DNA from: Lysobacterales bacterium | Lineage (GTDB): Bacteria; Pseudomonadota; Gammaproteobacteria; Xanthomonadales; Marinicellaceae | Direction: 5' to 3' | Assembly: GCA_027067055.1 (NCBI GenBank) | Contig: JAMOMK010000086.1 | Span: 1 to 64,000 of the forward strand | Length of the DNA stretch: 64,000 nucleotides | In this document: piece by piece, positions 1 through 64,000 of the stretch | Layout: each line of letters begins with the position of its first letter | Numbering within the stretch: the first letter of the stretch is position 1 | The notes under the pieces: generated by a model | What the model saw: the letters and a program-made list of their open reading frames with translations, nothing else | The model's database searches: none | Told to the model about the DNA's origin: nothing | Translations under genes and position numbers: made by a program

Positions 1-25
1 ATAGGTTGTGTGGTAATATGTTCAT

Positions 26-89
26 AAGCCTTGGTTTCACCCGTTGGGTGGTATTTGATTTGTCGTAAAACCATTATACACCAAGGCTT
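26..89. repeat. Imperfect cruciform-like inverted repeat
   Basis: Arms AAGCCTTGG (26-34) and CCAAGGCTT (81-89) are perfect reverse complements and enclose a small inner hairpin ACCC-GTT-GGGT. It lies just upstream of the point where the ParE-like reading frame loses its start. It may be the end of a small mobile element or a degraded recombination site. No element family was recognised. Confidence 0.35.
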
Positions 90-103
90 CTAGCTTGTTT
101 TGA

Positions 104-415
104 CTTTTCTATATCGGGATTAGGGTATCATCAGAAGCAGAAAATGATTTAAATGATGGGCGAAATTTTTATAATAGTCAACAACAAGGAATAGGTGAAT
201 ATTTTTGGGATACATTAATCTCAGATATCGAATCATTACTCATATCTGCTGGTGTGCATTCTAAAAAACTCGGGTACTATCGAATGTCATCAAAAAGGTT
301 TCCTTATTCGATTTACTATGATGTAAAAAATAAAGAAGTTTTCGTTATTGCTGTCCTGCCCGAAAAAAGAAACCCAAGCTGGATTTATCAAAAATTAACA
401 GATGAAAAATCATAA
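104..415 (+). pseudogene. ParE/RelE-family toxin remnant lacking a start codon
   Basis: The frame opens after a TGA at 101-103 and runs to TAA at 413-415. Translated residues match the ParE toxin fold: an N-terminal SEAENDLNDGRNFYNSQQ segment, a central KLGYYRM and the characteristic KRFPYSIYYDV strand pair followed by VFVIAVLPEKRNPSW. ParE proteins normally have only a few residues before SEAE, so little is missing, but no ATG, GTG or TTG exists in frame and no antitoxin gene is visible upstream. Either the gene lost its start when the flanking DNA was rearranged, or it uses a rare ATT/ATC start. It sits in the integron-like region, where toxin-antitoxin cassettes are common. Confidence 0.6.
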
Positions 416-460
416 CTTATTTTATTGGTGATGAAGGAGAAAAATATTGAAGCTATTTAA

Positions 461-568
461 AACTCAGTTCGTAGGATGTGGCCTCGCCCATCGGCAGTGT
501 TTCCGATACCTCAATAATTAATTCGTGTTAAATATGGTGGGCAAGCCACACCTTACGGGTTCGGAGTT
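461..568. repeat. Long imperfect palindrome, MITE/REP-like
   Basis: The left arm starting AACTCAGTTCGTAGGATGTG (461-480) pairs with the right arm ending GGGTTCGGAGTT at 568. The arms contain GGCCTCGCCCAT and GTGGGCAAGCCACACCTTAC. The GTAGG-GTGGGC type of palindrome resembles non-autonomous repeats scattered in many proteobacterial genomes. A structured 108-base unit is clear; the family is inferred. Confidence 0.45.
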
Positions 569-636
569 GTATCTTCAGGATATGCATTACCACTGAGAGC
601 ATGGTAACGAGATAAAATAACTTCATAAAAAGCACA

Positions 637-710
637 TATAACACGTGACACACGTAAATTAACAATAGTATATGGCACTAATGCACATATAATAAGGCGT
701 TATATTTACC
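637..710 (+). other. Degenerate attC-like site
   Basis: The left end ATATAACACG and the right end AAGGCGTTAT are near reverse complements. The same end sequences (ATATAACA ... AAGGCGTTA) recur at the much clearer attC site at 1592-1690, so the two sites bracket the 728-1591 gene as one cassette. The interior is only weakly self-complementary, which makes this site less certain than its partner. Confidence 0.4.
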
Positions 711-727
711 TCAGCAGGAGTGCTCAA

Positions 728-1591
728 TTGGCAGATGTCAAAGTTGGATCAAGCGTAAACACAGATATACCTTTATGGCGTTATATGTCACTAGATAAGT
801 TGGTTAATCTATTAGAAAGTGACTCTTTGTTTTTTACTGCATTGGAAACCTACCAACATACAGATCCCTTTGAGGGATATATACCTCGAGTAGCTTTTGA
901 AGCTTACGCCAAGGTTTTTGAACCTGAAATAAAAGACTTGCATGCTTCATACGAAGAATTCAAAAATAGACCAGATCAAAATCCAGAGCAACTTGCTCTG
1001 TTATCTAAAATGAAAGATGGCATTGATGGGTTAGGTGAAAAAACAAAAAAGACATTCAAGACAATGTGCAAAGGAATCACTGTAAATTGTTGGCATGCAA
1101 ATGAATGCGAATCAGAGGCAATGTGGAAACTGTATTCTGATAACGGTAAAGGAATTGCAGTAAAAACAAGTGTTTCATCTATCGTAAAGTCGATTCAACA
1201 CTTCCAGCAAGACATCTTAGTTCAAATTGGTGCAGTTAAATACCTAGACTTTCACGACATTAACCTTGACCCTAAAGATTGTGATACAGATGGGCACTTA
1301 TCTCCATTATTAAAACGTAGTTCATTTAGCCATGAAAACGAGGTTAGGTTATTTACTGTACCTAAAATAAACTCGGATAATGTAGATACCTTCAAATCTA
1401 AACCTGAGTTTGTTAAGGCTATGGCGTTAGAGCTAATTGAAGAAGTATATATATCACCTTTTGCAGGTGAACCATTTATTTCAAGTGTAAAAGCTATCTG
1501 TAATAAATATTCTATCCCTCATGAGACAGTGAGGGAATCAGATTTACTGGAAGGCCACGAAGAGCTACTTGATATAGTGTCAAAATGGTAA
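728..1591 (+). CDS. DUF2971 family protein, integron cassette gene
   Basis: This 287-residue protein has the hallmarks of the DUF2971 family: an N-terminal LWRYMSLDKLVNLLESDSLFF segment (about 16-36), TDPFEG (about 45-50), a central CWHANECESEAMWKLYSDNGKGIAVK block and a late SHENEVRLF motif. The molecular role of DUF2971 is not established. The family is common in accessory DNA, including defence islands and cassettes. The start is taken as TTG at 728 because CAGGAG lies seven bases upstream; the next in-frame ATG (785) would remove the conserved N-terminus. The gene is closely framed by two attC-like sites and followed by a terminator, consistent with a single mobile cassette. No signal peptide or membrane segment is visible. 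Confidence 0.75.
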   Translation: MADVKVGSSVNTDIPLWRYMSLDKLVNLLESDSLFFTALETYQHTDPFEGYIPRVAFEAYAKVFEPEIKDLHASYEEFKNRPDQNPEQLALLSKMKDGIDGLGEKTKKTFKTMCKGITVNCWHANECESEAMWKLYSDNGKGIAVKTSVSSIVKSIQHFQQDILVQIGAVKYLDFHDINLDPKDCDTDGHLSPLLKRSSFSHENEVRLFTVPKINSDNVDTFKSKPEFVKAMALELIEEVYISPFAGEPFISSVKAICNKYSIPHETVRESDLLEGHEELLDIVSKW

Positions 1592-1690
1592 ATATAACAA
1601 GTTGCTTAAACGGACAAAAAGCAGTTGGCTTTTGCTTGTTCCTCGCCAATTTTAGCCAACTACTTTTTGCCGCTTAGCAAGGCGTTAATT
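1592..1690 (+). other. attC recombination site of an integron cassette
   Basis: It begins ATATAAC just after the stop codon of the DUF2971 gene and ends GGCGTTAATT. Outer arms AACAAGTTGCTTAAACGG and CCGCTTAGCAAGGCGTTA are imperfectly complementary. The inner arms CAAAAAGCAGTTGGCT and AGCCAACTACTTTTTG differ from perfect pairing at one base. About 98 bases with long imperfect symmetry is typical of attC sites. The last core bases, TTAATT, belong to the flanking DNA, so departure from the usual GTTRRRY is expected at an array end. Confidence 0.75.
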
Positions 1691-1732
1691 CCAATACTTT
1701 ATTAAATTTCTTATTAGTCAATCCATGTAGTG

Positions 1733-1757
1733 GCAGACCTTATGTGTCTGCTTTTTT
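1733..1757 (+). terminator. Rho-independent terminator after the cassette
   Basis: Stem GCAGAC / GTCTGC with loop CTTATGT is followed directly by six T residues. It would end plus-strand transcription leaving the DUF2971 cassette before the convergent M14 gene. Confidence 0.7.
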
Positions 1758-1841
1758 ATGAATAGGAATCAATATCTATTTTTTAGAAAGGGTCACACAC
1801 AGGTGACTCACTACGGTGTATTTTTTTACCTTGCACACAAC

Positions 1842-4355
1842 CTATTTCTTTATCTCTGTCTTATCAATTATAGAAGCAAAATAAACCGCATTTATCAGCC
1901 ATTTTTGTGTGCCTAGCCAGTAACCGCGGAAGGTGGGGTTGAAGCCAAACTTGATGATACTGCCTTTGCCGCTGCGCTCGGCAATGACCAATGGGGCTTG
2001 GGCGAATTGGATTTGTTTGTCTTCGGATAAATAACCAGCAGCTAATGGCTTTTTGTTGGCTTTGAGTGGTGTGGCATAAGGGTTTTGAGAAACTTCCAGT
2101 TGGCTATTGCCTTTGAGTAGAGCGTATTGGGTTTGTTGGTGCATGCCATAAGCTAAAGGGTGAGTGAGGTCGGCTTGGGCGGAAATAATAGCACCGCCGA
2201 TGGTGTTCCGTGCGAGGTCTTTTTCAAAATCTCCGTAACTGAGGCTTTCTACGATTTCAGACTCTTCATTTGATGGATTTTCTTGCGTTTCTTTTTTCTT
2301 ATTCTGCAGGTTTTGTTCTGCCCATTTTGCTGATTTTTGTAAGCTGATAAGGTGTCCGCCTTGTTTTATCCAGGCTTTGATTTTGGCATTGGTTTTTTCT
2401 GTTAGGGATTTGTAATTACCAGAGGGCAAAATAATGTGGCTGTAATCATTGAGTTGAATTTTTGACAGTTGTTTTTTGTTGATTTTGGTCAATGGCAAGC
2501 CAACTTGGGTGTCAAATAAATGCCAAATACTGCCTGTTTGGTAACTATTGATGCCCTCACCCATAACCATCAATACTTTGGGTTTGTTTAGGGTAACTAC
2601 CGCTGGTGACCCCAAATCTATGCCATCGGTGTTGTGAATGGTGGTTAGTGCATAGACAGGTACTTGGAAAAATTCGGCTATGTTGGCAATGGCTTTGGTG
2701 ATTTCTGTGTTTTTATCGTCTTTTTTTAAGTCAATAATTATTGTGCCAGGATTGAAAGTTATGGTTTTGCCATTGGCTTTGATCTTGAATGGTTTTTTGG
2801 TTGCTTTTGTATTGATGTCTCTTTGTTGCAGGTAATTGAGTGCCGCTGCGGTATTGCCTTGGCCCCAATTAAAGGCATAGGCGATGGCATCTTTGTCGTA
2901 ATGGTTTTGGGTGGCTTTAAAGGTGATTTCTTTGGTTTTGGGTGTGGTTTTAACGCGTACATAATCCAAGCCCCATGCCATGGCGATATTCCATGCCGAG
3001 ACATCGTAAAAGGTGTTGTCTTTAAACTGTGTTTCTGTGCTAAATAATGATTTTATTAAGGTGTATTGTTTTTGCACAATTGGAATATATAGTGAAGTAT
3101 TGGCGTGGTATGTGTGTTTGTTGAGCGTTATGTTTTCATCAAGCATTGTCACTTTGATGTTGTGAATGGATAAGTAGTCTGCCATTTTTTGGGCTTTGAT
3201 GCTGTTGTCTTTGAAGTCTAAGACATAACCGTTAAAATTTTCTGATCGGGCTTGCTCTAAAGCTTTTTTGAAAAATTCCTTTTTGTAACTTAATAATTTT
3301 CCTTTGAGTTCAAAAGCACCCCTTAGGGTTGAAAGAGCGGTGCGAAATTGGTTATCAATACCATCAACCAAGGTGCGCATGCCTTCGTCAGTGGATAAGT
3401 TGCCACCATTGGCACGGGCTTGTTCAAATAAAATGCCGATACTGCCGTGCAAGTCAGGATAGGTTGAACCTTTGCCAGGATAAAAATCATCGTAGCTTTC
3501 TTGGCTGTAAAAACGCATGCCTTTGTCGCTTAATGTTTTGGCATGGTAAGTAGCTAGTTCGGTGGTTAATTCAATATTTTTTGCTGGTATCAATGGATTG
3601 GCTCGATCGGGCACGCCAGGTTGAAAAAAGAAAGTTTTGTCACTGCCCATTTCGTGGTGATCATCAAGTACATGCGGATTCCATTGATGAAAGGCTTTAA
3701 TCCGCGCTTGGGATTCTACTTGCGATAACAGCAACCAATCACGGTTGAGATCAAAGAAATAATGGTTGGTTCTCCCATTGGGTGATTGCTCTTTGTGAGC
3801 TAAATCATTGCTATCAGGGTTATCAATTATGCCGCGATAAGAGTTTATATCAGTGACGTATCGGTCGTAGCCATCTGGATTGATGGTTGGGTCGATTATG
3901 ACTAAAGTTTCATTGAGAATTTTATCTATTTTATCCGAATGTCCTGCAACCAAATGGTAAGCATACAAAATACTGGCATTTGTGCCGCTGGCTTCATTGC
4001 CATGCACACTAAAACCATTCCAAACACGTAAAATCTTATCGTTTGTTGCCAGTGCTTCGAGGTTTTCCATGTTTTTATTTGAGCTGATAAATAATAATAC
4101 CAAACGCCTGCCTTCATTGGTCATGCCATAATCCACCAAGCGCGCACGGGCTGATGAAGCCGCTAAAATACTTAAATAAGTCACAATCTGGTCATGTCGG
4201 TAGTGTCTTTCACCCACTTCCAAGCCGGTGACGGCTCGCGGTGAGGGAATCGAAGTGTCATAACGCGTATTTTTGGGCAAGTAATCTTCTAAAATAACCG
4301 CATTGAGACAGAAGCTAGTGAATAATGAAAAGAGTAAGGCAATTAATTTAAACAT
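1842..4355 (-). CDS. M14-family zinc carboxypeptidase, secreted
   Basis: This 837-residue protein has a signal peptide (about residues 1-19, ending SFCLNA). The M14 peptidase domain covers roughly 45-360. Zinc-binding HGNE (H118, E121), a DPTINPDG strand, NLNRDW and a second zinc histidine in DDHHEMG (about 231-237) are visible, and the general-base Glu is probably in ILFEQARANGG. The C-terminal half (about 370-837) resembles the long extension of large bacterial M14 proteins. The family cleaves C-terminal residues from peptides, and this one should act in the periplasm or outside the cell. It starts eleven bases after the exonuclease III stop and is probably co-transcribed with it. The substrate cannot be read from sequence. 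Confidence 0.85.
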   Translation of the reverse strand: MFKLIALLFSLFTSFCLNAVILEDYLPKNTRYDTSIPSPRAVTGLEVGERHYRHDQIVTYLSILAASSARARLVDYGMTNEGRRLVLLFISSNKNMENLEALATNDKILRVWNGFSVHGNEASGTNASILYAYHLVAGHSDKIDKILNETLVIIDPTINPDGYDRYVTDINSYRGIIDNPDSNDLAHKEQSPNGRTNHYFFDLNRDWLLLSQVESQARIKAFHQWNPHVLDDHHEMGSDKTFFFQPGVPDRANPLIPAKNIELTTELATYHAKTLSDKGMRFYSQESYDDFYPGKGSTYPDLHGSIGILFEQARANGGNLSTDEGMRTLVDGIDNQFRTALSTLRGAFELKGKLLSYKKEFFKKALEQARSENFNGYVLDFKDNSIKAQKMADYLSIHNIKVTMLDENITLNKHTYHANTSLYIPIVQKQYTLIKSLFSTETQFKDNTFYDVSAWNIAMAWGLDYVRVKTTPKTKEITFKATQNHYDKDAIAYAFNWGQGNTAAALNYLQQRDINTKATKKPFKIKANGKTITFNPGTIIIDLKKDDKNTEITKAIANIAEFFQVPVYALTTIHNTDGIDLGSPAVVTLNKPKVLMVMGEGINSYQTGSIWHLFDTQVGLPLTKINKKQLSKIQLNDYSHIILPSGNYKSLTEKTNAKIKAWIKQGGHLISLQKSAKWAEQNLQNKKKETQENPSNEESEIVESLSYGDFEKDLARNTIGGAIISAQADLTHPLAYGMHQQTQYALLKGNSQLEVSQNPYATPLKANKKPLAAGYLSEDKQIQFAQAPLVIAERSGKGSIIKFGFNPTFRGYWLGTQKWLINAVYFASIIDKTEIKK

Positions 4356-4366
4356 AATGGGGTTCT

Positions 4367-5134
4367 CTAATAATCAAATTCTGCCACAACAGGTGTGTGG
4401 TCAGATGGACGTTCCCATCCTCTGGGCTGTTTGTCGATATAGGCTGCTGTGAGCATTTCGGACATGGGTTCGTTGGTGAGGATTAAATCAATACGCAGTC
4501 CTAAGTTGCGAGGGAATCCTCCCATGCGGTAATCCCACCATGAATAATGCCCGCCATCATCGTGTAATAAGCGAAAAGAATCATCAAAGCCTAAATCTAA
4601 AATGCCTTCGAGTTTTGCTCGCTCTTTATCGGTACAGAGTATTTTTCCACGCCAATAATCGGCATCATAGACATCGCGTTCATCTGGTGCAATATTAAAA
4701 TCACCCAAAACCACTACATACTCGTATTCTTCTATTTGCTGTCTGACAAAATTTGTCACTTGCTCTAACCAGTGCATTTTATAGGCATATTTTTCACTAT
4801 CAGGCTCGGAGCCATTAACCACGTATAAATTGATAATTCTTACACCATCAATAGTCGCTGCCAGGATTCTGCGTTGTGGGTCATCTAATCCTTCAATATC
4901 GGTGATAATATCAGTGGCAGGGGATGAACTGATGATACAAACGCCATTGTATATGGGTTGTCCTGAGTAGACAACATGCCAGCCTGCAGCTTTTATTTCA
5001 TCTTCTGGAAATTTATCATCGGTGAGTTTTGTTTCTTGAATAGCCAAAATATCAGGGGAGTTTTGTTTTGACCACTGTAAGACATGTTCTAAACGAACTT
5101 TGAGTGAATTAACATTCCAACTGACTATTTTCAT
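4367..5134 (-). CDS. xthA: Exodeoxyribonuclease III
   Basis: This 255-residue EEP-fold nuclease hydrolyses abasic sites and degrades duplex DNA 3' to 5' in base excision repair, acting in the cytoplasm. The N-terminal KIVSWNVNSLKVRL, metal-binding ETKL (E at about 36), GDFNIAP, the SWWDYR region, LRIDLILTN and the C-terminal SDHTPV catalytic motif are all present. The length matches the family. It is the first gene of a two-gene minus-strand unit with the M14 peptidase and is divergent from the DUF1800 gene across about 100 bases. Confidence 0.92.
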   Translation of the reverse strand: MKIVSWNVNSLKVRLEHVLQWSKQNSPDILAIQETKLTDDKFPEDEIKAAGWHVVYSGQPIYNGVCIISSSPATDIITDIEGLDDPQRRILAATIDGVRIINLYVVNGSEPDSEKYAYKMHWLEQVTNFVRQQIEEYEYVVVLGDFNIAPDERDVYDADYWRGKILCTDKERAKLEGILDLGFDDSFRLLHDDGGHYSWWDYRMGGFPRNLGLRIDLILTNEPMSEMLTAAYIDKQPRGWERPSDHTPVVAEFDY

Positions 5135-5232
5135 GATTTATTTAATATATTAGATTGTGCGAACCTTATCACAAAACGGCATGTTATAATTTGTAAGATT
5201 AACATAAAATAAAATAAAACTTAGAATTTATC

Positions 5233-6927
5233 ATGAAAACTTTTGCCGTACATTGCCTATCTCGAATGGGCTTCAGTCATAAAATAACCAATAATAGCAG
5301 TGATATTGCAGACTTTGAAGCTCTAGGAGCTACAAATAATGCTCGCATTTCTGCTTACCTAGCACAACAGTTAAATTGGCAAAGTATTGATGACAATGCC
5401 TTTGAAACAATGGTAGCTAATGCGAACTATGTCACTTTAGATAAGCCCTTGGTACAAATGTGGCAAGATCATCACGTTAATACTGGTGCTGCTGGGTTCA
5501 ATCGAGATGCTCCTGCTGAAGAAATGGAGCGATTGGTTTTGGCTCGTGCTGTTTACAGTAAAAGACAGTTACTGGAAGTGATGGCAGATTTTTGGCACAA
5601 TCATTTTAACATTTATTCGCGAAGTTATTATGCTCAATCAGTTTTCACATCGTGGGATCGTGATGTTATTCGCCCACCAGTTGCAGGACACCCGCGAGAA
5701 GCCGCTAACCCAGATGGTCATTTGTTTGGCAATTTTAGGCAAATGCTTGAGTTGTCATCAAAACACATTGCTATGAATTATTATTTGGATAATTACATTA
5801 ATGACAAAGGAAGTCCAAATGAAAATTATGCGCGAGAAATTATTGAACTACATACTTTGGGTGCGGAAAACTATGTTAGCTTAGGCGATCCTGCATCTAT
5901 AAATAAGACCTCTCTATCATTTCCCTGGGGGAATGAGCTTATTGCAGATCAATATGTAGATAGTGATGTTTATGCTGCGATGCGTATATTAACAGGTTGG
6001 AGGGTAAAGGACAGGTTGGGGCAAGCATCTGCAGATAATTTAGATACAGGAGAGTTTTTCTTTTATGCCGGCGGACATGATGCTTTTGCAAAAACTATTT
6101 TAGGTTATAGCTGGAATGATTTTGACCCAAGCCCAAATGACATCTTGCGTTTCTTTGATATTTTGGCTTATCACCCAGGCACTGCTAAACATATTGCTGG
6201 CAAGTTGTGTCGACGATTTATTGGCGATAATCCTCCACAAACAATTATTGATGCTGTGGCAGATACCTTTTATCAAAATAGGTATGCAAGTAATCAATTG
6301 GAGCTGGTTTATCAAACCTTGTTTTTATCCGCCGAGTTTAAAGACCCCAATAACTATGGTGGGAAAGTTAAACGTCCATTAGAGGTGGTTGCCAGTGCTT
6401 TGCGTGTTTGTGGTTCTGATTTTATGCCAAGACAAGGACATAGCGACACCAATACTATTATTGGCTACTTTATGCGACGGGCTGGGCAAAGACCCTTTTT
6501 ATGGCCGTCACCAGATGGTTTTAGCGATGAAAGCGAACACTGGGTCGGCGGGACTGTTTTAACTTATAATATGCGCTTTTTTGATTGGATGTTAGACCAG
6601 CGTTACAATACAGCCGATAGAATTGTACCTGTTTTAGACATTACTCTCAACGCACCTTCGGTAGAGCTGCCAAATCACTCTCCCAACAATTTAACAACTT
6701 TTTGGATGAATAGAATTCTTGGTTATGAACCACCAGGTGGCTGGCCAGGAACAACTTTACATACAACTTTGCGTCAGTTTATGCAACAAAATGCAAGTGA
6801 CCCACAGCTATGGCCTGCCGATACTCCTTTTCCTGATATTAGCACGACATCTAGTCCATATATTTATGAACGCTTACGTGCATTGGTCAAACTCATATTA
6901 ACTACTCCAGAATTCATGTATAGGTAA
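5233..6927 (+). CDS. DUF1800 domain protein
   Basis: This 564-residue protein fits DUF1800: an N-terminal helical segment with LSRMGFSH, a central WHNHFNIY motif, SPNENYAREIIELHTLG (about 196-212), a GWRV segment, and the LELVYQTLFLSAEFKD and TTPEFMYR C-terminal signatures. DUF1800 proteins are almost always encoded just before a DUF1501 protein, as here with only four bases between the genes. No classical signal peptide is evident, so export of this partner, if any, may depend on the Tat-exported DUF1501 partner. The biochemical role of the pair is unknown. It lacks the C-terminal FE tail seen on its partner. Confidence 0.85.
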   Translation: MKTFAVHCLSRMGFSHKITNNSSDIADFEALGATNNARISAYLAQQLNWQSIDDNAFETMVANANYVTLDKPLVQMWQDHHVNTGAAGFNRDAPAEEMERLVLARAVYSKRQLLEVMADFWHNHFNIYSRSYYAQSVFTSWDRDVIRPPVAGHPREAANPDGHLFGNFRQMLELSSKHIAMNYYLDNYINDKGSPNENYAREIIELHTLGAENYVSLGDPASINKTSLSFPWGNELIADQYVDSDVYAAMRILTGWRVKDRLGQASADNLDTGEFFFYAGGHDAFAKTILGYSWNDFDPSPNDILRFFDILAYHPGTAKHIAGKLCRRFIGDNPPQTIIDAVADTFYQNRYASNQLELVYQTLFLSAEFKDPNNYGGKVKRPLEVVASALRVCGSDFMPRQGHSDTNTIIGYFMRRAGQRPFLWPSPDGFSDESEHWVGGTVLTYNMRFFDWMLDQRYNTADRIVPVLDITLNAPSVELPNHSPNNLTTFWMNRILGYEPPGGWPGTTLHTTLRQFMQQNASDPQLWPADTPFPDISTTSSPYIYERLRALVKLILTTPEFMYR

Positions 6928-6931
6928 CGAA

Positions 6932-8191
6932 ATGATAACTCGCAGAAAATTTTTACAAGGGACAACCGCTTTTTTTACACTCGCCGGTTCTGGTATCACT
7001 ATCGGTTTGACTAACAAAAAAAACACCTCACTTGCCAATCAAAAAACATTGGTACATTTGTTTTTTCGAGGTGGAATGGATGCGCTCAACTTTCTTATTC
7101 CTCGCACAGGAATTAATCGTAGTGAATATGAAACAAAAAGACCAAATATTCAGGTACCAGTTAATTTAACCCTAAACTTAAATGGAGACTTTGGTCTACC
7201 ATCTACGTGCAGTGCCTTACACCAACTTTACCAACAAGGGAATATGGCAATGATTCATTCTGTCGGAATGCCAGAAGGTCTAAGTTCTCGCAGTCACTTT
7301 GAGTCACAAGCAATGTTTGATTATGGTACACCAGGGGATTCGTTACACGCAGATGGTTGGTTGGCTAGACATATCAATACTTCGACAACAATTGACGTGT
7401 CAGACACAATTGTTTCGATGTCATCTGGGAATCCGCCAGTTAGTCATCAAGGAGATAGTACGGTCTTGTCTATTGATGACCCTAACAGCTTGCACCCAAA
7501 CCCAGGTCGATACCAAGAAGAACACTTGGCAACCTTAAATCAATTGTATTCTGGAACAGGTTTGTTAGAAGATGCTATGATTGCCACAATTGAAAACATT
7601 AGTATTATTACGGGCTTGGATTTAACAATACCTAGCTCATACCCCGATGAGGCTCTAGCACAAGACCTGGCCTTAATTGCTCAGATTATTAAAGCTGATC
7701 TTGGATTAGAGGTTGCCAGTGTTGACTTTGGTGGTTGGGACACTCATGAAAATTCAGGTAATTCAGGCACAGGTTATTATGTTGATCGACTGGGCACGGT
7801 CTCAGCAGCGATAGGAGCTTTTTTTGATGATTTAACAGCAACAGGTTTAGCTGATAATGTTGTCTTAACTACACAAACAGATTTTGGAAGAAGAGTGAGG
7901 CAAAATGGTAACCGTGGAACTGACCACGGAACGGGACAAGCAATGATGGTGGTAGGTGGCAGTATTAATGGAGGTCAGGTTTTGGGAACATTTCCTGGCA
8001 TTGAAGATGCTGACTTATACCTTAATACAGACCTACGTATGACAACAGATTTTCGCCAACCTTTAAGTGATGTAGTGAAAAACTTTTTAGGCAATCCCAA
8101 TATTGATGTGGTGTTTCCTGGTTATACTGGAGAAACCTCTATTGGATTGTTTCCAATCAATGATACATTATTTGGAAACGGATTTGAGTAA
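6932..8191 (+). CDS. DUF1501 domain protein, Tat-exported
   Basis: This 419-residue protein starts with a twin-arginine signal (TRRKFLQG, residues 3-10, followed by a hydrophobic stretch), indicating folded export through Tat. DUF1501 features include HLFFRGGMDALNFL, SRSHFESQAMFDYG, VDFGGWDTHEN, TTQTDFGRRV and GTDHGTG; the fold is related to alkaline phosphatase/sulfatases, but the substrate is unknown. It ends DTLFGNGFE, the short C-terminal tail also found on several other secreted proteins in this window. It is probably translated with the DUF1800 gene four bases upstream. Confidence 0.87.
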   Translation: MITRRKFLQGTTAFFTLAGSGITIGLTNKKNTSLANQKTLVHLFFRGGMDALNFLIPRTGINRSEYETKRPNIQVPVNLTLNLNGDFGLPSTCSALHQLYQQGNMAMIHSVGMPEGLSSRSHFESQAMFDYGTPGDSLHADGWLARHINTSTTIDVSDTIVSMSSGNPPVSHQGDSTVLSIDDPNSLHPNPGRYQEEHLATLNQLYSGTGLLEDAMIATIENISIITGLDLTIPSSYPDEALAQDLALIAQIIKADLGLEVASVDFGGWDTHENSGNSGTGYYVDRLGTVSAAIGAFFDDLTATGLADNVVLTTQTDFGRRVRQNGNRGTDHGTGQAMMVVGGSINGGQVLGTFPGIEDADLYLNTDLRMTTDFRQPLSDVVKNFLGNPNIDVVFPGYTGETSIGLFPINDTLFGNGFE

Positions 8192-8224
8192 AACACCAAA
8201 GTACTAAGGTTGGAAACCCATGAA

Positions 8225-8241
8225 AAGCCCTTGAAGGGCTT
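8225..8241. terminator. Hairpin between convergent genes
   Basis: AAGCCCT-TGA-AGGGCTT is a perfect seven-base-pair stem between the convergent DUF1501 and DUF4442 genes. There is no good T tract on either side, so it may be a weak bidirectional terminator. Confidence 0.4.
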
Positions 8242-8253
8242 AGCAAAGATAAT

Positions 8254-8736
8254 TTATACTTTTCTTGAAAGCAACCAATAAAAAGTACCCACAGCTACAG
8301 TTTCACCTGTGCTATCTTTGATGGTGGTTTGCACTTGGTATTTAAGTTCATCTTCAACTTCAGGAATTTCACAAATACACTGAGCCGTTAAATCACCCTT
8401 GGCTTTTTTGATATATTCCATTTCCATTTTAGTTAAAATCCCACGGATTTGACTAGTCATGCCCGATAAAACTGCCAAACCACTGGTGACTTCACCCAAG
8501 TTTATCAGGGCAACCGCGTGAATACTTCGCAAATGGTTTTTGTTGGATTTGCGCTCTTTTAAAAAAGCTTGACAATGCCCTGGCTCTAAATCGGTGATTA
8601 AGGCTTTAATGCTTCCTGTATAGGCGGCCATTTTACCAATCATGTGAGAGAATAGTTTTTTACCAAATGGTTTGTCTTTTAACTTTTTCCAGTTAGCTAG
8701 TATTTTTTCGCCAGGTGATTCGTTGTTTTGTGCCAT
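8254..8736 (-). CDS. DUF4442 hotdog-fold protein (possible thioesterase)
   Basis: This protein of about 160 residues matches DUF4442, a hotdog-fold family related to the PaaI/YiiD acyl-CoA thioesterases. HLRSIHAVALINLGEVTSGLAV corresponds to the central hotdog helix with its HxxA-type motif, and the last strands read ETVAVGTFYWLLSR. The start is placed at the ATG at 8736 (MAQNNESPGEK); an upstream ATG at 8796 would add 20 poorly conserved residues and overlap the divergent pepQ gene. With this start the gap to pepQ is only 23 bases. Thioesterase activity on an acyl-CoA is inferred from the fold; the substrate is unknown. Confidence 0.7.
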   Translation of the reverse strand: MAQNNESPGEKILANWKKLKDKPFGKKLFSHMIGKMAAYTGSIKALITDLEPGHCQAFLKERKSNKNHLRSIHAVALINLGEVTSGLAVLSGMTSQIRGILTKMEMEYIKKAKGDLTAQCICEIPEVEDELKYQVQTTIKDSTGETVAVGTFYWLLSRKV

Positions 8737-8759
8737 AATATGTTTTTTGTAATTGAGTA

Positions 8760-10052
8760 ATGAAAATGTACCACAATCATTATAAATATGTTTCACAAAT
8801 AATCAACCAAGGACTTCAAAAGGCTGACTTAGATGGAGTGCTTATCTATTCTGAACATGTTAAAAATTATTTCCTTGATGATATGCCTTATGCGTTTGCC
8901 TGTAACCCACATTTTAAATGGTTGGTGCCAATTACCGAAACACCGCATTGTATTATTCATTATAAGCCTGAAGAAAAAGCTAAATTATATTTATATCAAC
9001 CAAGAGATTATTGGCATTCTTTGCCTAAGATGGCTGAAGGTCAATGGGCAAAATATTTTGAAATAATCCCCGTTGCCAACAAAGAAGAGCTGCCAGACTT
9101 TAGTGATTTAAAAAACCATGCATGGATTGGACAAGAAGACTCATGTGAATATGACAACCTTAAACATAACCCACAAACTTACATGAATTATGTGCACTGG
9201 CATCGTGCAGTAAAAACCGATTATGAGATTGACAATATTGCTCAAGCTAATAAGTTGGCACTAAAAGGTCATAAAGCGGCACTAAGAAGTTTCAAAAAAG
9301 GCTTTAGTGAATTTGAAACCCATTTAGCCTACATGTTAGCTACGCATCATAACGAACACCAACTGCCTTATGGCAATATTGTGGCTCAAAATGAAAATGG
9401 TGCTGTTTTGCATTATCAACACACGCAACGCTTTCGTCATAAGCCTGAAAATCTTAAATCTTTTCTCATTGATGCCGGTTGTCAAGTCAATGGTTATGCC
9501 TCAGACATAACACGAACCTATGCTTATGATGAAAACAGTGAATTTGCCAAGATGGTTGCTGCAGTTGATGCCATGCAAATCAAAATGGGACAAAAGGCAG
9601 TTGTTGGAGCCAGTTATATTGACTTGCACTCACAAGCATATTTGATGATAGCGAAAATATTAATAGATTTTGATATTATTTGTGGCAGTCCAGAACAAGC
9701 AGTTGAGACAGGCTTGACTAATGTCTTTTTACCACATGGATTAGGGCATTATTTGGGTTTGCAAGTGCACGATATTGGCGGACACCAAAGTGATGAAGAG
9801 GGTAATATTTTATCGCCACCAGAATTGCATCCGTTCTTACGTTTGACTCGAACTTTAGAAGAAAACAATGTCTTAACCGTAGAGCCAGGCATCTATTTCA
9901 TTGATATGTTACTCGAAAAAGCCAAAGCAGATGGTCTAGGCGATTACATCAACTGGTCAAGAGTTGATGACTTTAAACCTTACGGTGGCATCAGAATCGA
10001 AGATAATATTGTGGTTAAGGCAGATGCTCCAATTAATTTAACGCGTGGTTGA
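8760..10052 (+). CDS. pepQ: Xaa-Pro dipeptidase
   Basis: This 430-residue M24B metallopeptidase should cleave dipeptides with C-terminal proline in the cytoplasm. The five metal ligands of the pita-bread fold are visible: two Asp in LIDAGCQVNGYASDITRTY, His in LPHGLGHYLGLQVHD, Glu in TVEPGIYF and Glu in GGIRIEDN. The N-terminal creatinase-like domain matches PepQ (FLDDMPYAF, NPHFKWLVPIT). A second ATG six bases downstream is an equally good start; no ribosome binding site separates them. It is divergent from the DUF4442 gene and converges with the FG-GAP gene after only 11 bases. Confidence 0.9.
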   Translation: MKMYHNHYKYVSQIINQGLQKADLDGVLIYSEHVKNYFLDDMPYAFACNPHFKWLVPITETPHCIIHYKPEEKAKLYLYQPRDYWHSLPKMAEGQWAKYFEIIPVANKEELPDFSDLKNHAWIGQEDSCEYDNLKHNPQTYMNYVHWHRAVKTDYEIDNIAQANKLALKGHKAALRSFKKGFSEFETHLAYMLATHHNEHQLPYGNIVAQNENGAVLHYQHTQRFRHKPENLKSFLIDAGCQVNGYASDITRTYAYDENSEFAKMVAAVDAMQIKMGQKAVVGASYIDLHSQAYLMIAKILIDFDIICGSPEQAVETGLTNVFLPHGLGHYLGLQVHDIGGHQSDEEGNILSPPELHPFLRLTRTLEENNVLTVEPGIYFIDMLLEKAKADGLGDYINWSRVDDFKPYGGIRIEDNIVVKADAPINLTRG

Positions 10053-10063
10053 TTTGTCCAGAC

Positions 10064-11611
10064 TTATTCAAAACTATCTTGAAAGATATTATCATTAATA
10101 TATTTTATTTCCTCTATTGCACCAGCACTATTCGCATCAAATAAAGTGTAACCTGGAACTCCAATAATTAGTGATCTTGAAAATTGGTCTCCATCATAAA
10201 ATGAGGCACTTAGTGTCGCTAGTGAATTTCCAAATTTAGAAAAATTTTCAGGATGGTCATTGGCTATAAGAATACTATTTGAGGCATCAGCACCTGTTTG
10301 ACTTCCTAAAATAATATGCACAACTCCATCATCTGTTGCTGCAAAATTTTCTAAAGGAACGCCAATAAATAAATCATCCTGAATATCAAATAACCCCTCT
10401 GGGTTAATGTTGCCAGTTGTAATGGATAAACCAAATTGATCTCCCGCCTCTATACTGCCATAAATCCCAGGAGTTTCTTGTGAAAATACTTGATTTCCTG
10501 TTGCCACTAAACCAGTAATTGAACCATAAAAAGCATGTACAACTCCAGCATCTATCACAGCACCAATGTCTTCGTATGGCACGCCTATAATAAGCTCATC
10601 AGCTAAATCGTCTGGAAATATACCGTTCAAATTCCCTGTTGCCAAAGTATAACCGAACATATCATCATCTTCGGAAGTTTCATCACTGCTATCATCTTGA
10701 CTCCAAAGACGAGAATAAACTAGACCAAACTCACTGCCTGTAAGGACCTGAACAATTCCATCATTGGTTGCATGATAATCCTCAAAGGGAACACCAATAG
10801 CTAAGTCATCATAGAAAAATGCGGCAGATGTATCTTTATTAAAATCACCTGATGCTAATGACCAACCAAACAAATCTCCCGATTCAGGTACTCCAAACAC
10901 ACCGTTTGCTCCTTGCTTGATTATTAAGGAAGTATTAGCAAGACCTAACGAAGTACCATTATAAACTCTTACTTCACCTGCACTTGTTACACCATTAACG
11001 GCTTTATACGGACTAGAAACTGCCAAATCATCTTTTCCATCACCATTATAATCACCTGACACCATACTGTAACCAAACTTTTCTGACTGACCCTCTCCAG
11101 TCGCAATTGTTGTAGAACTGGTTGTTTGTAAGCCCGATGAACTACCTTCATAAATTGCTATTATTCCTGCTGCTGTTACACCGCTATAGTAATAAAACGG
11201 TATTCCTACTGCCAAATCATCTTTACCATCCCCATCAAAATCACCTGCTGCTAAACTAAAGCCAAACCCATCTGATTTTTGAATAGATGAATCAGGCAAT
11301 ATTTCAGTATAATTAGAAGGAACAAGACCTAATAAAGATCCATAAACCACTAGTATTGCACCAGTATCATTAAAACCAACACTTCTGACCGCAATATCAT
11401 CATAATTATCACCGTTGAAATCTCCCCTTACTACTAGTTTACCAAATTCATCTGACAAACTAGATCCCCCCATGTACATTAACTGTCTACTTGATTCAAC
11501 TACTGTGTTCAATACGTCGGATATCGTTTTTAATATTTGGTTATAATAGTCAGCAATGTTGTTAGCGTTGACCTGAAATGTAACCAATAATATTAATGCC
11601 TTGCTTTTCAT
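10064..11611 (-). CDS. Secreted FG-GAP repeat beta-propeller protein
   Basis: This protein of about 515 residues has a signal peptide (MKSKALILLVTFQVNA) and about seven FG-GAP/integrin-alpha-type repeats, each with a calcium-binding loop such as DFNGDNYDDIAV, DFDGDGKDDLAVG and DYNGDGKDDLAV and an FG[YFW]S[LM] turn, implying one propeller. The ATG at 11611 is preferred over 11635 because GGAGA precedes it and it begins the signal peptide. It follows the next FG-GAP gene by 13 bases. The propeller resembles the C-terminal propeller of the kinase encoded upstream. It ends NIFQDSFE, the shared C-terminal tail. Function is unknown; ligand binding or adhesion is plausible for the fold. Confidence 0.85.
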   Translation of the reverse strand: MKSKALILLVTFQVNANNIADYYNQILKTISDVLNTVVESSRQLMYMGGSSLSDEFGKLVVRGDFNGDNYDDIAVRSVGFNDTGAILVVYGSLLGLVPSNYTEILPDSSIQKSDGFGFSLAAGDFDGDGKDDLAVGIPFYYYSGVTAAGIIAIYEGSSSGLQTTSSTTIATGEGQSEKFGYSMVSGDYNGDGKDDLAVSSPYKAVNGVTSAGEVRVYNGTSLGLANTSLIIKQGANGVFGVPESGDLFGWSLASGDFNKDTSAAFFYDDLAIGVPFEDYHATNDGIVQVLTGSEFGLVYSRLWSQDDSSDETSEDDDMFGYTLATGNLNGIFPDDLADELIIGVPYEDIGAVIDAGVVHAFYGSITGLVATGNQVFSQETPGIYGSIEAGDQFGLSITTGNINPEGLFDIQDDLFIGVPLENFAATDDGVVHIILGSQTGADASNSILIANDHPENFSKFGNSLATLSASFYDGDQFSRSLIIGVPGYTLFDANSAGAIEEIKYINDNIFQDSFE

Positions 11612-11624
11612 TATTCTCTCCAAC

Positions 11625-13232
11625 TTATTGTTCAAAACTGTTTTTAAAAATCACACCGTAGTCTTTATAAGCTACTTCAAATACGGAACCTGAATTTAAA
11701 AGTCCATCTCCAGATGTGGTAGTAGGTGCGCCAATAATAACGGAAAAATCAGATTGAAAATACATTGAAGCCAGAGAGCTGCCAAAGTGCGCTTCATTTT
11801 CCAGTCCCGAAACAATAATTTCTTCACTGGTTATTGTATCAAGCCCTATATTACTACCAAAAATAGTTTGTACGAAACCATCGTTGGTAAAGTGATAATC
11901 TTCAAGCGGGGTTGATATAATTACATCTTCATAAGCATCTGTATTTAATCTTCCTGTGGCAACTGCAAACCCAAACAAATCACCGGGCTCTACCACTCCA
12001 AATATTCCGGCTGTGTTTTGTGAAATTGTTTGGTTACCAGCAGATGTTAAACCACTACTTGTTCCGTAAATAATATTGACAGCACCACCATCTACAACAG
12101 TGACAATATCCTCAAAAGGAACACCAACAACAAGATCAGAATTAAAATCACCATCAAAGTCACCTGCTGCTAAAGAAAAACCAAATAAATCGCCTGTCTC
12201 AACCAAGTCACTAATATTGCCTTGAGTCCAATCAGATGCAAAAACTAAACCTCCTAAGCTTCCATGAAACTCATGAATCATTCCTGCGTCGATAACAGCT
12301 CCTACATCTTCATTGGGTGCTCCAATAATTAAATCTGCATAGGCAACTAAGCCATTATTATTTTTTAATCCTATACTCTCGTTAAAATAGCCAAACACCA
12401 AACTCCAACCAAACCGGTCTCCTGCCTCAACAGGGTCTGTAGTGTCAGCTTGACTAATAGACATTCTATTATTGCTAGTTATGCCTACCGTTACTTGACC
12501 AGGATATATAAATACTACTCCTGCATCGACTTGCATTGATCCATTAATCAAATCTGTGTATGGAGCAGATACAGCCAAATCTGTATAACCATCATCATTG
12601 ACATCACCTGCTGCTAAGCTAAACCCGAACTGACAACCAACCTGTAAACTACAGACATCTACTGCTGTTATGTAAGTTGAATTAATAGATAATCCACTGG
12701 CTGACCCATAAAAAATATTGATAGCTCCTGCATCAACAATGACTGCACCTCCATCTATTATTTCATCTTCTAATGGTGTACCCACTACCAAATCACTAAA
12801 ACCGTCACCGTTAAAATCTCCAGTAGCCAGACTGGAGCCAAATGCATCTTCGTATTCGGCTAAATTACCGCTTCCATGTTGAGATAATATTTGACTATTG
12901 TTACTGCTTAAACCATTATTGGTTCCATATAATATAAAGACAGCACCAGCTGTAAATTCTAGAAAATTATAGGCTGGCGCACCAATTGCCAGATCTTGAT
13001 AGCCATCAGCATTAAAATCTCCAGATGCTAATACCTGCCCATAGTTATCATCACCAATACTAAGTCCTGGGGTTCCTGGTGAATCTAAATCCCAATAAGC
13101 ATAAGTTATGTTACTTATTGATTCTATGGTTTTCCCTAATTTATCTTTATAGAGATCATTAGCAGATAACCTCAATGGCTGCGAACTAACGGTGAATGTT
13201 AATAGCAATAATATTGTTGTTAAGTTTTTCAT
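11625..13232 (-). CDS. Secreted FG-GAP repeat beta-propeller protein
   Basis: This protein of about 535 residues is a close relative of the downstream FG-GAP protein: signal peptide (MKNLTTILLLLTFTVSS), then about seven repeats with loops such as DFNADGYQDLAIGAP, DFNGDGFSDLVVGTP, DVNDDGYTDLAVSAP and DFDGDFNSDLVVGVP. The ATG at 13232 is chosen because AAGGA lies eight bases upstream and the signal peptide begins there; the longer frame to 13304 is not needed. The C-terminus is GVIFKNSFEQ, the shared tail plus one residue. A 254-base gap separates it from the kinase gene, so it may also have its own promoter. Confidence 0.85.
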   Translation of the reverse strand: MKNLTTILLLLTFTVSSQPLRLSANDLYKDKLGKTIESISNITYAYWDLDSPGTPGLSIGDDNYGQVLASGDFNADGYQDLAIGAPAYNFLEFTAGAVFILYGTNNGLSSNNSQILSQHGSGNLAEYEDAFGSSLATGDFNGDGFSDLVVGTPLEDEIIDGGAVIVDAGAINIFYGSASGLSINSTYITAVDVCSLQVGCQFGFSLAAGDVNDDGYTDLAVSAPYTDLINGSMQVDAGVVFIYPGQVTVGITSNNRMSISQADTTDPVEAGDRFGWSLVFGYFNESIGLKNNNGLVAYADLIIGAPNEDVGAVIDAGMIHEFHGSLGGLVFASDWTQGNISDLVETGDLFGFSLAAGDFDGDFNSDLVVGVPFEDIVTVVDGGAVNIIYGTSSGLTSAGNQTISQNTAGIFGVVEPGDLFGFAVATGRLNTDAYEDVIISTPLEDYHFTNDGFVQTIFGSNIGLDTITSEEIIVSGLENEAHFGSSLASMYFQSDFSVIIGAPTTTSGDGLLNSGSVFEVAYKDYGVIFKNSFEQ

Positions 13233-13486
13233 AATAAATTTCCTTAAAATAATAGCTTCTATAATAAGCTTGACTCGCAGAGAAAAAATTAAAAAAACCA
13301 TCAATCATGCTGTTCAAACTTCGACTTCTTAAATTTTCAAGAAACACATATGTAAAGATGCAATTATTTTTAAAATCGCACAAACTATTGTGGTTTTTTC
13401 ATTGTTGATGGTCTTAATCATACAAGATGGTTGAAGCCCATTCTGCTGGTTGGTGAAGTAGATACAGGACTGTGAAAGAATCTCTT

Positions 13487-16400
13487 CTATTTTGAAAAAA
13501 TACTGTCCAACACTGTATTCTCTGAAGCGGTATACTTAACTTGAATAACACCTCCTGCTTGTATTTGTGTCTCATTAATCACTCGACCTGGGGCGGCAAT
13601 GATTAAACTTAAATCTTGCCCAAATTTATTGGTAAGTATTGTGGTTCCACATTGTGCATTTTGTTGTTTACAAAAATAATTGCTTTTGTTATCAATGGAA
13701 CCTTTGGCATTACCAAAAATAACTTGTACAAGTCCTGAATCAACATTATTGCCAATATCTTCATCAGGAAGCCCCAATATTACATCATCATATCCATCAG
13801 AATTTATATCTGCCATTCTTATAACTTTTCCTAACTGATCTTGATGTTCTGCCATATCATTGTTCTCTGAAGCATTTTGTATCAACATTTGATTGTTGGC
13901 ATCAGTTAAACCATTATTTGAACCAAAAATAATATGTGCTACGCCACCATTTGGCACACCTGACGAAAAGTAATCCTCCCCAGGTACACCTACAATCAAA
14001 TCATCAATCTTATCACCGTTGTAATCGCCCGTAGCAATAGCAAAACCAAATTTGTCTCCACTTTCCCCCATTCCTGAAACTGTTCTGTTGTACTGGCTCC
14101 AAATTGAATTTTCTTGAGTTAGACCACTTTTACTGCCATTAATAATATGTACCACTCCAGAAAAAAGATCTGTTCCCTCACTTTCAAAAGGTACGCCTAT
14201 AGCTAAATCCTCATGACCATCATGGTTAAAATCACCTGCAGATAAACTCCAGCCAAATTGGTCATAATTTTCAACTGTATTTATCATATTCTTAGAGTTT
14301 TGATTTATTTCAATTTGCTTAGTAGGATTAATGCCTTGTGAGCTACCAAAATATAAGTGCACTGTTCCTGCGTTGTAGTATGTTTTATTTAATGTGATGT
14401 TTTTTTGTGGAGCAGAAACTATCAGTTCATCTAAAGAATCTTGGTTAAAATCAGCTGCTATTATAGACCAACCAAATTGAGCATTTTTACTAGGACTCTG
14501 TTCAGAAATAAGATCTTCTTTTAGGAGCAAACCAGATAATGAGCCATAATAAACGGCTACTGAACCAGCATCTTTTTTTCCTTGTACATCCCTGTATGGA
14601 ATACCAACAGCTAAATCATCAAACCCATCACCATTAAAATCCCCACTAACCAAACTACTTGCAAAAGCATCATAATTATCGCCTTCTTTGTGATTTAAAA
14701 TATAACTATTTTTATCATTTAAGCCTGTTGCAGAGGCATAAATGATTACAGCTATCCCTGTATATTTTTTGTTATTGAAATCTGCATTTGGAACACCAAT
14801 TACCAAGTCTAAAAAACCATCATTGTTAAAATCTCCTTGGGTAATTGCAGCACCAAAGTTATCGTAAGCTTGCGATAAAACTGGCGTGTTAAGTCTGTTT
14901 AAGTTCCAGCCTATGATTGAATCTTTTTGCATTGTACTCATGACAGTGTCTTTTTTACTTAATTCAACAATGGTTGCCACTTTATAGGACTTATCTTTTA
15001 GTATTATCCAATTAAAAGGTTTGTCTGTTATTTTGTATGTGAGCTGTCTCTTATTGGCAGTAGATTTTTGTACATACATTTGTGGGTATTGCAAATTCTC
15101 TCTTCGTGCTTTCCATGGTTCAAAAGTTAAATTATCTTCAATAAACTGCTGTAAAGAATTTATTTTTTTTATACTTTTACTAAGTTCTCTTTTCTTAATC
15201 GCCTTATTAAGGCTATAAAAATCCTGTTTAAATACAACAGATTGAGCCTTAAGCTCCTCAACATAATAACTATTACTTACTTCTTTAAACATTTCGTATG
15301 CTTGCTCAAATTGATTTGCTTTTAGAAAATATTTCATTAGTTGTATTTGAAAATCAAATGTTTTTGCAAAATCTTGATCGTAATATTTATAAAAATCAGG
15401 AATATAGAAAAGCAAAGTACTGATAGATTTTTGGTAATTTTCTTGGTTAGCATATAGTTGTGCTAAAAATAGTCGAGTTGATAAAGTATTGTTATCGACA
15501 GCACCTAATATCAACTTCATTTCGGTAATGCTGTCCATGAGAAATTGCTCTCCTTGCATCATGCTTTCTTTATAGCGCATTAAATTAGCCCCTAAAGTGG
15601 CTTTTATTATAATTTCTAAAACGCTCTTGGTTGCAGAGGCATGTCTTTGTGTAGCTAAGGCTTTTTTATAAAAATCAATGGCTTTGAAGTATTCTTTCTT
15701 CACTTCATAATAATTTCCTTCCATCAATTCAATGTTGGCTAGTATGGTTAAATCATTATCACTGTTTTTCCATAAAGTTTTTGCTTGCTTTAGTAGTTTT
15801 GGCACATCTTTCAAATACCCTCTCTTGTTGTAACCATCAATTAACTTCGTAATAACTGACAATTTAGTGTTCACTCCTTGTGATGTGGTTGGAGAAATTT
15901 TGTTAGCTAAAATTAAAAGGCGCTCAGACTGTTGGAAGTCTTTCTTCTGATTCAATGCATGGCTTTTAAGAGCCAATAATTGCAACTTCATTACGTTTGA
16001 AATTTCTTCATTAGCCAACAAAAAAGAACTTAAAATAATGGTTTGGTCATCTTTATCTTGGTAAGCATAAGTTTTTACCAGATGAAATAAGCTATCTATT
16101 TTTTGCTGTTCAGATATTAGTTTATTATCAATTAACATTTGTTGTGCTTCAGATAAAACATCAATTGATAGCATGGTGTTGTTATCCGTTGCTGGCGTTA
16201 ACTTCATTAATGTATCAGCGAGAATATTATTTAAAGCTAGAGTTTCGTTACTTGCTTGTTTGGTTTTATAATTACTATAAAGAGAAATCACAGTCACTAA
16301 AAATGCAAAAAGAAAAGCAGTAGCAAGAGTATAATTTTTTGCCCGCTTTAATGGTCTCTGGTTTATTTCATTTAATTTTTCTAATACGGTCTGGATATTT

Positions 16401-17326
16401 GGTCTATCTTTTGGTTTTTTGGCAACCATGTCGACTATGAGTTTAACCCATAGTTTTGAACCTGTTAGCGATTTTTTTTGTAACACCAATTGACTTGCTT
16501 GGGTCTTGATAGTTTCTATGTCCTTGCCATTAAGGGGGGGGTTACCTGTATTAATACTCCAAAACAACAACCCTAATGAAAAAACATCACTGGCTTTAGA
16601 TTGTGCGGTGCCATCAAATTGTTCTGGAGCCATTGAGAGTGGACTTGCTTGAATAATTTGCTTATGTTCACTGCCTGCTTCATGCTGCCTACTAGAGCCA
16701 AAATCTAGTAAAATTGCTCCTCGATGTTCTTGCAACATGATGTTTTGAGCTTTGATGTCACCATGAACTAAATTGCTTTTATGGATTTGGTTGACAGCTT
16801 CACTCATTTGTCGAGCCAACCTTAATTGTTGTTGCCAGCTAATTTTATTTGTTAGAAGCTTGTCACTTAATAATTTGCCATCCAAATAGTCACTCCAATA
16901 ACCTGCAATATTTTTATCAATAGTTGCCCCATGAATAGCCAAAACATGCGGATGACGGACTTTTGCCATGTTGCGTGCTTCTTGCAAAAACTGCTGAGTA
17001 GATACATAAAGCTGGCTTTTTTGATTGAGAAATTTTACCGCAACGTCACAATTCAATGCCGAATCATAAGCTCGATAAACCTCACCTATTCCTCCTTCGC
17101 CGATTTTATCTTTTATAATTAAATGAGCCCACTTCTCATTTTCAGCAATGCCTTGAACTTCACCTTGCTTACGAATAGTTTGGGAAACATGCTGAATTTT
17201 TTCTAATGCTACTACAATTTTTTTAGCATCTTTTGAGTCAAACTGCTCGGCAATGCTTAAATTCAATCTCCCATCATTGATTTTAGCCGCAATTTCTTCT
17301 ATCTTTTTCTCATCCGATTTTTTCAT
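13487..17326 (-). CDS. Transmembrane Ser/Thr protein kinase with TPR and FG-GAP propeller
   Basis: The protein has 1279 residues. A Hanks-type kinase domain (about 66-325) shows the glycine loop GEGGIGEV (76-83), Lys98, the catalytic loop VHGDIKAQN (Asp190) and DFG (208-210); HGD instead of HRD makes it a non-RD kinase. A single membrane segment (about 331-351) follows. An extracytoplasmic TPR-like helical region covers about 360-790, then about seven FG-GAP repeats (820-1270) with loops such as DFNNDGFLDLVIGVP and DYNGDKIDDLIVGVP. The kinase faces the cytoplasm and the propeller the periplasm. Its last residues (TVLDSIFSK) align with the ends of the two secreted propellers but lack the FE tail. 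It is followed by those two propeller genes and preceded by a FISUMP gene and an ECF sigma factor gene. Targets are unknown; the sigma factor is an obvious candidate. Confidence 0.88.
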   Translation of the reverse strand: MKKSDEKKIEEIAAKINDGRLNLSIAEQFDSKDAKKIVVALEKIQHVSQTIRKQGEVQGIAENEKWAHLIIKDKIGEGGIGEVYRAYDSALNCDVAVKFLNQKSQLYVSTQQFLQEARNMAKVRHPHVLAIHGATIDKNIAGYWSDYLDGKLLSDKLLTNKISWQQQLRLARQMSEAVNQIHKSNLVHGDIKAQNIMLQEHRGAILLDFGSSRQHEAGSEHKQIIQASPLSMAPEQFDGTAQSKASDVFSLGLLFWSINTGNPPLNGKDIETIKTQASQLVLQKKSLTGSKLWVKLIVDMVAKKPKDRPNIQTVLEKLNEINQRPLKRAKNYTLATAFLFAFLVTVISLYSNYKTKQASNETLALNNILADTLMKLTPATDNNTMLSIDVLSEAQQMLIDNKLISEQQKIDSLFHLVKTYAYQDKDDQTIILSSFLLANEEISNVMKLQLLALKSHALNQKKDFQQSERLLILANKISPTTSQGVNTKLSVITKLIDGYNKRGYLKDVPKLLKQAKTLWKNSDNDLTILANIELMEGNYYEVKKEYFKAIDFYKKALATQRHASATKSVLEIIIKATLGANLMRYKESMMQGEQFLMDSITEMKLILGAVDNNTLSTRLFLAQLYANQENYQKSISTLLFYIPDFYKYYDQDFAKTFDFQIQLMKYFLKANQFEQAYEMFKEVSNSYYVEELKAQSVVFKQDFYSLNKAIKKRELSKSIKKINSLQQFIEDNLTFEPWKARRENLQYPQMYVQKSTANKRQLTYKITDKPFNWIILKDKSYKVATIVELSKKDTVMSTMQKDSIIGWNLNRLNTPVLSQAYDNFGAAITQGDFNNDGFLDLVIGVPNADFNNKKYTGIAVIIYASATGLNDKNSYILNHKEGDNYDAFASSLVSGDFNGDGFDDLAVGIPYRDVQGKKDAGSVAVYYGSLSGLLLKEDLISEQSPSKNAQFGWSIIAADFNQDSLDELIVSAPQKNITLNKTYYNAGTVHLYFGSSQGINPTKQIEINQNSKNMINTVENYDQFGWSLSAGDFNHDGHEDLAIGVPFESEGTDLFSGVVHIINGSKSGLTQENSIWSQYNRTVSGMGESGDKFGFAIATGDYNGDKIDDLIVGVPGEDYFSSGVPNGGVAHIIFGSNNGLTDANNQMLIQNASENNDMAEHQDQLGKVIRMADINSDGYDDVILGLPDEDIGNNVDSGLVQVIFGNAKGSIDNKSNYFCKQQNAQCGTTILTNKFGQDLSLIIAAPGRVINETQIQAGGVIQVKYTASENTVLDSIFSK

Positions 17327-17427
17327 AAAGTTTAAATCTTTATTATGTACTTACCATCATATCGTAACATTACATCCAAACTAAAACGCAAAGACTTAAA
17401 GCAAATAGCGACTTTTTTTAAGTAGGT

Positions 17428-19158
17428 TTAGTCCATTATGCATCGGACAGCCATGCCAGCAGCTCTATGATAGGAGTCTACTTGTGTGACACTTTGATAA
17501 AAATATAGGAGCTCTGCATTTGTATTTGAAATTGTACTTGACCAATAATTACCTGTATTTTCATAAATAACACCATCAGAATCACGAAAACCTGTCATAG
17601 GCAGTTTTAATGGGGAAAGCCATGCACCTGCTGCAGAGTCATAAAACCAACTTTGTCTTTCTGTATCCCATTCGCCTGTGGTCGGTAATCTAAAACCACT
17701 AGGACAAGGATTATTTGCACCGTTAAGCCCTTGCCATAAGGTATCAATTTGTGGGGTCACCCAATCAAAAGGAGTGGCATTTTCGGTTATAAACCGACCA
17801 TACCAAACTCCAGGTAACAAAACATATGATGCATGGGTTGCATTGGTTGCTGTTGTTGCACTATCCCTTTTTTCATGACCTTCAGATGCTCGTCCCCATT
17901 GGTATAAATCTCCTCTATCGCCCACATTAGCAGCACCTAGATTTCTATCCAACCAAACACGTCCACCAGCAGAGACTACTGCTGACATATTGTCACAAAG
18001 ATTATCCCAATAGGCATTGAGAATATAAATTTCATTGCAGTTGGTAGAGGTGTTGTAAATGGTTAAACCATTAACTGGACTAACAATGGCATCACGTTGT
18101 GTTGTGGTCATGCGTGGTGGTAAAAAGCCTTGAGTTGTGGATTCCACTTGTAATTTGGCAGAACTTGCCGGCGATCCTGTACCAATTGACACCGCTCCTT
18201 GTCCAACCGAGTTTATCACCAAGGTTCGACCTTCGGCTGCAGTATAGTCGTAGGATTCTATTCGAGAAGCTCCTGCTGTATTTACACCGTCAATTAATAA
18301 GCCAACAGTAGCCGCACTTTCAGGGGCAATGGAACCAAAAAAAGCTCGACCATTGCCAGCTATGGTAAGTTGTTCGGTTGGCTCTAATGTACCAACACCA
18401 ACCTTAGGAGATGATAAAGCTATTCGGTTAGAGGCCGCCAAGGATAAAGAGTCATCCACATCTTCACTGATTGAAACATAATTGGCATCGCCAAAATTTA
18501 ATTTTGCTCCATAGCCATAAACTCCACCTTGAGAACCCATTAAACGCAAGGCATTATCATCAATATCGGATGCAACAGTTAATCGATGGGTTGCCTCAGT
18601 TGTACCAATACTAACATCACTCAAATAATCAATTCCTGCACCATTTGTCAACCACGGGGATGCGACAGGGATTGTGGGTTGATTAATTAAATCATTATAA
18701 TCTCCACTAAATCCACTTGATGGTGTGGCTGGTTGCCAGCCTGTGGTATTATCAAAGGTTAGTACTTGTCCATTTGTTGCTCCTTTGTCTATTAAGGTTG
18801 TGGCATAGGGTACGGATTTTATTTTTTGTCGTGGTGATAGTGCGGTAAAGCTGGCATCACTTGCACTTTTTACCCTGATTTCTAACCATATATCCAAGCC
18901 ATCATAAATATTTGCACCGAGATTGACATTATCGATAGTGAAAATCCCTGCACTTACTTGCACACTTGAATGAGTTGACATGACACCAAGCATGTTGCCT
19001 GCGGTCGTTGCATCATAAGCTTGTATAGTAATGGTAAATATCCCATTTGCTGGCATTCCTGCATCTAATAATTTCCCTTGATAGCTAAAAGTTTGATCAA
19101 CGGTATGTGCTGTATTAATGCATAACACTAAGAGTGTTAGTTTAATGAATCGCTTCAT
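17428..19158 (-). CDS. Secreted surface protein with C-terminal FISUMP domain
   Basis: This protein of about 576 residues has a signal peptide (MKRFIKLTLLVLCINTAHT) and an N-terminal YQGKL domain (FSYQGKLLDAG ... LSPRQKIKSVPYA). Fibre-like segments of the type VSIGTTEATHRLTV and VGVGTLEPTEQLTI follow, and the C-terminal FISUMP domain begins GGRVWLDRNLGAA, contains NPCPSGFRLPTTGEW and ends GMAVRCIMD. The ATG at 19158 is used because GGGGAA precedes it and it starts the signal peptide. It is 16 bases after the 83-residue gene and is a paralogue, in its N-terminal half, of the 361-residue protein at 28913-29998. It is probably an extracellular structural or adhesive protein; function is unknown. 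Confidence 0.82.
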   Translation of the reverse strand: MKRFIKLTLLVLCINTAHTVDQTFSYQGKLLDAGMPANGIFTITIQAYDATTAGNMLGVMSTHSSVQVSAGIFTIDNVNLGANIYDGLDIWLEIRVKSASDASFTALSPRQKIKSVPYATTLIDKGATNGQVLTFDNTTGWQPATPSSGFSGDYNDLINQPTIPVASPWLTNGAGIDYLSDVSIGTTEATHRLTVASDIDDNALRLMGSQGGVYGYGAKLNFGDANYVSISEDVDDSLSLAASNRIALSSPKVGVGTLEPTEQLTIAGNGRAFFGSIAPESAATVGLLIDGVNTAGASRIESYDYTAAEGRTLVINSVGQGAVSIGTGSPASSAKLQVESTTQGFLPPRMTTTQRDAIVSPVNGLTIYNTSTNCNEIYILNAYWDNLCDNMSAVVSAGGRVWLDRNLGAANVGDRGDLYQWGRASEGHEKRDSATTATNATHASYVLLPGVWYGRFITENATPFDWVTPQIDTLWQGLNGANNPCPSGFRLPTTGEWDTERQSWFYDSAAGAWLSPLKLPMTGFRDSDGVIYENTGNYWSSTISNTNAELLYFYQSVTQVDSYHRAAGMAVRCIMD

Positions 19159-19174
19159 AATATTTCCCCTTAAA

Positions 19175-19426
19175 TTATTCAAATCCGTCTTCAAAGACAA
19201 AGTCATTGAATGACTGCCAAAAACCACCATTAAGTGTGTAGTTACCATTTGCTTGTATGACACTAGCATCTACTTGGGCTATGCTGACAACCATTTCATA
19301 GCTCCCTCCGAACATTTTTTCACCACCACTGTTTATGGTCTGTTTATTAATCTCGTACCCTGCAAAACTATAGCTAAAAACTATTAACATACTTAAAGTG
19401 GTTATTGTTTTTATGTGTTTCTTCAT
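19175..19426 (-). CDS. Small secreted GGFW-type protein with FE tail
   Basis: This 83-residue protein has a signal peptide ending near SFAG. The mature part YEINKQTINSGGEKM ... YEMVVSIAQ ... NYTLNGGFWQS matches the 84-residue protein at 30010-30264 (INSGG/ISNGG, SIAQ/TIGQ, GGFW/SGFW). Short proteins with this GG...Y...IGQ...GGFW pattern occur in several phyla without known role. It ends FVFEDGFE. It sits between the ECF sigma factor and FISUMP genes. Confidence 0.75.
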   Translation of the reverse strand: MKKHIKTITTLSMLIVFSYSFAGYEINKQTINSGGEKMFGGSYEMVVSIAQVDASVIQANGNYTLNGGFWQSFNDFVFEDGFE

Positions 19427-19614
19427 CTTTCATACCTTTACCTGCTACTTATCTTAATTATAGAAGATGAAAATAATTTAATAATCGCACAAATAAATTT
19501 CATTTTTGTACTTTAGTACTGCAATTTTTATGTAACTTTTACTAATTTTTTACTTAAAAGCTGAGGTCATTGTGCTTCTTATTTTCCCCATTACATTTTA
19601 TATACAGCATTAAT

Positions 19615-20157
19615 TTATATCATGTGTTTGGCTAGTTTTACCAATGCACGGGTTATATACATCCGAACCGAGTTGGCTGAAGGTTTATCAGTAATGTCAG
19701 CAATTTCTTGATAGCTAAATCCAAACTCCAATCGTAAAACTATGGCTTCTTTTTCTTTTTTTGATACCTTTTCAAGGGCAGCATCATAGTCAATAATAGT
19801 GTTAATATCTCGATTGTAGGCTAGTTTTTTTTCCCCAGCACATTGGATAATTGATAATTGAAAAGGCTTGTTTTTGCGCAATTCTTGTTTGATTTGATTG
19901 ATGAAAACAGTGCGTAGATAGGCAAAAAAAGCACCTGGTCTTTGTGCTTTTATGCTTTTGATGTTTTTAAATGCTAACATCAAGGTGTCTTGAACCATGT
20001 CTTGAGTATCCATAAAACCCTTTGCTTGAGCAGGAATTCGACCATGTGCCCATTTCATTAATTCAGGCTGATAAAGATTGAACAACTTTTCACAGGAGGA
20101 TTGATCTCCGTCTTTAAGTTGCCTCAATAACATTGCAGTAGTAGAAAAATTATTCAT
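19615..20157 (-). CDS. ECF-type RNA polymerase sigma factor
   Basis: This protein of about 180 residues has region 2 (MKWAHGRIPAQAKGFM, then MDTQDMVQDTLMLAF, the core-binding and -10 recognition helices, and GAFFAYLRTVFINQI) and region 4 (KEKEAIVLRLEFGFSYQEIA with a following recognition helix). The DTQDMVQDTL version of region 2 is typical of ECF groups encoded near Ser/Thr kinases rather than anti-sigma factors. No anti-sigma gene is adjacent, while a transmembrane Ser/Thr kinase is encoded in the same block, so control by phosphorylation is a reasonable inference, as known for EcfP/PknT in Vibrio. The start at 20157 is chosen over 20196 because the extra residues look non-conserved; neither has a good ribosome binding site. 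Confidence 0.82.
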   Translation of the reverse strand: MNNFSTTAMLLRQLKDGDQSSCEKLFNLYQPELMKWAHGRIPAQAKGFMDTQDMVQDTLMLAFKNIKSIKAQRPGAFFAYLRTVFINQIKQELRKNKPFQLSIIQCAGEKKLAYNRDINTIIDYDAALEKVSKKEKEAIVLRLEFGFSYQEIADITDKPSANSVRMYITRALVKLAKHMI

Positions 20158-20316
20158 AGGTATTATTTTAAATAAAAATAACACCTCTACTATCATATAG
20201 ACGTATGACTTTTACAAGTATTTAATATCATTTCCACAGATAAAAACCTGATAAACATCAAATTTTTATAAAAACTAAGTGCCTATTTAGTTACTAGATA
20301 CACCTTTGCACAACCC

Positions 20317-20373
20317 GTGGAACGAGTAAAAGAGTTGCAAGTAGCAGGCTATTTGACTCATTCTTTTTTCCAC
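20317..20373. repeat. Imperfect hairpin in intergenic region
   Basis: Outer arms GTGGAA and TTCCAC enclose AAAAGAGT and ACTCATTCTTTT, giving a 57-base imperfect stem between dcd and the sigma factor gene. It could be a small repeat or a transcript-end structure. The rest of the 258-base gap shows nothing recognisable. Confidence 0.3.
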
Positions 20374-20415
20374 CGCCCCAGACTTATGCAAAAGTCTCTA
20401 TTATTTTATTTTAAT

Positions 20416-20988
20416 CTACTTCATTCTCGGTAAAGTCACGCCTTTTTGTCCTTGGTATTTGCCTTTTTTGTCTTTGTAAGAAACCTCGCATTCTTCATCG
20501 GATTCAAAAAATAAAAATTGTGCTACGCCTTCATTAGCATAAATCTTGGCAGGCAAGGGTGTGGTGTTAGAAAATTCTAAGGTTACATGTCCTTCCCATT
20601 CGGGTTCTAGCGGTGTCACATTGACAATAATGCCGCATCGTGCATAAGTTGATTTGCCTAAACAGATGGTCAGCACATTGCGAGGGATTTTTAAATATTC
20701 GACTGTTCGTGCCAAGGCAAAAGAATTGGGTGGAATAATACAAACATCAGATTTTACATCGACAAAGCTTGCGGGATCAAAGTTTTTTGGGTCAACAATG
20801 GATGAGTTGATATTGGTAAAAATTTTAAATTCATCGGCACAACGCACATCATAACCATAACTCGATGTTCCGTAGGATATTTTTTTGTTAGCATCATCTG
20901 AGGAAGTGACTTGTCCATCCTCAAAAGGAGAAATCATGCCATGTTCCAATGCCATTTTTCTGATCCATTTATCTGCTTTAATTGTCAT
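20416..20988 (-). CDS. dcd: dCTP deaminase
   Basis: This 190-residue trimeric enzyme deaminates dCTP to dUTP in the cytoplasm for dTTP synthesis. Family features are present: the N-terminal [55 protein letters not shown] with the catalytic Glu, and the C-terminal [15 protein letters not shown]. Length is typical. It follows mrp by eight bases and ends a pgi-mrp-dcd unit. Confidence 0.95.
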
Positions 20989-20996
20989 GTTAATTC

Positions 20997-22040
20997 CTAT
21001 AGGTTATGTAGTTTTAGTTCTGGTATGTTTTTGTTAATATCAACAGGGAATTGAGCCAGTAGTTGAGCAACTTTCATTGCCATAACTAATCCTTTTTGAG
21101 AAATATCAGAATCTACTCCCCAAACATTTTCTGGTGTGCCTTCATCCATATTTTGACGGATATTGATATTTAAAGGTAACTGCCCAAGTAGGTGTGTATC
21201 AAACTTCTTTAACATTTTATCAGCAGCGCCCTCACCAAATATATGCGATTCATGATTGCAATTTGGACAAGTAAAAACACTCATGTTTTCTATGACACCA
21301 AGCACTGGGATTTCGACTTTTTCAAACATGGCAAAAGCTTTTTGAGCATCTATCATTGAAATGTCTTGCGGTGTGGTTACCACAACAGTTGCTGTTACTG
21401 GTATTTTCTGTACCATTGTTAATTGAATGTCACCTGTTCCTGGTGGTAAATCAATTAACAAATAATCAACATTGTCCCAACGCGTTTCTTCCACCATTTG
21501 CATTAAGGCTTTGGTAATCATCGAACCACGCCAAATGGCTGGTGATTCTTCGTCAATCATATAACCCAAGGACATGCTTTGAACACCATCGGCATCAACA
21601 GCTATAAAACTTTTGTTGTCAGGCGAGGTTGGTTTGCCATAATCACCCAACATGCGTGGCATACTAGGGCCATAAATATCGGCATCCAAAATAGCAACAC
21701 GTGCGCCGAGTTTTTGTAAGGATTTTGCCAACATAACAGTGACTGTTGATTTGCCAACACCACCCTTGCCAGATGCGATAGCGATAATGTTTTTTACGCC
21801 TTTAATTGAATCAATGCCTTTTTTTGTTTTATGGGTGCGAATAGTCGTTTTAATTTGAGATTGTTCTTCATTGTAACAAGGCTTTAGAACCTGACTTATC
21901 TCCGATTCAAATCCTTGAAAGGGAAATTTTACTGATAATTGTAAGCCTTCTTTTTCTTTAACTTCAATTGACTTTCCAAAAGTCAAATCAGTTACTGGGT
22001 TTTGTGTGTTTGCCACACATTTTTTAATTTCTTCACTCAT
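20997..22040 (-). CDS. mrp: Mrp/ApbC-family iron-sulfur carrier ATPase
   Basis: This 347-residue protein has a deviant Walker A motif GKGGVGKS (91-98), [25 protein letters not shown] and the CPNC iron-sulfur ligand motif at about 255-258. These are the hallmarks of Mrp-type P-loop scaffold/carrier proteins that deliver Fe-S clusters in the cytoplasm. The N-terminal DUF59-like part (1-70) is present but divergent. The start overlaps the pgi stop by eight bases, suggesting translational coupling. Confidence 0.92.
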
Positions 22041-23583
22041 GTTCTAGCACCTTTGCTAATAGCTGTTGTGTTGATTTATCAAGATGAACTTCTTCAAGAG
22101 TATCATCTTGTATGTGTTCAACTATATTTCGTGCAATTGTTTTGCCCAGCTCGACCCCTGGTTGATCAAAACAGTTGATGTTCCAAATAACAGATTGAAC
22201 ATATATCATGTGTTCGTACATTGCCAATAACTGACCTAATGAGCTGGGTGTTAACTCTTTGAGTAATATGGTTGTACTTGGGCGATTGCCAGGACAGTTA
22301 AATTGCTTTTCATCATGATCACTACCATTCATTAAAGCAGCAGATTGAGCGAGCATATTAATTAATAGGTATTTTTTAGATTCTGTTTGAGGGCCCAAAA
22401 CACCAATAAAATCTATTGGTAACACATCTTTACTTTGATGGAATGCCTGAAAAAAAGCATGTTGTGACAATTGACCGTGATCGCCAAACAACCAAGGAGA
22501 CGTTGAAACATCTACATGCTCGCCATTGACATCATGCATTTTGCCATTACTTTCCATCATCAGTTGTTGTAACCAAGCAGGTAGATGCTTTAAATTTGCA
22601 TCATAGGGAATAACAGCATAGGCAGTGAGGTGCATAAAATTTCGGTACCAAATTGAAACCATTGCCATCAGAACGGGTAAGTTTTGGTTAAAGTCTGCTT
22701 CTTTAAAGTGCTTATCCATTTTCTCAGCCCCAGCTAAGAAGGATAAAAATCCTTTTTCACCAATTGCCATCAATAAAGGAAAGCCAATAGATGACCAAAC
22801 AGAAAAACGTCCACCTGTTGCGTTATCAAATGGCAGAACATGACTTTCAGGCACTCCAAACTCACTCGCTCTCTTATTATTGGCTGTTGCGATAACAAAG
22901 GATTGGTTCATTTTGTTTGGTTGATAGTTGTTCTTTTTTTCTAGTAATTCTTTAATTGCATTGGCATTTTTTAGTGTTTCTATTGTTCCTAAGCTTTTGG
23001 AGCTGATACAAAAAAGTGTGCGTTCAATGTCTGTAGTATGAACAATCGCTTGCAATCTAACATCATCAATGCTGGCAAAATAAAGCACTTTAACTTTACT
23101 TTTCATCTGTAAGTCAGTCAATGCTTGAATTGCAATTTTTGGACCTAGATAGGAACCCCCTATTCCAATATTTACCACTGTTTCAACGGGCTTGTTAAAA
23201 GCAGTTAACCACTGGCCAGAAGAATAGTTTAGTGCAACCTCAAACATCTTTGCCCTGTCTTTTGCCATTTGAGCAGGTGGATTTGTTTGCCTTTGTAATG
23301 TGTGAGTCGCGGGCTTGTTCTCGGTTACATTGATGTTGTGACCAGTAAACAGGTGAGTGATTTTTTCTGATAGCTGACTGGCATCAGCTAACTTTGTTAA
23401 AGAAAGAAGAATTTCTGGAGTAATCCAGTTTTTGGAAATGTCCACAAAAATATCTTCGACCTCGAAGGATAACGATGCCGCTCTGTTAATCGATTGATTA
23501 AATAGTGCTTGTAAGTCTTTAACCGATTCATCGCGCGCTATTTTTTTTAATTGTTGCCACTGGGCTAAAAAATCTTGATTCAT
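22033..23583 (-). CDS. pgi: Glucose-6-phosphate isomerase
   Basis: This 516-residue enzyme interconverts glucose-6-phosphate and fructose-6-phosphate. Signatures include VVNIGIGGSYLGPKIA, FCISSKSLGTIET, ATGGRFSVWSSIGFPLL, GDHGQLSQHAFFQ with its active-site residues, and the C-terminal VWNINCFDQPGVELGK. It is slightly shorter than the E. coli enzyme (549). It is the first gene of the unit with mrp and dcd, with a strong terminator just upstream that insulates it from pcnB-folK. Confidence 0.95.
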   Translation of the reverse strand: MNQDFLAQWQQLKKIARDESVKDLQALFNQSINRAASLSFEVEDIFVDISKNWITPEILLSLTKLADASQLSEKITHLFTGHNINVTENKPATHTLQRQTNPPAQMAKDRAKMFEVALNYSSGQWLTAFNKPVETVVNIGIGGSYLGPKIAIQALTDLQMKSKVKVLYFASIDDVRLQAIVHTTDIERTLFCISSKSLGTIETLKNANAIKELLEKKNNYQPNKMNQSFVIATANNKRASEFGVPESHVLPFDNATGGRFSVWSSIGFPLLMAIGEKGFLSFLAGAEKMDKHFKEADFNQNLPVLMAMVSIWYRNFMHLTAYAVIPYDANLKHLPAWLQQLMMESNGKMHDVNGEHVDVSTSPWLFGDHGQLSQHAFFQAFHQSKDVLPIDFIGVLGPQTESKKYLLINMLAQSAALMNGSDHDEKQFNCPGNRPSTTILLKELTPSSLGQLLAMYEHMIYVQSVIWNINCFDQPGVELGKTIARNIVEHIQDDTLEEVHLDKSTQQLLAKVLEHE

Positions 23584-23630
23584 ATTATGGATATTTTACC
23601 TATTACAATCTTATTTTAAAACAATAAGGC

Positions 23631-23663
23631 AAAAAAAAACCCATCCAATCCTGGATGGGTTTT
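23631..23663 (-). terminator. Strong rho-independent terminator
   Basis: Read on the minus strand, AACCCATCCA-GGAT-TGGATGGGTT is a perfect ten-base-pair stem followed by a run of T. It lies about 190 bases beyond the pcnB-folK stop and just before pgi. The region 23664-23851 between them holds no gene I can support. Confidence 0.8.
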
Positions 23664-23851
23664 ATTAATGCTATATTTTTATTTTGCCCTGTATTGTTTT
23701 GTAGATGGAAATGAAAAGTAACCTGCTTCAAAACATGCGTCTATATTAGCAATGCTTTGGTATTTATGCAACTCTTTGTTGTCTTTGCTTGAAATAGCTG
23801 TATTTTTGTCTCAAATAAGCAACCTTTATACAAAATGTTGCTTAAATACCA

Positions 23852-25600
23852 CTATATTTTCCTGATAATACTGCTTTCTTCTTCTTTATTATCAGAATAA
23901 TTTGTTAATTTCCCTTTTTTTGGAATGATGATTTCATTATTTAATTCAAGTAATGGAACAATGACGAAATTTCTTTCGGTTATATAAGGGTGAGGAATTT
24001 CCAGTTGTTGTTGTTTTACCACATTGTTACCATAGAGCAAGATATCAATATCAATAATTCTTGGACCCCATTTTTCTCCGTTGGTTCTTCCCATTTTAAT
24101 TTCAATCTTTTTGAGTTCATCAAGTAAATCAACGGGTTTTAATTTTGTTTGTATTTTAATCGCAGTATTAATAAAGTCCTGTTGGTCTTTTTTGCCCCAC
24201 GGCTTGGTTAAATACAGACTCGCCTTTTCTTGTAAATTGATATGAGGTGATTCATCAATCAGCTTAATTGCTTTTAAAATATTAGCTTTCAAATCGCCAA
24301 TGTTGCTGCCCAATCCCAGATAGCAGGCATGTGATTTAGGACTTAATTTTATTTTTTTAATTCTGGGAGGGAAAATGAGTTCTTTTTGCTTTTGTGCAGA
24401 AAGTTTTTGGATGTCAGTCCACCATTGAGCCATTGTTTCAAGTTCAGAGCTTTCTGAGCGGCGTAACAATAAAAAATCATAAGCAGCTCTAAAACGAGGG
24501 TTCTCTAGTGTTGTAAAAACTTTCTTACCTTTCATGGAGTAAAAGCGATATTGTAATAACCAAATATGCCTAATTCCTATTTGGATAACTTTGGGAATGG
24601 CTAACTGTGTACGAGCGATAATAAAGGCGTCATTAGCGGCAGTGTTGACGGCTTCATAAAGAGGTACTTTTTTGTTTTCCAATCGATCGATTATTTTTTG
24701 TGCAAAAGGCCACATAAAACAAGCAAAAAGAAATATTGGTGTAATACTCTTGCCTTGTGCAATACGTGAGTCGGTACTGTTAAATGCGCGTTCGATAAAT
24801 GCCTTGCTTGAGGTGTCCTTATCTATAGAAGAATGAATTTTTGGAAAAATAAATTGAAACAAGTTAAATTTTTTCATTAACTTATAAGCTTCTATGCCAT
24901 TACTGCAATGAAACAACTTTACTAATTCGTCAAAAAGTCGTGCGGGAGATACGTTGGCAATTGTTTTGTGTTCTGATTGTGTGGCTTGGATGATGTTGTC
25001 CGACATTTGCAAGCCTAGTTTTGCTTGAAACCTTATCGCTCGAATCATTCGTACGGGGTCTTCAATTATACGTGTGCGATCATCACCAATAAACTTTAGT
25101 TGGTTATTTGATATGTCTTTGTAACCATTGCAATAGTCTAAAATATTGGCATTCTGAATATCAAAATACAGGGCATTACAGGTAAAATCTCGTCTTATAG
25201 CATCTTGATCTATTGTGCCAAATATATTATCCTTAACGATTTGCCCCTTTCTTAATTCGCGCTCGCCCTTTTCTTGCGCACCTCTAAATGTTGCTACTTC
25301 ATACATCTCACGATTGTGGTAAACATGGGCAAGCCGAAATCGGCGGCCAATGATTCGACATTCACGCTTAAACACATTTTTTATTTCATCGGGAGTGGCA
25401 TTGGTGGCAATATCAAAGTCTTTAGGTTGTTTATTTAATAATAAATCACGAACTGCGCCGCCAACAATATAAGCTTGAAATTTGTGTTCAATAAGTTTAG
25501 TTATTATGGCTTGTGCGGATGGTGAAATTTTACCAGTGTCAATGCCATGTTGGGACTGATTGTAGGTTTGAAGTTTGATTTTAGACAATTTTTTCAACAA
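23852..25600 (-). CDS. pcnB-folK: Fusion of poly(A) polymerase I and HPPK (PcnB-FolK)
   Basis: One 582-residue frame joins two enzymes usually encoded by neighbouring genes. Residues about 1-415 are PcnB: nucleotidyltransferase motif IVGGAVRDLLL, the catalytic DFDIA, IIGRRFRLAHVY, IRRDFTCNALYFD and EDPVRMIRAIRF, adding poly(A) tails to RNA. Residues about 423-582 are FolK (6-hydroxymethyl-7,8-dihydropterin pyrophosphokinase): CYLGLGSNIGDLKANI, PWGKKDQQDFINTA, GPRIIDIDILLYG and HPYITERNFVIVPL, for folate synthesis. No stop or frameshift separates them. The usual basic C-terminal tail of PcnB is reduced to a short linker. The start is TTG (25600 or the TTG at 25597); no in-frame ATG precedes the catalytic domain. 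Confidence 0.88.
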   Translation of the reverse strand: MLKKLSKIKLQTYNQSQHGIDTGKISPSAQAIITKLIEHKFQAYIVGGAVRDLLLNKQPKDFDIATNATPDEIKNVFKRECRIIGRRFRLAHVYHNREMYEVATFRGAQEKGERELRKGQIVKDNIFGTIDQDAIRRDFTCNALYFDIQNANILDYCNGYKDISNNQLKFIGDDRTRIIEDPVRMIRAIRFQAKLGLQMSDNIIQATQSEHKTIANVSPARLFDELVKLFHCSNGIEAYKLMKKFNLFQFIFPKIHSSIDKDTSSKAFIERAFNSTDSRIAQGKSITPIFLFACFMWPFAQKIIDRLENKKVPLYEAVNTAANDAFIIARTQLAIPKVIQIGIRHIWLLQYRFYSMKGKKVFTTLENPRFRAAYDFLLLRRSESSELETMAQWWTDIQKLSAQKQKELIFPPRIKKIKLSPKSHACYLGLGSNIGDLKANILKAIKLIDESPHINLQEKASLYLTKPWGKKDQQDFINTAIKIQTKLKPVDLLDELKKIEIKMGRTNGEKWGPRIIDIDILLYGNNVVKQQQLEIPHPYITERNFVIVPLLELNNEIIIPKKGKLTNYSDNKEEESSIIRKI

Positions 25601-25744
25601 CTCACTATTTTATTACTTTACCATTCGCTAATATAAGAGGATAATGAGCGAACTGCGTTATGATTACTTCAGAAAATTATCTAAAGTTCTCTTATATACA
25701 TTTAACGCAAGTTTAACATTTATTAAGAAAAATTGGAGAATTAA

Positions 25745-26068
25745 ATGACTTTTGTGGTGACTGAAGCTTGTATTAAATGCAAATATACTGATTGTGTGGA
25801 AGTTTGTCCGGTAGATTGCTTTCATGAAGGACCAAATTTTTTAGTTATTGACCCTGAGGAATGTATTGATTGCACTTTATGTGAGCCAGAGTGTCCCATT
25901 GAAGCTATTTATCCTGAGGATGATTTGCCTGAAGGTCAAGAGCAGTTTATTAAAATTAATGAAGAGCTTTCTCTGGATTGGCCTGTGATTACTAATATGA
26001 AGGAAGCCCCAGAAGATGCGGAGGACTGGGAAGAGGTGATTGACAAGCTACACTTGCTGGAGAAGTAA
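25745..26068 (+). CDS. fdxA: Seven-iron ferredoxin FdxA
   Basis: This 107-residue ferredoxin carries a [3Fe-4S] and a [4Fe-4S] cluster and transfers electrons in the cytoplasm. N-terminal cysteines lie in [18 protein letters not shown], and the second cluster motif is [12 protein letters not shown], followed by the acidic tail typical of FdxA. A ribosome binding site (GGAGA) sits six bases before the ATG. Confidence 0.95.
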
Positions 26069-26080
26069 TAAAATTTACAT

Positions 26081-26115
26081 GAGTTGAACTAGGATTATGC
26101 TCTCTAGCTCAACTC
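26081..26115. terminator. Hairpin between convergent fdxA and dsbA-like genes
   Basis: GAGTTGAACTAG and CTAGCTCAACTC pair with one mismatch across an 11-base loop. It lies between convergent stop codons and could terminate both directions, although T tracts are interrupted. Confidence 0.5.
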
Positions 26116-26123
26116 TTGGTTAT

Positions 26124-26846
26124 TTATTTAGAAACCAACCCCATTGATAACGCTTCTTTTTTAACTAAATACTTTAATACCTTTATAGTCTCATCCTTAT
26201 CTCTAATTTTATTTGAGACCTTGTATTTTCCATTAACTACCAAAGAAGGTGTTCCTGTTATTTGCATTTTAAAACCCATGTTATCAGCTTTTCGTTGAGC
26301 CGAGTCTAATATAAAAGACTCTGCAGTACTTAAAAAAGTTTCTTTTTCTATGTCTGCTTCACTTCCATACCATGTAGCTAACTCATCAATAGTACGAAAT
26401 TTTTTATGCTCTTCATGTAGCGCCTTGAATAATTGCTTGTGTGTTTGATCAACAATTCCCATTGTTTCTGCTGTTAGGAAGGCTTGTTGAAAAATTGCCC
26501 ATGCTGGTTGAAAATTAAGAGGCACTCTTTTTAATACAGCGTAGTCAGGCTTGCCTGCCATCCATTTGTCCAAGAATGGTTCAAAATGAAAGCAATGAGG
26601 GCATGTGTAACCAAAAAACTCATATACAACCACCTGCGCTTCATTGTCTGTCGCATACGGAGTTTCAAGTTCAAAATAATCCAAGCCAAGCTTGTACTCA
26701 TCTTGTGAAGCTGTTGACTCCTTAATTGCTTTTTCTTCAAGCTTAACAGGTTCTGTTTGAACAGATTCTATTTTGGTTTCATGGCTATTTTTATCACACG
26801 AAAACAAAAATATCGAGAATACCAGCGTTAAAAAGAATAAACGCAT
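26124..26846 (-). CDS. DsbA-family thiol:disulfide oxidoreductase, predicted lipoprotein
   Basis: This 240-residue thioredoxin-fold protein has a lipobox LFSC (Cys17), so it is probably a lipid-anchored periplasmic oxidoreductase. The active site CPHC (82-85) lies in EFFGYTCPHCFHFEP, and the cis-proline loop reads GTPSLVVNG. The helical insertion with TAETMGIVDQTHKQLF matches DsbA. A spacer of about 30 charged residues separates the lipid site from the fold. The start overlaps the stop of the preceding dsbA-like gene by one base. Paralogues lie at 26846-27499 and 28218-28856. Confidence 0.88.
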   Translation of the reverse strand: MRLFFLTLVFSIFLFSCDKNSHETKIESVQTEPVKLEEKAIKESTASQDEYKLGLDYFELETPYATDNEAQVVVYEFFGYTCPHCFHFEPFLDKWMAGKPDYAVLKRVPLNFQPAWAIFQQAFLTAETMGIVDQTHKQLFKALHEEHKKFRTIDELATWYGSEADIEKETFLSTAESFILDSAQRKADNMGFKMQITGTPSLVVNGKYKVSNKIRDKDETIKVLKYLVKKEALSMGLVSK

Positions 26847-27499
26847 TATTGTGTTAGCCCCATTGTTGTAACTTCTTTATTGGATAGATAGGTAGCTAAT
26901 TCTAATAAAGCAGCATTGCTACCTAATGTTTTTTTATTCGGCTTATATTTGCCATTGATAACTATGGAAGGCGTTGAAGTTATTTTCATTTTACGCATCA
27001 TGTTATTTGATTGTCGAATTTTAGAATCAATCATGAATGAATTAGCGGTTGATAGAAAGGCTTCTTTATCGACATTGAAGTTTTGTGCAAACCAATCAGC
27101 AACATCTTCGATTGTCCTGAATCGCTTATGCTCTTTGTGAATAGCATTGAACATTGGTTGATGAGTTTTTTCAATAATCCCCATTGTTTCTGCCGTATAA
27201 TAAGCTTTAGCTAAAACATCCCAACCTGGTTGAAAAACAACTGGTACTCGAACTAATTTAACATTCTTTGGTAATTTCCTAGCCCACGGCTCAGCATATA
27301 GTTGAAAGCTAGAACAATGCGGGCATTTATAACCAAAGAACTCATAAACAATGACTTGATCTTTTGACTCCGTATCAAACACTGGGTCCAAAATTGTGTA
27401 GTGCAAACCTTCTTCGTAAGCCACTTGAGCTTTAACTGGCTCTTGAGAAAATCCTGCGAAAGGAAAAGAAACCAATAGTAGAATGATTAGTTTATTCAT
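26846..27499 (-). CDS. dsbA: DsbA-family thiol:disulfide oxidoreductase
   Basis: This 217-residue periplasmic protein has a cleavable signal peptide (about 1-18) and the canonical DsbA active site CPHC (59-62) in EFFGYKCPHCSSF. The cis-proline loop is STPSIVING. It should introduce disulfides into exported proteins. It lies 26 bases after the cytochrome c4 gene and overlaps the lipoprotein paralogue downstream by one base. Which paralogue is the main DsbA cannot be decided; this one is the most canonical. Confidence 0.88.
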   Translation of the reverse strand: MNKLIILLLVSFPFAGFSQEPVKAQVAYEEGLHYTILDPVFDTESKDQVIVYEFFGYKCPHCSSFQLYAEPWARKLPKNVKLVRVPVVFQPGWDVLAKAYYTAETMGIIEKTHQPMFNAIHKEHKRFRTIEDVADWFAQNFNVDKEAFLSTANSFMIDSKIRQSNNMMRKMKITSTPSIVINGKYKPNKKTLGSNAALLELATYLSNKEVTTMGLTQ

Positions 27500-27525
27500 A
27501 TTTAAACCTCGTTATAAAATATTAT

Positions 27526-28125
27526 TTAGTATAGACCTTGGATATAACTTGCCAATGCTTTAATTTCAGCGTCACTTAAGTATTTGACCACATCAGCCAT
27601 TATTTTCCCATTGTCATCGTCTGCTGTAATTTCACCAGATTTAAAAGCAAGCAACCTTTGTTCTGTGTAAGCAGCGTGTTGACCCGCAAGTACAGGGTAA
27701 CCAGATAATGGGTTGCCTTTACCAGTTATGCCATGACAGGACATGCAAGCTGGTATTTTCAATTTGTCAACACCGCCCTGATAAATAGCCTTGCCAGTTT
27801 CTAGCAAGTCTGGATTTGCCGAACCAATACTAGGCTTTTGAGATGAAAAATAAGCAGCTAAATCTTGCATGTCAGCATCGTTTAATCCTGCTACCATTCC
27901 AGCCATAACCGTTGCTTTTCGTTGACCATTTTTAAATAATGATAGCTCCCTTGCGATATATTGTTCGTGTTGCCCAGCCAGTTTTGGCCAAACTGGATTA
28001 GCACTGTTTCCATCAGCACCATGACAAGAGGCACACATTGCCGATTTTGATTTGCCTGCTTGGGCATCACCAGCATTAGCACTTAATGCAAAAAATAAAG
28101 ACATTATAACAATAGCTTTTTTCAT
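27526..28125 (-). CDS. Cytochrome c4, di-haem
   Basis: This 199-residue protein has a signal peptide (MKKAIVIMSLFFALSANA) and two class I cytochrome c domains, each with a haem motif: CASCH (31-35) and CMSCH at about 134-138. Distal methionine regions occur at MAGMVAGL and KIMADVVKYL. Cytochrome c4 carries electrons to terminal oxidases in the periplasm. It sits inside the DsbA cluster, between two dsbA-like genes, all on the same strand. Confidence 0.92.
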   Translation of the reverse strand: MKKAIVIMSLFFALSANAGDAQAGKSKSAMCASCHGADGNSANPVWPKLAGQHEQYIARELSLFKNGQRKATVMAGMVAGLNDADMQDLAAYFSSQKPSIGSANPDLLETGKAIYQGGVDKLKIPACMSCHGITGKGNPLSGYPVLAGQHAAYTEQRLLAFKSGEITADDDNGKIMADVVKYLSDAEIKALASYIQGLY

Positions 28126-28217
28126 GATTGTTTTTACTCCTAACCGAATTTGTTATTTCAATCTCGGTATTATAAGGCGAAAACACCTGTTGCATAAAGT
28201 GATAACGCAAAAAGTTG

Positions 28218-28856
28218 TTATTTTAGACCCATATTCTGTGCTTCTTGTTCGGCTAGTTCTAAAGTTAGCTCAATAAGTTTATCATAACTTCCTAGCGCAC
28301 CAGCATCTGGCATAAACTTTCCATTGATGACTAATTTTGGCGTTCGTAAAGCGTTGACCTTAACAGCTATGTTGTTTCCTTTCTTAATCATACTGTCAAC
28401 CATGAATGAATTTGCCGTTTCTAAAAACTTCTTTTCATCAATTTTATAATTTTCAGCAAACCATTGTGCTATATCTTCAATAGAGCGTAGTTTTTTGTGT
28501 TGTTTGTGAATGGCATCAAATAATGCTTGGTGAGACTTGTCCAACACACCCATAACTTGTGCTGTATAATACCCTTGAGCCAAGACCTTCCAGGCACCAC
28601 TAAAACCCAAAGGCACTCTGATAATTTTTGCATAAGAAGGTAGCTTTGCATGTAAAGATTTCATATGGGGCTGAAAATTAGCACAATACCCGCATTTATA
28701 ACCAAAAAACTCATAAATAATAACGTGCTTATCATCATCAGGTACATAAGCAGGCTCAATTAATTTATAGTGCAAACCCTCTTGATAAGTGGAATTACTT
28801 TGAGCAAAGACAAAACTGCAGCTTATTAGTAACAACATAAGTGTGATTTGTTTCAT
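28218..28856 (-). CDS. DsbA-family oxidoreductase with atypical CGYC active site
   Basis: This 212-residue protein has a signal peptide ending SFVFAQ. It has the same DsbA architecture as its two neighbours, with EFFGYKCGYCANFQP (Cys55 and Cys58), TAQVMGVLDKSHQALF and a cis-proline loop RTPKLVING. The dipeptide between the cysteines sets redox potential in this family, so CGYC instead of CPHC suggests a different redox behaviour or substrate. It is the first gene of the dsb/cytochrome c4 group, 92 bases upstream of cytochrome c4. Confidence 0.87.
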   Translation of the reverse strand: MKQITLMLLLISCSFVFAQSNSTYQEGLHYKLIEPAYVPDDDKHVIIYEFFGYKCGYCANFQPHMKSLHAKLPSYAKIIRVPLGFSGAWKVLAQGYYTAQVMGVLDKSHQALFDAIHKQHKKLRSIEDIAQWFAENYKIDEKKFLETANSFMVDSMIKKGNNIAVKVNALRTPKLVINGKFMPDAGALGSYDKLIELTLELAEQEAQNMGLK

Positions 28857-28912
28857 TATTTATACCTTCGTTTTTCTTGTAAGGTAATTTGACCACAGTT
28901 TTGCCAAATAGT

Positions 28913-29998
28913 TTAAAACATTAATAAAGTGACATTGTTGGCAACTACAATGGGTGTATTGTTCGTCACATCATATAAGCTACACACCACAACCTCAGTA
29001 GCTCCTCCTGTTATTGACTTTTCACAACCGCCTGAGATGAATGCACTATTGTTGGGTACGATAGATGTTTGAAAATATAAATCTTGATAGGAAAAAGGCA
29101 ACTCTACCACGCATGTGCCAAAAACAGCCCCGTTCCTGACCGTTATTTCATCAGAGTTAATGTTGTTAAAATAGCTTACTCTGGTTGTTCCAATGTTCCC
29201 ACATGAAAACTCAATTCCAGCTTTAACAAACCCATAGCTATCTGTACGACTATGCTTGGCATCTCTTTGAACGATTAAATCACTATTAACAGTAGCCTCT
29301 GAGGATAGTATTGTTTTACCACCAACGATTAAACCACTACTTGGTGGAGGAAAAGCAGTAACAAGACCGTTGCCAATACGAACCCCAAGATTATCTGCAA
29401 CTTGTAAAGCGGCAAGACCATTAACACTGGCAACAAGAGGGTGAGTTCCTGTGGGCGAGCCTACTGCAAGCGAAAAAGCAGGAGACGCACCTCCATCAAC
29501 CCCAACATGGCTAGAGTAGCCAACGCCATTGGCGTCTGTTTGCCATGGGGAGGATAAATCAGAGCCTGCCACCCAGTTGTTACCATCAAACTTTAGCACC
29601 TGCCCTGTTGTTGCGCCATTGGCAGCTAAAAAATCAGCCTGTATAGCATAAGGTGTAGAGTTAACTCTTTGTCTGGGCAATAAAGCATTGTAACCATTTG
29701 GTGAGCCTGCTTCTTTGACAAAAATTTTCAAATATCGCTCATCACCTGAGAACACTATGTCGCCAAAATCAAGCTCGACATTAAAAATTCCATCATTAAC
29801 AAAAATATTGTCACGATTGCTGATAAACAGCAAGCTGCCTAGGTTTTCATCCGACCACAGCTCAAACCGAAAATCGTAAGAGCCTGTTGTATTGACACTG
29901 TTAAACTGTAGTTGTCCTTGATAAGTAAATCGTGAACCTACAGGTGCTGCATTTATTGTCAGGCTTATTATCATAAGCATAATTAGTATTTTTTTCAT
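28913..29998 (-). CDS. Secreted YQG-domain protein
   Basis: This 361-residue protein has a signal peptide (MKKILIMLMIISLTINA). Its N-terminal half, RFTYQGQL ... LLPRQRVNSTPYAIQADF ... ATTGQVLKFDGNNW, is clearly related to the FISUMP protein at 17428-19158 (FSYQGKL ... LSPRQKIKSVPYA ... ATNGQVLTFDNTTGW). The C-terminal part is different and has no FISUMP domain; it has four cysteines, including CGN and CEKS. It lies 11 bases after the 84-residue secreted protein. It is probably a surface or extracellular protein of unknown function. Confidence 0.75.
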   Translation of the reverse strand: MKKILIMLMIISLTINAAPVGSRFTYQGQLQFNSVNTTGSYDFRFELWSDENLGSLLFISNRDNIFVNDGIFNVELDFGDIVFSGDERYLKIFVKEAGSPNGYNALLPRQRVNSTPYAIQADFLAANGATTGQVLKFDGNNWVAGSDLSSPWQTDANGVGYSSHVGVDGGASPAFSLAVGSPTGTHPLVASVNGLAALQVADNLGVRIGNGLVTAFPPPSSGLIVGGKTILSSEATVNSDLIVQRDAKHSRTDSYGFVKAGIEFSCGNIGTTRVSYFNNINSDEITVRNGAVFGTCVVELPFSYQDLYFQTSIVPNNSAFISGGCEKSITGGATEVVVCSLYDVTNNTPIVVANNVTLLMF

Positions 29999-30009
29999 TT
30001 CATTTTCCT

Positions 30010-30264
30010 CTATTCAAAACTGTTGGTAAAAATTAATTCTGGCAACGGTATATTTGAGTGCCAAAAGCCACTCTTAACTGAAAACCCACCGCCTTGTGAT
30101 TGCTGTGTAATATGTTGTCCAATGGTGCCTTCTAGTTTATATCCTGCATTTATACTGATGCCGCCACCATTAGAAATAACGTGTTTTTTTATAGAAAAGT
30201 CCTGAGCACTAACAAGGCTGACACAACAGATTACAAAGAAAGTAAGCGAAGTTAAACCTTTCAC
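30010..30264 (-). CDS. Small secreted GGFW-type protein with FE tail
   Basis: This 84-residue protein has a signal peptide ending VSAQ and a mature region FSIKKHVISNGGGIS ... YKLEGTIGQ ... FSVKSGFWHS related to the 83-residue protein at 19175-19426. It ends LIFTNSFE. The start is GTG at 30264, overlapping the stop of the upstream gene as GTGA and preceded by a strong AGGAGGT ribosome binding site, so it is translationally coupled. Confidence 0.75.
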   Translation of the reverse strand: MKGLTSLTFFVICCVSLVSAQDFSIKKHVISNGGGISINAGYKLEGTIGQHITQQSQGGGFSVKSGFWHSNIPLPELIFTNSFE

Positions 30265-30986
30265 TTTACACCTCCTTTTTTGCTTATAACTCCAACAAAA
30301 AACATCAAAAAGATTAAAGCAGCTAGTGTGTAAGTATTTAAGCTAGGAACGCTAGTGCTTGTTAAGGTTGATCGAGTAATGGTATCAATTGCAATAGTCC
30401 CACTATTAAAATTAGGAACCCCTGTCTCCATATAATATAAAAATGCAACTCTTCCACCGCCATTAACATCAACAGTAAATTGTGTCCAATCTTGGGGGTA
30501 GGCATTAGCTGCTTGAGTATCATTGATGCTCATTAGCACTTGATAATCTCCAAATGCCGAAACGCCTTGAGAGGTTTTTTCAGGAGGCACAGAAACACAA
30601 TCGCCAGTATTGATCGCTCCAGTTGGGCTATACATAACAAACATGCGAGTGACTTCATTTGCCAAGCCTTGAGCACGTGTGTAAAAGCTTAATTGGTCAA
30701 TAAAACCAATATCTGGCATTATTAACCAATTACAAACCACATCGACTCCAGTGCTTGTGTCATTTATAATATATGCGTTTGCATTGCCAGCTTGAGCTGC
30801 AAACAAAGTACCATCACCTTGTGCCCAAGTTGTTGAGCTTGGCATATTTGAACGGTTGTCAAGCACCCAGCCATTAGCGGCAAGGTTACTGACATTGTTA
30901 AATGACTCGACTAGAACTTGTTCGGCTTTTAAGTTAAGAACAACAGCTAACCCAGCCAGTAAAAATAAGTTTTTTAGGATGTTCAT
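30261..30986 (-). CDS. Secreted choice-of-anchor-J-like protein with IPTL-type C-terminus
   Basis: This protein of about 241 residues starts at the ATG at 30986 (MNILKNLFLLAGLAVVL, signal peptide, GGAG upstream); the longer frame to 31076 is unlikely. The body, with GWVLDNRSNMPSSTTWAQG, NAYIINDT and LSFYTRAQ, fits the choice-of-anchor J carbohydrate-binding-like domain of secreted proteins. The C-terminus VPSLNTYTLAALIFLMFFVG followed by KK resembles the IPTL-CTERM sorting signal (short motif, hydrophobic helix, basic end). It is the first gene of the three-gene minus-strand unit with the small GGFW and YQG proteins and is divergent from the CadC-like regulator. Confidence 0.72.
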   Translation of the reverse strand: MNILKNLFLLAGLAVVLNLKAEQVLVESFNNVSNLAANGWVLDNRSNMPSSTTWAQGDGTLFAAQAGNANAYIINDTSTGVDVVCNWLIMPDIGFIDQLSFYTRAQGLANEVTRMFVMYSPTGAINTGDCVSVPPEKTSQGVSAFGDYQVLMSINDTQAANAYPQDWTQFTVDVNGGGRVAFLYYMETGVPNFNSGTIAIDTITRSTLTSTSVPSLNTYTLAALIFLMFFVGVISKKGGVK

Positions 30987-31099
30987 TTGTTTCTCCATAT
31001 GTAAGTTTTTAATGGACTCCATTGTAGAAATAAGAGTTTGACTTTTCAGGACAAGTACAAGACAATTACAAGACATTATTGAGACAAGTGATTGAATTC

Positions 31100-33925
31100 A
31101 TGGAGAATAGAGTAAAAACAATAAACTCCCAACAAAAAAGTTACGCCTTTCTTGATTATGAAGTTCACCCTAGTTTGCGAGAAATATACAGGGTAAAAAC
31201 TCCTATTAAAATGGGTAAGAAGAGTTTTAATATCTTACTTGTATTGATTGAAAACCAAGGACGTGTTGTTACAAAAGAACAGCTCATAGAAAAAGTTTGG
31301 CCCAATCAAGTTGTTACCGATGCTGCATTGAACAAGCAAATTGCACGATTACGGAATGATTTGGTCGGCAATGAAACTGCGCAACCAATTATTGAAACAG
31401 TTAGAGGTGTTGGTATAAGGTTGATACCATCAGTTAACCAATTAGAAACAGAAAATCCCAATATTCGCAACAACCACAGTAAAAAGTGGGGGTTGGTTGC
31501 TCTTGCAATGATAGTTGCACTATTTTCCTACACCCGATTCAACAAAGAAGGTAGTGCTGATAGCCAAATTGTATTGCCAGCCTTAAGTCTGCAAGACACA
31601 ATGGTCGAAATTCGAAGTGCCATGTCGATAAACAAAAAAGCATTTATCAGTCAAATCAAACGCCGAAATGAACTAGGCAAGATGTTGAATAAACGCTTTG
31701 ATATTGAAAAAGACCTTTCGTGGGAACGTCGCTTTTTAAAGTACCACGACAAAATGAATGAAGGTGAGCTTTTTGTCTTTTCACAGATAAGAGCCTACAC
31801 AGAAGGTCCTTTATTAAGTAGCAACCAGCAAATATTGGATTTAATCAATGCTAAAAAAGAAATAATTGATAAAATTCCCTTAGCGGATAAATTACGTAAC
31901 CATTTGATTCTTTGGCTTAATAAATACCAGAAAATCTTCAAAAATAATGCCAAAATGAGTTTGTTGTATGTGGGTGTAGAAGATGGAGCACCTTATCCTT
32001 CTGAGGTTGATGAACAAGTAATTAAATGGCTTGAGAAGCACAGTAAAGCATTACAAGATGTAGTGCTTCCATCAGTTAAAATTGCAATTATGCCATCAAA
32101 AAAGGTAAGCGATTGGCTTAATGTGGATGGTTTGAAGTATTTTTCTACTTTATTAAGTAAACATACAGGGATTCATACTATTAGTCCAAGCTCTGAGTGG
32201 TTTACAAATGATAATCTTCAGTCATTAGCTATTGAATTATCACAGTCAGATAAAATTGATTATGTGTTAAATGTCAACAATTCAAAAGTAAAAGGAAGTT
32301 ATATAGCGGATGTTTTATTAAGAAACCAAGACAAGGTATTGGCTAAGAAGGTTTTAAAATCAAAAAGTATTTCATTATTGTTTGATAAAATTGACTTTTG
32401 GGTAACTAGGCAACTAAAAATCTCTACAACAATTGCCAAAGGTAAGCTTCAAAATTATAAACCCACAGATTTTGCATTAGAAAGTTACCTTAAGGGGCTG
32501 GAAATAGGTAGGCATGAAAGTTTTAAAAAATCAATTCCCTTTTTAAAGGCGGCAATAAATGACGATCCTGGTTTTTTTTATGTTCAGATATTATTAGCCG
32601 AGGTGGAAGCAGAATTAGGAAGTAAAAAGAAGGCTCTAGCTATTCTGGATACGTTAGCTAAACAGAAAAACTTTGACACGAGTTTATTAAATGATTTATA
32701 TAACATTAAAGCTCTAACTTTAGTTTATTTGAACCAAATAGATGAAGCAAAGATAGTATTAAACCAATCCATAGAATTGTCACAAAAGAAAAATGATATG
32801 ATTGCAATAATAAAATCACTAACTACAAAAGCCATGATTGATTTTAATACTGGCAAAGTAAGTATGGATACAGCTAATATATTAAAAAGACAGTTAGAAC
32901 TTGTTAAAAATTATAACCCTACTAGCCATGCTATTGGCATCTCTTGCCTTAATTTAGCTTCAATTTATCAAGCCCTTGGAAAATCTAATGAAGCAATCAC
33001 TTATATAGATATGGCAATCGCTAATTATGATAAGTCTAATAATAACAGAGGAATTATAGGTGCAAGTACTGTTCTTGCAAGCATTTATAATGATTTAGCC
33101 AAGCCGAGCAAAGGCTTATTAGTATTAGAGAATTCAAAGAGTCACTATGATAAATTAAGTTCTTTGCAAACAAAAAGAGACTTTTTATACTCAATGGCTA
33201 ATACCCAGATGGATGTAGGTTTTTTTAAAAAAGCACTTGTCAATATAAGAAAATTAAAAGAAATGAATGTCAACTATCAAGATTCAAATGCTAATTTTTT
33301 AGCATTTGCTTTACAGATTGAAAAAAGCTTAATTCAAAACAAACCTGTCATTGCAAGAGAGTCTGTCAAAGAGCTATTAATTATTAAAAAAAATGACTTG
33401 AAAAGATTTACGCCAAGCCAGGCTAAAATGATAATGCTATACGACATGAACATTAGTGCTGTACTAGATGAGCCTCAAGAAAGTCGGAAAAAGATTGAAG
33501 GCTATATACAATCCGACCAAGCTTTTAAAGAATTATACTCTGTTAAATTAGATTTATTTGATGCCATTATTTGTTATAAAGAAGGTTTTAAGTCTAAAGC
33601 ATCAAAAATATTGCATGAAGTAGTAACTAAGCTCATTAATGCAAATAAAGTGAAAGATGCTTTGCTTGTTGGATATAAACTTTTAGATATTCTATGGGAA
33701 AATGATATGGATGATTATGCAAAGACCATGAACCACTTCGATGAATTAAGTACCTTTAAATACCCAATACACAAATACAAAGCCCAATATATGGCATTTA
33801 ATAAAGACTATATTAATGCCTATGCTTTAATGTCAGAGTTAAAACCGAAATCCAATGAGTTTTGGACCACGCAGGATCAGATTAAACTGGAAGAATATCA
33901 ACAACTAGCGCAACAACAAAAATAA
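31100..33925 (+). CDS. CadC-like transmembrane transcriptional regulator with TPR region
   Basis: This protein of about 941 residues has an N-terminal OmpR/PhoB-type winged helix (about 20-115): FNILLVLIENQGRVVTKEQL, a KVWPNQVVTDAALNKQIARL recognition region and VRGVGIRLI at its end. One membrane segment (about 128-147, WGLVALAMIVALFSYTRF) follows, then a long extracytoplasmic helical region with TPR-like units (LKGLEIGRHESF, YNIKALTLVYLNQIDEA, SCLNLASIYQALGKSNEAI). This is the CadC/ToxR plan of direct membrane-to-DNA signalling. It is divergent from the secreted three-gene unit, its probable target. The start could be this ATG or the TTG at 31079. Its last 21 bases overlap the convergent cyclotransferase gene. 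Confidence 0.82.
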   Translation: MENRVKTINSQQKSYAFLDYEVHPSLREIYRVKTPIKMGKKSFNILLVLIENQGRVVTKEQLIEKVWPNQVVTDAALNKQIARLRNDLVGNETAQPIIETVRGVGIRLIPSVNQLETENPNIRNNHSKKWGLVALAMIVALFSYTRFNKEGSADSQIVLPALSLQDTMVEIRSAMSINKKAFISQIKRRNELGKMLNKRFDIEKDLSWERRFLKYHDKMNEGELFVFSQIRAYTEGPLLSSNQQILDLINAKKEIIDKIPLADKLRNHLILWLNKYQKIFKNNAKMSLLYVGVEDGAPYPSEVDEQVIKWLEKHSKALQDVVLPSVKIAIMPSKKVSDWLNVDGLKYFSTLLSKHTGIHTISPSSEWFTNDNLQSLAIELSQSDKIDYVLNVNNSKVKGSYIADVLLRNQDKVLAKKVLKSKSISLLFDKIDFWVTRQLKISTTIAKGKLQNYKPTDFALESYLKGLEIGRHESFKKSIPFLKAAINDDPGFFYVQILLAEVEAELGSKKKALAILDTLAKQKNFDTSLLNDLYNIKALTLVYLNQIDEAKIVLNQSIELSQKKNDMIAIIKSLTTKAMIDFNTGKVSMDTANILKRQLELVKNYNPTSHAIGISCLNLASIYQALGKSNEAITYIDMAIANYDKSNNNRGIIGASTVLASIYNDLAKPSKGLLVLENSKSHYDKLSSLQTKRDFLYSMANTQMDVGFFKKALVNIRKLKEMNVNYQDSNANFLAFALQIEKSLIQNKPVIARESVKELLIIKKNDLKRFTPSQAKMIMLYDMNISAVLDEPQESRKKIEGYIQSDQAFKELYSVKLDLFDAIICYKEGFKSKASKILHEVVTKLINANKVKDALLVGYKLLDILWENDMDDYAKTMNHFDELSTFKYPIHKYKAQYMAFNKDYINAYALMSELKPKSNEFWTTQDQIKLEEYQQLAQQQK

Positions 33926-34642
33926 ACTCGGCCATTTTTTTCCTGTTACCCAAATGTGCTTGGTTTCTTTATCAAAGGCAATGCCGTTAAGTACGCCAGG
34001 TTTACGCATATAGTTTTTGAGTAAATTTGGCAGGTGATGATTTTTAACAACCGCACCGGTTTTGGGGTCAATCACCACAATATAGTCGCTTTGCCAAACA
34101 TTTGCCCAAATAAACCCATCAATATATTCCAGCTCATTGAGGTACATCAAAGGTTTGCCATTTATATGAACCTTGATGGTTTTTTGGGTTTTAAACTTAT
34201 CTGAGTCTTTAAATTGAATCAAGTCAGTGCCATTTGACATAATAATGTATTGTCCATCAGAGGTTAAACCCCAACCTTCGCCTTGGTAGTCAAAAGTGCG
34301 AATGGTTTCCAACGTATCTTTATCGATTTCAAAAGCAGTTTTCTCACGCCAAGTAATCATATACAGTTTGCCGTTATGTTCGGTTAAACCTTCGGCAAAA
34401 TATTTTTTATCAAACATTCTTTGCTTAATGACTTTACTAGTATTTAAATCCCACTTGGTTAATAACGATTCGCCATACATGCCACTACTTTCCCAGACTA
34501 TATTATCCTCAATAATGAGTCCTTGAGTAAAAACTGTGTCAAAATGTTTTTTAACTTTTTCAGTCTCAAGTAATTGCCCGTGAGCAACGATTGAATTCAA
34601 AAACAAAAGAAATGTAAGGTAAATTGTGTGATGCATTAACAA
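33905..34642 (-). CDS. Glutaminyl-peptide cyclotransferase
   Basis: This 245-residue protein has a signal peptide ending VAHGQ and a five-bladed propeller of the plant/bacterial glutaminyl cyclase type. Family motifs are FTQGLIIEDNIVWESSGMYGESLL, FAEGLTEHNGKLYMITWRE, GEGWGLTSDGQYIIMSNGT, LNELEYIDGFIWANVWQSD and KPGVLNGIAFDKET. It converts N-terminal glutamine of exported proteins or peptides to pyroglutamate in the periplasm. It converges on the CadC-like gene with a 21-base overlap and is divergent from engB. Confidence 0.9.
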   Translation of the reverse strand: MLMHHTIYLTFLLFLNSIVAHGQLLETEKVKKHFDTVFTQGLIIEDNIVWESSGMYGESLLTKWDLNTSKVIKQRMFDKKYFAEGLTEHNGKLYMITWREKTAFEIDKDTLETIRTFDYQGEGWGLTSDGQYIIMSNGTDLIQFKDSDKFKTQKTIKVHINGKPLMYLNELEYIDGFIWANVWQSDYIVVIDPKTGAVVKNHHLPNLLKNYMRKPGVLNGIAFDKETKHIWVTGKKWPSLFLLLR

Positions 34643-34687
34643 AATATTGGCTAAGTTGGATTATTGGACAGCTAATTCTAGCAAAAA

Positions 34688-34717
34688 TTGAATGTTTTTT
34701 CATTCTAAGGGTAAAAT
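34688..34717 (+). promoter_or_regulatory. Sigma-70-like promoter of engB
   Basis: TTGAAT (34688-34693), an 18-base spacer and TAAAAT (34712-34717) lie so close to the engB ATG at 34724 that the transcript would start at or very near the A of the start codon. No ribosome binding site is present in the gap. Confidence 0.5.
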
Positions 34718-34723
34718 AGCGTC

Positions 34724-35350
34724 ATGAAAAATATATTTACTAACACGAAATTTTTGACATCTGCTTACAAGGTCTCGCAATTACCTGCCGATACTGGTTT
34801 AGAAATTGCCATTGCAGGGCGCTCTAATGCTGGCAAGTCAACTACGCTTAATACTTTGGTTGGCAATAAAAAACTGGCAAAAGTGAGTAAAACCCCAGGG
34901 CGAACACAATTATTGAACTGTTTTGAACTGAGTGAAAATCGACGTTTGGTTGATTTACCTGGCTATGGTTATGCAAAAGTACCAAAAAAAGTTAAAGCGC
35001 ACTGGCAACACGAGATAAATATTTATTTACAACAGCGAAAAAGCCTTATTGGTGTGGTTATTGTTATGGATATACGCCACCCTTTAAAAGAGTTTGACCA
35101 GCAGTTTTTGCATTGGGCAGATCAATCGGGTTTATATTCTCATGTGCTATTGAATAAATCAGATAAATTTAAGGCTGGTAAAGCCAAGTCGGTCATGCTT
35201 GAGGTTAAGAAAAAAATGCAAAATATTTCACGCACTTCGACCATTCAGATGTTTTCAGGGCTAAAAAAAGAAGGTGTGGCCGAGCTTTCAAGTACCTTGA
35301 TGTCGTGGTATAACGATCCAGGTGTATTAACTTTAGATGAAGAAGAATGA
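34724..35350 (+). CDS. engB: Ribosome biogenesis GTP-binding protein EngB (YihA/YsxC)
   Basis: This 208-residue TrmE-Era-type GTPase assists large-subunit assembly in the cytoplasm. The P loop is GRSNAGKST (32-40), G2 lies in SKTPGRTQLLN, G3 is DLPGYGYAKV and G4 is LNKSDK. Length and order are normal. The promoter appears to leave almost no leader. Confidence 0.95.
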   Translation: MKNIFTNTKFLTSAYKVSQLPADTGLEIAIAGRSNAGKSTTLNTLVGNKKLAKVSKTPGRTQLLNCFELSENRRLVDLPGYGYAKVPKKVKAHWQHEINIYLQQRKSLIGVVIVMDIRHPLKEFDQQFLHWADQSGLYSHVLLNKSDKFKAGKAKSVMLEVKKKMQNISRTSTIQMFSGLKKEGVAELSSTLMSWYNDPGVLTLDEEE

Positions 35351-35367
35351 AAGATAAAACAATCACA

Positions 35368-35422
35368 TCATTCCTGTATAAACCGCAAGCTTTCAAGGAG
35401 GTTCTTGCCTACGCAGGAATGA
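35368..35422. repeat. Short palindromic repeat, CATTCCTG...CAGGAATG type
   Basis: Ends TCATTCCTG and CAGGAATGA are perfect reverse complements with inner arms GCAAG and CTTGC. It resembles the TCATTCC(C/T)GC...GCAGGAATGA palindromes dispersed in many proteobacterial genomes. It lies between engB and the next gene and is likely transcribed. Confidence 0.5.
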
Positions 35423-35435
35423 CGAGGTTGAGCCT

Positions 35436-36512
35436 ATGACAACACGATGTTTACAAGGAATGCTTACCATTGAGGCATTCTTAGACGCTAAAAGTCAGCC
35501 AAAGCTATTGTTAACACAAGATGAACTTAAAGATTTGAACCATCAAATTAGTAAAGAGTTATTGGCAATCCTACCGAGACTAGATGATACTTCCTATGCT
35601 GTTGTTGGAGGTTTATACCAAAGCAGTGAATTGTTGCAGCCGGGTTTTCCAATTCACACACAATTAAGGCAATACGCCAATGCGGCACTTAAAGGTGAAA
35701 ATAACCGCCGCAACCAACTCATTATCGGTGCCAATAGTGAAGGAGAAATCCCCCAAGGCTTAAGGCAGAATAAAGATGTTCAACTAACCCCGTTATTGTT
35801 ATTGCCATTTGTTATTTTAACGGATCATGATGAAACAAAAGAAATATTTGAAAAGCAGTTAATGCACAAGGGAATGGGTTCGGTTGATTTATTAAAAAAA
35901 GTGCAAGAAGTCATCGACGTTAAAGTGCGCCACGTCAACTTCATGACCATACTTGATTTGGCAGCCATGATGCATAATCACTTGCAAATGGCGGGTTTTG
36001 AGCCATTATGGCAAGTACTAGAACAAGCCATGTTTGATGCCAACCCAGAAAAAAGAGTTGTGACACCTCAGTTAAATGAATTTTACTTATCTAAAAAAAT
36101 AGTCTTTAGTCCCTTTTTCTCTTATGTTTTTTGGAGTGCGCATGGCCCAGGCAAAGACTTAAAAGAGGCACAAGAAAAGTACTTACATTACACTCAGGTG
36201 CAACGGCAATACACCGCAACACTAGCCGAACATGGATTAGATGTACGACAATTTGCACCAACCACGCAAACGTACCCAGCAAATGAAGAGCACATTTGTT
36301 TTGCCACTTTGGATGAAAACCGAATCAGTGGTGATTATTATCACGAGATAGTCAAGCCATTAAATGCAGAACAAAAACAAACGGTGGATAAAAATGAACA
36401 CCAACACTTAGGCGTATTATTTTATCAAGTGACAGATGAGTCAGGTGGAATGGAGTTTTATTATCCTTTGACAGCTAAAGGGTTGCAGGAAATTGAAGAT
36501 ATTTTATTATAA
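35436..36512 (+). CDS. Conserved-looking protein of unknown function
   Basis: I do not recognise this 358-residue protein. It has no signal peptide or membrane segment and should be cytoplasmic. It is rich in charged and aromatic residues with an acidic C-terminus. Notable segments are LDDTSYAVVGGLYQSSELLQPGFP, NRRNQLIIGANSEG, VRHVNFMTILDLAAMMHNHL and the C-terminal HLGVLFYQVTDESGGMEFYYPL. A ribosome binding site (GAGG) lies near the ATG. It follows engB after a palindromic repeat and precedes a decayed serine-hydrolase gene. The uninterrupted frame and ordinary codon use argue for a real gene. Confidence 0.6.
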   Translation: MTTRCLQGMLTIEAFLDAKSQPKLLLTQDELKDLNHQISKELLAILPRLDDTSYAVVGGLYQSSELLQPGFPIHTQLRQYANAALKGENNRRNQLIIGANSEGEIPQGLRQNKDVQLTPLLLLPFVILTDHDETKEIFEKQLMHKGMGSVDLLKKVQEVIDVKVRHVNFMTILDLAAMMHNHLQMAGFEPLWQVLEQAMFDANPEKRVVTPQLNEFYLSKKIVFSPFFSYVFWSAHGPGKDLKEAQEKYLHYTQVQRQYTATLAEHGLDVRQFAPTTQTYPANEEHICFATLDENRISGDYYHEIVKPLNAEQKQTVDKNEHQHLGVLFYQVTDESGGMEFYYPLTAKGLQEIEDILL

Positions 36513-36538
36513 CCCAAATCCCGGTACAGGTATAACAT

Positions 36539-37122
36539 GGTGAATATTTCCTCTACAATAATTGGGACTTTAATGTCGCTGGGTACATAATTGAACAAGC
36601 CACAGGGCATTCGGTTTATGAAGAGGTTGAACAACAATTAGCGATTCCTTTAGGTATGCAAGACTGGAATATCAAAAACCAAAGCCGCAAAGTCAACGAA
36701 AGCAAGTCCCGTTATTCAGCTTGCCACATGTATTTTTCCACCCGTGATATGGCAAAAATTGGACAACTGATGCTTAACAAAGGCAAGTGGAACGATAAGC
36801 AATTAATCTCAGAAAAGTGGATTGATAGAATAACCACAACCGTCACACCTGTTGAGGTGGTTAATAGTAAAAACAAAGACAGTAAGTACAATTTTCCTAT
36901 GGCTATATGTGGTGGCTGATTGAAAACCTATTTGGCCTTCCTGATATGGAAGGTGCTTATTCGGCAACTGGCTGAGGTGGACAATTTATCACGGTTATTC
37001 CAAAGCGAAGATTGGTGGTCGCCCATAAAACCAAGTTAGGCACATTGACATTATGGGGGTTAAAATCAGGTGGAGTTGATGATTGGCAGTATTGGGAGAC
37101 TGTGAAAAGATTATTAAATTGA
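36539..37122 (+). pseudogene. Beta-lactamase-family serine hydrolase remnant
   Basis: The frame YNNWDFNVAGYIIEQATGHSVYEEV, IAIPLGMQDW-like text and CHMYFSTRDMAKIGQLMLNKGKW are typical of the C-terminal half of class C beta-lactamase/esterase (serine hydrolase) proteins. The N-terminal half with the SxxK nucleophile is absent. A frameshift near 36900 moves the homology to another frame (GYMWWLIENLFGLPDMEG), which then meets an internal TGA before continuing as GGQFITVIPKRRLVVAHKT and ending at TGA 37120-37122. The gene is dead by truncation, frameshift and stop. No function remains. The following 247 bases to soxB hold nothing recognised. Confidence 0.8.
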
Positions 37123-37369
37123 ATTTCACTAAGATACTCGATTAGAACTTCTCCTGTTAAGAGAGGATTTCGGGGCATGATTATTCTCAAAACTTATTCC
37201 CTTCAAATCCCCTTTGCGATCCTTTGCGAGTCCTGCTTTCCTTAAACAACAAAGCTGTGGCGTAGCCAAAAAATAACCAAAATTTCCCAAGAAACCACTA
37301 ACATCTTGCAAAATTACCGTTTTAAGCTATATTAGTCAATGCTAATTTATTAACGTTTAAAGGGTAACT

Positions 37370-39301
37370 ATGTCAGATTTGGATAGAAGAAATTTATTAA
37401 AATTGATGGGATTTGGAACAATGGCAGCTACTGTGCCAGGGTTGATTTCGTGTACAACTAAAGATTCAAAAAATGCATCTAAAGTTGCATCAACCATTGC
37501 AAGTAAGGATTTTTATGATTTACCGATGGCCGGTGATGCGCGTATATTGCATATTACTGATGTTCATGGTCAGTTAAACCCTGTTTATTTTCGTGAGCCA
37601 AATGTCAATTTAGGTGTGGGTGATGCTTATGGCCGCCCTCCACATGTAGTGGGTGAAAACTTCTTGAAATATATGGATATAAGACCAAACACTGCTGATT
37701 CTTACGCTTATACTTATTTAGACTTTGCAAAGGCTGCGCCAAAATACGGCAAGACTGGTGGCTATGCACATATCAAAACCTTACTCGAAAAATTACGTAA
37801 ACAAGCTGGCGGCAAAGACAAAACTATCACCATTGATGGTGGCGATTTATGGCAAGGTTCTGGCACCTCGTTATGGACACGTGGTGTCGATATGGTTGAG
37901 GCCTCCAATATCATGGGACTTGATGTTATGGTTGGTCACTGGGAATTTACTTACCGTGAGAATGAAGTGCTAAGCAATGTCGCTTTATTTAAAGGGGACT
38001 TCATCGGGCAAAATGTTCGTGTAAAAGAAGACTCATTATTTGACGAGAATTATGAAAAATTGGTCGAGCAATACGATGGTCGCGGTCTTTATGACGAAGA
38101 CGAAGGATATGCCTTCCAACCATATGTGATTAAAGTGATTAACGGTAAGCGTATTTGTATCGTTGGACAAGCATTCCCAAGAACGGGTAATGCTAATCCT
38201 CAAGAGTTTTTCCCTGATTGGTCTTTTGGCCTACGTGAAGATGACATGATTGAGCTGGTTGAACGCATCCGCGAAGAAGAAAAACCTGATGCGGTTGTAC
38301 TGCTATCTCATAACGGCATGGATGTAGATATTAAAATGGCAGAACGAATTCCTGGCTTAAATGCGGTCTTTGGCGGTCACACTCATGATGGCATGCCAAA
38401 ACCAATCAAAGTGAAAAACGTTGCTGGCAATACCTGCTTAGTAACCAATGCTGGTTCAAATGGTAAATACGTTGGTGTAATGGATTTTGACTTCACCGAT
38501 GGTAATGTAGATATGACTTATACCATGTTCCCAATTATTACCAATATGTTACCTGCTGATAAAGAAATGCAAGCTTATATCGATCAAATGCGTCAGACAA
38601 CATACGATGAAAATATAGTTGAATCACGCAATAAGGATCGTTATTATAATCCAGTAAGAGTAGGCAAAACATTTGAAGAAATCTTAGGCGAAAAACTCGC
38701 CATAGCCGATAGACTACTTTATCGCCGTGGTAATTTCATGGGTACTTGGGATCAAATATTATGTAATGCATTACGCGAAGAATACGGTGCTGATGTTGCC
38801 ATGTCTGCTGGTGTTCGTTGGGGTGTGACAACACTCAAAGGCGACTGGATCACTATGGAAGATGTGATGAGCCAATGTGCTATGACTTATGGTGAAACCT
38901 ATATGTCAGAGTTTACCGGTGAAGAATTATTACGCACTATCGAAAGTGTTGCAGATAATCTCTTTGATGAAGATCCTTACCTGCAATCAGGTGGCGACAT
39001 GGTGAGATTAGGTGGTATGGATTACACCATTGAACCATCAAAACCATTGGGACAGCGCATTACCGAAGCACGTTTGGATAATGGTGAAGTCATTCAAAAA
39101 GACAAGAAGTATAAAATTGCTGGTTGGGCAAGTGTGAACCAATCACCAAAAGGTCGCTTGATGTGGGATGTTGTTCGTGATTACATTATCGCCAATAAAG
39201 GCAAAGATAATGTGCTGAAATTACCTAAAATCAATCACCCTAAGTTAATTGGAGTCAGTGCTAATCCTGGATTGGCTGATTATCCAGGTAAAGTGAGTTA
39301 G
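37370..39301 (+). CDS. soxB: SoxB-like thiosulfohydrolase (5'-nucleotidase/metallophosphatase family)
   Basis: This 643-residue protein has a twin-arginine signal (Arg6-Arg7, DRRNLLKL) and a lipobox-like LISC (Cys28), suggesting a Tat-exported, possibly lipid-anchored protein. The metallophosphatase core shows TDVHGQ (Asp64, His66), DGGDLWQGSGTSLWTRG, the SoxB-specific GHWEF in place of GNHEF, LSHNGMDVD and FGGHTHDGMPKP. NPVYFREPNVNLGVGDAYG and RPPHVVGEN are SoxB hallmarks. The C-terminal 5'-nucleotidase domain starts near 430. SoxB hydrolyses the sulfone sulfate from SoxYZ-bound thiosulfate intermediates. No soxXYZACD genes are nearby, so its partners must be elsewhere or its role may differ. 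A bidirectional terminator follows. Confidence 0.85.
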   Translation: MSDLDRRNLLKLMGFGTMAATVPGLISCTTKDSKNASKVASTIASKDFYDLPMAGDARILHITDVHGQLNPVYFREPNVNLGVGDAYGRPPHVVGENFLKYMDIRPNTADSYAYTYLDFAKAAPKYGKTGGYAHIKTLLEKLRKQAGGKDKTITIDGGDLWQGSGTSLWTRGVDMVEASNIMGLDVMVGHWEFTYRENEVLSNVALFKGDFIGQNVRVKEDSLFDENYEKLVEQYDGRGLYDEDEGYAFQPYVIKVINGKRICIVGQAFPRTGNANPQEFFPDWSFGLREDDMIELVERIREEEKPDAVVLLSHNGMDVDIKMAERIPGLNAVFGGHTHDGMPKPIKVKNVAGNTCLVTNAGSNGKYVGVMDFDFTDGNVDMTYTMFPIITNMLPADKEMQAYIDQMRQTTYDENIVESRNKDRYYNPVRVGKTFEEILGEKLAIADRLLYRRGNFMGTWDQILCNALREEYGADVAMSAGVRWGVTTLKGDWITMEDVMSQCAMTYGETYMSEFTGEELLRTIESVADNLFDEDPYLQSGGDMVRLGGMDYTIEPSKPLGQRITEARLDNGEVIQKDKKYKIAGWASVNQSPKGRLMWDVVRDYIIANKGKDNVLKLPKINHPKLIGVSANPGLADYPGKVS

Positions 39302-39318
39302 GAAGCATCAATAAAATT

Positions 39319-39359
39319 AAAAAAACCTGAAGCGTTTAATAAACTCTTCAGGTTTTTTT
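39319..39359. terminator. Bidirectional rho-independent terminator
   Basis: AAAAAAACCTGAAG (39319-39332) and CTTCAGGTTTTTTT (39346-39359) are perfect reverse complements, giving a U tract in both directions. It separates the convergent soxB and pdxJ genes. Confidence 0.9.
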
Positions 39360-39377
39360 ATGTCTTGTGTTTATGAC

Positions 39378-40112
39378 TTATGCTGAGTTGTTGCAAATAT
39401 CCAAATATTTTTTTACAACCGTTGGCATGCCTTGTTCAATGCATTCAATAGTCAAAACATGGCCAATAGAGACTTCCAAAATTGCAGGGATGGTTAAAAA
39501 TGTAGCTAAGTTTTGTGAATCCAAATCATGCCCAGCATTAACACCCAAACCAAGCTCTTGCGCTTTGCTGGCTGCCTGTTGGTATTTTTGCAAAACCATT
39601 TGTTGTTCTTTGCTGCCATAAAATGAAGCAAACTCTTCGGTATACAATTCGATTCTATCCACACCTGTTTGTGCTACCAGTTCAACTTGATGCACTTCAG
39701 GATCTAAAAAAACTGCACTGCGCACACCATAATCAGCAATCTCAATTGCCAATTCGCTGATGCGTTTTTGGTGTTTCGTCATATCCCAACCATGATCAGA
39801 AGTCACTTGATTAACACCATCTGGAACAAGCGTGCATTGATCAGGCTTTGTTTGTAGAATAATCTTCATGAAAGCATCTGACGGATAACCTTCGATGTTG
39901 TATTCCACATCAGGAAAATCTTGCAAGAATTCAGCTAATTCATAAGCATCTTTAACGGTGATATGACGCTCGTCCTGTCGTGGGTGCACCGTAATGCCAT
40001 GCACTCCCAAATCAATAAACTTTTTGGCAAAGTTAATGACATTGGGAAAGTCTCTGCCACGAGAATTACGCAGCAGGGCTATTTTATTTACATTAATACT
40101 TAATTGAGTCAT
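39378..40112 (-). CDS. pdxJ: Pyridoxine 5'-phosphate synthase
   Basis: This 244-residue TIM-barrel enzyme condenses 3-amino-1-hydroxyacetone phosphate with deoxyxylulose phosphate in vitamin B6 synthesis. Signatures: SINVNKIALLRNSRG, GVHGITVHPRQDERHI, YNIEGYPSDAF, CTLVPDGVNQVTSDHGWD, DRIELYTE and LGVNAGHDLDSQNL. The catalytic His and Glu regions are intact. It lies four bases after the permease gene on the same strand. Confidence 0.93.
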   Translation of the reverse strand: MTQLSINVNKIALLRNSRGRDFPNVINFAKKFIDLGVHGITVHPRQDERHITVKDAYELAEFLQDFPDVEYNIEGYPSDAFMKIILQTKPDQCTLVPDGVNQVTSDHGWDMTKHQKRISELAIEIADYGVRSAVFLDPEVHQVELVAQTGVDRIELYTEEFASFYGSKEQQMVLQKYQQAASKAQELGLGVNAGHDLDSQNLATFLTIPAILEVSIGHVLTIECIEQGMPTVVKKYLDICNNSA

Positions 40113-40116
40113 ACTG

Positions 40117-41421
40117 TCATTTTACCTCTTTTCGAGAAAAATTTGAAACAAAATACAAAATGACGCCCAATACTATCACGCCCAAACTCATCAGCGCTTC
40201 TTGAGGTTTCTCTATAATGATGTAAATCAGCGTCCAACCCATTAAACAAAGATACAAAATGGGCGTTAGTGGATAGAGCCATGTCTTATAAGGTCTTGGT
40301 AAGTCTGGTTGTGTTTTACGCAAGACAATAACACCCAAAACAGTGGCGAAATTACTGACGCCTAAAGTGAAGCCAGCGAACACTAAAATAAATTCAAACG
40401 ATGAAGTAAGCACAAATAAGATACTCAAAGCCGACTGAAAAATTATCGCATAAATTGGAATATTGTTGGCATTTGTTTTTGCAAGAACTTTAAACAACGG
40501 GTAATCCTCGCCAATAACTTGAAAAGCACGCGGTCCAGCCATTGTCATGGCGCTCACTGTTGAAATAAAAATGATGGCTAAGCTTAATGCCAAAATATAA
40601 GCACCTTTTTCTCCGAAAACATATTCTGCCGCAATATATGCAAATTTTTCATTGCCTGCCATTTCCTTTATGGGTGCAACATAAAGGAAAATAAAATTTA
40701 AAATAACATAGAGAACAGCCACAGTCAGAGTGCCAATCAATAAAACTTTAGGCAAACTCTTTTGTGGGTTTTCGATTTCACTGGAAATATAAGTCGCAGA
40801 ATTCCAACCCATAAAAGCGTAATTCACATAAATAAGTGAAACAGCAAAACTACTGGAAAATACAATGCCAATGTCACTAGTCTGCGGCAAAAAAGAAATA
40901 TCTTGTGGTACTTCAACCATAAAAAAAGCAAAGACGCTAAAGCCAATAATAAGAACTAGTTTAAACAAAGTCATTATTTGGTGAAAACCACCACTGTTTT
41001 TGTGGTTGGTTATGTGTATAACCGTCAATACCACAATTAATCCAACAGCTAATATTTGGCTATTGAGAGCAGGAAAGACTTGGGTCATGTAAGTAGCAAA
41101 CAGAATCGAAACCAGAGCAACAGGTGCGGCAAAGCCAATTGCCACCGATACCCAACCTGCCACAAAACCAAGCATGGGATGGAATATTTCGCTCAAAAAA
41201 TTATACTCTCCGCCGGATCGTGGTAAAGCTGCTCCGAGTTCTGCATAACTCAAAGCGCCAAATAAAGCCGTCATGCCACCAACAGCCCACAGCATTAAAA
41301 TAACAAAAGGCGATTGAATATCAAGTAACTGAAAACCAAGGGATGCAAAAACACCCGTGCCAATCATATTGGCAATGATAACTGATGTGGCAGAACGTGA
41401 GGTGTATTTTTTTTGTATCAT
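40117..41421 (-). CDS. APC-family amino acid permease
   Basis: This 434-residue inner membrane protein has about twelve hydrophobic helices. The N-terminal IIANMIGTGVFASLGFQL is the conserved first APC helix; LSYAELGAALPRSGGEYNFL and the later VNYAFMGWNSATYISSEIENP match the amino acid/polyamine/organocation family. Substrate is not predictable. It is transcribed with pdxJ four bases downstream. The upstream 174-base gap contains a plus-strand promoter for the next gene. Confidence 0.88.
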   Translation of the reverse strand: MIQKKYTSRSATSVIIANMIGTGVFASLGFQLLDIQSPFVILMLWAVGGMTALFGALSYAELGAALPRSGGEYNFLSEIFHPMLGFVAGWVSVAIGFAAPVALVSILFATYMTQVFPALNSQILAVGLIVVLTVIHITNHKNSGGFHQIMTLFKLVLIIGFSVFAFFMVEVPQDISFLPQTSDIGIVFSSSFAVSLIYVNYAFMGWNSATYISSEIENPQKSLPKVLLIGTLTVAVLYVILNFIFLYVAPIKEMAGNEKFAYIAAEYVFGEKGAYILALSLAIIFISTVSAMTMAGPRAFQVIGEDYPLFKVLAKTNANNIPIYAIIFQSALSILFVLTSSFEFILVFAGFTLGVSNFATVLGVIVLRKTQPDLPRPYKTWLYPLTPILYLCLMGWTLIYIIIEKPQEALMSLGVIVLGVILYFVSNFSRKEVK

Positions 41422-41530
41422 TGTTACATGCTATTTTAAAAATTTTATTAAAAAGTGTCATTTAACAAGCAATACAAACTTAATCAAACGACAATATATT
41501 TAGATGGAGCGTCAAATTACATTCCCTGTA

Positions 41531-41560
41531 TTGACTTCTATAAAACCCATTAACTATAAT
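41531..41560 (+). promoter_or_regulatory. Strong sigma-70 promoter
   Basis: TTGACT (41531-41536), an 18-base spacer and a perfect TATAAT (41555-41560) lie 36 bases before the secreted 122-residue protein gene. It is among the best matches to the consensus in the window. Confidence 0.75.
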
Positions 41561-41595
41561 AATAATACACAATTAATCGATTTAAGGTGAAATAA

Positions 41596-41964
41596 ATGAA
41601 AAATTACACACTATTAATGATACTTTTTATTAGTATTAACATGAACACCCCTTTCGCGCGCGTACCTCCTGGTCATGAAGAAAATAATGACACTTTAATG
41701 AAGGTCTGCTTGGTGCATGACAAATTATACCAAGTTGTACCAAGTTCGGGGAACTGCCTTACTAGCAATGCCTTTTATGATTTAATTGAATATAATTATG
41801 ATCATAATCTATACGATTTTAATTCACAGGACAGCTTTTACTTACGTTTTTTTGATATTGCGCCTGACCCAAGAGTTCACCCTGAATATTATCATGGGAA
41901 TTACGAAGTAAAAGCTATTGTTGCTCATGACCCAGATTGTTTTGAAGATGAATCTGCTTTTTGA
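41596..41964 (+). CDS. Small secreted protein of unknown function
   Basis: I do not recognise this 122-residue protein. It has a signal peptide (MKNYTLLMILFISINMNTPFA), then a mature domain of about 100 residues rich in Tyr, Asp and His with three cysteines (38, 54, 115). A RBS-like AAGGTGA lies just before the ATG and a strong promoter precedes it. A perfect hairpin follows the stop, so it is a monocistronic unit. It sits directly upstream of the hybrid two-component regulator gene and could be part of the same sensing locus, but nothing shows this directly. Confidence 0.65.
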   Translation: MKNYTLLMILFISINMNTPFARVPPGHEENNDTLMKVCLVHDKLYQVVPSSGNCLTSNAFYDLIEYNYDHNLYDFNSQDSFYLRFFDIAPDPRVHPEYYHGNYEVKAIVAHDPDCFEDESAF

Positions 41965-41976
41965 TTGAGCTTAATT

Positions 41977-42009
41977 AACAATCTATGGATTAAAAGTCCA
42001 TAGATTGTT
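41977..42009 (+). terminator. Perfect hairpin after the 122-residue secreted protein
   Basis: AACAATCTATGGA and TCCATAGATTGTT form a 13-base-pair perfect stem with loop TTAAAAG, eleven bases or so after the stop codon. The T tract is short, so termination strength is uncertain. Confidence 0.6.
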
Positions 42010-42353
42010 TAAAGAACTAACAATTTCGTGTCACCACTTGTAACAATGGTATTTTGCTTGATAATTTGGTATAAGTGACATTTTTTATATTGAGTAGCTG
42101 GTTTCCTTTTTTAAGGAAATTATCGCGCTTCTTTTAAAAGGCCAAATGTGTACCAATACAAACCTTGTACTAAAAGTACATTGTTTTAATTAATATATTG
42201 ATTTAATCTGTTACAATTTCAGTTGTATCGCGTTATGAAATATAATTTTCTAGCCTTGCAAAATAACCTATGACTATAAATCATCATCACTTTTTGAAAA
42301 AAAAATCTAATTACCTTATCACTCTTATAATCGAGTATGCTTATCACTTAAAA
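42010..42353. other. Upstream region of the hybrid two-component gene
   Basis: This AT-rich stretch of about 340 bases contains no gene I can support. It holds a palindrome TGTACT-AAA-AGTACA at 42166-42180, a possible operator, and weak promoter-like sequences (TTGTTT near 42182). The reading frame of the regulator is open back to 42270, but the signal peptide favours the later start. Confidence 0.4.
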
Positions 42354-45300
42354 ATGCTAATCAAAACAACTGTTTTTTGGCTATTCTGTTTGATTGCTTT
42401 TAATGCTCAACCCTCTATACCTATATTCCAAAGCTTTGAAGAAAATAAAGGCTTAGATAATAAGTTTATAAAGGCAATTGCTGAAGATAAATATGGCTAT
42501 TTATGGGTTGGAACAACTAGTGGGATATATAAATTTAATAGTGATAAGTTTGTTAAAATATCCTGCAATAAAGAATTAGAAAACATCCATGTTAGGAATT
42601 TGTTTGTTGATTTTGAAAATAATTTATGGATAGGGACAAAGTACAATGGATTATTGCTATATAAAAATAATGTATTAGAAAAAATTCAACCTAAATATTC
42701 TAAAATCAAATCGATCAACAAGCTTTCAAGTGATCGAAATAATAATATATGGGTTGGCACATCTAATGGAGTCTTCACTGTTTCAATTAATAAAAAACTC
42801 ATAAGACCGCCCATAAAATCTATTCTCAAATTTTCTGATAAAAACATTACGGCCTTGACTTACTCAAAAACAAACAGTCTAATCATTGCCTTTGATGGCA
42901 AAATAAATGCAATTGACCTTAAAAATGATTTGATTACTAATATTGATGTAAAAACCACTAAATACGTACATGACCTACTCGTAGATAAATACAATAATTT
43001 ATGGGTGGCAAACTCTGAAAAGCTGATTAAATTTAATCTTAAATCCCTATCTGTAATGCCATCTCCAACTCTATTAAATGCCAAAAGAGTGTTATCATTA
43101 GTGCAATCAATTGACCATTTGTGGGTTGCTACAATAGGTGGTGGAATATTTAAGATTAACTTGGAATCTAATAAAATTACCCAGCTTACACACAGTGATT
43201 CTAGATTCTCATTATTAGAAAATGATGTCATAGAATTATTAATCTCATCAGATAATAACTTATGGATTGGAAATTTTTCTAAGGGGTTGAATTTGTTGAA
43301 TTTAAACCAAATTAATTTTTCCTTTGAAACAAATATAGTTGGAAGTTATTTTTGTGCCAAGAATCCCAAAATAAATAGTGTCGCAATAAATAAACAGAAC
43401 GACATTTGGTTAGGTACGGATACAGGGCTAATAAAATATAATCCCTCTAATAAAACATGCGTTAATATATCACCTTCTAATTATTCCTTTAATTATGAAG
43501 TATATTCAATTAATCTCGATGACAAAAACATTTGGTTATCAACATCAAAAGGGCTGTTGAATTACAATCATCTCAACAATACACTTTTTCAAATTACAGA
43601 TTTATCGCAAATAAGTAAAGTATTTTACAGTATTAAACAAATGAATGGAATGCTAATTTTGGGTACTGATAATGGTATATATGAATACTCAATTTACAAT
43701 AAACTCGTAAGAAAATTGGAAATTCCAGATCCTATTTATACCAATAAGCCTAGTACCAGTTACACTAAAAATAAAAAAAATGAGATTTTATTTCCCACCT
43801 CTGCTGGTATTTTATATTTGGCAAAATCAGGAGTGCTTAAAGCATGTTCCATTAAATTTCAAGCCATTAAAGATAATAAGATCACAGCCATCCACTTCAA
43901 TGCAAAAAATGAATTGTTTATTTCAGTATTGAACAATGGCTTATACCATTTTGATTCAAACAAATTGTTAGTACACCATTATTTAGATGATAATTTATTC
44001 TCACCATCCAACTATATAATGCAAATACAAAGTAATAACACTAAACCAAATTCACTCTGGTTGGGTACAATTAATGGGTTAATTCAACTCGACACATTGA
44101 AAAAACAAAGTGTGTTGTTTTCTAACAATCAATATGGCAATAATTACCTTTCTTTGACTAGTTCATCCTCTTCTCACAAAAATAAACTTATTTTTTCAGG
44201 AGAAAATGGCTTCATCCGCTTCAATCCTGATCGAATAAATACTTCTCTAAAAAAATCAAGCTTACTGTTTAGTCAATTATATTTGAATAGAACAAGGGTA
44301 ATTGAACATAAAAAAACAAACAGTGGCTTCACTCTTGAAAAGTCGCTTGAAGATACGCGAGAGCTTAATCTAGGCTACAAAGATAGTATGATAGATTTAG
44401 ATTTCATTTATTTAGCCTATCCAGCTGAGACAAATACCAAATATTTTTACAGGTTAGAACCAATATTCAATCAGTGGGTTGAATTACCAAATGGAAGTAA
44501 ACGTTTAACTTTTACAAATTTAAAAGAGGGCACATATAAATTATCACTTAAGGCAACGAGTAAGACTAAATACAGTGATACCATTAATCTAAAATTGAAT
44601 ATTTCTCCTGCTCCGTGGTTTACTTGGTGGGCATACACATGTTATATCGCCTCTCTCCTTTTCATTGCCTATCAACTAGCTCTCTATAAAGCAAGAAAGC
44701 AAGAGAGATTAAACAAATACTTAAGCTCTCAAGTTTCAAAACAGACTCAATATATACAAAAACAAAAACAAAAGTTAGAACAACTAATCATTAGAAAAAA
44801 CGAAATATTTTCTAATGTAACACATGAATTTAAGACGCCCATAACACTAATAAAAGGCCCTATTGCTGAATTAGTTAAAAAAGAAACTAATGAATATGAT
44901 TTGAAAAATTTGCAAATGATTGAAAGAAATTCAAATCGATTGTTAAGGCTAGTTAATCAAATTTTACAACTCTCACAGGCAACTGAAAATGATGAGCATA
45001 ATATAAAAAAAATTCAACTGGCTGTAAGTTTAGAACTCATAGCAGAACCGTACCTGTACCATGCACAAAAGCAAGAGTTAAGTTTCTCGTATGCAGGTAT
45101 TGATGATTGTGAGCTTTTACTTACTAATGATGCTTTAGAGTTATCGGTTGGGAATTTTCTTTCAAATGCATTCAAATATACAAAAAAAGGAGGTGAAGTA
45201 AAACTAGGTACTATTAAACACAAAAACTGTATAGAAATATATGTAAAAGATAATGGGATAGGTTTCAACCCAAAACAAAAAGAAAAAATATTTAAACGAT

Positions 45301-46292
45301 TTGGTCGAACAAATACCCATCAACAGATTGAAGGCAGTGGAATTGGGTTGGCAATAGTAAAGGAAATTGCAGAAATCAATAATGCAGAAATTAAAGTGTT
45401 AAGTGAACCCAATAAAGGGTCTGTTTTTAGTATCTCCTTTCCATATAAGGACATTAGTACTACCAAAAACATATCGCAAAGTTTAGAAACTGAATGTGCA
45501 ACAAATTCTGAAGGTAAGGCAACAGTATTAATTATTGAAGATAATGAAGATATGCGTCAACACATAAACAATGTCTTGCAACAAGATTTTAATTGTTTGC
45601 TTGAGGAAAATGGGCAGTATGGAATTGCTCGTGCATTGAGGTCAGTCCCTGATATCATTGTTAGTGATGTAATGATGCCGTTGATTGATGGATTTCAGGT
45701 TTGCCGTACCATACGCAATGATGCTATAACTTCGCATATTCCACTCGTACTGTTGACAGCATTGTCAGAAAAGTCTAGCCGCATAAAGGGTTGGCGTGAA
45801 GGAATAGATTTATATATTAACAAGCCTTTTGATGCAGATGAATTGGTTATTCAACTTAAAAATATTATAAAAATAAGAAAAATACTAAACGATAAAAATA
45901 AAAATAATATAAAAACAGGAGATTTTTCAGAATTTTCTGAAGTAGATGGAAAGTTTATTAAAAAATTAAAGAACATTATCAATGAAAATTACAAAGATAC
46001 CTTCTTTACACTTCATGATATGGCTAGTCTTATGTTTGTTAGTGAAAGGCAGTTGCAAAGAAAAACAAAAGCACTATTAAATATGTCACCTTTAGATTTT
46101 TTACGAGAACATAGATTTGAAAAAGCAACATCCTCACTTAAGAAAGGGTATCAAGTAGCTGTTACATCCGATACTTGCGGGTTCAGCTCTGTTTCCTATT
46201 TTTCTCAAATTTTTAAGAAACGTTACGGTATTAGTCCTAAAGAGTACCAAAAGCTTAATGCATCAGATAAAAAATCTAAACCTAAAATATAA
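42354..46292 (+). CDS. Hybrid two-component system protein (propeller, kinase, receiver, AraC)
   Basis: This protein of about 1312 residues places a whole signalling pathway in one chain. It has a signal peptide (MLIKTTVFWLFCLIAFNA), a long periplasmic region of two-component regulator propeller repeats with recurring LWVGT and IWLGT motifs (about 30-690), a Y_Y_Y domain before about 760, a membrane helix (about 768-788) and a histidine kinase with THEFKTPITL (His about 824). An ATPase domain (DNGIGF, GSGIGLAIVKEI), a receiver with phospho-acceptor Asp in SDVMMPLIDGF and KPF, and a C-terminal AraC helix-turn-helix (FVSERQLQRK ... GFSSVSYFSQIFKKRYGISP) follow. This plan is best known from Bacteroidetes glycan sensing. 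The start is ambiguous with an ATG at 42270. Three small secreted proteins follow and are candidate targets. Confidence 0.9.
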   Translation: MLIKTTVFWLFCLIAFNAQPSIPIFQSFEENKGLDNKFIKAIAEDKYGYLWVGTTSGIYKFNSDKFVKISCNKELENIHVRNLFVDFENNLWIGTKYNGLLLYKNNVLEKIQPKYSKIKSINKLSSDRNNNIWVGTSNGVFTVSINKKLIRPPIKSILKFSDKNITALTYSKTNSLIIAFDGKINAIDLKNDLITNIDVKTTKYVHDLLVDKYNNLWVANSEKLIKFNLKSLSVMPSPTLLNAKRVLSLVQSIDHLWVATIGGGIFKINLESNKITQLTHSDSRFSLLENDVIELLISSDNNLWIGNFSKGLNLLNLNQINFSFETNIVGSYFCAKNPKINSVAINKQNDIWLGTDTGLIKYNPSNKTCVNISPSNYSFNYEVYSINLDDKNIWLSTSKGLLNYNHLNNTLFQITDLSQISKVFYSIKQMNGMLILGTDNGIYEYSIYNKLVRKLEIPDPIYTNKPSTSYTKNKKNEILFPTSAGILYLAKSGVLKACSIKFQAIKDNKITAIHFNAKNELFISVLNNGLYHFDSNKLLVHHYLDDNLFSPSNYIMQIQSNNTKPNSLWLGTINGLIQLDTLKKQSVLFSNNQYGNNYLSLTSSSSSHKNKLIFSGENGFIRFNPDRINTSLKKSSLLFSQLYLNRTRVIEHKKTNSGFTLEKSLEDTRELNLGYKDSMIDLDFIYLAYPAETNTKYFYRLEPIFNQWVELPNGSKRLTFTNLKEGTYKLSLKATSKTKYSDTINLKLNISPAPWFTWWAYTCYIASLLFIAYQLALYKARKQERLNKYLSSQVSKQTQYIQKQKQKLEQLIIRKNEIFSNVTHEFKTPITLIKGPIAELVKKETNEYDLKNLQMIERNSNRLLRLVNQILQLSQATENDEHNIKKIQLAVSLELIAEPYLYHAQKQELSFSYAGIDDCELLLTNDALELSVGNFLSNAFKYTKKGGEVKLGTIKHKNCIEIYVKDNGIGFNPKQKEKIFKRFGRTNTHQQIEGSGIGLAIVKEIAEINNAEIKVLSEPNKGSVFSISFPYKDISTTKNISQSLETECATNSEGKATVLIIEDNEDMRQHINNVLQQDFNCLLEENGQYGIARALRSVPDIIVSDVMMPLIDGFQVCRTIRNDAITSHIPLVLLTALSEKSSRIKGWREGIDLYINKPFDADELVIQLKNIIKIRKILNDKNKNNIKTGDFSEFSEVDGKFIKKLKNIINENYKDTFFTLHDMASLMFVSERQLQRKTKALLNMSPLDFLREHRFEKATSSLKKGYQVAVTSDTCGFSSVSYFSQIFKKRYGISPKEYQKLNASDKKSKPKI

Positions 46293-46419
46293 GTCGTTGA
46301 GCTAATACATTTTAATTAATTCATTTGTATAGTGGAGACAGTAAAAATCAGTTAATGATTATTGCTATACGCAAATATTTTAATTTGCTTTTTTAATTTA
46401 ATATTTAGGATTAAAACTT

Positions 46420-46683
46420 ATGAAAAATTTATTTAAAAAACTTTTAATTACTACTGCATTAACCTTGTCTGTTATTGCATCAGCTCAACTAACCATAACA
46501 CAAGGAGGAAATGGAGTGCCAATATCTGGTGGACCTCAAATCTGGTCTGGGGAATGGTCTAGTAATGGTGTTTCGCATACGGTTACAGGAAGTACTTACC
46601 GTCAATGCCGAGCCAATATGATCGCTCAAACACGTTACCTGACCCCTGGATATTATCTTGTGGTAAGACAATGCTCTCTTTAG
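46420..46683 (+). CDS. Small secreted protein, first of a related trio
   Basis: This 87-residue protein has a signal peptide (ending ASAQ). The mature part has the trio motif W-x-G-x-W followed by SSNGVSHTVTGSTYRQC and a second cysteine near the end (Cys63 and Cys85). A TTAGGA ribosome binding site precedes the ATG. Related proteins are at 46994-47236 and 47554-47862. The two conserved cysteines probably form a disulfide in the periplasm or outside the cell. No known family was recognised; function is unknown. Confidence 0.7.
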   Translation: MKNLFKKLLITTALTLSVIASAQLTITQGGNGVPISGGPQIWSGEWSSNGVSHTVTGSTYRQCRANMIAQTRYLTPGYYLVVRQCSL

Positions 46684-46993
46684 TCGCATATAAATAAGGA
46701 TGATTTTTTATTAAATCACTACACAAGAATGTGTCATTACATGTAATTTCAACACTGACAACAAAAAGCTAGTTTAGATTTAATAATAAAACATCAGCTA
46801 GAATGAACACACGCAAAATCACTATTTATTGGGCCAAACTTAATTTAAAAAATATAATAAATTTAATGTCGTTTGAATGACATTAATCCAAAGCATTAAA
46901 CATTATATTAGCAACCGTCAGATAAAAAGTTCTGACAATCAAATGTAAATAAATTTATTTACGATTATTAATTTAAAGAAAATAGGTAACAAT
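46684..46993. other. Intergenic region with palindromes between trio genes 1 and 2
   Basis: No gene is visible in these 310 bases. Three inverted repeats occur: TAATGTC/GACATTA (46864-46885), GTCAGA/TCTGAC (46917-46936) and a perfect 18-base palindrome GTAAATAAATTTATTTAC (46945-46962) about 31 bases before the next start. They could be regulatory sites; none is repeated before the other trio genes. Confidence 0.4.
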
Positions 46994-47236
46994 ATGAAAA
47001 AATCATTTATCAATATTATTTTAACAGTATTAATTTTACTGCCTGTATTATCTGCAGCTCGTATATCTCATGATGGATCAGATCCAGGTGTGCAAAGATG
47101 GGTTGGTGGATGGTACGGTTCTAATGGCGTATATCACAGTGTGTCAGGGCACTCATTTATCCATTGTGACACTTTGATATATAATGCAACTCAAGGTTTA
47201 TCAAACGTAACTATTGTAGAATGTCACAGAATTTAA
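46994..47236 (+). CDS. Small secreted protein, second of a related trio
   Basis: This 80-residue protein has a signal peptide ending LSAA and a mature domain of about 58 residues. It shares RWVGGWYGSNGVYHSVSGHS with the trio pattern, then C58, the helix-like LIYNATQGLSNV and C77 near the C-terminus. An AGGTAA sequence precedes the ATG. It is the shortest and cleanest version of the family: signal, WxGGW motif, two cysteines. Function is unknown. Confidence 0.7.
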   Translation: MKKSFINIILTVLILLPVLSAARISHDGSDPGVQRWVGGWYGSNGVYHSVSGHSFIHCDTLIYNATQGLSNVTIVECHRI

Positions 47237-47553
47237 CAATAAAAAGCTCTTGTTAGTACAGAGGACTACCTATCGTTTTCTGTATTAACTAAGAATACAC
47301 AAGGATGTGAATTTATTTAATATCTCCTTTTCCAACATGACTTTATTTTTGTACGAAAACCAGCTTTAATTACTAGTCATAAAAATGACATAAAATTTAT
47401 TTCAAAAAAGCTATAAAAATTTTGTCGCTCAATTAAAAAAATCACAGTGAAAAAAACATATATTATCACTAGCTAGATTTTTAATTTATCTAGTAGACTA
47501 AAACGTTAACTTGTTTTGTCTTAATTATTAAACTAACTTTTAGGAAACACAAA
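47237..47553. other. Intergenic region between trio genes 2 and 3
   Basis: No gene is visible in these 317 bases. Inverted repeats GTCAT-AAAA-ATGAC (47376-47389) and CTAGAT/ATCTAG (47473-47493) are present. The length suggests that gene 3 has its own promoter. Confidence 0.35.
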
Positions 47554-47862
47554 ATGAAAAATCTATTTATTAAAATTGCATTTGCAGCAATACTAATTCC
47601 TCAGATATTAATGGCGCAAACTATGGGAGACAACTCTGAATTTGATAATTGCTTGGTTGACCTTGATGGAAACTGTGTCATTGATCCAACCCCTCCTCCT
47701 CCACCTCCAGCTTTTTCAAGTGGTATGTGGGTGGGAGGATGGTTTGACTCATCTGGAATATATCAGACAGTTACTGCAAGTACCTTTGTTGGATGCACTC
47801 TATTATTAGACGCTGCAACTCAAGGTTTAATGGTAATTACCAGCACATGTAGGAGAACCTAA
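47554..47862 (+). CDS. Small secreted protein, third of a related trio, with Pro-rich insert
   Basis: This 102-residue protein has a signal peptide ending LMAQ. An insertion (about 22-55) carries two extra cysteines (33, 41) and a run of six prolines. The shared domain then follows: MWVGGWFDSSGIYQTVTAST, C81, LLLDAATQGLMV and C99. TTAGGA lies before the ATG. It is closest to the 80-residue protein in the shared domain (both have the ATQGL segment). Function is unknown. Confidence 0.7.
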   Translation: MKNLFIKIAFAAILIPQILMAQTMGDNSEFDNCLVDLDGNCVIDPTPPPPPPAFSSGMWVGGWFDSSGIYQTVTASTFVGCTLLLDAATQGLMVITSTCRRT

Positions 47863-47994
47863 AAATTATTTAAGGTTTTATAAACTTAAATCAAACTATG
47901 GACTCTGGGTTTGTGGTTTGATTTAATTGCCTTTATTATTTCTTTTTAATCATGGTTAATGCATAATGCTATTCAACTATTACAATGATTAATA

Positions 47995-48138
47995 ATGCAT
48001 CAACACAAACTCACCATCCATACTCAAGGGCGCGGTTATACAATCATCACGCAGCAAATTGAACAGGCTATTGACATCAGCTCTATAGAGATTGGTTTAT
48101 TGCATGTGTTTTTACAACATTCCAGTGCCTGTATATAA
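47995..48138 (+). pseudogene. yjbQ: Truncated YjbQ (UPF0047) remnant
   Basis: The 47 codons from ATG 47995 read MHQHKLTIHTQGRGYTIIT ... IEIGLLHVFLQHSSAC and stop at TAA 48136-48138. This is the N-terminal third of YjbQ, a protein of about 140 residues linked to thiamine-phosphate synthase activity. In intact YjbQ the HTSAS-type segment continues into LTINENAD, which is missing here. Homology ends at about 48132, where unrelated sequence begins, so a deletion or insertion removed the rest. Confidence 0.8.
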
Positions 48139-48260
48139 TGGTCCAACAAACTCGGAGTCAATAGACAAAATGAGGTAAGAAAATGTCAATCAAGGACTTT
48201 TATTTACAGTTGACCAAAGTTGGTTTTAGATTCTAAACTAATGTTATTAACCTGACAGTA

Positions 48261-48295
48261 TATTAACCCTGCGGTATTATGCCGCAGGGTTAATA
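48261..48295. terminator. Perfect 14-base-pair hairpin
   Basis: TATTAACCCTGCGG and CCGCAGGGTTAATA pair perfectly with a 7-base loop, between the yjbQ remnant and the convergent diguanylate cyclase gene. It lacks a long T tract and may be a bidirectional terminator. The surrounding 48139-48352 holds no gene that I can support. Confidence 0.5.
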
Positions 48296-48352
48296 ATAAC
48301 AAAGGCTTTACCTATCAACAAGCCTTGGACATTTCAGTGGAAAAATTAAAAA

Positions 48353-49375
48353 CTAATCCTCAAAGATAACTTTATTTCTTCCTTGGTTTTTTGCCAAATA
48401 TAAGCGCCTATCTGCTGTTTTCAATAATTGACTGAGTTCTAAATTTTTTGGTGACAATAATGCGATTCCCAAACTGACAGTCACAGAAACAGATTGATTA
48501 TTAAAACTATAAACCTCCTGTTCGCTTTGTTTTCGTACAACCTCTGCCAATTTAATAGAATCATCAATTTTGTCCGCTAAAGAAATAATGGCAAACTCTT
48601 CACCACCCAATCTAAAAGCCGAAGCCTCTGTCGGCAATGATTGTTTAAGCATTTTTGAAAACTTAATCAAAACCTCATCCCCTGCCATGTGTCCAAATTT
48701 ATCATTTATCTCTTTAAAAAAATCTAAATCTAAAATGATTAATGCAATGTTTTTATTTCCCTTTTGGGCTTTATCTGCGCTATTTAAAAAGTGCCTATTG
48801 AGCATGGAGCGATTATACAAGCCAGTTAATTTATCAAAAATCGCCATCTCTCTTAATAAGGCTTTTGCTTCTGAGTTTGCTTTTTCATAAATATGTGACA
48901 AACCCCAAAAGACAAGTGCTGAAAAACCAATATTTCCAAAAGCAATCTTTGCCGACATAAAACTTTGAAAGTTTGGGTGCTTGAAAAAAATAACTGCAGA
49001 AATAGAATACAAGATGAAAGTAAAAACAAACCCAAGACGATTGCCTAACAACAAATAAGAAATCAAAGGAATAGTATAAACCCAAACAAAAACGCTGTTT
49101 GACACACCCTTTGCTGTAAAAACAAACAACATTATTGAAAAAAATAAGGTTAGGTAGATGACCGTTAAGCGGACAAGTTTTTCATGAACAATTGTTCTTT
49201 TAACGCGATACAAAATCCATAAAGATATAAATCCTGCTGTTAATTCAATACCAGCAATAGCGAAAAGGTCTCGATTGAAATTTATAATAGAAAATACAAT
49301 TCCAGCAATAAAAGTATAGGTTAACAATACCTCTAAAACACGTTTTTTGTGTTTATCAATTTCTTGGCTCAGCAT
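48353..49375 (-). CDS. Membrane diguanylate cyclase (GGDEF)
   Basis: This 340-residue protein has an N-terminal membrane domain with about five or six helices (20-175) and a C-terminal GGDEF domain: DKLTGLYNRSML, DLDFFKEINDKFGHMAGDEVL and the active site RLGGEEF (GGEEF is an active variant). The helix before it ends LPTEASAF, so no RxxD inhibitory site is present at the usual position. It should make cyclic di-GMP from two GTP at the inner membrane. It stands alone on the minus strand, 46 bases downstream of the reductase gene. Confidence 0.9.
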   Translation of the reverse strand: MLSQEIDKHKKRVLEVLLTYTFIAGIVFSIINFNRDLFAIAGIELTAGFISLWILYRVKRTIVHEKLVRLTVIYLTLFFSIMLFVFTAKGVSNSVFVWVYTIPLISYLLLGNRLGFVFTFILYSISAVIFFKHPNFQSFMSAKIAFGNIGFSALVFWGLSHIYEKANSEAKALLREMAIFDKLTGLYNRSMLNRHFLNSADKAQKGNKNIALIILDLDFFKEINDKFGHMAGDEVLIKFSKMLKQSLPTEASAFRLGGEEFAIISLADKIDDSIKLAEVVRKQSEQEVYSFNNQSVSVTVSLGIALLSPKNLELSQLLKTADRRLYLAKNQGRNKVIFED

Positions 49376-49421
49376 TTTTTATTACTTTCTATTAAAACCA
49401 TAATGTGAAGTCCAAATACAT

Positions 49422-50321
49422 CTATTTATTGCAACCAACTCTTTTGTTATCTGCTTGAAGCAACAACCACATGTGTATTTCTTGAGCTGTTTGTTGGTTG
49501 TCTGAACGAGCGGAATTGTGTGGGGTTATTCTCACATCAGCCCTGTCCCAAAAAATGTGCTTTTTTGGTAAAGGCTCACTAGCAAATACATCAATTACTG
49601 CCTGCTTAATCACTCCTTTATCTAGTGCTTCAATTAAGTCATTCTCAACCAATTGTTCACCACGTCCAACATGAATGAGTGTTGGTTTTTTTGTGCAGTA
49701 AGTGAAATGTTTTTTATTCAGCAAGCCCTTTGTTTTAGAGGTTAGTGGCAGTAAACACACTATATAATCACTGTTTCCCATAACATGTTTTAACCCTTCC
49801 TCTTCATGAAAACATTCAATAGCTTCAACTTTTGAATGATGCGTATAGGCTATTGTTTCAAACCCTAAATCTAAAAACTTCTCTGCTACGAATTTTCCAA
49901 TACTTCCAAGTCCTAAAAAACCGATGGTTTTGGGCGACACTTCATTAACCTTCCATAGTTTATTTTTCTGCTGGATTTCATGGGTATTGATTCCCCTGTA
50001 ATCACTTAAAACATAAGCAAGTACATATTGTGCCATTTGCTGTTTTAAAATTGGAGTCATAATACGGTGGACAGAAACGTTTGTAGGCAGACTTGGATCA
50101 CTTACAATAAAATCAATTCCTGCACCAAGTGAGGTGACGGCCTTTAAATTTTTAAAACTAGCCAATACTCCCCTGGGTTGCTTCCATAAAATAGCAAACT
50201 CTATCGCATCGGGGTCGCTAATATCGGGCCAAACTTGTATCTCCAAGTCAGGTTGTAACGACTGTAAGTTTTGAGTTAACTCCTTTGTGCATCTATCTGT
50301 AACGATAATTGCAATAATCAT
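49422..50321 (-). CDS. ghrA: D-isomer 2-hydroxyacid dehydrogenase, GhrA-like
   Basis: This 299-residue protein resembles glyoxylate/hydroxypyruvate reductase A. It has the substrate-domain segment SLGAGIDFI, the NAD(P)-binding GLGSIGKFVAEKF, the catalytic Arg in VGRGEQLVENDLIEAL, Glu in VFASEPLP and His in ITPHNSA. It reduces 2-oxo acids with NAD(P)H in the cytoplasm. The start overlaps the rppH stop by one base, so they are probably co-transcribed. Confidence 0.82.
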   Translation of the reverse strand: MIIAIIVTDRCTKELTQNLQSLQPDLEIQVWPDISDPDAIEFAILWKQPRGVLASFKNLKAVTSLGAGIDFIVSDPSLPTNVSVHRIMTPILKQQMAQYVLAYVLSDYRGINTHEIQQKNKLWKVNEVSPKTIGFLGLGSIGKFVAEKFLDLGFETIAYTHHSKVEAIECFHEEEGLKHVMGNSDYIVCLLPLTSKTKGLLNKKHFTYCTKKPTLIHVGRGEQLVENDLIEALDKGVIKQAVIDVFASEPLPKKHIFWDRADVRITPHNSARSDNQQTAQEIHMWLLLQADNKRVGCNK

Positions 50322-50797
50322 TATTGTGATTTTGCTAATTGTTCTAGGTGTTTGAGTGCTTTGATATAAACACCTTTTTTGAATTTCACCACTTTTTTAA
50401 CAGGATACCAAAAATGCACCCATTTAAAATCATCAAATTCAGGTGAGTCCGTATGATTAAAACTTAAGTGGCTGTCTTTGCCAATAAATTTTAACAAGTA
50501 CCATACTTGTTTTTGCCCTATACATAATGGTTTAGAGTTTTTCCTTTGAAATTTTTTGGGTAACTTATAACGCAACCAACCAGGTGTTGAACCTAATAAT
50601 TCTACATGCTTTGGCTTTAAACCGATTTCTTCATAGAGTTCTCGGTACATTGCCTCTTCACTTGTTTCATTGGTATTTATGCCCCCTTGAGGGAACTGCC
50701 AACCACTGTCTTGATACCTTTTTGCAAAAAAAACTTTACCATCATCACCGAGCAAGATGATGCCAACATTTGGGCGATAACCATCTATATCAATCAT
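50321..50797 (-). CDS. rppH: RNA 5'-pyrophosphohydrolase
   Basis: This 158-residue Nudix hydrolase begins [20 protein letters not shown] and contains the Nudix box from [17 protein letters not shown] to YEEIGL (about 38-60), plus the RppH C-terminal pattern with WYPVKKVV. It removes pyrophosphate from the 5' end of mRNA and starts decay. Length matches RppH. Upstream (50810-50829) a CTGTTG/CAACAG inverted repeat is seen. Confidence 0.93.
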
Positions 50798-50927
50798 AAT
50801 TAATCTGTGCTGTTGCTATAAAACAACAGTCTTATATATTTAAACTGCCTTTATTCTTTCAAAAATTATAAACAAATACAACTTTTAACAGCTAACAGCT
50901 GTTTAATTTACTCTAAACAGGTCTATC

Positions 50928-51863
50928 CTAAAAACTATACCCAAACTCTTTTACAAACCTTTGTTTGAACTCATCTAAGGTAAAGCTGTGATTTTGTGTA
51001 CCGCTGCTGGCTATTTTGATGCTACCAAGTAATGAGGCAATGCGACCCGTGGTTTGCACATCTAAATCATTCATTAGTCCATATAGCAAACCTGCTCGGT
51101 ATGAGTCGCCGCAACCTGTTGGGTCTACTATTTTTTCAGCTTGAACGACAGGAATGTGATAAACAGTACCATCTGTGTAAATTTCCGAACCTTTTTCGCC
51201 ACGTGTTACAATTAATGCTTCTAAGTGTGATGCAATTTCTTTGGCATCCCAAGCAGTTCTTTCACAAACCAGTTCATATTCGTAATCATTAACTGCCATC
51301 CAAGTAGCTTGAGCAATAAACTTCTTTAAATCTTCACCATCAAATAATGGCATAGCCTGGCCTGGATCAAAGATAAAAGGAATGCCTGCATCAACAAAGC
51401 CCTGTGCATGAGAAATCATGCCATCACGTCCATCAGGGCCAACAATTCCAATACTAATATCTTCGTGATCAGATACCTTGCATTCATGGGATAAGCTCAT
51501 AGCACCAGGATGAAATGCTGTTATTTGATTGTTTTCTTGATCGGTCGTGATAAAAGCTTGTGGTGTAAACATGTCGTCTTTAACAATAATACCATCTAAA
51601 GGAATGCCTAATTTAATTAAATGTTGACGATAAGGTTCAAAATCTTGCCCAACTGCCCCCATTGGTACGGGGTTGCCACCAAGTAATTTTAAATTGTAGG
51701 CAATATTACCAGCGACACCACCTACGACTCGTGTCATGCTAGGGACAAAAAACGAAACATTCAATTTATGAATTTGGTTGGGTAAAATATGGTTTGAAAA
51801 ACTGTCTTCAAAAACCATGATGGTGTCATAGGCTAGTGACCCACAAATTAGTGCTTTGCTCAT
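50928..51863 (-). CDS. PfkB-family sugar/nucleoside kinase (adenosine kinase-like)
   Basis: This 311-residue ribokinase-fold kinase has the N-terminal GSLAYDTIMVF, GGVAGNIAYNLKLLGG, the C-terminal DPTGCGDSYRAGLLYGL with the catalytic Asp in the anion-hole motif (GCGD for GAGD), and ALIVTRGEKGSEIY. It resembles proteobacterial proteins annotated as adenosine kinase or carbohydrate kinase; substrate cannot be settled from sequence. It begins one base beyond the gatB stop. Confidence 0.8.
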   Translation of the reverse strand: MSKALICGSLAYDTIMVFEDSFSNHILPNQIHKLNVSFFVPSMTRVVGGVAGNIAYNLKLLGGNPVPMGAVGQDFEPYRQHLIKLGIPLDGIIVKDDMFTPQAFITTDQENNQITAFHPGAMSLSHECKVSDHEDISIGIVGPDGRDGMISHAQGFVDAGIPFIFDPGQAMPLFDGEDLKKFIAQATWMAVNDYEYELVCERTAWDAKEIASHLEALIVTRGEKGSEIYTDGTVYHIPVVQAEKIVDPTGCGDSYRAGLLYGLMNDLDVQTTGRIASLLGSIKIASSGTQNHSFTLDEFKQRFVKEFGYSF

Positions 51864-51864
51864 T

Positions 51865-53316
51865 TTATAATTCCTCTAATAATGTTTTGACTTGAGCTGG
51901 ATTGGCCCTGCCTCTTGTTTGTTTCATCACCTGCCCAACAAAATAATTGAACATCTTCATATCTCCACCCTTATAGGCTTCAAATTGTGATGGATTGTTT
52001 TTTATAATTTCTTTGACTATGGTTTCTAGCTCACCTGTATCGGATACTTGGGCTAAACCCTCTTTGTCAATAATTTGTGCTGCTGTGCTATCTGTCCCCC
52101 ATATCTTTTCCATCACTACTTTGGCAATTTTGTGAGAAATAGTGCCAGCTGCCAATGCCTCTAACAATTCTGCAAACTGTTCAGGTGAAATATTGTTATC
52201 TTCAACCTTGGCATCATTTGCGTTTAAAAGTGCCGAAAACTCACCTAAAATCATATTGGCTGCAACTTTGGGCTTGGCTTTTCCAAGCTGCTTAACTGCG
52301 GCATCAAAGTATTCTGATAACTCTTTATCGTGTGCAATGGTAGTTGCATCATCTGGTTTTAACTTTAAATCTTGTGTATATCGAATAATTTTTTGTGCTG
52401 GAAACTCAGGAATAAACTGCTTCTCATTGTCAATATACGCTTGGTCGATAACGACAGGCAGTAAATCAGGATCGGGAAAATAGCGATAGTCATTGGCCTC
52501 TTCTTTACTACGCATTGGACGTGTTTCATTTTTATCTGCATCATAAAGCCGTGTTTCTTGTGTAACCGTTCCGCCTGATTCAAGCAACTTAATTTGACGT
52601 TTAATTTCTATGTTGATGGCCTTTTCGACAAAACGAAATGAGTTGATGTTTTTTAGTTCGGTGCGTGTTCCTAATTCTTTTTGACCAACAGGACGAATTG
52701 ATACATTGGCATCGCATCGGAACGAACCTTCTTGTAAATTACCATCGCAAATACCTAAGTGAGTGACTATCGTATGAATGCCACGCATGTATCTTACCGC
52801 TTCTTTGGCAGAGGATAAGTCAGGTTCTGAGACAATTTCGATTAACGGCGTACCACAACGGTTTAAGTCAATGGCAGAGTACTGTGTGTATTTATCGTGA
52901 ATAGATTTGCCTGCATCTTCTTCAATATGTGCACGGTTAATGCGAATAGTTTTATCATTGCCTTTATCGTCTTGAATGACTAATTCGCCATGTTCGACAA
53001 TCGGGTGGTTTAATTGGGTAATTTGATAGGCCTTGGGAGAGTCGGGGTAAAAGTAGTTCTTTCTATCAAAAGTCGATTCTTTAGCAATCACTTTTGCACC
53101 AACTGCCAGACCAAAACGTATGGCATAACGCAAAACTTTTTCATTGAAAACAGGTAGCGTGCCAGGCATAGCAGCTTCAAGTAAGCTTACTTGGGTGTTG
53201 GGCTCGCCTCCATAGGCTGTATTTGTGCCTGCAAATAATTTACTTTTAGTTTTTAATTGGGTGTGTATTTCTAAACCAATGACGGTTTCCCATTGTGTTG
53301 TATTTTGATTACTCAT
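51865..53316 (-). CDS. gatB: Asp/Glu-tRNA amidotransferase subunit B
   Basis: This protein of about 483 residues binds the mischarged tRNA and phosphorylates its Glu or Asp. It has [59 protein letters not shown], a catalytic core and a C-terminal helical YqeY-like tail. The ATG at 53316 overlaps the gatA stop by eight bases; a longer ORF to 53334 is not needed. It forms the gatC-gatA-gatB unit. Confidence 0.94.
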
Positions 53317-54763
53317 GGGCAAAACCCTCCGCAACTAAGTGGTGAAAATCAGTTTCTTGTTGAAATTGATGTGCAACATTAAGTATTTTTGCTTCTTGTA
53401 AATTATTGCCAATTAATTGCAGCCCAACGGGCAACTTATCAACCAAACCAATGGGGATTGACATACAAGGCAAGCCAGCCAATGATGATGGAATAGTGTA
53501 AATGTCGGCTTGGTACATGCTAACAGGGTCTTTTTTTGCATTAAACTCAAAAGCGACCTCGGGCGAAACTGGAGCAGCAATAACATCAACTTGTGCAAAA
53601 GCACTGGCAAAATCTTCTGATATTAAGCGTCTAATTTTTTGTGCTTTACGGTAATAAGCATCATAAAATCCAGCTGACAATGCCCAAGTTCCGACCATAA
53701 TACGGCGTTTAACCTCTTCACCAAAACCTTCTGTTCGTGAACGCACATACAAATCATTTAAGTCTTTTGGGTTATCGCATTGTCGACCATAACGAATACC
53801 ATCAAAACGTGATAAGTTGGATGAACATTCTGCTGGTGCAATGACGTAATAAGCAGAAACTGCCAGATGCGCCGTTGGTAATTTGATTTCAACAAGCTGT
53901 GCACCCATGTTTTTTAGGGTGTCTATTGATTGTTGAGTTTGCCTGCGGATGTTTTCAGGCAATGTTCCCATCCATTCAGGAATAACACCTATTTTCACTC
54001 CTTTGATTGATTGATTTAAGTTTTGATTGAAATCCTCTTTATCCACTTGAGCAGAAGTTGAGTCTTTAGCATCAAAACTACACATTTGTGACAATACCAA
54101 GGCACAATCCTCTGCACTTTTGGCAAAAACTCCTGCTTGGTCTAAACTTGAGGCAAAAGCAACCATGCCATAACGTGAGTTGCGACCATAGGTTGGTTTA
54201 ATTCCTGTAATTCCACACAAAGCGGCAGGTTGTCTGATTGAACCACCTGTATCAGAGCCAGTAGCAACAGGTACAAGCCCAGCAGCAACACAGGTCGCAG
54301 AACCGCCAGATGAACCACCAGGAACTCGGGTTAAATCCCATGGGTTTTTTACCGCACCAAAATAGGAGTTTTCATTGGATGAGCCCATGGCAAACTCATC
54401 CATATTGGCTTTAGCTAGAGTGACCATGCCTGCTTGGTTAAGATTGTCAACCACCGTTGCATCATAGGGAGCAACAAAATTTTCCAACATACGAGAGCCA
54501 CAAGTTGTTTTGATGTCTTTAGTGCAAAACAAATCTTTATGCACTAAAGGGATTCCCGTTAATGGATTTCCTGAACCAGTGTCAATTAAATCTTGTGCTT
54601 GTTGAATTTGTTTTTGTGCTAACTCAGATGTCTTATTTATCAAACAATTGAGGTTGTCTGCATGTTTTTCTATTTTTGCCTGATAAAAATCATGCAACTC
54701 TTGAACAGATAAGTCTTTAGCTCTTAAAGCTTCTGCAATTTGTTTTATGCCTTTAAATTCCAT
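53309..54763 (-). CDS. gatA: Asp/Glu-tRNA amidotransferase subunit A
   Basis: This 484-residue amidase-signature protein releases ammonia from glutamine for GatB. The Lys of the Ser-cisSer-Lys triad is in VHKDLFC, the amidase signature [14 protein letters not shown] and the nucleophile region [13 protein letters not shown] are intact. It overlaps gatB by eight bases and follows gatC by one base. Confidence 0.95.
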
Positions 54764-54764
54764 C

Positions 54765-55052
54765 TTATTCTACCACCGTTGGTACGAGAAAATAATCATC
54801 ATCAGCATTTGTCGCCATGGATAATAACACCTCTTTATTGGAAGTCTCGGTAACAACATCTGCGCGCAGCCTTTGCACGGCATCCATAGGGTTTGCCATT
54901 GGTTTTACATTGTCAGTATCAACTTCATTTATGTGGTTTATCATTTCAACAACGGAATCCAATGAAGTAACAATAGTATCAATTTCATCTTTGCTGACAT
55001 TTAATTTTGCTAGAACTGCGATTTGTTGAACTTCTTTACGATTTATTAACAT
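54765..55052 (-). CDS. gatC: Asp/Glu-tRNA amidotransferase subunit C
   Basis: This 95-residue helical subunit stabilises GatA. It matches Gat[44 protein letters not shown] and the terminal FLVPTVVE. It is the first gene of gatCAB and is divergent from mreB across 113 bases, in which CCGTT-ACA-AACGG is a small palindrome. Confidence 0.95.
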
Positions 55053-55159
55053 GTGAACACTCTAAATAATATATAATTCACCGTTACAAACGGCTGGATG
55101 CTATTTTAGCTTCTAAGAAGCGCATTATGCCATTTTTCCAACACAAACCATACATTTAA

Positions 55160-56218
<1,059 letters not shown>

Positions 56219-56250
56219 GTTCATAACGATTAAATGGAGAGAGGCTGTTC

Positions 56251-57126
56251 ATGTGGACACCAAAGAACACAAACACCCTGTCTCAAAATAATATTTTAAC
56301 GTTTTTATTTCTAGAAATTATTTGTGTGGTGCTTATGATTGCTGACCATTCAGCACACATCACTGCGCCTGTTCGCGCCAGCATTTCGGCTCTCACCTAC
56401 CCATTGGTTAAGGTTGTAGAACTGCCACAACTGGCTTATCAATTTATTAATACAACCGTATCCGATCAAGCTGCATTGTTAAACGAAAACATTGTGCTTA
56501 AACAAAAACTTTCACAAGCACAAATTGATTTATTGCAGATGGAAGTGGTTTCTCAACAGAATACTGAGCTGAGAAAATTATTACACACCAAGCAATTGTT
56601 GCCACTAAAAACAACAGCTGCTTTCATAGTGAATGTTAACACAGGTAAAAATAACCATTACGTCATTATTAATCAAGGCTTTAATCAAGGCATCACTGTG
56701 GGTCAAACTGTATTAGACTTAAATGGAGTGGTGGGGCAAGTTGATAATGTGACACTCGAAAATTCTCACGTTATTCTTATTACTAATAAAAATCATGCGA
56801 TACCAGTAGAATTTTTAAGGACAGGTATTCGTACTTTTATTTATGGTACCGGTGAATTAGATAATTTAAGTCTTCCCGAAATACCTCAAAGTGCCGACAT
56901 AAAGCTTGGAGATGTATTGATTACCTCTGGTTATGGTGGAGTTTTCCCTCCAGGACTAAAAGTGGCAACTATTCAAAAAATCCTAGATTCACCTGATAAA
57001 TCTTTCCAACGTGCGACTGCTCTGCCCAGTGCAAATTTAAAATTAATGAAGCAACTTTTATTGGTGTGGTCTCTACAAGATCAACCCGATAAAAAAAATC
57101 AGCTTGAGGGGCAATCATCGCAATGA
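56251..57126 (+). CDS. mreC: Cell-shape protein MreC
   Basis: This 291-residue protein has one N-terminal membrane helix (about 17-35) and a periplasmic coiled coil (LLNENIVLKQKLSQAQIDLL). The beta-domain shows INQGFNQGITVGQTVLDLNGVVG, VGQVDNVTLENSHVILITN and the GDVLITSGYGGVFPPGLKV signature. It links MreB and PBP2 in the elongasome. A GGAGAGAGG ribosome binding site lies upstream. It overlaps mreD by four bases (ATGA). Confidence 0.94.
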   Translation: MWTPKNTNTLSQNNILTFLFLEIICVVLMIADHSAHITAPVRASISALTYPLVKVVELPQLAYQFINTTVSDQAALLNENIVLKQKLSQAQIDLLQMEVVSQQNTELRKLLHTKQLLPLKTTAAFIVNVNTGKNNHYVIINQGFNQGITVGQTVLDLNGVVGQVDNVTLENSHVILITNKNHAIPVEFLRTGIRTFIYGTGELDNLSLPEIPQSADIKLGDVLITSGYGGVFPPGLKVATIQKILDSPDKSFQRATALPSANLKLMKQLLLVWSLQDQPDKKNQLEGQSSQ

Positions 57127-57593
57127 AACTTCGCTCACTAAAACTTATCCATGGCAGCATCATAGTCAGTTTGATTTTAATGCTCATTCCTTGGTCGGGA
57201 TGGTTTAAAATTGCCCAACCCTATTGGCTTGCTTTGGTGATAATTTATTGGAGTATCGAAGCACCCAGACAAGCTGGAATGTTAACCGCTTTTTTCTATA
57301 GTATTTTACTGGACGTACTTTACGGTAGTTTATTTGGTAAACATGGATTTTCAATGGTGGCTATGGTGTTTTTAATCAGCAAAATACATAAACGCTTAAA
57401 GATGACATCATTTTGGCAACTGACGCTTATGATTGCTGCATTATTATTAAATGATAGTATTATTCGAACATTTATTGACTGGGTCTCAATGAACCAGGAG
57501 GATTTTTCTATTAATTTATGGTCCATTCTTACTTCAATCCTCATTTGGCCTTGGTTTAAATATTTGCTTGACAGACTTAATCACAGGTTTTAA
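57123..57593 (+). CDS. mreD: Cell-shape protein MreD
   Basis: This 156-residue integral membrane protein has about five helices, including LVIIYWSIEAPRQAGMLTAFF and the conserved SILLDVLYGSLFGKHGF segment. It is the MreD component of the elongasome. Its start overlaps the mreC stop (ATGA) and mrdA follows by three bases. Confidence 0.9.
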   Translation: MKLRSLKLIHGSIIVSLILMLIPWSGWFKIAQPYWLALVIIYWSIEAPRQAGMLTAFFYSILLDVLYGSLFGKHGFSMVAMVFLISKIHKRLKMTSFWQLTLMIAALLLNDSIIRTFIDWVSMNQEDFSINLWSILTSILIWPWFKYLLDRLNHRF

Positions 57594-57596
57594 TAG

Positions 57597-59435
57597 ATGT
57601 CACGCAATCAAATAAAAAATCCACAGCAGGAAACTCGGATTTTTCAATCCCGCATAGTTGCATCCATTCTCGTCATATTATTATTAATAGGTGCTATTTT
57701 TACTCGCTATTTTTATTTGCAAATTATCCAGCACCAGTCATTACTTGCAAGCTCAGAACAAAATAGAATTAAAACAACCCCAATACCACCTGCGCGTGGC
57801 TTCATTTATGATAGAAATGGCCACCTTTTAGTTGAAAACATTCCAACTTATCGGTTGCAAGTTATCCCTGAAAAAGTAGATGATTTCAAAAAAAGTCTCA
57901 ATGAATTAAAAAATCTGATTCACTTAACAGATAGCGATATTGATGATTTAATAAAAAAGAAAAACTTGAACAGACCTTTTAAACCACTAATTATTAAAAA
58001 TAAGTTGAATGAGAAAGAACTGGCATCCTTCATGGTCAGAAAACATATGTTTATTGGCTTTAAAGCAAGCCCCTATTTAATAAGGCACTATAAATATACT
58101 GACATTTTAGCGCATGTGGTTGGGTATGTTGGTCGTATTAATGACAAAGATTTAAAACGACTGGATATAAAAAAGTATAAAGGTTCAGAATACACTGGCA
58201 AACTAGGATTAGAGCGATTTCATGAAAATCAATTACATGGACTTCCAGGCTCCTTAACTGTTGAGACCAATGCGCAAGGAAGGGTTCTCAAAACCATTGA
58301 ACAAACACCTCCTATCAGTGGTAAAGATATCTCTCTTACTATTGATATTGAACTGCAAAAAACGGCCTATGAGGCTTTAGGTGAACTAACTGGGTCTGCC
58401 ATCGCAATTAATCCTAAAAATGGTGAAATCCTGGCTATGGTATCAAAGCCAGGATTCGATCCAAATGATTTTGTTAATGGTATTTCACACAAAAAATATA
58501 ATCGCCTGATTAATTCAAATCAAAAGCCTTTATTTAATCGCTCATTACGTGGTGGATATGAGCCTGGCTCAACCATTAAGCCTTATATGGCACTGGCTGG
58601 ACTTTACTACAACATCATCAACTCAAACTATACTATGTTTTCTAAAGGTTATTTTCAATTAGACAACCAAGCACGAAAATACCACGATTGGAAACGTGGT
58701 GGACATGGATTAATCACAATTAAGCAATCTTTGGTTCAGTCGGTGAATACATTCTATTATCAATTGGCTGTTTCATTGGGCATTGATCGTATACATGAAT
58801 TTCTCAAACCATTTAAGTTTGGGGAATTGTCTCACGTTGATTTACTTGCCGAAAAGAAAGGGTTGCTACCATCAAGGGAATGGAAAAAAGCCGCTAAGGG
58901 AAAAATGTGGTTTCCAGGTGAAACCGTAATTACTGGAATTGGACAAGGTTTTTTAGTGACTACGCCAATTCAATTAGTGACTTCATTGACAATTTTAGCC
59001 AATAAAGGAAGCTACTTTAAACCCCATTTAATCAAATCAGCAAACCCTGAATTAAAAAAAATTCCTTACGAAATACCTAAGAACTATTGGGATATTGTTC
59101 ATCAAGGTATGATTGGTGTTATACATGACAAAAAAGGATCAGCTCGGGCCATTGCCAATAAAAATTATTTAACAGCGGGTAAAAGTGGCACATCACAAGT
59201 TTACGGCAAAAAAGAAGAAGATGTTTATAACCGCTCTCTTGAGATACCATTCCACTTAAGAAATCATGCTTTATTTATTGCTTTCGCTCCAGCAGACAAC
59301 CCCGAAATAGCGGTTGTGGTAGTGGCAGAACATGGTCAAAGTGGTTCAAAAGTAGCCGCTCCCATTGCCAAAATAATCATTGAAAAATACCTTATGGATA
59401 TTTTGAAATTGCCAAAAAAGAGTAATGAAAAGTGA
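57597..59435 (+). CDS. mrdA: Penicillin-binding protein 2
   Basis: This 612-residue class B transpeptidase for lateral wall synthesis has one N-terminal membrane helix (about 23-45). Its PBP dimerisation domain includes RNRIKTTPIPPARGFIYD-type text and GKLGLERFHENQL, and the transpeptidase motifs are SxxK in GGYEPGSTIKPYMALAGL, SVN (SVNTFYYQLA) and KSG (GKSGTSQVYG) in place of KTG. It is periplasmic, anchored in the inner membrane, and works with RodA. Its stop overlaps the rodA GTG start. Confidence 0.95.
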   Translation: MSRNQIKNPQQETRIFQSRIVASILVILLLIGAIFTRYFYLQIIQHQSLLASSEQNRIKTTPIPPARGFIYDRNGHLLVENIPTYRLQVIPEKVDDFKKSLNELKNLIHLTDSDIDDLIKKKNLNRPFKPLIIKNKLNEKELASFMVRKHMFIGFKASPYLIRHYKYTDILAHVVGYVGRINDKDLKRLDIKKYKGSEYTGKLGLERFHENQLHGLPGSLTVETNAQGRVLKTIEQTPPISGKDISLTIDIELQKTAYEALGELTGSAIAINPKNGEILAMVSKPGFDPNDFVNGISHKKYNRLINSNQKPLFNRSLRGGYEPGSTIKPYMALAGLYYNIINSNYTMFSKGYFQLDNQARKYHDWKRGGHGLITIKQSLVQSVNTFYYQLAVSLGIDRIHEFLKPFKFGELSHVDLLAEKKGLLPSREWKKAAKGKMWFPGETVITGIGQGFLVTTPIQLVTSLTILANKGSYFKPHLIKSANPELKKIPYEIPKNYWDIVHQGMIGVIHDKKGSARAIANKNYLTAGKSGTSQVYGKKEEDVYNRSLEIPFHLRNHALFIAFAPADNPEIAVVVVAEHGQSGSKVAAPIAKIIIEKYLMDILKLPKKSNEK

Positions 59436-60526
59436 TATACAGCAACAAAACTCATCACAATAAACGTCATTATATCGATTGGTGGTTAACTGCTTTTATA
59501 TTATTACTAATGTCTTATGGGTTAGTTGTTCTTTTTTCAGCAGGTGGCTGGGTTTTGGTTAAGAAACAAATTATTAGACTCGCTCTTGGTCTAGTTGTCA
59601 TGCTGCTCTTAGCCCAAGTTAAGCCAGAAAAACTGGCTGGCATCACTCCGTGGCTCTACGTGATGACCATATTGTTGTTGTTGGCTGTTTCTTTTTTTGG
59701 TTATGAATCAAAAGGGGCAACCCGATGGATAAAAATTGGCATTCGATTTCAACCCTCAGAGTTGGCAAAGTTAGTTATTCCACTTATGATTGCATGGTTT
59801 TATCGATACCGTGTATTGCCACCTGACTTAAAATCAGTAGGAACAAGTCTGCTCATTTTACTTATTCCAGTCTTTTTAATATTCAAACAGCCTGATTTAG
59901 GAACATCAATTTTAGTTGCTGTTAGCGGATTATTCGTCCTTTTTCTTGCTGGTTTATCGTGGAAATACATTGTTGGAGGTTTTATTGCTCTAGCTTCTGC
60001 AGCACCAGTCATGTGGCTATTTTTTATGAAAGAATACCAAAAACAACGGGTGTTAACCTTTCTCAACCCAACTCAAGATTCATTAGGTTCAGGGTGGAAC
60101 ATCATCCAATCAAAAATTGCTATTGGATCAGGAGGACTTTTTGGCAAAGGCTGGCAAAATGGCTCTCAAACACAACTGGATTTTCTACCAGAGCACTCAA
60201 CTGATTTTATCTTATCAGTACTTTCTGAAGAGTTTGGGTTAGTCGGTGTTATTATTCTATTGTTATTGTATTTAGCTATCATTTTAAGAGGGCTTTTTAT
60301 TGCTTCACAAGCCAAAGATACCTTTAATCGTTTAATTGCTGGGGCACTAACGTTGACTTTTTTTGTCTATCTCTTTATTAATGCTGGAATGATTAGTGGT
60401 TTGCTGCCTGTTGTTGGTGTACCATTACCATTAGTGAGCTATGGAGGGACATCAATTATTACCCTCATGGCAGGATTTGGCATGATAATGTCTGTATACA
60501 ACCATAGGAAATTATTAAAATCATGA
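59432..60526 (+). CDS. rodA: SEDS peptidoglycan glycosyltransferase RodA
   Basis: This 364-residue polytopic membrane enzyme polymerises lipid II together with PBP2. It has ten or so helices and the SEDS signatures RFQPSELAKLVIP, FKQPDLGTSILVAV, the GGLFGKGWQNGSQTQLDFLPEHSTDFI loop region and VPLPLVSYGGTSIITLMAGFG. The start is GTG, overlapping the mrdA stop as GTGA; its ATGA end overlaps mltB. Confidence 0.95.
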   Translation: MIYSNKTHHNKRHYIDWWLTAFILLLMSYGLVVLFSAGGWVLVKKQIIRLALGLVVMLLLAQVKPEKLAGITPWLYVMTILLLLAVSFFGYESKGATRWIKIGIRFQPSELAKLVIPLMIAWFYRYRVLPPDLKSVGTSLLILLIPVFLIFKQPDLGTSILVAVSGLFVLFLAGLSWKYIVGGFIALASAAPVMWLFFMKEYQKQRVLTFLNPTQDSLGSGWNIIQSKIAIGSGGLFGKGWQNGSQTQLDFLPEHSTDFILSVLSEEFGLVGVIILLLLYLAIILRGLFIASQAKDTFNRLIAGALTLTFFVYLFINAGMISGLLPVVGVPLPLVSYGGTSIITLMAGFGMIMSVYNHRKLLKS

Positions 60527-61482
60527 AGAAAATATTACCCTTGCTTTTTATTGCTTTTATTGCTCAAGCAAAAAATTCCACACCGAATTTAGAAGACTTT
60601 ATTGCCTCAGTTGCTAAAAACAACAACTTAGATGAAAAGTCAATTCGCATCATACTCAAACAAGCCCAAAAGAAACAAAGCATTATCGATGCCATGAATC
60701 GTCCCGCTGAAAAGAAAAAACAATGGCACGAATACCGAAATATATTTCTTAAACAAAAACGCATGGACGAAGGGGTCAATTTTTGGACTAAACACCAAAA
60801 AACATTGAATGCAGTAAGTAAAAAGACAGGTGTCCCTACTGAAATTATTGTTGCCATTATTGGTGTGGAAACAAATTATGGTGGTAACAAAGGCTCGTAT
60901 CGAGTTATTGATGCCCTCTATACCCTTGCATTTCACTATCCCAAGCGCTCAAAGTTTTTTACTGCGGAACTAGAGAAATTTTTAGTACTTACCACTAAAG
61001 AAAAAATTTCAGCCTTGGAAACAAAAGGCTCTTACGCGGGAGCAATGGGATTTGGTCAGTTTATGCCAAGCTCCTATCTCATGTATGCCGTGGATTATGA
61101 CAAAGACGGCCAGCGTGATTTGCTTAATAATATTGATGATGCCATTGCTAGTGTAGCTAATTATTTTAAAGCCCATGGCTGGGAAAAAGGACAACCCATC
61201 GCATATCAAGCTTACACAGATAAAAAATTTACAAAATTGAAAAAGCAAGAATTAAAGCCATCACTAAGCGTCAAACAACTCAATAAAATGGGTTACCACA
61301 CCCAAATAAAACTTGATGACAAGGTTAGAGTGAGCTTGACTCAATTACAACAAAAAGACCATATGGACTATTGGTTTGCCCTAAATAATTTTTATGTGAT
61401 AACACGATACAATCACAGTGAAATGTATGCCATGGCGGTTTATCAACTGGCACAGGAAATAAAAAAGTTAAAAAATAAATAA
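60523..61482 (+). CDS. mltB: Membrane-bound lytic murein transglycosylase B
   Basis: This 319-residue periplasmic enzyme cleaves peptidoglycan to 1,6-anhydromuropeptides. A signal peptide (MKKILPLLFIAFIAQA, no lipobox cysteine) is followed by the MltB domain: VPTEIIVAIIGVETNYGGNKG with the catalytic Glu, SYAGAMGFGQFMPSSYL, VDYDKDGQRDLL and SVANYFKAHGW. The absence of a lipobox means it is probably soluble rather than lipid-anchored. It overlaps rodA by ATGA and rlpA by one base. Confidence 0.92.
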   Translation: MKKILPLLFIAFIAQAKNSTPNLEDFIASVAKNNNLDEKSIRIILKQAQKKQSIIDAMNRPAEKKKQWHEYRNIFLKQKRMDEGVNFWTKHQKTLNAVSKKTGVPTEIIVAIIGVETNYGGNKGSYRVIDALYTLAFHYPKRSKFFTAELEKFLVLTTKEKISALETKGSYAGAMGFGQFMPSSYLMYAVDYDKDGQRDLLNNIDDAIASVANYFKAHGWEKGQPIAYQAYTDKKFTKLKKQELKPSLSVKQLNKMGYHTQIKLDDKVRVSLTQLQQKDHMDYWFALNNFYVITRYNHSEMYAMAVYQLAQEIKKLKNK

Positions 61483-62336
61483 TGACAATACTGAAAATAC
61501 AACTTATTCTTATGGTTTTGTTTATTTCTGCCTGTTCACAAAACCCTAAAAAAAGCACCTCTGTTCACCATAAAACCAATGAAGGTCGTTATGCCATTGC
61601 ACAAGATAGAGCTCCAGATTTTGAAAACTATAACCCAAATAAAATAAAACCGTGGACAATCACACCCGAAGCAAAAAGTAAATACGGCAACCATTCACCC
61701 TATGTGGTATTTGGTAAAACTTATTATTTAGCTAATACCAATCAAGATTTTGAACAAACGGGAACAGCTTCATGGTATGGCAAAAAATTTCATGGGCATA
61801 CGACATCAAATATGGAAATTTTTGACATGTATAAAATGACAGCAGCACACCGTACTTTACCGCTTCCAAGTTATGTGGAGGTTACTAACTTGGACAATAA
61901 TAAAAAAGTCATTGTTCGAGTTAATGATAGAGGGCCTTTTAAAAGCAAACGCATTATTGACTTATCATGGGCGGCAGCACGTGCATTAGACTATGACAAA
62001 AAGGGTTTGGCAAATGTACATATTAAACTGGTTCAAGCTCCTGGTGTAAAACCAATGCCACAAAAGAATCAGCAAGTTGAATACAAAACAAAAAAAGCCA
62101 TTAATGGCATAAAATACCTACAAATAGGGGCTTATTCAGAAAAAAATAGAGCAATGGAAATTGCAGAAAAAATTAGCACTAAGGTCTTGCTACCTGTACA
62201 TGTCACTAATACTATTGCTGCCAACCCACTGTATAGAGTCCGCATTGGTCCTCTGTCAGAAAGTGAAAATATCATTGACATTATTCAAAAAGTGCACAGA
62301 CAAGGTTTTCAAAACACAAAAATGGTTGTTGAATAA
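61482..62336 (+). CDS. rlpA: RlpA-family septal lytic transglycosylase, lipoprotein
   Basis: This 284-residue protein has a lipobox ISAC (Cys18, followed by SQ). The double-psi beta-barrel domain shows TGTASWYGKKFHG, MEIFDMYKMTAAHRTLPLPS with the active-site Glu/Asp/His region, and VIVRVNDRGPF. The C-terminal SPOR domain (about 210-284, YLQIGAYSEKNRAMEIAEKI) binds denuded glycan at the septum. It is anchored in the outer membrane and starts within the mltB stop codon. Confidence 0.92.
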   Translation: MTILKIQLILMVLFISACSQNPKKSTSVHHKTNEGRYAIAQDRAPDFENYNPNKIKPWTITPEAKSKYGNHSPYVVFGKTYYLANTNQDFEQTGTASWYGKKFHGHTTSNMEIFDMYKMTAAHRTLPLPSYVEVTNLDNNKKVIVRVNDRGPFKSKRIIDLSWAAARALDYDKKGLANVHIKLVQAPGVKPMPQKNQQVEYKTKKAINGIKYLQIGAYSEKNRAMEIAEKISTKVLLPVHVTNTIAANPLYRVRIGPLSESENIIDIIQKVHRQGFQNTKMVVE

Positions 62337-64000
62337 TTGATTGTTGTTCAAAACCAACACAAAGAAAGACTACACCAATGGTATTATGTCAATTGCCCTT
62401 ATAAATTAGACTTCACTATACATCAACCGGCACTTTTTTCAGCACATGACAGCAAAGACTCATTAACACTTGTTTATGGTTTCATTGATCAAGAAAAAAA
62501 TGGGTTAAACAATGCACACTTTTTTTGTGAGAAAATCAAATTACTAGGAATAAGTAAAGCACTTAATGCATGTTATGGCTCTTTTATCCTCATTCATTAC
62601 AATAAAAAAAAGCATGAAAGTATTTTTACCAACGATGCATTGGGCGACTTTGCACTTCATTATACTCAAGATAAAAATCATTTATATCTCTCTGATTTAC
62701 CTAGCGCCTTATTAACCAATCACAACAATCAAATAAACCAAGCAAGAATCGTTGAGTTTTTTGCTTTAACCCAGCCACCAGATAATGGTTGCTATTTTGA
62801 AAATATCTCCCAAATAAATCCTGGGCATTTTGTTACCTACAAAAACAACAAACTAATTGACCAGCGTTATTATCACCCATCAAAACAAGTTGATTTTTCC
62901 CACTTGTCATTGCAAGAACTCTCTACAAAATACCAACACCTACTTAAACAAGCAATCCGATGGCAAACGTACAATCAAAGGGAAGTTGCCGTAATGATGA
63001 GCGGAGGTATGGATTCAACATTTGTTGCAGCAAGTTGTCTTAGTGATGATAAAAAGGTTAGTTCGTTCTCATACATCTTTCCAAAATTTAAAGAAGCAGA
63101 TGAAAACCAGTGGATTACTTCAATGAATGAACTAGATATTGATCTGCACACCTTTGCTGGAGAAAACTTTTGGCCGCTTAAAGCTGAATGGCATGTAAGT
63201 CTAAACTCACCTGTTAGCAACCCCTATCGCTTATTAAAAAACAAAATTTATCAACAGGTTGCAAATAGAAATACTGAGACTTTACTCACTGGTGTCTATG
63301 CTGACCATATGTATGTGGCGCATATTTATTGGTTGGTTGATCTATTAAAAAAACAACCGTTAACTGGCTTAAAAGAATTCATTTCTTTAGTTAAATCCAA
63401 AGGTATTTACCTGACATTAAAACATATTTCCCCATCAAAATGGTCAAAAAAAATTCAATCTAAGCCCTATTGGCTTTCAGCACAAGCACAACAAATATTT
63501 CAACAAAGGGAAAATAAAAAAGCACCTCATCCTCATCCACAACAAATCAATCTGGTTTATGGAATTGATACAGCACAAAGTGTGTGGCTAGATAATGAAT
63601 ACGCAAATCAATATGGAATAACCATTCGACATCCTTATCGCGATAGACGTGTTGTCGAATTTATTACTTCAATTCCCGCATGGTTAATTGGTAACTCTAA
63701 GGATAGCAAATTATTTGTACACAAAAGTGCCCAAAATTTATTACCTCAAAAAATCATTCAAAGAAATCACACAACTACGTTAAAACCATTATTTAAAAAA
63801 GGAGTCTTACAAAAAGAGTTGTCACAAGTTAGAGCACTATTGCTTCACCCCAAAAGTCGCTGGCAAGAATTTATAGACAATAAAATAATCCTGTCTCTTC
63901 TCGATAACCCCAACAAAAACTATCCTGAGTTACACTACTTATTACTTTGGAAGTGTATCAGCTTCGAAATGTGGCTAAAAAAGATTAAAAATCAAACCAA
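62337..64000 (+). CDS. Asparagine-synthase-like protein lacking the N-terminal cysteine, cut by window end
   Basis: An open frame of over 550 codons runs from a TTG directly after the rlpA stop to the window end with no stop. The PP-loop SGGMDST (about 222-228) and the segments LLTGVYADHMYV and YGITIRHPYRDRRVVEF identify the C-terminal asparagine synthase (adenylating amide-forming) domain. The N-terminal part looks like a class II glutamine amidotransferase fold (NDALGDFALHYT, ENISQINPGHFVTY) but has no MCG start and no obvious Cys nucleophile. It may be an amide or lactam-forming enzyme using another amine source, like lasso-peptide cyclases or beta-lactam synthetase. The start is TTG 62337; the first in-frame ATG (62995) would delete the domain. 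Confidence 0.75.
   Translation, partial: MIVVQNQHKERLHQWYYVNCPYKLDFTIHQPALFSAHDSKDSLTLVYGFIDQEKNGLNNAHFFCEKIKLLGISKALNACYGSFILIHYNKKKHESIFTNDALGDFALHYTQDKNHLYLSDLPSALLTNHNNQINQARIVEFFALTQPPDNGCYFENISQINPGHFVTYKNNKLIDQRYYHPSKQVDFSHLSLQELSTKYQHLLKQAIRWQTYNQREVAVMMSGGMDSTFVAASCLSDDKKVSSFSYIFPKFKEADENQWITSMNELDIDLHTFAGENFWPLKAEWHVSLNSPVSNPYRLLKNKIYQQVANRNTETLLTGVYADHMYVAHIYWLVDLLKKQPLTGLKEFISLVKSKGIYLTLKHISPSKWSKKIQSKPYWLSAQAQQIFQQRENKKAPHPHPQQINLVYGIDTAQSVWLDNEYANQYGITIRHPYRDRRVVEFITSIPAWLIGNSKDSKLFVHKSAQNLLPQKIIQRNHTTTLKPLFKKGVLQKELSQVRALLLHPKSRWQEFIDNKIILSLLDNPNKNYPELHYLLLWKCISFEMWLKKIKNQT

Follow-up and report, generated by a model that had tools for sequence, protein, structure and literature searches.

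A predicted kinase–ECF sigma factor circuit with free FG-GAP propellers as its candidate output in a Lysobacterales bacterium

Within a 64,000-nucleotide stretch of contig JAMOMK010000086.1 (the window), from a marine bacterium, an ECF sigma factor, a Ser/Thr receptor kinase and two FG-GAP propeller proteins are predicted to form a dedicated one-receptor circuit, in which the kinase would act on the sigma factor and the sigma factor on the genes of the free propellers. We put the probability of this reading at about 0.6. It was drawn from gene linkage among relatives and from a promoter-like element nearly confined to the block.

Six co-oriented genes and two predicted promoters

An ORF check of the window confirmed all six minus-strand genes of the preliminary description (sigma factor, GGFW, FISUMP, kinase and two FG-GAP proteins); start codons of the sigma factor, FISUMP, F2 and F1 genes are likely ones, assigned by eye. 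Reading from the sigma factor, the features were:

19615..20157, minus strand: ECF sigma factor, 180 aa; likely ATG at 20157; sigma2.2 motif D50-T51-Q52-D53
19464..19491, minus strand: predicted sigma promoter TGTGCGATT-N13-CATCTT; 38 nt from element to GGFW start codon
19175..19426, minus strand: small GGFW protein; N-terminus signal-peptide-like; C-terminal tail FEDGFE
17428..19158, minus strand: protein with FSYQG N-terminus and weak C-terminal FISUMP domain; likely start 19158
13487..17326, minus strand: Ser/Thr receptor kinase of 1279 aa; kinase domain 72-316, helix ~333, TPR-like ~360-780, FG-GAP ~800-1270
13355..13382, minus strand: predicted sigma promoter TGTGCGATT-N13-CATCTT; 123 nt from element to likely F2 start codon
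11625..13232, minus strand: FG-GAP propeller protein F2; N-terminus signal-peptide-like; tail FKNSFEQ; likely start 13232
10064..11611, minus strand: FG-GAP propeller protein F1; N-terminus signal-peptide-like; tail FQDSFE; likely start 11611, 13 nt after F2

The Fib_succ_major (FISUMP) domain scored below cut-off (28.6 against 33.9 bits, and 30.6 against 41.65 in a second search).

Linkage of the sigma factor and the kinase

Profile searches found sigma-70 regions 2 and 4 in the sigma factor and no anti-sigma domain among the six window proteins. Of 62 clear relatives of the sigma factor, 58 had a kinase gene directly downstream of the sigma gene, as did none of four weak ones, supporting the view that sigma factor and kinase are an old pair whose linkage exceeds chance; their co-occurrence in relatives, the absence of which would have refuted the preliminary description, was thus borne out. 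The order of the whole block was not conserved: the GGFW/FISUMP pair, which in the window separates the sigma and kinase genes, was missing from all three of the closest blocks, so the six-gene set is not an ancestral unit.

The sigma2.2 motif of the window protein is DTQD, which keeps the acidic DxxD. All 50 sigma sequences in the alignment, that of the window among them, had Thr at the second position and Asp at the fourth; the ORF filter had removed ten further relatives. Thr51 was set aside as a diagnostic phospho-site; it also occurred in 26 of 66 wider relatives (those with enough flank) without an adjacent kinase, in a scan that is no measure of conservation because one of its two patterns required Thr. 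The retained DxxD and the Thr51 of relatives without an adjacent kinase both count against our best explanation, in which phosphorylation would most likely switch the sigma factor. Seven other sigma–kinase pairs were found in the genome, most with ECF43-like residues at this motif.

Receptor kinase and free propellers

The Pkinase domain scored 145.7 bits (own-genome search) and 141.9 bits (hmmscan), with motifs GEGGIGEVY, HGDIKAQN, DFG and APE; the loop reads HGD instead of HRD, which counts against our best explanation. One membrane helix (residue 333) and an FG-GAP propeller (PF01839, 174.6 bits, cut-off 22.1; best PDB match integrin alpha-5, 8.1e-16) completed the layout first proposed, except for its TPR region, which was sub-threshold in the window kinase and clear in the orthologue of genome G030 (TPR_12, 2.5e-15). 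The ectodomain gave no NHL match in Pfam; NHL is the repeat type of the propeller of the Mycobacterium tuberculosis kinase PknD, which thereby differs from the FG-GAP propeller of the window. We know of no free propellers as an output of PknD.

F2 and F1 matched the same profile at 137.9 and 123.4 bits (hmmscan, cut-off 22.1), and the best PDB match of F2 was again integrin alpha-5 (7.8e-15). DxDxDG-like loops were present in the FG-GAP propellers of the block. The free propellers had been described as free copies of the kinase propeller; they belong to the same FG-GAP family, but identity between free and fused propellers was only 36-38% and the free ones fell outside the fused clade in the tree, which ruled out recent duplication of the fused propeller as their source.

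A promoter-like element upstream of the propeller genes

The element TGTGC[AG][ACT]TT-N13-CATCTT had two sites in the 3.42-Mb genome, one upstream of the F2-F1 operon and one upstream of GGFW. With identical spacing it preceded two unrelated window genes and, in G027, G028 and G030, the orthologues of the free propellers. Exact searches with a relaxed form gave eight matches across 33 family genomes and one for the reversed control; six of the eight lay 35-123 nt upstream of a propeller or GGFW start and two inside other ORFs. The dyad score was 38 of 39 over four element regions, 300 shuffles reaching at most 34; for the two window regions alone the observed dyad was reached in 7 of 300 shuffles. 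The upstream regions of G027 and G028 are near-copies. Five sites served to define the element, so that independent evidence consists of its rarity elsewhere and of one further site, upstream of an unlinked propeller (C257) in G027, which was noticed before the pattern was relaxed. When two mismatches were tolerated, the core pattern matched the genome 180 times and the reversed control 90 times, placing weaker sites beyond judging.

The element was not found upstream of the sigma gene itself, a sigma-70 promoter scan gave no excess over shuffles, and visual inspection plus a single regular-expression search found nothing convincing of this kind for other propeller-linked pairs. Since the shared element precedes the free-propeller operon and GGFW and occurs almost nowhere else, the sigma factor probably drives the secreted proteins, as the preliminary description had supposed; and since six of the eight sites precede propellers or GGFW, the predicted regulon would be local and centred on the free propellers. 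That the sigma and propeller genes are mere neighbours, the element belonging to another regulator, is very unlikely, for the element tracks the sigma orthologue: all six promoter-placed sites were confined to the four genomes that have it, and the other 29 family genomes held one match, inside an ORF.

Orthologous blocks

The three named carriers of the block are metagenome assemblies. The fused propeller was present in three of the four kinase orthologues. In G030 the kinase has no propeller, and a free propeller, still preceded by the element, lies just downstream of it, an arrangement that counts against our best explanation. The sigma-plus-kinase tree placed G030 outside the window, G027 and G028 (support 100/99; AU p 0.008 against a G030, G027 and G028 grouping), and the TPR-region tree agreed (97/97); a tree of the kinase domain only (six rows) disagreed weakly (74/84). 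These topologies bear on whether the kinase acquired its propeller or the G030 lineage lost it.

Proposed circuit and alternatives

In the circuit that we propose, the membrane kinase would use its ectodomain, made up of a TPR-like region and the FG-GAP propeller, to sense a target beyond the inner membrane, and would activate the sigma factor, most likely by phosphorylation, as linkage and the analogy with EcfP and EcfK suggest. The sigma factor would then transcribe the free propellers from the predicted promoters and, in the window genome, also the GGFW-FISUMP cassette; as no terminator-like site was seen in the gap between this cassette and the kinase gene, transcription might read through into the latter. 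The output would therefore repeat the domain type of the sensor. The free propellers would be surface or secreted binders of the same target class, made on contact, and may feed back on the kinase. Kinase control of the sigma factor, the ligand and the sign of the feedback are parts that we infer. A stronger version is tentative and on balance improbable: a closed circuit in which free versions of the receptor's domain type are the main regulon, a single ligand is recognised by both output and sensor (as decoy, co-receptor or self-sensing matrix), and the integrin-type propeller moves between free and fused states in evolution.

What the free propellers do could be read in other ways. As shed receptors they might bind the kinase ligand and turn the kinase off, making a self-limiting detector; sensor and main predicted output do share one integrin-type family and the output promoter appears dedicated, but the divergence of free from fused propellers into separate clades, and the retention of a free propeller in G030 without a fused one, make such decoys unlikely. 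The literature held nothing relevant on bacterial decoy receptors among the matches listed. We are equally doubtful of co-receptors that would raise sensitivity by catching the ligand and handing it on to the ectodomain of the kinase. The G030 arrangement would suit them, as would the free propellers found next to sigma–kinase pairs with a different type of sigma factor (L145, L148, L153 and L155), neighbours that also count in favour of the proposed circuit; two of the kinases in these pairs, those of L145 and L153, lack any FG-GAP match. Against this, the linked kinases of G013 and G017 are just 350-359 aa long, with no space for an ectodomain past the kinase domain, so direct presentation is unlikely there.

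It is a real possibility, though not the reading we favour, that the free propellers are ordinary contact-regulated adhesins, sigma–kinase pairs of this family controlling surface proteins of which propellers would be a single kind, and the kinase propeller being an accident of domain shuffling. GGFW is a common gene (seven matches in the genome, the window copy among them), and F-x-[DN]-[GS]-F-E tails were enriched near sigma–kinase pairs in the family (8 observed, 1.63 expected, 22 loci) and in the own genome (6 against 1.50, seven loci). No such enrichment was seen outside the family (4 against 2.77, 34 loci), the orthologous blocks L081, L083 and L084 had no exact tail match, and a propeller fused in three of four orthologues also speaks against an accident. 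A literature search on the FE tail found nothing relevant among the papers listed.

Discussion

Receptor, sigma factor and free propellers together suggest a closed sensing loop for which, as for the gene set, the open-licence literature yielded no prior description. Sigma factors under kinase control were recognised as a class only recently, and few of their ligands and targets are known; the block offers a bacterial integrin-type propeller serving as a kinase ectodomain. Given a predicted promoter that is both short and specific and hardly occurs outside the block, the whole input-output loop could be tested with one reporter. The sigma factor, which lies outside ECF43 and retains an acidic core-binding motif, is also a case for asking how a kinase switches such a protein.

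Integrin alpha chains have FG-GAP propellers of the same repeat family, but those of the window are bacterial and are either kinase-borne or, in their free form, carry an FE-type tail at the C-terminus. PknD is likewise a Ser/Thr kinase of the membrane that bears a beta-propeller outside the cell and acts on a sigma pathway (PMC4601284); it works through the anti-anti-sigma factor Rv0516c and SigF. In gene pairing the block is like EcfP/PknT of Vibrio parahaemolyticus and EcfK/PknS of Xanthomonas citri, where an ECF sigma factor is paired with a kinase-TM-TPR receptor, the TPR part being sub-threshold in the window kinase; it also resembles ECF43 systems in that no anti-sigma domain was found in its six proteins. 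In ECF43, as two papers describe it, the DxxD of sigma2.2 is replaced by uncharged residues with a phospho-Thr at the third position (QTTA) (PMC13147305, PMC8999054). The EcfP/PknT mechanism, to which the preliminary description appealed, finds no support in the form stated: EcfP and EcfK have QTTA and STTA where the window sigma factor has DTQD, and their charge switch is inapplicable as such because the acidic DxxD is kept. The window kinase also bears an additional FG-GAP propeller, and the predicted targets of the sigma factor are free propellers instead of T6SS or polymyxin-resistance genes.

Organization of the block

As described in the preliminary description, six genes (ECF sigma factor, GGFW, FISUMP, kinase, F2 and F1) were present on the minus strand at 10064–20157.

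Pfam matches of the block proteins
19615–20157, minus strand: sigma factor, sigma-70 regions 2 and 4
13487–17326, minus strand: kinase, protein kinase domain and six FG-GAP stretches
11625–13232, minus strand: F2, FG-GAP repeats
10064–11611, minus strand: F1, FG-GAP repeats

The gene for the FISUMP protein was found, but its FISUMP domain matched only below threshold; the TPR ascribed to the kinase was also sub-threshold in the window protein but clear in the orthologue from a relative, G030. The kinase contained a single membrane helix (residue 333) and GEGGIGEVY, HGDIKAQN, DFG and APE, which we take to be kinase motifs; its catalytic loop (residue 188) reads HGD in place of the usual HRD. 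By sequence comparison, the best PDB matches of the propellers were integrin alpha chains. F1 and F2 had signal-peptide-like N-termini (judged by eye) and C-terminal tails FQDSFE and FKNSFEQ, respectively, and probably form a single operon, because their genes are 13 nt apart.

Linkage of sigma factor and kinase

The window genome (3.42 Mb, 145 contigs) had 14 Pkinase matches, 13 above cut-off. Seven kinases directly adjoined an ECF sigma gene (L002, L004, L007, L008, L009, L010 and L012), the window pair being the eighth. The closest named sigma relatives were from a Lysobacterales MAG, two uncultured Marinicella MAGs and Marinicella meishanensis. Searching 61 genomes with the sigma factor gave 67 matches in 29 genomes, the window genome included, and linkage was checked for all 66 matches other than the window's. 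A same-strand kinase gene lay ≤600 bp downstream in 56 of the first 59 examined, the exceptions having a kinase 161 bp off on the other strand, one ~3.3 kb off, or none in the stretch (one each). Among the last seven, three had E near 1e-21 to 1e-24, two of them with a kinase directly downstream; the other four were weak hits (E 1e-10 to 1e-8), all of which lacked one there. Linkage was thus present in 58/62 clear hits and 0/4 weak ones. In many pairs the two genes overlapped by a few bases. Judged from sequence, sigma factor and kinase belong together.

The window is peculiar in having GGFW-FISUMP between them; the closest orthologues (G027 L081, G028 L082 and G030 L084) lacked any insertion. 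Because the GGFW gene had 7 matches in its own genome and matches in 35/61 genomes, we read GGFW-FISUMP as a recruited cassette.

A shared promoter-like element

By reading upstream regions, TGTGCG[AT]TT-N13-CATCTT was found upstream of F2 and GGFW and of the orthologous free propellers of G028, G027 and G030. Its spacing, identical in all five sites, suits an ECF promoter. The start codon began 35–38 nt downstream of it in G028, G027, G030 and GGFW, and 123 nt downstream for F2; in G030 the element falls within the longest possible propeller-gene frame, and the start was taken as the ATG 35 nt downstream. When four of these regions were searched for dyads, the score was 38 of 39, whereas 300 dinucleotide shuffles reached at most 34; the window's two regions by themselves were weaker, 7/300 shuffles reaching their score.

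Exact TGTGCGW-N15-CATCTT occurred in the window genome only at the two block sites, and 180 matches were obtained with ≤2 mismatches, versus 90 for the reversed control; the one of eight one-mismatch places whose surroundings were viewed lay inside an ORF. Across the 61 genomes this core had 17 exact matches versus 7 in the reversed control, and those also with TT after W were exactly the five known sites. The relaxed TGTGC[AG][ACT]TT-N13-CATCTT gave 8 matches in 33 family (Marinicellaceae) genomes versus 1 in the reversed control. Six preceded a free propeller or GGFW, all in the four genomes with a sigma orthologue (at least 67% identity), and two (G030 and G007) lay inside other ORFs. The sixth site lay in G027, 44 nt before the start of C257, a free propeller that is unlinked; this site was not used in building the element, but the region upstream of C257 had been viewed before the pattern was relaxed. 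One-mismatch places in five genomes all overlapped an ORF (21/21); one in G030 (L180), within the end of an FE-tail gene (see below) and also 33 nt upstream of a lipoprotein-like frame, may mark a further target.

The predicted regulon is thus local, comprising F2-F1 and GGFW-FISUMP, with perhaps read-through from the latter into the kinase, given that the minus strand showed no terminator-like site at 17327–17427. The predicted output common to all four genomes was the free propeller, GGFW being added in the window.

Relationships of the propellers

F1 and F2 had been said to look like free copies of the kinase propeller. A tree built by a quick method from 26 propellers placed the three kinase-fused propellers in one clade (100) and the orthologous free propellers lying downstream in another (100), and grouped F1 with the unlinked G027 propeller (97). 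Fused and free propellers of the window shared 36–38% identity over the whole domain (40–41% in local BLAST alignments). Separate clades and 36–38% identity indicated old relatives, not recent copies. The G030 kinase lacks a propeller, yet the G030 free propeller keeps the element.

The tree contained 23 free propellers; seven, including the window's two, were ≤2 kb from a sigma-kinase pair, versus a rough chance expectation of ~2% (8 pairs per genome), so the link recurs. Two more (L083, directly downstream of a kinase, and L141) adjoined a contig break, and 14 had no pair in their stretch, five of these with <2 kb on one side (one, L013, is ~7 kb from the pair in neighbouring stretch L012). 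Two weaker propeller proteins outside the tree (L109 and L121), in stretches sampled because of their sigma, lay beside sigma-kinase genes. Linked pairs varied in sigma type and arrangement: L145 and L148 had motifs like those of ECF43, a kinase-linked sigma group, and in L153 and L155 the free propellers were divergent from sigma and a short kinase (350–359 aa). In the latter two, genes judged by eye to be cytochrome c-like and efflux-adaptor-like followed the propeller and the kinase, respectively.

FE tails

A C-terminal tail, F-x-[DN]-[GS]-F-E-stop, marked many secreted-looking proteins, with sites in the window at 8171–8191, 10064–10084, 19175–19195 and 30010–30030; the first belongs to the second of two adjoining genes (DUF1800 and DUF1501, 5233–8191) near the block. 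Exact matches numbered 42 in the window genome (reversed control 1) and 1049 across 61 genomes (control 14), occurring in 52/61. At E 0.1, NCBIfam yielded no tail model for the window proteins that carry the tail, and a literature search found nothing relevant to it; the tail is a possible sorting signal of a kind not yet described. FE-tail genes near sigma-kinase pairs numbered 8 versus 1.63 expected in the family (22 loci among L085–L127) and 6 versus 1.50 at the seven own-genome loci (L002, L004, L007–L010 and L012). None occurred near lone kinases or lone sigma factors (5 and 6 loci; ~1 expected each) or in the three orthologous blocks, and the enrichment was not seen in other families.

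Proposed circuit and known systems

The sigma2.2 motif of the window sigma factor was DTQD, and in 50 aligned sigma sequences Thr invariably occupied the second position and Asp the fourth. In ECF43 members, DxxD has been lost and phosphorylation takes place on the third residue of the motif (PMC13147305, PMC8999054, PMC8103513). The other seven own-genome pairs mostly had TPT-like, ECF43-like residues at the DxxD position. By keeping DxxD, the window sigma factor was ruled out as an ECF43 member, and the charge switch of EcfP/PknT, a pair previously cited as a precedent, does not carry over to it. Its control by the kinase is still likely, because the genes are linked. Thr51, also found in sigma relatives without an adjacent kinase, is only a candidate phosphorylation site.

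Gene pairing, ectodomain and shared element can be read directly from the DNA. In the circuit that we propose, the ectodomain would sense a ligand, the kinase would phosphorylate the sigma factor, and the latter would drive transcription from the element; the products would be located at the surface and may feed back on the kinase. Each of these steps, like the sign of the feedback, is inferred. In our view, the free propellers serve to bind the target sensed by the kinase; in rival versions they would be decoys or co-receptors.

Within the open-licence literature, no paper uniting FG-GAP, kinase and ECF sigma was found. The window system would work like EcfK/PknS (Xanthomonas citri) and EcfP/PknT (Vibrio parahaemolyticus), but its sigma factor does not have the ECF43 motif. 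PknD of M. tuberculosis likewise couples an ectodomain of propeller type to a sigma pathway (PMC4601284).
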